IMG/VR virus record: IMGVR_UViG_3300040815_002846
Span: 1-22,717 of that record
Length of the DNA stretch: 22,717 bases
Reading direction: 5' to 3' (one strand)
Source of the DNA: a virus
Positions 1-22,717 of the stretch are shown piece after piece. Position numbers and translations under genes: made by a program. Each line of letters opens with the position of its first letter. Position 1 is the stretch's first letter. The notes under the pieces were generated by a model that searched no databases, had not been told where the DNA came from, and was given only the letters and a program-made list of their open reading frames with translations.

Positions 1-29
1 ATCAACATAGAAGGAGAGGCGACAAAGAT

Positions 30-257
30 ATGAATTCTTTTTTTATAGCTACAACCATAGGAGGGGGAAGTCAGTTTGCAATGCTAGAAGTTCCCGCAAA
101 AGAAAAGCCGAGAAAGGGCGAATATATGCTTAGTGCCGACTGCGTAGAAAAGAATGTGGAAAGTGGTCGGTTTACCGACATGACAGACCAAGCGCAAGGA
201 GCATTCGGCAAGCTTTATGTTTTAACAGAAGACCTAGAAGCACTCGACAAATACTAA
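30..257 (+). CDS. Small hypothetical protein (75 aa)
   Basis: A 75-residue plus-strand protein of unknown function with no signal peptide or membrane segment. It is a mixed hydrophilic protein with a glycine-rich stretch (TIGGGSQ) near the N-terminus and an acidic C-terminus. The ATG at 30 is preceded by AAGGAGAGG (11-19), a clear Shine-Dalgarno-like sequence, although the spacing of about 12 bases is a little long. The reading frame is open to the left edge, so a longer N-terminus cannot be excluded. It points towards the minus-strand small-gene block and ends about 165 bases before the first of those genes, so the two are convergent. Confidence 0.6.
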   Translation: MNSFFIATTIGGGSQFAMLEVPAKEKPRKGEYMLSADCVEKNVESGRFTDMTDQAQGAFGKLYVLTEDLEALDKY

Positions 258-280
258 ATTAATAAATAGTAAATAGACAA

Positions 281-310
281 ATATCAAATAAATAAATATC
301 AAATAAATAA
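281..310. repeat. Perfect 15-bp tandem repeat, two copies
   Basis: The unit ATATCAAATAAATAA occurs twice back to back (281-295 and 296-310) in the AT-only gap between the convergent genes ending at 257 and 423. No gene is seen in this gap. It may simply be low-complexity sequence. Confidence 0.7.
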
Positions 311-350
311 TAAAAAAAACTATAAAATGAAAAAAAGTTAAAAAATCTCC

Positions 351-417
351 TAAGTTACTGAATATCAACGACTTACGCGGGCCCGGCCGCCGTAAACCCT
401 TGATATTCAAGGACTTA
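351..417. repeat. Dyad-GC core-dyad element, copy A
   Basis: Two 25-bp imperfect palindromes (351-375 and 393-417), each starting TAA and ending ACTTA with a GATAT/AATAT centre, flank a 17-bp spacer (376-392) that contains only G and C. The surrounding sequence is almost pure A/T. The right arm is identical over all 25 bases to the right arm of copy B. The element lies 5 bases beyond the 3' end of the minus-strand gene ending at 423. Its function is unknown; it could be a transcript end, a recombination site, a protein-binding site or a miniature mobile palindrome. Confidence 0.85.
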
Positions 418-422
418 CGACT

Positions 423-620
423 TTATTGGTCATATTGGTCATGGTAACCATAATCAAAATCGTCATGCTGTGGCAGGAAGTCAATCAAGGAGAGTTTATC
501 TTCCAGGTAGCCAATCTCATTTTTAATTGAGACCTTATCCGCAGGAGTAAGGTTTAGACTCTCATCTTTAAGAGTGGCGTGAAGAGTAGATATTTCTTTG
601 AGTATTTCGTATTTAGTCAT
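423..620 (-). CDS. Small hypothetical protein (65 aa)
   Basis: A 65-residue protein of unknown function. The first two thirds are charged and probably helical (KYEILKEISTLHATLKDES), and the C-terminus is rich in Asp, Tyr and His (HDDFDYGYHDQYDQ). Its ATG lies 11 bases after the stop of the 56-aa gene at 632-802. It has no TTGACT promoter of its own, so it is most likely the second gene of a two-gene unit started by the promoter at 809-837. Dyad element A lies just beyond its stop. There is no convincing Shine-Dalgarno sequence. I do not recognise the family. Confidence 0.6.
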   Translation of the reverse strand: MTKYEILKEISTLHATLKDESLNLTPADKVSIKNEIGYLEDKLSLIDFLPQHDDFDYGYHDQYDQ

Positions 621-631
621 ATTTTTATAAT

Positions 632-802
632 TTATCTTTGTGTAATGTGGAGCTTTTCGCCTGTTTTAGCCTTGTGCTCCATCTGTAACTTTGTTGCAAT
701 GTGCATTGCCCTTGCGTTGTTTTTGCAATTGTCGATCAATTTGCCGAACATTGAAATGTTAATCCATTCTGAGAAGTTTTTATTTCTTGTAATTGTTATC
801 AT
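632..802 (-). CDS. Small hypothetical protein (56 aa), first gene of a two-gene unit
   Basis: Read on the minus strand, an uninterrupted 56-codon frame runs from an ATG at 802-800 to TAA at 634-632. The protein begins MITITRNKNFSEWINISMFG and continues with a basic, helical part (KLIDNCKNNARAMHIATKLQ). It is easily missed because of its length and because the plus strand also carries an open frame here. Support comes from the promoter upstream: TTGACT, 17 bp, TAGTTT, then 6 bp to the ATG, the same geometry as five other genes in this block. Function unknown. The plus-strand frame across the same bases encodes a very hydrophobic string and has no comparable start signals. Confidence 0.7.
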   Translation of the reverse strand: MITITRNKNFSEWINISMFGKLIDNCKNNARAMHIATKLQMEHKAKTGEKLHITQR

Positions 803-808
803 ACTTAT

Positions 809-837
809 AAACTAAGGGAATTTTTAACTAAAGTCAA
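809..837 (-). promoter_or_regulatory. Leaderless-type sigma70 promoter for the gene starting at 802
   Basis: On the minus strand: -35 TTGACT (837-832), 17-bp spacer, -10 TAGTTT (814-809), 6 bp, then ATG at 802. The predicted transcription start coincides with the A of the ATG. Confidence 0.75.
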
Positions 838-877
838 ACTTTTTTTCAATTATTTTTGATTTATTTTTATCTTTTCA

Positions 878-944
878 TAAGTCGCTGATATTCAACGACT
901 TACGCGGGCCCGCCCGGCCTAAACCCTTGATATTCAAGGACTTA
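878..944. repeat. Dyad-GC core-dyad element, copy B
   Basis: Same architecture as copy A: a 25-bp imperfect palindrome (878-902), a 17-bp spacer of only G and C (903-919), and a second 25-bp palindrome (920-944). The right arm is identical to that of copy A, and the GC core has the same length but a different sequence. It lies between the promoter of the 802 gene and the terminator of the gene ending at 990, so it separates two transcription units. Confidence 0.85.
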
Positions 945-959
945 CGAGATAAACAAGCC

Positions 960-982
960 AAAAAAAAAGCCCCTTTCGGGGC
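960..982 (-). terminator. Rho-independent terminator of the minus-strand gene at 990-1184
   Basis: On the minus strand, GCCCC-GAAA-GGGGC forms a 5-bp all-GC stem with a GAAA loop, followed by nine T. It is immediately preceded by the perfect inverted repeat AGTTGA/TCAACT (983-999), which overlaps the stop codon. The same GTTGAATTAGTCAA word recurs beside the terminator at 2010-2030. Confidence 0.85.
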
Positions 983-989
983 AGTTGAA

Positions 990-1184
990 TTAGTCAACTA
1001 AAATTAGAGGTTCAGGCAAGGGAGTATGTGCGATATGAGCCTCTAACTCGTTGAGTTCCGCCTGTGCTATTCTGTCAAGGTCGGCTTGAGCCGCCACGCA
1101 CTGCATCATAGCCGAGCCTGAGCCGTTATTTGCTGCTTCGAGGTTGTCGTTTATAATTTGTTGTAATCTTTGTTTTTCGTTCAT
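990..1184 (-). CDS. Small hypothetical protein (64 aa)
   Basis: A 64-residue protein of unknown function, rich in Ala, Gln, Glu and Asn and probably mostly helical (QRLQQIINDNLEAANNG, then QADLDRIAQAELNELEAHI), ending in a short proline-containing tail. There is no membrane segment. The start at 1184 is set by a promoter with -35 TTGACA, 17-bp spacer, -10 TACATT and 6 bp to the ATG, so the transcript is predicted to begin at the start codon. A strong terminator follows at once, making this a single-gene unit. I do not recognise the family. Confidence 0.7.
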   Translation of the reverse strand: MNEKQRLQQIINDNLEAANNGSGSAMMQCVAAQADLDRIAQAELNELEAHIAHTPLPEPLILVD

Positions 1185-1190
1185 AAGTAT

Positions 1191-1219
1191 AATGTAAAGG
1201 ATTATTTGGCTATTGTCAA
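1191..1219 (-). promoter_or_regulatory. Leaderless-type sigma70 promoter for the gene starting at 1184
   Basis: Minus strand: TTGACA (1219-1214), 17 bp, TACATT (1196-1191), 6 bp, ATG. This is the best -35 match of the family together with the one at 2626-2654. Confidence 0.8.
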
Positions 1220-1232
1220 GCTATTTGGGGAA

Positions 1233-1505
1233 TTATTTTTCGAATATCTGTTGGATGTAGTATTGAGCATTATCGCCATCTTTGCGTTGAATGCCTGTTT
1301 GAAATTGAAGTTTAGGCTGAAGAGTGCGAACCATGCGAGCGACTTTTCGCCTTACTTCGTGTTTGTCTTCGGCTTTTATAGTTATTGAATGATGCGTTTT
1401 GTCAGTGTCAATGTATGATTTTGTGTTGCTATTCCATAAGGAAATTGCTTCGCCATTTAGGGAAGAGACATGAACGCTTGCGGTGAATGTTTTATTCTTA
1501 ATCAT
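1233..1505 (-). CDS. Small hypothetical protein (90 aa)
   Basis: A 90-residue protein of unknown function. The N-terminal half looks beta-rich (KTFTASVHVSSLNGEAISLW), and the middle is basic (EDKHEVRRKVARMVRTLQPK). It begins MIKNK, close to the MIKNN start of two other genes in the block. The shared bases run from the promoter's -10 region through the first codons (ATATATGATTAAGAAT), so the promoter and start region appear to have been copied as one unit. The promoter at 1512-1540 has the standard geometry. No terminator is obvious before the next promoter. Confidence 0.7.
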   Translation of the reverse strand: MIKNKTFTASVHVSSLNGEAISLWNSNTKSYIDTDKTHHSITIKAEDKHEVRRKVARMVRTLQPKLQFQTGIQRKDGDNAQYYIQQIFEK

Positions 1506-1511
1506 ATATAT

Positions 1512-1540
1512 AAAGTAGCATATAAATTCGTAAAAGTCAA
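1512..1540 (-). promoter_or_regulatory. Leaderless-type sigma70 promoter for the gene starting at 1505
   Basis: Minus strand: TTGACT (1540-1535), 17 bp, TACTTT (1517-1512), 6 bp, ATG. The -35 lies only a few bases beyond the stop codon of the upstream gene (1544), so there is almost no spare DNA between the two genes. Confidence 0.8.
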
Positions 1541-1543
1541 ATT

Positions 1544-1774
1544 TTATTTTGATTTATTTTGTTTTATTTCTTGAAAGGCTTTTCTTGCTTTTTGTACTGC
1601 ATTTAATGCTTCAAGAATTGTGACGCCTTGCGTGATTGTACCTTGCCAATCGGATGAATTGGATTCGCGTGCCAAGTGATTCAAGTTGCCTTCAGCTTCA
1701 GCCAATGCCAAGCCAAGATCGAGATCCAAATTTAATTCTTGTTTTATTTCTTCAACTTTATTATTCTTAATCAT
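1544..1774 (-). CDS. Small hypothetical protein (76 aa)
   Basis: A 76-residue protein of unknown function, probably all helical, with a Leu/Asp-rich stretch (LNLDLDLGLALAEAEGNLNH) and a basic C-terminus. The frame also permits a start at a TTG at 1792, but the ATG at 1774 (MIKNNKVEE) is preferred. The -10 TATGTT lies exactly 6 bp before it and the -35 TTGACT 17 bp further out, as in its neighbours. The TTG lies inside the promoter spacer and would not be transcribed. The first codons match those of the genes starting at 1505 and 2893. Confidence 0.7.
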   Translation of the reverse strand: MIKNNKVEEIKQELNLDLDLGLALAEAEGNLNHLARESNSSDWQGTITQGVTILEALNAVQKARKAFQEIKQNKSK

Positions 1775-1780
1775 ATGTAT

Positions 1781-1809
1781 AACATAGCACAAGAAACCCG
1801 AAAAGTCAA
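1781..1809 (-). promoter_or_regulatory. Leaderless-type sigma70 promoter for the gene starting at 1774
   Basis: Minus strand: TTGACT (1809-1804), 17 bp, TATGTT (1786-1781), 6 bp, ATG at 1774. It decides the start codon of the downstream gene. Confidence 0.75.
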
Positions 1810-1891
1810 ATTTTTTTTCAATTATCTTTCAACTATTTTCTTGCACAATTCAACCGCCGGAAATTGGCACGATTTCTGAACATTACTTTCC

Positions 1892-1990
1892 TAAGTTGTT
1901 GATATACAACGACTTAGGCCGGCCGGGCCGCCGTAAGTGCCTGATAGTCAACGACTTACGACAAAACTTTTACTGATAATCAACGAGTTA
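1892..1990. repeat. Dyad-GC core-dyad element, copy C, with an extra third dyad
   Basis: A 25-bp dyad (1892-1916), a 17-bp spacer of only G and C (1917-1933) and a second 25-bp dyad (1934-1958) repeat the layout of copies A and B. A third, more degenerate 25-bp arm follows at 1966-1990 with no GC core before it. The element separates the promoter of the 1774 gene from the terminator of the gene ending at 2055. Confidence 0.8.
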
Positions 1991-2009
1991 CGGCAAGAGC
2001 ATTAGGCAC

Positions 2010-2030
2010 AAAAAAGCCCACTTAGTGGGC
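2010..2030 (-). terminator. Rho-independent terminator of the minus-strand unit 2619-2055
   Basis: On the minus strand, GCCCAC-TAA-GTGGGC followed by six T. The adjoining GTTGAATTAGTCAA (2032-2045) is shared with the terminator at 960-982, so the two 3' ends look related by duplication. Confidence 0.8.
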
Positions 2031-2054
2031 TGTTGAATTAGTCAATTTTATAGG

Positions 2055-2369
2055 CTATACAAAAAACGCAAAAGGATTAGGCAATGAATTAGGCGAAGCG
2101 AACCAATCGGATGAGTCAATCACTTGCCCGTTTAGCACAGGCTCAAATTTCAATTGACGAACTCCGGCATTCACTATGCCATTAACGCGTTCGCGTGTGG
2201 TCGGTGTATTCCAACCTGCAAGCGACCATCTAACCAACCCATCAGGGTCACGCTTTACAATTGCGTTTCCATGTAGCCAAACGGTTTGCCCGTCTGTTTT
2301 AGTGTTGCCGACTTTTAAGGATTTGCCTTGCTTGAATGCTTCTTTTATTTGTTGTGTTACTTTTCTCAT
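2055..2369 (-). CDS. Hypothetical protein (104 aa)
   Basis: A 104-residue soluble protein of unknown function. The N-terminus is basic (MRKVTQQIKEAFKQGKSLKV) and is followed by a part that looks like a small beta-rich fold (WLHGNAIVKRDPDGLVRWSLAGW), then a stretch with TTRERVNGIVNAGV. It is the one sizeable gene of the block without the TTGACT promoter, so it is probably read from the promoter before the 2619 gene, 62 bases beyond that gene's stop. A short hydrophobic open frame (2430-2374) fills most of this gap. It is followed by a strong terminator. Confidence 0.7.
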   Translation of the reverse strand: MRKVTQQIKEAFKQGKSLKVGNTKTDGQTVWLHGNAIVKRDPDGLVRWSLAGWNTPTTRERVNGIVNAGVRQLKFEPVLNGQVIDSSDWFASPNSLPNPFAFFV

Positions 2370-2373
2370 ATTA

Positions 2374-2430
2374 TTATTTATTTAAACAGATTATTGCAAT
2401 GATGATTGAACAGATTATTGATGATATCAT
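2374..2430 (-). CDS. Possible 18-aa hydrophobic peptide between two coupled genes
   Basis: On the minus strand an ATG directly follows the TAA of the 2619 gene (TAAATG), and the frame MISSIICSIIIAIICLNK ends four bases before the ATG of the 2369 gene. The spacing would suit translational coupling through the operon. It is too short to trust on its own and has no Shine-Dalgarno sequence. Confidence 0.3.
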   Translation of the reverse strand: MISSIICSIIIAIICLNK

Positions 2431-2619
2431 TTATTTGCCTAGATATTGTTTTACCTGTTTGATTGTCGCGGGCAAAAGATCCGAAAAGAAAACTTCGCTT
2501 TCGATGTCTTGCTTATGATGCTTGACATACGCTATTGCCAACGCTTGGTTTGCTCGCACCACGCGAACGGCTTTATTGTTTGATTTACTATGATAGATAG
2601 CTCCGTTATTAATTTTCAT
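2431..2619 (-). CDS. Small hypothetical protein (62 aa)
   Basis: A 62-residue basic protein of unknown function (NNGAIYHSKSNNKAVRVVRA, then a helical part). The start at 2619 is fixed by a promoter with -35 TTGACA, 17 bp, -10 TAGATT and 6 bp to the ATG. It is probably the first gene of a unit that runs on to the gene at 2055-2369, since there is neither a terminator nor a promoter between them. The family is not recognised. Confidence 0.65.
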   Translation of the reverse strand: MKINNGAIYHSKSNNKAVRVVRANQALAIAYVKHHKQDIESEVFFSDLLPATIKQVKQYLGK

Positions 2620-2625
2620 ATATTT

Positions 2626-2654
2626 AATCTAATTTATTTTATTGATTGTGTCAA
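2626..2654 (-). promoter_or_regulatory. Leaderless-type sigma70 promoter for the gene starting at 2619
   Basis: Minus strand: TTGACA (2654-2649), 17 bp, TAGATT (2631-2626), 6 bp, ATG. The -35 lies 9 bases beyond the stop of the upstream gene. Confidence 0.8.
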
Positions 2655-2662
2655 ACTTTATT

Positions 2663-2893
2663 TTATGCTGTTTCTGTAGAATCAACAAAAGAGTTTATTA
2701 ACTCGACATCTAAAATGTCCCACCATTTGAAAACTTTGTCAGCGTGCGACATAAGGAAGTCGTGATCTAATTTTTGGTTTAAGTCAGCAGTGAAGCGTAA
2801 ACGCTCGGACTTGATCACGCTTGGATCGTCTTGAAATTTTGCTACAACTAACATTGTAGCGTTTTGGAATTGTATTCTGTTATTCTTAATCAT
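2663..2893 (-). CDS. Small hypothetical protein (76 aa)
   Basis: A 76-residue protein of unknown function with an N-terminal beta-like part (QNATMLVVAKFQDD) and a C-terminal part with two tryptophans (VFKWWDILDVELINS). It begins MIKNN, matching the start region of the 1774 gene. Its promoter at 2900-2928 has the standard geometry. It is the outermost gene of the minus-strand block, facing the noncoding region that separates this block from the plus-strand genes. Confidence 0.7.
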   Translation of the reverse strand: MIKNNRIQFQNATMLVVAKFQDDPSVIKSERLRFTADLNQKLDHDFLMSHADKVFKWWDILDVELINSFVDSTETA

Positions 2894-2899
2894 ATATAC

Positions 2900-2928
2900 A
2901 ATATAAAGGAAAAATTAGCTAAAGTCAA
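2900..2928 (-). promoter_or_regulatory. Leaderless-type sigma70 promoter for the gene starting at 2893
   Basis: Minus strand: TTGACT (2928-2923), 17 bp, TATATT (2905-2900), 6 bp, ATG. Confidence 0.8.
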
Positions 2929-3338
2929 GCATATCGTAAAAAAACTTTGCGTTGTAAGTATATGACAAACAAGTAGTTATGGAAACATAGAAAAAAAAAG
3001 TAAAAAAAATTTTGTAAAATTATAATTCCGGGGGGATAGTTTATTGAATTTTCATAAGTTGTTGAGTACCAGCAGGTTGCGGGGGGTGGTGTTTTTCATT
3101 CTCATTTTTAATAATTTACATTTTAAAATAATAGCTAACTAAAAAAAATCCGAAGGGAACAAAAACTAAAAAACTAAATATAAAAAACCAAAATCAACCA
3201 AAAAAAACAAAAAAACCAAAATAATAGCAACCCAAAAAAAATCGGGGAGGTATTTTCGTTAAAAGGTAAATATAAAAAAGAGTATCTCTCTAGCGCCGAA
3301 ATTGAACATATAATATAAGTGTAAAAAACACAATTCCT
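2929..3338. other. Noncoding divergence region, A-rich
   Basis: About 400 bases without a credible gene between the minus-strand accessory block and the plus-strand genes. It contains a degenerate half dyad element (3055-3079), two G-runs (CCGGGGGG near 3029 and GCGGGGGG near 3080), and a long plus-strand tract made mostly of A and C (about 3140-3235). Two short A8-TC words are each followed by a purine-rich or G-rich stretch (near 3146 and 3236). Position and composition would suit a divergent control region or a replication origin, but nothing here proves either. Confidence 0.5.
3055..3079. repeat. Degenerate single dyad, probable relic of the dyad element
   Basis: It begins TAAGTTGTTGAGTACC, like the left arm of copy C, keeps the 25-base length and runs into a G-rich stretch where the GC core would be. 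There is no second arm. It may be a decayed copy. Confidence 0.5.
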
Positions 3339-3347
3339 GTGTAATAT
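3339..3347 (+). promoter_or_regulatory. Candidate second-class (late) promoter, GTG-TAATAT
   Basis: GTGTAATAT followed 8 bases later by the ATG at 3356. The 19-base context CTGTGTAATATATAGTTAT matches the one before phoH (8678-8696) at 17 of 19 positions. There is no sigma70 -35 at the right distance and no Shine-Dalgarno sequence. Confidence 0.5.
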
Positions 3348-3355
3348 ATAGTTAT

Positions 3356-4132
3356 ATGAGTAAAAATAACGAACTTGATTTTAGTGATGCTATTCGCGCC
3401 CAGCTTAAAGAGGCGGAAGGTACAGAAGAAGAAGTAACGCAAGAAGCTTGGGCGGCCGAAGAGAAAAAAGGCAAAAAGCTTAACAAGCCATTTCGTACAT
3501 CTGGTGGACCAAAAAAGTTTTCTGTTTATGTGAAGAATGAAAAAGGCAATGTTGTAAAAGTAAATTTTGGCGATCCCAACATGGAGATCAAGCGCGACGA
3601 TCCTGCTCGTAGAAAAAGTTTTCGTGCTCGCCATGGGTGCGATAATCCTGGCCCTAAAACTAAAGCAAAATATTGGAGTTGCAAAATGTGGAGCAAAAAG
3701 AGCGTCACTAAGGTAACAAAAGGCGAAGAGCAAGCAGAAGAAGAATTTTTAGAAGAACTTGATGAGTCTGATGCCAAGAAAGGTTTATGGGAAAACATTC
3801 GTGACAAGAAAAAACGCGAAGGCAAAAATTATAGGCCCGCTAAACCTGGCGACAAAGACCGCCCCTCAAAAGACTCTTACGAAAAAGCTCAAAAGCCAAA
3901 AAAAGATAAATCCAAAGCTGAAGACGACAAAAAGTCTAAAGACAAAGGCTTAACTGAAGAGCAGAAAAAATTACCTGATGCTATTAAAAAAAGCATATTA
4001 GAAAAAAAACAAAAATCTAAAGCTGACGAAAAAGCTGGGTATCCGCCCAAATGCAACGAAGGATATGTCGAAAAAGATGGGAAATGTGTTCCAATTTCTG
4101 ATTCAGGGTACAAAAAGAAAAAAAATAAATAA
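3356..4132 (+). CDS. Lysine-rich phage protein with a conserved domain of unknown function
   Basis: A 258-residue, very lysine/glutamate-rich protein. Residues about 45-115 form a conserved-looking block (KFSVYVKNEKGNVVKVNFGD, then DDPARRKSF, ARHGCDNPGPK and YWSCKMW) that I recognise from other phage proteins, often near prohead protease or structural genes. I believe it is catalogued as a DUF but cannot confirm the number. The middle and C-terminus are low-complexity charged sequence, probably disordered. The last 35 residues hold a short motif with two cysteines (CNEGYVEKDGKC). It is the first plus-strand gene after the divergence region and is preceded by a candidate late promoter. A structural or DNA-associated role is a guess. 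Confidence 0.75.
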   Translation: MSKNNELDFSDAIRAQLKEAEGTEEEVTQEAWAAEEKKGKKLNKPFRTSGGPKKFSVYVKNEKGNVVKVNFGDPNMEIKRDDPARRKSFRARHGCDNPGPKTKAKYWSCKMWSKKSVTKVTKGEEQAEEEFLEELDESDAKKGLWENIRDKKKREGKNYRPAKPGDKDRPSKDSYEKAQKPKKDKSKAEDDKKSKDKGLTEEQKKLPDAIKKSILEKKQKSKADEKAGYPPKCNEGYVEKDGKCVPISDSGYKKKKNK

Positions 4133-4144
4133 CTTTTATTTAGA

Positions 4145-5419
4145 ATGGAAGATGTAGGATACAGCGGCCAATACCTGGACAATAAAGAATTCCGTATCAA
4201 AGTACGAACCGGAGCAAATATTCAAAATGCTACTGGTGATGCAATATGCGGCGAAATGTTTTTAGTGACAGGAGCTAATCCTGCTTTTTATGTAGCCACT
4301 TCTACGAGCAGTGATTCTACGCAAGGAATATATCACGTCATGGATTTGATAGAGCAAGTTCTACCCGCCTCAGATATCAAGGATATACAACTTGGGATTG
4401 GCAGTGTTCACGTTTTAACTCATGGTGGCGATGTTTGGTCTGCGGGAGACAACTCTTGGGGTCAGCTTGGTGACGATACAGGAAGTTATAGCTCAACCTT
4501 TGTAAAAGCTCTTATTTCTGATGTTGACCAAATAAGCATTCTTGATCAAACAATTTTTTACCTTAAAGATGACGGTACACTATGGGGTTCTGGGCGAAAT
4601 ACTCAATCGCAGATTCAATTCGGCCTTTCAGCCACTCAGGTTTTAAAGCCTACATATACGCTCGTGAGTGGTGTATCAAAGGTTAGCGCTGGATCTACTC
4701 ATGTTATATACATAAAAACGTCAGATGGAAAGCTGTATGGAAAAGGTGGCAATGGAAATTACCAACTAGGCGGCACGGGGAGCAGCTTTCCTGATTCGTT
4801 AATATACGACGGCGTTGTATCACACATACATGCTAGTAATATTGGTTCTTTTTTTGTAGACATAGCCGGCAATTTGAGCGGAATAGGCTGGCCTAATACT
4901 GGTAATGTTTTTAGCAATGGAACTCCGATTACCGCTTATCAAGGTTACGCTTCTCTGTATAGCAATATAGCTAGCTCTGTTAGCAAAGTTGCGTCCACGA
5001 CTTTTAATACTTTGATACTGAAAACTAATGGGCAATTATGGGGGTGCGGCGAGAATAATTGGGGAGAGTTAGGCTTAAATAATCAAACACAGCAAGCAGC
5101 TCCTGCGTTTATATCTAGTGACGTGTCCGACGTTTTTGCCTCAAATAGCTCTACATTTTTTATAACAACAAATGGAGAGTTAAAAGGAATGGGGCAAAAC
5201 TACAAGCAAGAGTTAGGGGGCACAGTGTATCCTATACTCACGCCCAAATTAATTGATTCAAGCGTTTCAAGAGGGACCACTCAAAATGGATCAATAATCT
5301 ACCAAAAAAATAATAATGTTTTATACGCAGGAGGCCACAATAGTGCTGGTCAATTGGGGCTAGGTAGTTTTGCTGACCCCATTGACCCTAAGCAATTACT
5401 TACACTGCCATTTCTATAA
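4145..5419 (+). CDS. Virion-type protein: shared N-module plus seven-bladed RCC1-like propeller
   Basis: A 424-residue protein in two parts. Residues 1-72 are the shared N-module (YSGQYLDNKEFRIKVRTG, ICGEMFLVTG) that recurs in the genes at 5435 and 6686. Residues about 88-424 contain seven RCC1-type repeats, each built on a G-x-[LV]-W/Y-x-x-G-x-N-x-x-x-Q/E-LG core. Examples are GGDVWSAGDNSWGQLG near 95, DGKLYGKGGNGNYQLGG near 197, NGQLWGCGENNWGELG near 295 and NNVLYAGGHNSAGQLG near 391; the fourth repeat is degenerate. Seven blades is the number of a closed RCC1 propeller. No signal peptide is seen. A tail-associated or host-binding role is inferred from context. The gene follows the 3356 gene by 12 bases without a Shine-Dalgarno sequence. 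Confidence 0.8.
   Translation: MEDVGYSGQYLDNKEFRIKVRTGANIQNATGDAICGEMFLVTGANPAFYVATSTSSDSTQGIYHVMDLIEQVLPASDIKDIQLGIGSVHVLTHGGDVWSAGDNSWGQLGDDTGSYSSTFVKALISDVDQISILDQTIFYLKDDGTLWGSGRNTQSQIQFGLSATQVLKPTYTLVSGVSKVSAGSTHVIYIKTSDGKLYGKGGNGNYQLGGTGSSFPDSLIYDGVVSHIHASNIGSFFVDIAGNLSGIGWPNTGNVFSNGTPITAYQGYASLYSNIASSVSKVASTTFNTLILKTNGQLWGCGENNWGELGLNNQTQQAAPAFISSDVSDVFASNSSTFFITTNGELKGMGQNYKQELGGTVYPILTPKLIDSSVSRGTTQNGSIIYQKNNNVLYAGGHNSAGQLGLGSFADPIDPKQLLTLPFL
4160..4299 (+). repeat. Shared N-module repeat, copy 1
   Basis: This DNA is highly similar to 5453-5590 and clearly similar to 6704-6843; words such as AGCGGCCAATAC and ATATGCGGCGAAAT are shared with copy 2. It codes for the first ~50 residues of the module in the RCC1 protein. 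Confidence 0.8.
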
Positions 5420-5434
5420 TCAATAGGTTAAATA

Positions 5435-5698
5435 ATGAACAATGACATAAACTATAGCGGCCAATACCTGGGCAATAAAGAATTTCGTATCAAAGTGCGA
5501 ACCGGAGCAGATATTCAAAATGCCACTGATGATGCAATATGCGGCGAAATATTTTTGGTTACAGGGTCTGCGCCTTCGTTATATGCAGCTAACGAAACTT
5601 CAACGGGCGGTAATTATCCAATTTATAAGGTTAAAGATTTAGTCGATAAAGTTGGGTTGGTATCAATGCTTTCTTTAAACAATAAAGGAGACGCATAG
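5435..5698 (+). CDS. Free-standing N-module protein (87 aa)
   Basis: An 87-residue protein consisting of the same module as the start of the RCC1 protein (YSGQYLGNKEFRIKVRTGAD, then ICGEIFLVTG) with a short tail (VSMLSLNNKGDA). The DNA identity with copy 1 is high, so duplication is recent or maintained by recombination. The gene ends with TAG one base before the ATG of the LamG/cupredoxin gene, whose Shine-Dalgarno sequence (AAGGAG, 5682-5687) lies inside this gene, so the two are probably co-translated. It may be an adaptor whose effector domain sits on the next protein rather than being fused, but this is inference. There is no sign that a simple frameshift split one gene into two. Confidence 0.75.
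   Translation: MNNDINYSGQYLGNKEFRIKVRTGADIQNATDDAICGEIFLVTGSAPSLYAANETSTGGNYPIYKVKDLVDKVGLVSMLSLNNKGDA
5453..5590 (+). repeat. Shared N-module repeat, copy 2
   Basis: The copy closest to copy 1 (4160-4299). The few bases before the start codon also resemble those before copy 3 (CAATGAACA...GACATAAA), so the similarity includes the start region. Confidence 0.8.
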
Positions 5699-5699
5699 A

Positions 5700-6647
5700 A
5701 TGACTGCTTTATTGACACCTACCAATGGTTACATTAACACAACTCATCCTGCTGAAACTCCATTCAGTTATTCTTTTTGGTTTTATGATGATGGAGAAAT
5801 TTCGCAACCAAAAACACAAATTTTTGGCAGAGGTGGAGGCAATAATAATCAAGTCTATATAGATACAGCTTATGCTATCCTTGAGTTACGGGCTCACGGC
5901 TATTTGGCTACGTATGATTCTAATCGTATCATAGTAAACGGCATAAGTTTTCAAGTAAAATATGATAAAAAAAAGCTGAACAACGCGGTTTATTTAAAAG
6001 ATGCGTCAGGCGTTTTGCAATTTTACTTAAACGGCGTATTAATAGCTACCGGCACCACTACTGGGAATAATAATTATCCGGCTGAGATTTTAGCTAACAT
6101 AGGCGAGTTTTCTTGCCCTATATTGCTAGGAGATGTGGCTTATTGGAATCAGAATATAAGCGATATAATTTCAGAGGTATATAACAATGGAAATCAGTCC
6201 GAATGGATGAATTTATCTAAACAGCCATTTCATTATTGGAAGCTTGGAGAATCTCATGGATTAACAAATGTTCCAGACGAAGGAACTGACGCGACTAATC
6301 ATTTTATAATATCGGGGCCTTTGAGTTCGAGAAGTTATACTTTAGTGTCTGGAGATGGAACTAATTATACTTTTTCAGGTGACGCAACAGGTAGTGACCC
6401 TACATTGAATGTAATAATTGGAGACACTTTAACTTTTACAAATAATACGGGAGGTCATCCATTATCAATAAAAAACTCTTCCGGGTCCGATGTTGCAACT
6501 GAATCAGGTGGCGTGACAACCTGGACCCCAAGCGTAGAAGGAAGCTATATATATTATTGTCAAACGCACCCAACTACAATGCTTGGATATGTAAATGTTG
6601 GTCCAGCAATGAAGTACGATTCCATTACGGATATCATTAGAACTTAA
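5700..6647 (+). CDS. LamG/concanavalin-like plus cupredoxin-like virion-type protein
   Basis: A 315-residue protein with two domains. Residues about 10-190 look like a LamG/concanavalin-type beta sandwich (PFSYSFWFYDDGEI, LQFYLNGVLIATGTT, GDVAYWNQNISDIISEVYNN, HYWKLGE), the fold used by many tail and host-contact proteins. Residues about 212-302 resemble a cupredoxin: YTFSGDATGSDPTLNVIIGD, LTFTNNTGGHPLSI, then GSYIYYCQTHPTTMLGYVNV. His253, Cys287, His290 and Met294 are placed like the four ligands of a type 1 copper site (H ... C-x2-H-x3-M). There is no export signal. Related cupredoxin-like modules are, to my knowledge, found in marine phage structural proteins. Copper binding here is unproven. 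The gene is preceded by AAGGAG. Confidence 0.75.
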   Translation: MTALLTPTNGYINTTHPAETPFSYSFWFYDDGEISQPKTQIFGRGGGNNNQVYIDTAYAILELRAHGYLATYDSNRIIVNGISFQVKYDKKKLNNAVYLKDASGVLQFYLNGVLIATGTTTGNNNYPAEILANIGEFSCPILLGDVAYWNQNISDIISEVYNNGNQSEWMNLSKQPFHYWKLGESHGLTNVPDEGTDATNHFIISGPLSSRSYTLVSGDGTNYTFSGDATGSDPTLNVIIGDTLTFTNNTGGHPLSIKNSSGSDVATESGGVTTWTPSVEGSYIYYCQTHPTTMLGYVNVGPAMKYDSITDIIRT

Positions 6648-6665
6648 AATAGGAGAAATTTAACA

Positions 6666-6689
6666 ATGCTAAATCCTGAAAAACAATGA
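6666..6689 (+). CDS. Possible 7-codon leader ORF coupled to the gene at 6686
   Basis: ATG at 6666 follows AGGAGA (6651-6656) at a normal distance and encodes MLNPEKQ, stopping with a TGA that overlaps the ATG of the next gene (ATGA at 6686-6689). Such overlaps allow translational coupling. The alternative is that this is only the leftover start of a replaced gene. Confidence 0.35.
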   Translation: MLNPEKQ

Positions 6690-6910
6690 ACAGCGACATA
6701 AATTACAGCGGCCAATACTTAGAGGATAAGGAATTCTGTATCAAAGTGCGAACAGGCGACGACATCGCAAATGTAACGGGAGAGGCTATTTGTGGCGAAA
6801 TGTTTTTAGTTACAGGATCTAATTCTGCTTTTTATATAGCTACCGAAACTAGCACTAAAAATAGCAGCTCAATTTACAGAATAGCCGCCTTGACAGGGCA
6901 AGTAACCTAA
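6686..6910 (+). CDS. Free-standing N-module protein (74 aa)
   Basis: A 74-residue third copy of the module (YSGQYLEDKEFCIKVRTGDD, then ICGEMFLVTGSNSAFYIATE), ending shortly after it. It is the most diverged of the three at DNA level. It overlaps the 7-codon frame before it by ATGA. It is probably part of the same tail/host-interaction cluster; a role as adaptor, chaperone or decoy subunit cannot be told apart. Confidence 0.7.
   Translation: MNSDINYSGQYLEDKEFCIKVRTGDDIANVTGEAICGEMFLVTGSNSAFYIATETSTKNSSSIYRIAALTGQVT
6704..6843 (+). repeat. Shared N-module repeat, copy 3
   Basis: Clearly related to copies 1 and 2, but with more substitutions in the middle. It shares with copy 1 the GCTTTTTATRTAGC word near its end. 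Confidence 0.7.
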
Positions 6911-6926
6911 TTTTTTTATATGATGT

Positions 6927-6935
6927 GTGTACCAT
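6927..6935 (+). promoter_or_regulatory. Candidate second-class (late) promoter, GTG-TACCAT
   Basis: GTGTACCAT, five bases, then the ATG at 6941. There is no sigma70 -35. Confidence 0.4.
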
Positions 6936-6940
6936 AAGGT

Positions 6941-7171
6941 ATGGATATCACTAAATTAAACAAATTAAGGGAAAGCGCACCAGAAATACCTACTAACACC
7001 TGCCCATATATAGATTTTATTCAAGAAATAATAAAAGAAGTAATCGACGAATGCGACTCTTCGTTTATTGAACAAAAGCTTGAGCTGGCTATTTCTACTT
7101 TGGAGTATGTGAGGGAATCTAATGATGCTTTGCGCCAAAGCTCGAAATATTGGTATAATAAAATAAAATAA
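6941..7171 (+). CDS. Small helical hypothetical protein (76 aa)
   Basis: A 76-residue, probably all-helical protein (MDITKLNKLRESAPEIPTNT, CPYIDFIQEIIKEVIDEC, then a coiled-coil-like stretch EYVRESNDALRQSSKYWYNK). Short proteins with the pattern 'pEIPT-x-CP-x-ID ... N-x-x-LR-x-x-x-x-W' occur in other phages, as far as I recall, but without a known function. It is the last plus-strand gene before two minus-strand genes. The ATG lies 5 bases after a candidate late -10, with no Shine-Dalgarno sequence. Confidence 0.65.
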   Translation: MDITKLNKLRESAPEIPTNTCPYIDFIQEIIKEVIDECDSSFIEQKLELAISTLEYVRESNDALRQSSKYWYNKIK

Positions 7172-7183
7172 CCTATATGATCT

Positions 7184-7214
7184 ACCATCTGCAGATACGA
7201 TTTTCGCAAATGGT
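7184..7214. terminator. Possible hairpin between convergent genes
   Basis: ACCATCTGC and GCAAATGGT pair over 8 of 9 positions around a 13-base loop between the convergent stops at 7171 and 7216. It has no long T-run, so it is weak as an intrinsic terminator. Confidence 0.3.
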
Positions 7215-7215
7215 G

Positions 7216-8466
7216 TTATTTATTACGGTTAACAGTAATTGCAACCAGTCCTAGTGACGCATCTTGTGTTGAAAATGTAGCTGGCGTACTGTTGTCCCAC
7301 ATTACAGCACTTGGAGATGAGTACCCGTGAGGGTTATAAAATGTATTATTGCTCCTACTGTAAAATGCTTCTTTACCAAAGTTTCTATGCCAATAATATC
7401 TTTCGTATACCTCTTTTGTAAGTAGGTTTACAGAAAGACCATTAAACACAGGATGCATCCACTCATGATCATGCCAAAACGTCAATTCTCCTGCTACTCC
7501 TGCTGAATTAGTAAATCCTCTTGTGCAAATAGATGGAGATAGAAAAGAAATAAATTCATTATTTAGATCTGCGGGAGGAATACTGTTGATTACACCTTCT
7601 TTTATTTGCTCAAAAGTAACGTTATTGCTAGTATCAAAAATGCCGTCAGTTTCATTATCTCTTGAAATTAAAAAGAGATCATCATCTTTTAAGGATTTGG
7701 CGTCAACAAGTTCGCTAACTTTTATGCCATCAACATCGTCGGCTTCACCGCTTGCAGGGGGACAATCCGTTACTTCTGCTATACCTATGGCGATTATATC
7801 GGCATAATAAGGCCTACTAGGTTCTGGCTTGTCCCCTTCGGCTTGAGACATTAAGGTGACAGAGGTGTTGGTCCAATTTGTTGTTTCTATATTTACCACC
7901 CCAGACAATCCTGTTCCTTCTGGATTGCGGGTTGAACATGTAACCTTAAATGGCTTTGAGGCAAACGGTATCGGAAAGCTTACTGTCCTCGACTGGTCTT
8001 GATCTGTAAACGCAGCGCTACTCATCCATTGTATGGTTAATCCATTGCGAAACATTTGATAGCCCGAATCTGCTGAAAGTATTTTGCATAAATCACCAGT
8101 TCCTGGTACGGGCGTGGGTGTGGGTGTGGGGTCCGCTACCGCAGAAATAGCTACTACCTTTATGTAAGATGGCGTTAGAAAAGGTCTCCAATCGCCTTCT
8201 GAAAAGCCATCCCTCATTAAGCTCAAAGTAATATCGTTGTCATTTAATATCTTTATCTTTGATCCATAGTTGAAACCATTATCCGTTTCATAAGCGTCTT
8301 CAACGGATATGGGGTCTGTTGGGTTGGGAAAGCCAAATTGATCTCTATACCAATAAACCGAGAAAACTAAATCACTAGTACCTAAATTATGAGTAAAGTT
8401 GAAATACCGAATTTGCGGGGAACCTACACTTGGTATCTCTACCCACCCACTACTCCAGCCCGCCAT
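7216..8466 (-). CDS. Tail-fibre-like protein
   Basis: A 416-residue mosaic protein. The N-terminal ~110 residues are beta-rich (YFNFTHNLGTSDLVFSVYWY). A TPTPTPVPGTG linker (about 113-123) leads to a domain with FPIPFASKPFKVTCSTRN and YYADIIAIGIAEV, the pattern of the gp53-like C-terminal domain of tail fibres (known family; my match is by eye). A third part has KVSELVDAKSLKDDDLFLIS, a phrase typical of phage tail fibre repeats. The last ~130 residues are rich in aromatic residues (DHEWMHPVFNG, YYWHRNFGKEAFYS) and could be a receptor-binding or enzymatic tip. It follows the 61-aa gene by one base, with GGAGGG as ribosome-binding site. Confidence 0.75.
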   Translation of the reverse strand: MAGWSSGWVEIPSVGSPQIRYFNFTHNLGTSDLVFSVYWYRDQFGFPNPTDPISVEDAYETDNGFNYGSKIKILNDNDITLSLMRDGFSEGDWRPFLTPSYIKVVAISAVADPTPTPTPVPGTGDLCKILSADSGYQMFRNGLTIQWMSSAAFTDQDQSRTVSFPIPFASKPFKVTCSTRNPEGTGLSGVVNIETTNWTNTSVTLMSQAEGDKPEPSRPYYADIIAIGIAEVTDCPPASGEADDVDGIKVSELVDAKSLKDDDLFLISRDNETDGIFDTSNNVTFEQIKEGVINSIPPADLNNEFISFLSPSICTRGFTNSAGVAGELTFWHDHEWMHPVFNGLSVNLLTKEVYERYYWHRNFGKEAFYSRSNNTFYNPHGYSSPSAVMWDNSTPATFSTQDASLGLVAITVNRNK

Positions 8467-8467
8467 C

Positions 8468-8653
8468 TTATTTGCCCTCCAATTCTTTTTGTAATACTTT
8501 GTATACCTTTTCGCTCTCGCCTTGCTTCATGCACTCGGAAGGTGTTTCTCCGTCTAAATTTTCATTTGATGCTTTAAGCCATTGTGTGGCCGCATAGAAA
8601 GGCATTTTCTTGGAAAGAAGCTCGAGAACGTCGTATTTAGAAATTTTTGACAT
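8468..8653 (-). CDS. DUF2384-like small protein (MbcA/ParS/Xre antitoxin C-domain-like), 61 aa
   Basis: A 61-residue protein. Its second half (ATQWLKASNENLDGETPSEC, then MKQGESEKVYKVLQKELEG) follows the pattern of the MbcA/ParS/Xre antitoxin toxin-binding domain (DUF2384): a WL, an N-x-x-L-x-G-x-TP block, a G[ED] and a V-x-x-L ending. The usual N-terminal Xre-type helix-turn-helix is absent or very short. A GTG at 8671 could extend the frame by six residues, but it is the GTG of the promoter motif, so the ATG at 8653 is preferred. There is no toxin gene beside it; the coupled partner is the tail-fibre-like gene one base downstream. It may be an antitoxin used against host systems, a regulator, or a structural small protein with a chance resemblance. 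Confidence 0.55.
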   Translation of the reverse strand: MSKISKYDVLELLSKKMPFYAATQWLKASNENLDGETPSECMKQGESEKVYKVLQKELEGK

Positions 8654-8662
8654 ATATAATAT

Positions 8663-8671
8663 ATTATACAC
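8663..8671 (-). promoter_or_regulatory. Candidate second-class (late) promoter, GTG-TATAAT, minus strand
   Basis: On the minus strand GTGTATAAT is followed 9 bases later by the ATG at 8653. It lies back to back with the plus-strand copy at 8680, only 8 bases apart. Confidence 0.5.
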
Positions 8672-8679
8672 TAAACTCT

Positions 8680-8688
8680 GTGTAATAT
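8680..8688 (+). promoter_or_regulatory. Candidate second-class (late) promoter, GTG-TAATAT, for phoH
   Basis: GTGTAATAT in a 19-base context almost identical to that before the 3356 gene. The ATG of phoH lies 29 bases beyond the motif, the longest leader of this set, with no clear Shine-Dalgarno sequence. Confidence 0.5.
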
Positions 8689-8717
8689 TTAGTAATATTC
8701 AATAACCCTTAAAAAAT

Positions 8718-9443
8718 ATGCCAAGAAAAAAAGCAGCAAAAGATATTGACGAAGAATTTGACATTAACCCGTTTAAGTCCAAGATAGTAGTAAAAGGCAA
8801 AAAACTAAGCGACAAACAAAAAATTTTCCTGGAGCTTTCAATGAATCCAGAAACAAAAATAATATTTGTGTCTGGGCCAGCTGGAGCGACCAAGACATAC
8901 ATGGCTGTTTTTTCAGCACTAAGGCATTTGCAAAAAGATGATCAATTAGATTTACTATACGTCCGCACAGCAATCGAGAGTGCAGATAAAGGACTTGGAG
9001 CACTACCAGGCTCACTAGAAGAAAAAATTAATCCCTACATGGCTCCACTTGAAGACAAGCTCGAAGAGATGCTTCCCAAGGGTTCAGGCGTAAAGAATGA
9101 TCTTTTAAAATCCGGCAGAATACAAGCTATGCCAATTAACTTCCTGAGGGGCGCAAGTTGGTTAAATAAAATTGTTGTTGCCGACGAATCTCAAAACTTT
9201 TCGTTTAGGGAGCTGGTAACCATGACAACTAGAATCGGCGAAAACACAAAACTTTTTGTATGCGGCGATATGATGCAAAGCGACATTGGCAGCAGAAGTG
9301 GATTTGCAGATATGTTCGATTTATTTAACGATCCAGTAAGTAAAGAAAAAGGTATACATTGTTTTAAGTTTAATGAAAATGATATATTTAGAAGTGAAAT
9401 ATTAAAGTATATAATAACTAAATTAAAGACATACAAAAAATAG
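8718..9443 (+). CDS. phoH: PhoH-like P-loop ATPase
   Basis: A 241-residue PhoH-family ATPase, a family very common in marine phages. Its role in infection is unsettled; it is linked to phosphate starvation or RNA metabolism by homology only. After a basic N-terminus (MPRKKAAKD), the core starts with LSDKQKIFLELSMNPETKII. The Walker A is GPAGATKT (53-60), with Thr where the classical loop has Gly, similar to the GPAGTSKT form I know from phage PhoH. YVRTAIESADKGLGALPGSL (81-100) is a family signature, the Walker B is VVADE (153-157), and the sensor-like LFVCGDMMQSDIG follows (179-191). It lacks the extra N-terminal PIN domain of the long PhoH forms. It starts a plus-strand run with the GAF-like, zinc ribbon and sigma genes. 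Confidence 0.9.
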   Translation: MPRKKAAKDIDEEFDINPFKSKIVVKGKKLSDKQKIFLELSMNPETKIIFVSGPAGATKTYMAVFSALRHLQKDDQLDLLYVRTAIESADKGLGALPGSLEEKINPYMAPLEDKLEEMLPKGSGVKNDLLKSGRIQAMPINFLRGASWLNKIVVADESQNFSFRELVTMTTRIGENTKLFVCGDMMQSDIGSRSGFADMFDLFNDPVSKEKGIHCFKFNENDIFRSEILKYIITKLKTYKK

Positions 9444-9451
9444 TGTACTAA
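9443..9451 (+). promoter_or_regulatory. Candidate second-class (late) promoter, GTG-TACTAA
   Basis: GTGTACTAA, five bases, then the ATG at 9457. The motif begins at the last base of the phoH stop codon. Confidence 0.45.
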
Positions 9452-9456
9452 AAAAT

Positions 9457-10086
9457 ATGGATGGATTATATATAATATGCTCTGCGTTAATTGGTGCTGC
9501 GGCCACGATTACTAGTGTTCTTATTTCTCGCAAGAACAAAAGGGATAAAGAAAAAAGTATTAATCCGATACTAAGTGAAACCCAAAACAACGAAAACATT
9601 TACACCGCTTTAGATTTCGTTATGAAAGAAATGAATGCCGATAGGGCTTATATTTTACAGTTTCATAACGGGGGATATTATATGTCTGGCCGAAGTCAGC
9701 AAAAATTTAGCTGCACTCATGAAATGGTGGAAAAAGGGATCAGTAGAGAGTGTGAGTTTTCTAAAAATCATATAGTTTCTAATTTTCATAGATACATAAA
9801 TGAATTGATTACTGAGGGTAAATTCGCCTATCTAGATGCTGAAAATGTATCCGACCATAGTTTTTCTCTCATGATGGAAAACAAAGGAATACGGAGCATA
9901 TACAACATACCTATAAAAACTCTCAATAATACAGTGATTGGAATACTAGGAGTTGATTATATAAAAAATTGCGCATCAAAAGATTCTATTGGTTTTTGCA
10001 GCATAGAGCAAAAGGAAAATTTTAATGATCAAACCGACGAATTCATGAAGAGACAGGCTAGGGTAATAGCCGGCTATCTAATATAA
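9457..10086 (+). CDS. Membrane-anchored GAF-like protein
   Basis: A 209-residue protein with one N-terminal membrane segment (about residues 4-23, LYIICSALIGAAATITSVLI) followed by a basic stop-transfer stretch (SRKNKRDKEK), so the rest should face the cytoplasm. From about residue 45 it resembles a GAF-type sensor: ALDFVMKEMNADRAYILQFH, NGGYYMSGRSQQKFSCTHEM, then IRSIYNIPIKTLNNTVIGIL and GVDYI. The NADRAYILQFHNGG phrase is familiar from phage proteins of this kind. No output domain (kinase, cyclase, HTH) is present. It may sense a small molecule at the host membrane or act as a binding protein; the ligand is unknown. It sits between phoH and the transcription genes and has its own candidate promoter. 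Confidence 0.65.
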   Translation: MDGLYIICSALIGAAATITSVLISRKNKRDKEKSINPILSETQNNENIYTALDFVMKEMNADRAYILQFHNGGYYMSGRSQQKFSCTHEMVEKGISRECEFSKNHIVSNFHRYINELITEGKFAYLDAENVSDHSFSLMMENKGIRSIYNIPIKTLNNTVIGILGVDYIKNCASKDSIGFCSIEQKENFNDQTDEFMKRQARVIAGYLI

Positions 10087-10129
10087 TTAAATAGATTTTT
10101 TGCAGGCATGTACTTATAATGTAAGTATT

Positions 10130-10471
10130 ATGCAAACAATATTTTGTACAGAATGCGGAGCAAAAAACGAATACTCTGGAGCGAAGCCAAAGTTTTGTTC
10201 TTCTTGTGGGACCCCAATGAGTCCAAGCGCCAATAAAACTAACAAGCAGGAGGTGGCAAAAAAAAATCCTTCGGCCAGGAAAGCTTCTAGTTTTAAAGAA
10301 CAGATGGAGGCTAGAAAGAAATCTAGGGATTCTTCGCAAGAAGATGAAACCGATATAGAGTACGTGCCAAATATCTCATCCTTGAGTTACGAAATAATAA
10401 AAGGGGGCAATCCGGTACATAATTTTAAAGACATAGTAAATGCCCCAGAAAAAAACAAAGAATCAGAATAG
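10130..10471 (+). CDS. Zinc-ribbon protein (113 aa)
   Basis: A 113-residue protein with an N-terminal zinc ribbon (Cys6, Cys9, Cys23, Cys26 in CTECG ... CSSCG), then a basic, probably disordered linker and an acidic part with hydrophobic spots (DIEYVPNISSLSYEIIKGGN). The frame could begin at a TTG at 10100, but the ATG at 10130 places the ribbon at the usual N-terminal position and lies 9 bases after a TATAAT (10115-10120). Its last 32 bases overlap the start of the sigma gene in another frame, so the two are co-translated. The pairing suggests a transcription co-factor, but nothing in the sequence proves it. Confidence 0.7.
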   Translation: MQTIFCTECGAKNEYSGAKPKFCSSCGTPMSPSANKTNKQEVAKKNPSARKASSFKEQMEARKKSRDSSQEDETDIEYVPNISSLSYEIIKGGNPVHNFKDIVNAPEKNKESE

Positions 10472-11225
10472 TAAGGGCGATAAGGAAAGCGAAGATTTGG
10501 CCAAACGAGAAAAAAAAGCCAAATACGAAGATTTTCAAGAAGTAATAGACCAAGAGCTTAAGAAAAGAAAAAGAAATTGGTTTTTAAATTCGGTTGCATG
10601 GATTGACTTTGATGATGTGTCCCAGATAATTAGGTCTCACATTTATAAAAAATGGAACCAATGGGATCAGAGCCGTCCAATTAAACCATGGTTAAATAAG
10701 ATTATAGCCAATCAAATGAAAAACATATTGCGTAATCATTACAGTAATTATGCTCGCCCATGTTTAAATTGCCCATTTAACAATGACGCTCAAATGGACC
10801 TATGCAGTTTTACTGCGTCAGGCAACCAGGATAATTCATGCCCTTTATACAAAAAATGGGAAAAAACAAAAAAACATGCTTACAATGTTAAAATAACATT
10901 ATCTTTAGATAATCATATGCATGAAATAGATGGAAATTCAGATAGCCATTTAACTATGGACATACAAACCGCTTCGGATAAATTATTTAAAGAGCTAAAA
11001 GACTGCCTTAGCGAACGTCAGTTTAAAGCTTTTGAATTATTATTTATTAAAAACTTATCAGATGAAAAAGTGGCAGAAATGATGGGGTTTAAAAGTACGG
11101 AATCAGGTAGAAAGGCTGGCTATAAACAAATTAAAAATTTAAAAAAACTTTTAAAGGAAAAAGCGACTAAAATATTACAAAAGAAAGGGATAGCATTTTT
11201 GGGCGATGAAAATAAAATTATCTGA
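10440..11225 (+). CDS. Phage sigma factor (sigma70/ECF-like) with four-cysteine insertion
   Basis: A 261-residue sigma-70-family protein. Residues about 45-103 match sigma region 2 (WIDFDDVSQIIRSHIYKKWN, QWDQSRPIKPWLNKIIANQM, KNILRNHY), which binds the -10 element and core polymerase. Residues about 178-245 match region 4 (LKDCLSERQFKAFELLFIKN, LSDEKVAEMMGFKS, then a basic recognition helix), the -35/core-binding helix-turn-helix. Between them lies an insertion with Cys108, Cys111, Cys122 and Cys134, probably a zinc site. There is no region 1 or 3, as in ECF factors and phage late sigma factors. Its start overlaps the zinc-ribbon gene and its end overlaps the next gene by 20 bases. It is the obvious candidate reader of the GTG-TANNNT/A motif. 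Confidence 0.85.
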   Translation: MPQKKTKNQNSKGDKESEDLAKREKKAKYEDFQEVIDQELKKRKRNWFLNSVAWIDFDDVSQIIRSHIYKKWNQWDQSRPIKPWLNKIIANQMKNILRNHYSNYARPCLNCPFNNDAQMDLCSFTASGNQDNSCPLYKKWEKTKKHAYNVKITLSLDNHMHEIDGNSDSHLTMDIQTASDKLFKELKDCLSERQFKAFELLFIKNLSDEKVAEMMGFKSTESGRKAGYKQIKNLKKLLKEKATKILQKKGIAFLGDENKII

Positions 11226-12261
11226 AGAGCAGAAGCAATTCATTAGAGAGAATTTCAAGGAAACTCCTAATTTATTAGATTTAACAAAAGCGGTATTTAA
11301 GGATGATAGCTTAGACGGCAGAAGCAAGGAAGGTCGAGCCGTAAAAAAGTTTCTTGCAGAACAAAGCATGGATTACAAGACCACTAAATGGGATAAGGTT
11401 GAGGATATCATATTGACCGAGCCACAGATAGAATTTGCAAAGCAGCAAGCCAAAAATGGTCTTAGCGCCTTCCAGATATCAGAGATGATTTGGCCAGAAA
11501 TGTCTGTAAAGAGGTTTTCCAAGCAGCATGTTGCTGTGCTGGACTTCCTTAGGGAGTATGAGCCTGCTTACGTTCACGACAGTGAAAGTGCGGTTAATAG
11601 ACTTTACAGTCCACCAAAACTTTTATCCACAGGCTTAAACAAGATAAATGAATTTTGTTTTGCAGACTTAAAGGAGGATAAACTTACACATGACGAGACA
11701 AACTGCATAGAATCCTTAATTAAAAGTCTTTCGGCGCCAAGATTCATACAAGTTATCAGTAACTACAGCAACATGAAAGATAGAGAGTTATTCGAGGCTG
11801 AGTTTATCAGGGCTACATGGGACAAACCAGACCTAACAAGTGATGAAATAAATTTATATATTAATGTTTGTGTTGATTATATTAATTTAAAAAATATATC
11901 ATCTCACATTGAAAAGCTTAATACAATGTTCAATGAAGTTGAAGATCAACAAGATATGACAGTAAGATTAGCTGAAGTATTAAAATCTAAAACAGATGAA
12001 TATGATAAGTGTGAAAAAAGAATGGAGTCATTAATTAAAAAACTAAATGGTGACCGTTCAGAAAGATTAAAAAATAAAAGTAAAGAAAATGCTACTATAA
12101 TTTCATTAGTAAAAAACTTTCAAGTAGAGGAAGAAAGGCGTCGAATGATAGAATTAGCGGAAATGCAGAAAAAATTAGTTGACGAAGAAGTAACTCGACT
12201 TGATAATATGGATAGCTGGAAAGCAAGAATACTAGGAATCTCAAAACACGATGCAACATGA
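11206..12261 (+). CDS. Uncharacterised protein with HTH-like N-terminus and coiled coil (351 aa)
   Basis: A 351-residue protein without a recognised family. The N-terminal ~130 residues contain two stretches that look like helical DNA-binding units (LSEEQKQFIRENFKETPNLL, DLTKAVFKDDS; and LTEPQIEFAKQQAKNGLSAF, QISEMIWPEMS). The centre is helical, and residues about 230-335 are highly charged with heptad character (coiled coil). It overlaps the sigma gene by 20 bases and the next gene by ATGA, so it belongs to the same operon. A role with the sigma factor or as an adaptor of packaging/transcription is possible. It could be a small-terminase-like protein on size and HTH grounds, but position alone is weak evidence. 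Confidence 0.7.
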   Translation: MKIKLSEEQKQFIRENFKETPNLLDLTKAVFKDDSLDGRSKEGRAVKKFLAEQSMDYKTTKWDKVEDIILTEPQIEFAKQQAKNGLSAFQISEMIWPEMSVKRFSKQHVAVLDFLREYEPAYVHDSESAVNRLYSPPKLLSTGLNKINEFCFADLKEDKLTHDETNCIESLIKSLSAPRFIQVISNYSNMKDRELFEAEFIRATWDKPDLTSDEINLYINVCVDYINLKNISSHIEKLNTMFNEVEDQQDMTVRLAEVLKSKTDEYDKCEKRMESLIKKLNGDRSERLKNKSKENATIISLVKNFQVEEERRRMIELAEMQKKLVDEEVTRLDNMDSWKARILGISKHDAT

Positions 12262-12512
12262 AAAAAATTGAATTATTAATTGGCGACTACGAATACTCAA
12301 AGATTCAGGAGGTTTTCGAGAAGGAGCCTGACTTTAAGCCCATAGGGGAGACTGATCAAATTATTATTAAAGCTATGGCCTCGATTATTAGCCCAAAGAA
12401 TCTCGTTGAGGAGGATGTCGGGGGAGCGGAGACTTATACGCAAACCGTTAGAAAAATAAAAGAACCGGAAAGCAAGTCTCTCGAAGAAGGAAACATAGAA
12501 TTCAAAGTTTAA
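12258..12512 (+). CDS. Small hypothetical protein (84 aa)
   Basis: An 84-residue soluble protein of unknown function (KKIELLIGDYEYSKIQEVFE, then ETDQIIIKAMASIIS). Its start overlaps the previous stop (ATGA), so it is translationally coupled to the 351-aa protein. There are no membrane segments or cysteine motifs. Confidence 0.65.
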   Translation: MKKIELLIGDYEYSKIQEVFEKEPDFKPIGETDQIIIKAMASIISPKNLVEEDVGGAETYTQTVRKIKEPESKSLEEGNIEFKV

Positions 12513-12555
12513 CGTAGAAATAAATAAAACTCTATATATAATATAAACAATGCTA

Positions 12556-12574
12556 TAGATTAAATACTAATCTA
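12556..12574 (+). promoter_or_regulatory. Perfect 7-bp inverted repeat in the leader of the 82-aa gene
   Basis: TAGATTA-AATAC-TAATCTA lies between a TATAAT-containing stretch (12537-12542) and the ATG at 12611. It could be an operator or an RNA hairpin. Most of the leader 12513-12610 is A-rich and holds no other recognisable site. Confidence 0.35.
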
Positions 12575-12610
12575 AATAAACAATAAAAATTAAAATAAAT
12601 TAAAAAACAA

Positions 12611-12859
12611 ATGAGTGATAAAATTGTAAAAGATAAAATGATTGAAGCCTTAGGAACGTCGATACTCAATCAGTTAAACTTAAATGGTATAATTGAGGCC
12701 GCTAAAAGCTACTCAATCCAATTGGCCAACAAGCAATTGGAAGAAATGTCCGATGAGGACAAAGAGAAGTTAATTGAACACATCGAAAAAGCTGATGAGG
12801 AACTCCAGGCCAATATAGCGAAGGCTGAAGCGGCTGAAACAGAAGTAGTTGCAGGTTAA
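12611..12859 (+). CDS. Small acidic helical protein (82 aa)
   Basis: An 82-residue acidic, probably all-helical protein (KDKMIEALGTSILNQLNLNG, then LEEMSDEDKEKLIEHIEKAD and an Ala/Glu-rich C-terminus). It sits alone between an ~100-base A-rich leader and a strong terminator, which suggests it has its own regulation. No Shine-Dalgarno sequence is seen. Function unknown; small acidic helical proteins next to packaging genes are sometimes scaffold or regulatory proteins, but this is not shown. Confidence 0.65.
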   Translation: MSDKIVKDKMIEALGTSILNQLNLNGIIEAAKSYSIQLANKQLEEMSDEDKEKLIEHIEKADEELQANIAKAEAAETEVVAG

Positions 12860-12880
12860 TATTTTTGTTTAAAAGCGTGG

Positions 12881-12920
12881 AATAAGTCATCGCATTGTTT
12901 GTGGTGGCTTATTTTTTTTT
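12881..12920 (+). terminator. Rho-independent terminator
   Basis: AATAAGTCATCGCA pairs with TGTGGTGGCTTATT over 14 positions (some G-U pairs) around a TTGTT loop and runs into a T-run (12912-12920). It ends the PhoH-to-82-aa run just before the nuclease gene. Confidence 0.85.
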
Positions 12921-12924
12921 ATAA

Positions 12925-13842
12925 ATGAGTGAAGAATGCAGAGTATGCGGCAAAACTTTCAAGAACGAAAGAGGCTTGCACTTGCACATCCCCAAAGCGC
13001 ATAAAATTCCTCTTGCTGAATATTATGTTAATATATATGAGCGTCGGGATAAATTAACTAATGAATTATTAGAATTTAATAATAAAGAAGATTATTTTAA
13101 TATTGACTTTGCTTCGCAGGATAACCTCCGTAAATGGGCTTTAAAGGCCGACAAGGAGGAAGTTAAGGATTATTTGTTAAAACGCCTACAACAGCGCATT
13201 ACGAGCAAGGAATTGGCATACGCGCCCTCTCATCTGGAACTTCATCTTCATGACTTGCCTTCCATGGATATGTATAAATATTTTTTTGGATCTTATTCGC
13301 AAGCATGCAATAATATAAAAATTAAACCATTATTAGATAAGAACATAATGAAAGGTTTTTTTGATAAAAATGAAGAACTGGATAATGTAAAAATTTTAAT
13401 AGACACTCGTGAGCAGCAGCCCTTAAAGTTTAAAAACTCTATGTCAATGAAGCTGGACTTCGGAGATTACGCAGTAGGAGCACCACATTACGATTATACA
13501 TATGTCGATAGAAAAAGTGAGGCTGACTTCAAGGGAACAATGACTACCGGCTTCAAAAGGTTTACTCGCGAGCTTGAAAGAGCGCAAGAATTCGACGCAT
13601 ATATATTTATTGTTGTAGAAAGCTCTATAGAGGCAATTATTAAAAATAACATGTATGGACCTAGGCAGTCAAACCTTAAATACATATGGCATAATATGAG
13701 GTTACTTATGCATAAATTTGCCAGAAAGTGCCAATTCGTTTTTACCGGAAGCAGGGCTCAGTCAGAAGAAATAATACCAAAACTTTTAGTATATGGTAAA
13801 AAAATGTGGGAAACAGATTTACAATACTTTATAGATAAATAA
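12925..13842 (+). CDS. Zinc-finger/ERCC4-type nuclease
   Basis: A 305-residue protein. Residues 4-26 form a C2H2-like zinc finger (CRVCGKTF ... HLHIPKAH). A helical linker region of about 110 residues follows, then an ERCC4/XPF-type nuclease core: VKILIDTREQQPLKF (155-169), DFGDYAVGAP (178-187) and YVDRKSEADFKGTM (193-206). The family signature is GDY ... ERK; here the E of ERK is Asp (DRK), a conservative change. FKRFTRELERAQEF and YIFIVVESS continue the fold. XPF-type nucleases cut branched DNA. The stop overlaps the terminase start (TAATG), so nuclease and packaging motor are co-translated, which suggests removal of branches before packaging, the task of T4 endonuclease VII (inference). 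Confidence 0.8.
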   Translation: MSEECRVCGKTFKNERGLHLHIPKAHKIPLAEYYVNIYERRDKLTNELLEFNNKEDYFNIDFASQDNLRKWALKADKEEVKDYLLKRLQQRITSKELAYAPSHLELHLHDLPSMDMYKYFFGSYSQACNNIKIKPLLDKNIMKGFFDKNEELDNVKILIDTREQQPLKFKNSMSMKLDFGDYAVGAPHYDYTYVDRKSEADFKGTMTTGFKRFTRELERAQEFDAYIFIVVESSIEAIIKNNMYGPRQSNLKYIWHNMRLLMHKFARKCQFVFTGSRAQSEEIIPKLLVYGKKMWETDLQYFIDK

Positions 13843-15719
13843 TGACATGGGAACAAGGAAAGCTTGCAGAAAGCAAGAAAAAGGGGATCAACAAAAACGA
13901 AGAAATGTTGAAAATCAAAGGGTATCTAGATGAGCCTGACGCTAAATTACTACTTCACGATTTTCTTAAAGAGAACCTGACTTTTACAACAAACCTTATA
14001 GGTGGAGTGGATCTTTTTCCTTTTCAGCATCTCGCAATCAAATCTATGCTTGAGACTGATTATTTTCTAGGCATATGGTCTCGCGGTATGTCAAAGTCTT
14101 TTAGTACTGCTATATATGCTTTTCTTGATGCTATATTTAACCAAGGAGTTCAAATAGGTATTTTAGCCGCAACATTCAGACAGTCAAAGATGATCTTTGA
14201 AAAAATAGAAGATATAGCAAATAAACCTGAAGCAGCATTTCTTTCCCAATGTATCACGAAAAAATCCAAGAAAAACGATCAATGGACTTTAGAAATTGGA
14301 GAATCAAAAATTATTGCTTTGCCACTGGGAGACGGTTCAAAGCTTCGTGGTTTTAGGTTCCATAGAATTATTATTGATGAGTTTCTTTTGATGCCTGAGC
14401 ACATTTATAATGAGGTTATATTGCCATTCTTGAGTGTTGTTCAAAATCCTACTGAGCGAGAAAAAGTTCGCAAGCTAGAAGATCAAATGATCGCAAAAGG
14501 AAAGATGAAAGAATCTGAGAGATATGTTTGGCCAAACAATAAATTAATAGCTTTATCTTCTGCTAGTTATAAATTTGAATATTTATACAAGGTGTATGAA
14601 ACATTTGAAAATTTGATTCTTGATGGAGCGCATCCTGGATCTATAGATACAGCTAAAAGAGTTATTATGCATTTTAGTTACGATGTTGCACCTGAGGCTT
14701 TGTACGATCAAAACTTGATCAATCAATCTAAGCAGACAATGAGCCAATCTCAGTTTGATCGAGAGTTTAACGCTATATTTACGGATGATAGTTCTGGATT
14801 CTTTAAAACTTCAACTATGGCTGCATGCACTGTAACAGATGGCGAGACTCCATGTCTGGAAATAGCTGGAGACCGAGACTCTAAATATTTGCTAGCCTTT
14901 GACCCCAGTTGGGCAGAAAGTGAAAGTTCAGATGATTTTGCGATGCATGTGATCAAATTGAACGACAATACTAGGACTGGAACCTTGGTTCATAGTTACG
15001 CTGTTCCTGGTTTGAAAATGAATGATCATATTAATTATTTTCATTATTTATTAACTCATTTTAATATTGTTGCTATTGTTGGTGACTATGGTGGAGGTGT
15101 ACAATTTTTACAAGGAGCTAATGCTAGTGAGCAATTTAACAAGGCTAATATTAATATAAAAGAAATTGTAGCAGATTTGGATAATACTGAACATTATCAA
15201 GAAGCTTTGCGTGATGCAAAAATGCAATACAATTTAAAAGATAAAAAAATATGTATTCTAAGGAAAGCTACATCTGATTGGATACGAAAGTCAAATGAAC
15301 TTTTGCAGGCCAGCTTTGACCATAAAAGACTATGGTTTGGGGCAAGACCTCTGGATGAAAACTATCATAAACAATTAAAGAAAGATGTACCCATAGATGA
15401 TATAATTTTCCTGCCAAATCAAAAAGAATTTCTCAAGAGTAGCGGTGGTGCAAAAATGATAGATTTCCTTGACCATCAGTACGATATGGTAAACTATACA
15501 AAGAATCAATGTGCATTAATACAGGTAACTTCTACGCCGCAAGGGACTCAAACTTTTGGCTTACCTTCAAATCTAAGAAGGCAAACGGGTCCTAGTAAAA
15601 CTCGAAAAGATTCATATTCCGCTTTGGTTTTAGGTAACTGGATGGTAAAGACTTATTACGACATGATGAATGCCCAGGAAAATCCAGTCGAATCCACTTT
15701 TATACCTATAATGGTTTAA
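13842..15719 (+). CDS. terL: Terminase large subunit
   Basis: A 625-residue packaging motor: an ATPase that pumps DNA into the prohead, plus an RNase H-fold nuclease that cuts concatemers. The Walker A is WSRGMSKS (79-86), a deviant form as usual in TerL, with an FQHLAIKSML stretch before it. The Walker B is IIIDE (176-180). Nuclease acidic residues are seen at Asp354 (LLAFDPSW), Asp415 (VGDYGGG) and around Asp541-548 (MIDFLDHQYD). The length is normal for a T4 gp17-type enzyme. It is co-translated with the ERCC4 nuclease (TAATG). A palindromic stretch begins at its stop codon. Confidence 0.93.
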   Translation: MTWEQGKLAESKKKGINKNEEMLKIKGYLDEPDAKLLLHDFLKENLTFTTNLIGGVDLFPFQHLAIKSMLETDYFLGIWSRGMSKSFSTAIYAFLDAIFNQGVQIGILAATFRQSKMIFEKIEDIANKPEAAFLSQCITKKSKKNDQWTLEIGESKIIALPLGDGSKLRGFRFHRIIIDEFLLMPEHIYNEVILPFLSVVQNPTEREKVRKLEDQMIAKGKMKESERYVWPNNKLIALSSASYKFEYLYKVYETFENLILDGAHPGSIDTAKRVIMHFSYDVAPEALYDQNLINQSKQTMSQSQFDREFNAIFTDDSSGFFKTSTMAACTVTDGETPCLEIAGDRDSKYLLAFDPSWAESESSDDFAMHVIKLNDNTRTGTLVHSYAVPGLKMNDHINYFHYLLTHFNIVAIVGDYGGGVQFLQGANASEQFNKANINIKEIVADLDNTEHYQEALRDAKMQYNLKDKKICILRKATSDWIRKSNELLQASFDHKRLWFGARPLDENYHKQLKKDVPIDDIIFLPNQKEFLKSSGGAKMIDFLDHQYDMVNYTKNQCALIQVTSTPQGTQTFGLPSNLRRQTGPSKTRKDSYSALVLGNWMVKTYYDMMNAQENPVESTFIPIMV

Positions 15720-15750
15720 AGTAAAGTCAAAGTCGACTTTTAACTTTAAA
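15716..15750 (+). promoter_or_regulatory. Nested inverted repeats after terL
   Basis: TTTAAAGT at the terL stop pairs with ACTTTAAA about 20 bases on, and inside it lies the perfect 12-bp palindrome AAAGTCGACTTT. There is no T-run, so it is not a standard terminator. It may be an operator or RNA-processing site next to the portal promoter. Confidence 0.45.
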
Positions 15751-15779
15751 TTGGACTTTGAGCTCGTTTGGTGTACTAT
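15751..15779 (+). promoter_or_regulatory. Candidate promoter of the portal gene: TTGGAC, 17 bp, GTG-TACTAT
   Basis: GTGTACTAT (15771-15779) lies five bases before the ATG at 15785, and here a -35-like TTGGAC is found exactly 17 bp upstream of TACTAT. It decides the start codon of the portal gene. Confidence 0.5.
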
Positions 15780-15784
15780 CTAAT

Positions 15785-17818
15785 ATGCCAAGAAAATATA
15801 ATAAGAAATCCGAATATTGGAATAAATTTGAATCCAGCGCAAAAAGCGATAACAGTAATGATTTAAATTCTCTATTGAGTAAAGCTGAGTCTACAGAGCA
15901 AATCAAGCCAGCAACCGCAGGAGAGTCTTACTATGCGCAAGCAAACTACTCGAGAAATGTAGGACAAATAGAAGACAGAGAAGGTACAAGATTTAGGTCA
16001 AACAGAGCTTCTAGGCCACCAAAGAAAGACAAGTACGCTAACATACATGATAGTGGGTTACCTTATTCTTATAAAGATTCTTATGTAACCCCAAGAGTAT
16101 CCATTGAGCTATGCCAAAAAGCATATGCAAATGTACCCATCTTTAGAAACGCTATCGATGTTATGGCTGAGTTTTCTAATTCTGACTTATATTTAGATGG
16201 AGGCTCAGAAAAAGCAAAATTATTCATTGAAAAATGGATGCAGAAAATAAAAATTTGGAAATTAAAAGATCAATATTTTAGAGAGTATTATAGGTCAGGT
16301 AATGTTTTTATGTATAAACTTGACGGTAAATTCACTACTGAAGATTTAATTAAACTTAATCAGGTATATGGGTCAGAGGCAAAAAACGTAGGCTCAAAGA
16401 AAATACCTGTTGGTTATGTATTCCTTAATCCGTATGATTTTGTTGCAGACCGAGCATTGACTTTTAGCTCTAAAAATGGAATTTACAAAAAAATCCTAAG
16501 CGAGTATGACATCGAAAAATTAAAATTTCCTCAATCTGACTACGATAAGGAAATGTTTGAAGCGTTGCCCGATAAAGCAAAAAAGAAAATTAAAGAGAAT
16601 CAGTTTATGAGCGATGGCATCATGGTTGATTTAGATCCTAATAAATTATTATTTTCATTTTATAAAAAACAAGATTATGAGCCTTTTGCTATTCCTTTTG
16701 GTTTCCCTGTACTGGATGATATAAACTGGAAGATGGAGTTAAAGAAAATCGATCAAGCTATAACTCGTACCATTGAGAATGTTATACTGCTTGTTACGAT
16801 GGGTAATACTCCTGATAAAGGCGGAGTTAATCCAAACAATTTAAAAGCAATGCAAGCTTTGTTTCAGAATGAAAGTATCGGAAGAGCTTTAATTGCGGAT
16901 TATACCACTAAAGCTGAATTTGTTATTCCTGATTTAAATAAAGTTCTTGGCCCGACTAAATACCAAATTGTCAACGAGGACATTAAAGAAGGTTTACAGA
17001 ATATAATTGTAGGTAAAGAGAACTACTCAAGTACGCAAGTTAAAGCGCAGATTTTTCTCGAGAGGTTAAAGGAGGCTCGTAATGCGTTCCTTAATGATAT
17101 TAAGGATGAAGTTCAGTTACAAAGAGTTACTTCTAGACTTATTGAAATGGGTATTATTACGCCGGAACAAGGAATGACAGCCCTAAAGCAGGGTGTATAT
17201 CCAGACCCCGAAGATCTTCGCTCTGCGCAAGAAAGACTCGTCGAGGACAGAGAAAAAGGTTACTATACCCCATTATCTATATCTCAGCCAATCTTAAGTG
17301 AGGAAGACCAAGAGATGAAGGAAGAGCAACATGAAATGAGTATCGAACAGCAAAAGACCTCCCAGGAACAAATAAAGAAGGCTCCTCAGCCCGTAGCTCA
17401 ACCAAGCCAACCGCAGCCTGCCGTTAAAAAAGATAATGGTCGTCCAGCTGGAACAACCACAAAGCCAAGTGGGATTTTCGCATCTGACGAAGTTCATAGC
17501 AGAAAAAACATTCAAGAAGTAGTATATAGTATAGAGGCTTTACGTAAGCAGGCTGAATCAGAGCTAAAGACACACTACAATAAAAAGAGGTTATCTAAGG
17601 AGCACAAAGGAATGATAGATACTTTAGTTGAGAGTGTTGTTATGTCTACAGAGCATCAAGAGTGGAAGCAGGCATTAAGTTCTTGCATTGAAGATTTTAA
17701 TAATATAGAAAATTTAAATATTATGTCTGATGTTTTAGATATTTCTCAACAGCATGAAATTGTATCTTATCCTGCTGCTATACTTTATCATAGTAAAAAA
17801 ATAAATATTGAAGATTAA
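15785..17818 (+). CDS. Portal protein
   Basis: A 677-residue portal (head-tail vertex ring) by position and pattern. The core (about 100-430) has PIFRNAIDVMAEFSNSDLYL, IWKLKDQYFREYYRSGNVFM and YVFLNPYDFVADR, then IENVILLVTMGNTPDKGGVN and IIVGKENYSSTQVKAQIFLE, typical of T4 gp20/SPP1-type portals. A Gln/Glu/Pro-rich linker (about 510-570) precedes a helical C-terminal domain. A TTG at 15758 would add nine residues, but the promoter motif lies between it and the ATG at 15785, so the ATG is chosen. It is followed by the protease-scaffold gene in the usual head-gene order. Confidence 0.88.
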   Translation: MPRKYNKKSEYWNKFESSAKSDNSNDLNSLLSKAESTEQIKPATAGESYYAQANYSRNVGQIEDREGTRFRSNRASRPPKKDKYANIHDSGLPYSYKDSYVTPRVSIELCQKAYANVPIFRNAIDVMAEFSNSDLYLDGGSEKAKLFIEKWMQKIKIWKLKDQYFREYYRSGNVFMYKLDGKFTTEDLIKLNQVYGSEAKNVGSKKIPVGYVFLNPYDFVADRALTFSSKNGIYKKILSEYDIEKLKFPQSDYDKEMFEALPDKAKKKIKENQFMSDGIMVDLDPNKLLFSFYKKQDYEPFAIPFGFPVLDDINWKMELKKIDQAITRTIENVILLVTMGNTPDKGGVNPNNLKAMQALFQNESIGRALIADYTTKAEFVIPDLNKVLGPTKYQIVNEDIKEGLQNIIVGKENYSSTQVKAQIFLERLKEARNAFLNDIKDEVQLQRVTSRLIEMGIITPEQGMTALKQGVYPDPEDLRSAQERLVEDREKGYYTPLSISQPILSEEDQEMKEEQHEMSIEQQKTSQEQIKKAPQPVAQPSQPQPAVKKDNGRPAGTTTKPSGIFASDEVHSRKNIQEVVYSIEALRKQAESELKTHYNKKRLSKEHKGMIDTLVESVVMSTEHQEWKQALSSCIEDFNNIENLNIMSDVLDISQQHEIVSYPAAILYHSKKINIED

Positions 17819-17827
17819 TTTATATTA

Positions 17828-17836
17828 GTGTATTAA
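17828..17836 (+). promoter_or_regulatory. Candidate promoter of the protease-scaffold gene: GTG-TATTAA
   Basis: GTGTATTAA lies nine bases before the ATG at 17846, with a TTGAAG exactly 17 bp upstream of TATTAA (17808-17813). Confidence 0.45.
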
Positions 17837-17845
17837 TATTTTAAC

Positions 17846-19438
17846 ATGAGTTTACCTTTTAAGTATATATGTAAGTTTTCTGAAAGTGTTGTAGCCTCTA
17901 GCCCGAAAAGCGAGCAGATTGAATCATTGGCATCTGTTGACTCTTTAAGAGATATAATACCACAAGATATTGACTTTAGTAAGAATATTGATTTAGTTGG
18001 TGTTGCGTTTAATGGCGCAGTAGCAAATATGTTCAATAAAAATGGTGACGGAATTGACACCGAAACTGCTTTAGCTATTAAAGACTATTTTATTCACAAG
18101 CCAACCAATATCGAGCATCAGCGCAAAAAAGTTGTTGGTCATGTTGTCGGGGCTTCATTGTCTAAGTTTGGAACAAATGAATTGATCAGTGAAGAGGAGG
18201 CTGCTTCTAGCGATGAACCTTTTAATATTGCACTATCATCCGTTGTATATAAAACAGTTAACCCCGAATTTGCGGAACTGGTTCAAAAGTCAGTCGACGA
18301 AGAGAGTGAGCTTTATCAAAAAGTTTCAGCGAGTTGGGAAATTGGATTCAATGATTACGTAATCGCAGTTGGAAGCAAAAATTTAAAAGATGCGATAATA
18401 ATAGACGGTGAAGAGCAAAAAGAAGAATATAAACAATTTTTAAAAGCTTACGGCGGAAACGGCAGGGATGAAGATGGACAAGAAGTTCATCGACTAATTA
18501 TTGGAGACATCTATCCGCTTGGAATTGGCTTTACAGCTAACCCAGCGGCCGAAGTAAAAGGTTTAACTGTAGACGAAGATAGCATTAGGCAATTCAAATT
18601 AAAAGACAATGCAGAAAGCTCCATTTACGAAAAAATAGAAATAAATAATAAAAAAAGTTCCCATTTAAAAGAAGGCAATGTAATTCTAAACAAGAACTTA
18701 AAACCTAATAAGATTATGGAAAAAGAAATTTTAAAACAAGTAACAGAAACTTTAGAAGCTCAAGCTTCTTCTAAGAAACTTTCTGAAGAGGCTATCGCCA
18801 ACATCACTAAAGTTTTTCATGATGCTATCATTCAAAAAAATGACCAATGGCAATCAGACAAAGAAGAAATGAACAAAGAAAAAGAAGAACTCATTCAAGC
18901 TTCTGAGGAATCAAAGCAAACAATCGAATCTTTAAAAGAAGAGATTGCCGCGATGAACGAGCAAATTGAAACTCTTAAAACCGAAGCAGCTGCAAAAGAA
19001 GCTTCCGAGAAATTCAACGACAGAATGAGCCAACTTGATGATGATTTTGAATTAGAAGACGAAGATCGTATCGTTCTCGCTTCTGAGCTTAAATCTCTTG
19101 ATTCTACTGACGAAGCTTTTGCTGAATACAAAGAAAAGCTTTCTGTTATGTGGAACCATAAAACTAAAGCATTTAAAGAAGAGCAACAAAAAGCTATTGC
19201 AGCTAAAGTTGAAGAGCAGGTTCAAAAACGAATCGCAGAACTTTCTTCCGCAAGCGAATCTACAGAAGAAGTAGCAGAAGAGGCAACCGAAGAGGTTGTT
19301 GAAGAAGCTATCGAAAATGTAGAAGTTGAAGAAGAAGTTGTTGCCAACAATAATGGTGACGCAACTCAAGACGAACTTTCTATCAGGGAAAAATTTAAAC
19401 AAGCTTTCTCGAAAGACAACGTAAACATTCAATACTAA
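17846..19438 (+). CDS. Prohead protease fused to scaffold
   Basis: A 530-residue fusion. The N-terminal ~230 residues look like a T4 gp21-type prohead serine protease: VGVAFNGAVANMFNKNGDGI, then KPTNIEHQRKKVVGHVVGAS with the candidate catalytic His91, and YQKVSASWEIGF with Ser161 or Ser163 as nucleophile. The block ends in IGDIYPLGIGFTANPAAEVK. From about residue 290 to the end it is long coiled coil rich in Glu, Lys and Ala (EEMNKEKEELIQASEESKQT), then a very acidic tail, typical of a scaffold core. Met291 (18716) could be an internal start for a free scaffold, as in lambda C/Nu3, but no Shine-Dalgarno sequence is evident before it. The gene stands in the canonical place between portal and capsid. 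Confidence 0.85.
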   Translation: MSLPFKYICKFSESVVASSPKSEQIESLASVDSLRDIIPQDIDFSKNIDLVGVAFNGAVANMFNKNGDGIDTETALAIKDYFIHKPTNIEHQRKKVVGHVVGASLSKFGTNELISEEEAASSDEPFNIALSSVVYKTVNPEFAELVQKSVDEESELYQKVSASWEIGFNDYVIAVGSKNLKDAIIIDGEEQKEEYKQFLKAYGGNGRDEDGQEVHRLIIGDIYPLGIGFTANPAAEVKGLTVDEDSIRQFKLKDNAESSIYEKIEINNKKSSHLKEGNVILNKNLKPNKIMEKEILKQVTETLEAQASSKKLSEEAIANITKVFHDAIIQKNDQWQSDKEEMNKEKEELIQASEESKQTIESLKEEIAAMNEQIETLKTEAAAKEASEKFNDRMSQLDDDFELEDEDRIVLASELKSLDSTDEAFAEYKEKLSVMWNHKTKAFKEEQQKAIAAKVEEQVQKRIAELSSASESTEEVAEEATEEVVEEAIENVEVEEEVVANNNGDATQDELSIREKFKQAFSKDNVNIQY

Positions 19439-19455
19439 AAAAGAGGATATAAAAA

Positions 19456-20109
19456 ATGGCTAATAGACTACTTCCATTCAGACAATACAACGAACACGAC
19501 GTTGTCAACTTGTTTTCGCTTGATACTTCGGCGCTTACATTGACAAACTTAACTCACGCATCTAATGGTGCTTGGGACGCAGGTGTTATCGTAAAAATAA
19601 GTAACGGCGACATGACTCAGGAGCCTGTTGAATACGCAGGAACCGCAAATCTTCAGACATACTTGGGTAAAACTAATTATCCTCATGTTGGAGCAAATGG
19701 TTATCCAGAAGTTCCTTTAAAAGTTGACGTTGCCGATGGAGCTGCAGACGTTCCTTTCGGTATTACTCTTCGCCAGACCATCGCTTTTGATGAAAATGGT
19801 GAAAAATTCCTTTATTACAAACAAAAACTTCTTGAGCTTCAAGGCGTTCTTCCTGGTGAAGCGGTTCCCGTTTTAACCAAGGGAATTATCACTGTAGCAG
19901 AAAGCGGAGTAGTTGGAGCACCAACTGCAGGATCTAAGGTTTACGCTGGAACCGGAGGTAATATAGGTAAGTTTACAACTAATGCTGCAAATGCACTAGT
20001 TGGAACATGCATTGGAACTGGAGACAGAGCTAATGTTGGAACTAACCCTGACTACTTTGCAGGTACAGGTGCAACCGGTAAATACTACGTCATCAAGATT
20101 GACCTTTAA
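19456..20109 (+). CDS. Head decoration-like protein
   Basis: A 217-residue, glycine-, alanine- and threonine-rich, beta-looking protein (LPFRQYNEHDVVNLFSLDTS; later VPFGITLRQTIAFDENGEKF, VLPGEAVPVLTKGIITVAES). The position between scaffold and capsid, the length, and the YNEHDVVNLF start resemble capsid decoration or stabilising proteins of large phages. It has a strong Shine-Dalgarno sequence (GAGGA, 19442-19446) and careful structural-gene codon use, as expected for an abundant protein. No enzymatic motif is seen. Confidence 0.65.
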   Translation: MANRLLPFRQYNEHDVVNLFSLDTSALTLTNLTHASNGAWDAGVIVKISNGDMTQEPVEYAGTANLQTYLGKTNYPHVGANGYPEVPLKVDVADGAADVPFGITLRQTIAFDENGEKFLYYKQKLLELQGVLPGEAVPVLTKGIITVAESGVVGAPTAGSKVYAGTGGNIGKFTTNAANALVGTCIGTGDRANVGTNPDYFAGTGATGKYYVIKIDL

Positions 20110-20137
20110 TTTTATAAACAGAGAGGCATAACAAAAA

Positions 20138-21217
20138 ATGAAAATTACACTTAAGAGAACAGAAGAACAAGTCGAGCTCGTAAAGGCTATGGCCTCCCGA
20201 AATCGCGAAGTTGCTTATGAAGCACAAATGGCATTGGCGGAATTCATCGGACCAGTTTTGGCCGAGGTTGTAAACCAAGCTCCTACGCTTAGCAACTTAT
20301 TCACAAACTTCCAGTTTAACGATATGGACAGTCCTAGTATTCCTTTGGATCTTTACTACGACGTTACTGCTCCAGATTACGTAAAGGTTTATAGCACATC
20401 AGTTCCTGGTGGTCTTCCAACCAATACTGTAACACCAACCGCTTCAGAAATGAAGTTCACGACTTATCGTCTTGATAGCGCTGTCGATTTCGACAAACGC
20501 TACGCTGCTAAGTCTCGCTTGGATGTTGTTGGCAAATCATTCACTCGTATCGCTCAAGAAATTCTTCTTCGTCAAGAATCTACTTCTGCGAACTTGATGT
20601 TAGGGGCTTTATTTGCAGCTAGCACAAATGGTGTTGCTCACACTAATGCTGCAGTCGGACCAACCTTAATTCTTGATGATTTTAATCAGCTTTTAACTAA
20701 AGCTAAACGAATCAACACTGCATGGACAGGTGGAACTCCAGAAGGGCGCATCAAGGGAATTACTGACCTTATTATGAGTCCTGAGGCTGTTGAAGGTCTT
20801 CGTGCAATGGCTTACAACCCAATCAATACTGTTGGTACTGCTGCTGGTGGTGCCGCTGCTGCAGGTGGCCCAATTGCTGCTACTGATGAAATGCGTAACG
20901 CGATTTATCAAAACGCTGGTATTCCTGAGTTCTACGGAATTTCCATCATGGAGATTAATGAGCTTGGCGCAGGTCAAAAGTTTACAAACGTATGGACTGG
21001 TCTTGGTGGAGCTGGAACCGACCTTGTTATCGGACTTGATCGCTCACGTGAATCTTTGTTCCGTGCAGTTGCTCTTGATTCTGAAACTGGATCCGAGTTT
21101 ACTCTTCTTGCAGACGATCAATACAGCATCCGTCAGCAAAAGATTGGATACTTTGGTTCTCTCGAAGAAGGTCGCATGATCCTCGACGACAGAGTTCTTA
21201 CAGGCATCACTATCTAA
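20138..21217 (+). CDS. Major capsid protein (HK97 fold)
   Basis: A 359-residue major capsid protein by context and composition: the abundant head subunit following portal, protease-scaffold and decoration genes. It has a helical N-terminus (EQVELVKAMASRNREVAYEA), then the order expected for HK97-fold capsids: PTLSNLFTNFQFNDMDSPSI, an ATSTS-like loop, helix RIAQEILLRQESTSANLMLG, ITDLIMSPEAVEGLRAMAYN with the glycine/alanine-rich VGTAAGGAAAAGG loop, and QYSIRQQKIGYFGSLEEGRM near the end. It has a strong Shine-Dalgarno sequence (AGAGAGG) and a terminator just after the stop. The N-terminus may be trimmed by the prohead protease. Confidence 0.88.
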   Translation: MKITLKRTEEQVELVKAMASRNREVAYEAQMALAEFIGPVLAEVVNQAPTLSNLFTNFQFNDMDSPSIPLDLYYDVTAPDYVKVYSTSVPGGLPTNTVTPTASEMKFTTYRLDSAVDFDKRYAAKSRLDVVGKSFTRIAQEILLRQESTSANLMLGALFAASTNGVAHTNAAVGPTLILDDFNQLLTKAKRINTAWTGGTPEGRIKGITDLIMSPEAVEGLRAMAYNPINTVGTAAGGAAAAGGPIAATDEMRNAIYQNAGIPEFYGISIMEINELGAGQKFTNVWTGLGGAGTDLVIGLDRSRESLFRAVALDSETGSEFTLLADDQYSIRQQKIGYFGSLEEGRMILDDRVLTGITI

Positions 21218-21246
21218 TAGGGTGCTTTAAAGTCATACTTTCAAAA

Positions 21247-21271
21247 AGTCCACCCTAGCGGTGGATTTTTT
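21247..21271 (+). terminator. Rho-independent terminator after the capsid gene
   Basis: GTCCACC-CTAGC-GGTGGAT with an A-run before and a six-T run after, so it can act on both strands. It lies 30 bases beyond the capsid stop. Confidence 0.85.
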
Positions 21272-21322
21272 GTTTGTAGACGTTACTATATTTTATATAA
21301 AACCAAGGAAAAAGGAAAAATC

Positions 21323-21718
21323 ATGGCTAGAAAAAAAACAACCACAAAATCAAAGGCATCCAAAAAGCCTATGGAATTCAGCGACGGAGTTGATCATTTA
21401 GCGGCAGAAACAAAGCAGGCACAAGATCTAGAACAATTGATGGGGTTTAAGGAGAAAAATCCATTTGGATACAATTCGAGCGAGGAGTTTGCGGCGGCAG
21501 TTGATAATATGGCTCTAACGAGCCTACAGGAACTGGCAGTTAAGTCAGGAGTATTTCCGTCTGGAACAAAGGCAATGTTAAAAACCAAGCTCAAGAAAGC
21601 GTTTGCTCAATACGCTCATGGTGGGGCAAATAAGGTAGTGCAAATTACAAAGCCTATTATTGACCCAGAATCAGAGCAAGGAAAAAAACTAATCAAACTA
21701 TTAAAAGAACAATCTTAA
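21323..21718 (+). CDS. Small protein with SAP-like helix-extension-helix motif (131 aa)
   Basis: A 131-residue basic protein. The N-terminus is Lys/Thr-rich and probably disordered. Residues about 63-95 (MALTSLQELAVKSGVFPSGT, then KAMLKTKLKKAFA) resemble a SAP-like helix-extension-helix, a small DNA-binding motif (by eye). It is preceded by AAGGAAAAAGGA. The position between capsid and a connector-like gene is usual for head-completion or neck proteins. The exact role is open. Confidence 0.65.
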   Translation: MARKKTTTKSKASKKPMEFSDGVDHLAAETKQAQDLEQLMGFKEKNPFGYNSSEEFAAAVDNMALTSLQELAVKSGVFPSGTKAMLKTKLKKAFAQYAHGGANKVVQITKPIIDPESEQGKKLIKLLKEQS

Positions 21719-21721
21719 TCG

Positions 21722-22249
21722 ATGAATCAGATAGGTCAAATAGCTAGCGGAGTTTTAGAGTATGACTTCGATTTTATAACTGGAGCGACAGAGAAGGCCG
21801 CTGAGCTATTGACTATATCTGGAAGTCTTAGTGGGCATGTAGGCCAATTAAACGTTTTAATCAACCAATCGTTTGGGTACACAGGAGCTTCAGGAGATAT
21901 TAATCCCGCTCTACAGGAAGAAGAAAAAGAAATTCTAGTACAGCTGTATTTAAAGGATTACTACTTTAAAGAGGCTAGAAAGGTGCTTAGAAGCCTTTAT
22001 GACCCAAGCCTGACATCATCCTTCAATCAGAGCGAATGGACTGAATTGCGCGAAGGAGATACTACAATTAAAAGGGGAGTATTTTCAGCCAAGGATAGGA
22101 ATGATGCATCTAGAAACTATAAAGGCCTTGCAGAAGAGGCGGATAGAAAAATCACAGAGCTTGTAGGCGCCTACAATATCTATGGTGCTCAGCCCAGGCA
22201 AGTTGCTGGAAATGATGCAGGCTATATTCCTACTGGAACAGGAATATAA
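21722..22249 (+). CDS. Head-completion/connector-like protein (175 aa)
   Basis: A 175-residue helical protein (GVLEYDFDFITGATEKAAEL; later EEKEILVQLYLKDYYFKEAR and KVLRSLYDP). It follows the SAP-like gene by three bases. Size, helical content and position after the capsid suggest an adaptor or neck protein at the portal, but no residue-level signature proves it. It converges with the minus-strand tail gene, with only 13 bases between the stops. Confidence 0.6.
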   Translation: MNQIGQIASGVLEYDFDFITGATEKAAELLTISGSLSGHVGQLNVLINQSFGYTGASGDINPALQEEEKEILVQLYLKDYYFKEARKVLRSLYDPSLTSSFNQSEWTELREGDTTIKRGVFSAKDRNDASRNYKGLAEEADRKITELVGAYNIYGAQPRQVAGNDAGYIPTGTGI

Positions 22250-22262
22250 TACAGACTTTTTA

Positions 22263-22717
22263 TTACAAGGCTGCGACTATAAAAGCCAACAACTGCTCGT
22301 ATCTGACGGACATTTTAGTGTGTTTGGTAAAACCTTCTGTTTCTGTTTTCTCAAATAGCCATTCACCATTTTCATCCTGTTTAGACCACCAAGTATCTTC
22401 TCCTAAAATAGCATATCGATAGGAATCTAAACCTTCAGCTTCAAAGGCAGATTTTACATCCTGTGCAATAACACCTACATGGATACGAGCATCATCACCT
22501 TTCTTAACAACAGCATCTTTAAGTCTAAACTTCTTCATTAAGCCTTTTAAAGTAGTAGCAACTCTTAGTTCTGCTTCACTTAGGTCTTCAATATCTTGTT
22601 TTAGATTACGATCTGACCCTGTCCAAGCACCTCCGTTAATATATCCGTTGTCCCAGGTAAGACTCGCCCCTCCTAAATTTATATTACTATTAGTCCCATT
22701 AAGCATTGATCCTAAAG
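22263..22717 (-). CDS. Tail protein with C-terminal S74 intramolecular chaperone domain (partial)
   Basis: The C-terminal ~150 residues of a minus-strand protein that continues beyond the right edge; an ATG at 22706 is only internal. The sequence GSDRNLKQDIEDLSEAELRV is the classic start of the peptidase S74 / intramolecular chaperone domain, which trimerises a tail fibre or tailspike and then cleaves itself off at the Ser-Asp bond. The later HVGVIAQDVKSAFEAEGLD and YEQLLAFIVAAL also fit the family. The preceding NLGGASLTWDNGYINGG is the usual beta-helix/fibre exit before the cut. The fibre body lies outside the window. Confidence 0.9.
   Translation of the reverse strand, partial: LGSMLNGTNSNINLGGASLTWDNGYINGGAWTGSDRNLKQDIEDLSEAELRVATTLKGLMKKFRLKDAVVKKGDDARIHVGVIAQDVKSAFEAEGLDSYRYAILGEDTWWSKQDENGEWLFEKTETEGFTKHTKMSVRYEQLLAFIVAAL

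Follow-up and report, generated by a model that had tools for sequence, protein, structure and literature searches.

Does a block of small phage genes use promoters that place the transcription start on the start codon itself, such that its messages would lack a 5′ leader altogether? The question is raised by an IMG/VR virus record of 22.7 kb, all 22,717 nucleotides of which were analysed here (hereinafter, the window). The window covers the record completely, and the record itself probably represents part of a genome. The plus strand of the window encodes a terminase, a portal-position gene, capsid-type genes and a PhoH protein, and the minus strand carries the small-gene block. According to the initial annotation, six genes of this block, with starts at 802, 1184, 1505, 1774, 2619 and 2893, are each preceded by TTGACT or TTGACA, exactly 17 bp, TANNNT and exactly 6 bp; all six sites are present and all six starts are correct:

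800-837, minus strand: promoter of gene 632-802, with -35 TTGACT at 837-832, -10 TAGTTT at 814-809 and ATG at 802-800; same geometry in orthologues
1182-1219, minus strand: promoter of gene 990-1184, with -35 TTGACA at 1219-1214, -10 TACATT at 1196-1191 and ATG at 1184-1182
1503-1540, minus strand: promoter of gene 1233-1505, with -35 TTGACT at 1540-1535, -10 TACTTT at 1517-1512 and ATG at 1505-1503
1772-1809, minus strand: promoter of gene 1544-1774, with -35 TTGACT at 1809-1804, -10 TATGTT at 1786-1781 and ATG at 1774-1772
2617-2654, minus strand: promoter of gene 2431-2619 (operon with 2055-2369), with -35 TTGACA at 2654-2649, -10 TAGATT at 2631-2626 and ATG at 2619-2617
2891-2928, minus strand: promoter of gene 2663-2893, with -35 TTGACT at 2928-2923, -10 TATATT at 2905-2900 and ATG at 2893-2891

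A search with TTGACW-N(16-18)-TANNNT-N(4-9)-ATG finds exactly 6 matches in the window; each is on the minus strand and has a spacer of 17 and a gap of 6, even though the pattern permitted ranges for both. The comparison with shuffled sequence proposed in the initial annotation bears out the rarity of this arrangement: 100 dinucleotide shuffles of the window gave a mean of 0.17 matches and a maximum of 2, and 6 was reached in none of them. A generic promoter scanner returned 12 weak promoter-like matches in the window vs 11.5 expected and failed to separate the six sites from background, and was therefore excluded as evidence. The six sites are not fully independent of one another, because four of the promoters (802, 1505, 1774 and 2893) are weakly similar over 78 nt, with 63-74% identity to the reference copy; three of these four also have ATGATTAAGAATAA in common at the start. 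This objection is removed by the clade-wide non-redundant set described below.

A search with the PhoH protein led to 50 related loci, and in these loci and the window taken together, the histogram of spacer length against distance to the ATG has one large peak, at 17/6, with 72 sites. The pattern is present in 16 of the 18 parent records, two of which are ~194 and ~200 kb long, and the reversed pattern is nearly absent there. For counting, we used ~697 kb from 12 related phage records, which with the window amounts to ~719 kb in 13 records; genes outside the window were called with a simple purpose-written caller. This dataset contains 258 sites of the form TTGAC-N17-TANNNT, compared to 63-64 each at spacings 16 and 18, and 159 of the 258 lie 5-10 nt ahead of an ATG with an open frame of 40 codons or more. 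These near-ATG sites are distributed sharply, with 9 at 5 nt, 106 at 6, 21 at 7, 13 at 8, 6 at 9 and 4 at 10, followed by just ~1-2 sites per position at gaps above 10 nt; with permuted -35 words, the peak is absent. Taking 63 as the chance level, the excess at spacing 17 is ~195 sites. As 159 sites have an ATG at a gap of 5-10 nt, it seems that the majority of such promoters in this set of phages yield messages with no leader or almost none. After sites with similar spacers were dropped, 104 remained, 68 of them at gap 6. The TTGC variant of the -35 box peaks at the identical position (40 sites), and sites with a 16-nt spacer peak at gaps of 7-8, which nearly preserves the distance from the -35 element to the ATG.

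The signal recurs in other phage sequences. Additional phage records, retrieved through the promoter pattern, behave alike, with, for example, 20 sites vs 0 controls in 203 kb and 18 vs 0 in 45 kb. In a scan of IMG/VR with a stricter, promoter-only pattern, 80 stretches were checked among the matches listed; 30 of these 80 encode proteins related to those of the window and are rich in additional gap-6 sites, whereas most of the remaining stretches have single sites, as expected from selection by promoter. Record L136, also among the matches listed, looks unrelated and is likewise rich in sites. An exact 21-base promoter search across IMG/VR gave 0 matches.

Could so regular an arrangement emerge by chance? 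The region is AT-rich, and TANNNT by itself is common, as is ATG in sequence of such composition. Nevertheless, neither the shuffles nor the reversed patterns nor the permuted -35 words yielded a comparable signal, and the same holds for cellular DNA. Among 249 genomes from the phylum of one proteobacterial metagenome-assembled genome (MAG) and 100 from the family of a flavobacterial MAG, multi-megabase genomes typically contain 0-3 sites; these counts resemble the reversed control, indicating that bacterial DNA in general does not share the site density of the phages. Chance or base composition as the source of the signal is refuted by these controls, and we assign it a probability close to nil.

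The comparison of orthologues, gene by gene, points in the same direction: the -35 element, the -10 element and the ATG are mostly retained while the spacer is altered, with gaps that are mostly 6 and in some cases 5 or 8. Some orthologues have lost a promoter element or have the TTGC form instead, and the sole distant orthologue of gene 2663-2893 carries the TTGCAA form of the -35 box. The proposal that selection acts on the geometry thus gains support from the single-distance peak across the clade and from orthologues that hold the spacings while their spacer sequences diverge.

Where, then, would transcription start? The sites match the definition of a sigma-70-type promoter, a TTGACA-like -35 element and a TATAAT-like -10 element 17 ± 1 bp apart. 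In the standard numbering of such promoters, TTGACA occupies positions -35 to -30 and the -10 hexamer positions -12 to -7, so that a 6-nt gap makes the A of the ATG position +1. Indeed, the first T of TTGAC is located 35 nt ahead of this A, the textbook -35 for a start there, and in 106 of the 159 near-ATG sites, the -10 element is spaced such that +1 coincides with the start codon. Transcription usually starts at a purine that follows a pyrimidine, and among the non-redundant gap-6 sites, 96% have T or C directly before the ATG, compared to 518 of 908 other ATG genes of the same phages. The position matrix further contains an A/T tract 5′ of the -35 element, a T at -18 and an A-rich stretch after the ATG. 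The numbering of Bacteroidetes promoters, with T at -12 and A at -11 (PMC6847099), likewise assigns +1 to the A of the ATG.

Translation signals fit the same picture. Shine-Dalgarno words are found at 4.5% of the promoter-linked genes vs 4.5% in shuffled sequence, i.e., without excess, compared to 19.6% vs 8.0% for other ATG genes of the same phages, where they peak 10-14 nt upstream; the A content of the codons following the ATG is 0.61 vs 0.48 in other genes. At gap 6, ATG starts outnumber GTG and TTG starts 106 to 2. The initial prediction of leaderless messages has thus withstood every sequence test run. A neighbouring reading is that these promoters start transcription 1-4 nt 5′ of the ATG, leaving a vestigial leader instead of none. 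Bacterial start sites do shift by 1-2 nt, and at 44 of the 159 near-ATG sites, about a quarter, the gap is 7-10 nt, which leaves room for a 1-4 nt leader; however, the single sharp peak at 6 nt corresponds to a canonical start on the A, and the pyrimidine at -1 is nearly universal, so we regard this reading as improbable for the class. Most likely, +1 is the A of the ATG itself or a base at most 1-2 nt away.

The genes of the block and the hairpins behind them are:

632-802, minus strand: small early-type gene, 56 aa, predicted leaderless; orthologues, pN/pS 0.07
990-1184, minus strand: small early-type gene, 64 aa, predicted leaderless; pN/pS 0.06
1233-1505, minus strand: small early-type gene, 90 aa, predicted leaderless; orthologues to 35% identity
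1544-1774, minus strand: small early-type gene, 76 aa, predicted leaderless; pN/pS 0.15
2431-2619, minus strand: small early-type gene, 62 aa, predicted leaderless; pN/pS 0.02
2663-2893, minus strand: small early-type gene, 76 aa, predicted leaderless; pN/pS 0.10 (one orthologue)
2055-2369, minus strand: second cistron behind 2431-2619, 104 aa, without a promoter of its own; resembles cyanophage Gp96 (PF23790)
423-620, minus strand: second cistron behind 632-802 in the window; own leaderless promoter in some orthologues (L051, L078)
969-982, minus strand: terminator-like hairpin 3′ of gene 990-1184
2015-2031, minus strand: terminator-like hairpin 3′ of gene 2055-2369

The ORFs behind the promoters are real genes. 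Changes among orthologues fall mostly at third positions, and pN/pS is 0.02-0.15 for the genes tested (genes 1233-1505 and 423-620 did not qualify for the test). Apart from the product of 2055-2369, the block products had no convincing family match in profile searches. Six transcription units can be inferred, namely, 2893; 2619 then 2369; 1774; 1505; 1184; and 802 then 620. Describing the whole gene block as leaderless, as the initial annotation did, is apt for six genes and slightly too strong overall, because two of the eight are second cistrons. That two orthologues of gene 620 have a leaderless promoter of their own suggests that promoter-gene units are reshuffled among these phages.

One could also envisage real promoters whose messages are not leaderless, either because the true start codons are downstream or because the translated messages begin upstream, with the promoters being bystanders. 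In keeping with this scenario, a same-strand gene is found upstream of 120 of 134 of these genes, at a median gap of 40 nt, so that read-through could additionally yield leadered copies, and the AT-rich stretches of the window give rise to many weak promoter-like matches, at the level noted above. Against it, protein conservation extends from the ATG in most orthologues, orthologues keep the -35 and -10 elements at the ATG, 106 of the 108 ATGs at the 6-nt distance begin open frames of 40 codons or more, and two of the units are closed by the terminator-like hairpins. We consider this scenario unlikely, to the same degree as a vestigial leader.

Taken together, these lines of evidence make it highly probable that at each of the six sites a sigma-70-type promoter is joined directly to the start codon and gives leaderless messages. 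Under the mechanism that we propose, host RNA polymerase would bind TTGAC(A/T) and TANNNT before the phage sigma factor is made, and transcription would begin at the A of the ATG, so that each mRNA would open with AUG and be translated without a 5′ leader or a Shine-Dalgarno sequence, with ribosomes initiating on the 5′-terminal AUG. The size and position of the genes and the promoter type suggest that the block is early and, accordingly, the sites would act early in infection.

The same phages appear to have a second class of promoters. GTGTA is enriched 14-18 nt ahead of the ATG (70 sites, 55 non-redundant), with no -35 element and with flat control words. The genes behind these sites are long (median ORF 268 codons) and include the portal-position gene and other structural genes. 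In the window, the relevant features are:

15771-15787, plus strand: GTGTA element of the portal-position gene 15785-17818, 14 nt ahead of its ATG
17828-17848, plus strand: GTGTA element of gene 17846-19438, 18 nt ahead of its ATG
9443-9459, plus strand: GTGTA element of gene 9457-10086, 14 nt ahead of its ATG
3339-3358, plus strand: GTGTA element of gene 3356-4132, 17 nt ahead of its ATG
10440-11225, plus strand: sigma-factor-like protein, candidate GTGTA reader; phrog_1740 E 1.2e-4, Sigma70_r2 E 8.3e-5, the latter below the Pfam cut-off

Sigma70_r2 was detected in all 10 related records tested, and we infer that GTGTA could be a late promoter read with the phage sigma-like protein. If transcription starts where a -10-type element would put it, the GTGTA messages would have leaders of just a few nt. 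Tentatively, and with somewhat less than even confidence, one can extend this to a clade in which transcription is mostly leaderless, with early TTGAC promoters served by host polymerase, late GTGTA promoters served by the phage sigma, and Shine-Dalgarno sequences mainly inside operons. In both classes, if so, RNA would start within a few nt of the ATG.

The clade is apparently marine, judging from the kind of records and the relatives returned, and several routes to its host were tried. One phage contig of almost identical sequence (L224; 98% over 2.5 kb) was assigned to a Flavobacteriaceae MAG by binning, in itself a weak indication. The terminase had no matches in cellular genome contigs and none in 299 Flavobacteriaceae genomes, the phage GDP-mannose dehydratase matched mixed MAGs, which is not decisive, and an interspersed palindrome gave just 2 single matches in 398 bacterial genomes. 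The Bacteroidetes sigma-ABfr promoter, with the consensus TTTG / TAnnTTTG (PMC6847099), was rejected because the matrix after TANNNT reads A (0.60) and then T (0.51), not the TG of the TAnnTTTG -7 element. We also rejected the idea that the phage supplies its own initiation machinery: bS21 was not detected in ten records, nor IF3 in six.

These phages offer a large collection of natural promoters, with over 100 sites across 13 records, in which the start codon and the transcription start are apparently locked together by selection. If confirmed, they would represent a phage lineage that bypasses Shine-Dalgarno initiation for small early-type genes while its other genes still use it, and a system in which to ask when and why leaderless translation gains favour. 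In practical terms, the sites pinpoint the predicted start codons of many very small genes, which gene-calling programs may overlook or give a wrong start.

The initial annotation regarded a leaderless phage gene block as unusual, a fair assessment that should be tempered by precedent. As relayed in PMC3594737 from Sevostyanova et al. 2007, leaders are described as absent from most middle and late transcripts of Thermus phage phiYS40, with a shift in host IF2/IF3, and in the annotated genes of this phage we found that TANNAT peaks at -13/-12 relative to the start codon (10 of 59 CDS). So far as this second-hand account goes, phiYS40 resembles what is predicted for the present clade in having a whole class of leaderless mRNAs, with the -10 element at the same position; it differs in that the class is middle/late and the host is a thermophile from a phylum rich in leaderless genes, whereas here the class is early-type and has a strong TTGAC -35 box, and no close cultured relative was found. 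In Deinococcus-Thermus, TANNNT fixed a few bp before the ORF has been experimentally tied to leaderless expression, and a -35 box 17 bp upstream strengthens the -10 motif; most such genes, however, lack a classical -35 element, unlike the phage sites, which were found through it (PMC12340547). A survey of bacteria took TANNNT ~12 bp before the start codon as the mark of leaderless genes, but those genes are cellular, with few Bacteroidetes and alphaproteobacterial genomes flagged (PMC3160421). In Sinorhizobium meliloti, leaderless mRNAs start on the first base of AUG, in 171 of 171 cases with AUG, yet they come from a minor fraction of the genes of a cell and do not form a phage promoter class (PMC3616915). 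Our literature search, which was thin on subscription journals, returned no published description of leaderless promoters in a marine phage clade. The leaderless arrangement itself is thus already known from phiYS40, Deinococcus-Thermus and the TANNNT survey; as far as we found, what is new is its probable occurrence in this phage group, with a notable number of sites, a fixed -35 element and an early-type gene block.

Three neighbouring genes in the window encode proteins with a common start of the form YSGQYLxxKEFxIKVRTG, suggesting, from sequence, that they may represent duplicated or rearranging modules:

4145-5419, first gene with the common start
5435-5698, second gene with this start
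6686-6910, third gene with this start

The window also carries an interspersed repeat of 73 nt, in three copies that are 79-88% identical:

348-420, first copy
875-947, second copy
1889-1961, third copy

Among the loci fetched, 41 contain the TTGATANTCAANGACTTA portion of this repeat, whereas just 2 of the 398 bacterial genomes sampled do. In its architecture, the repeat consists of two palindromes flanking a GGCCGGGCC-like core.

GTGTA elements, each ahead of an ATG, look like a class of late promoters devoid of a -35 box:

3339, GTGTA element
9443, GTGTA element
15771, GTGTA element
17828, GTGTA element

Across the window and related records, such elements lie 14-18 nt upstream of the ATG, and the genes that follow are long and in many cases structural.

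A related phage of about 200 kb encodes two RNA features, the tmRNA carrying the tag AESSQRVVDLDSIELGLEMAA:

L068:10645-11043, minus strand, complete tmRNA
L076:9577-9777, minus strand, manA cis-regulatory RNA motif

A member of the phage clade is 98% identical across 2.5 kb to L224, a 6.3 kb contig binned with a Flavobacteriaceae MAG; this binning is either a weak hint at the host or a binning error.

None of the tested window proteins had a BLAST match in record IMGVR_UViG_3300035204_000621 (L136; 25.9 kb, with 46% G+C in the fetched stretch). This record contains ten or more leaderless-type sites and possibly represents a distant group sharing its promoter style with the window clade.
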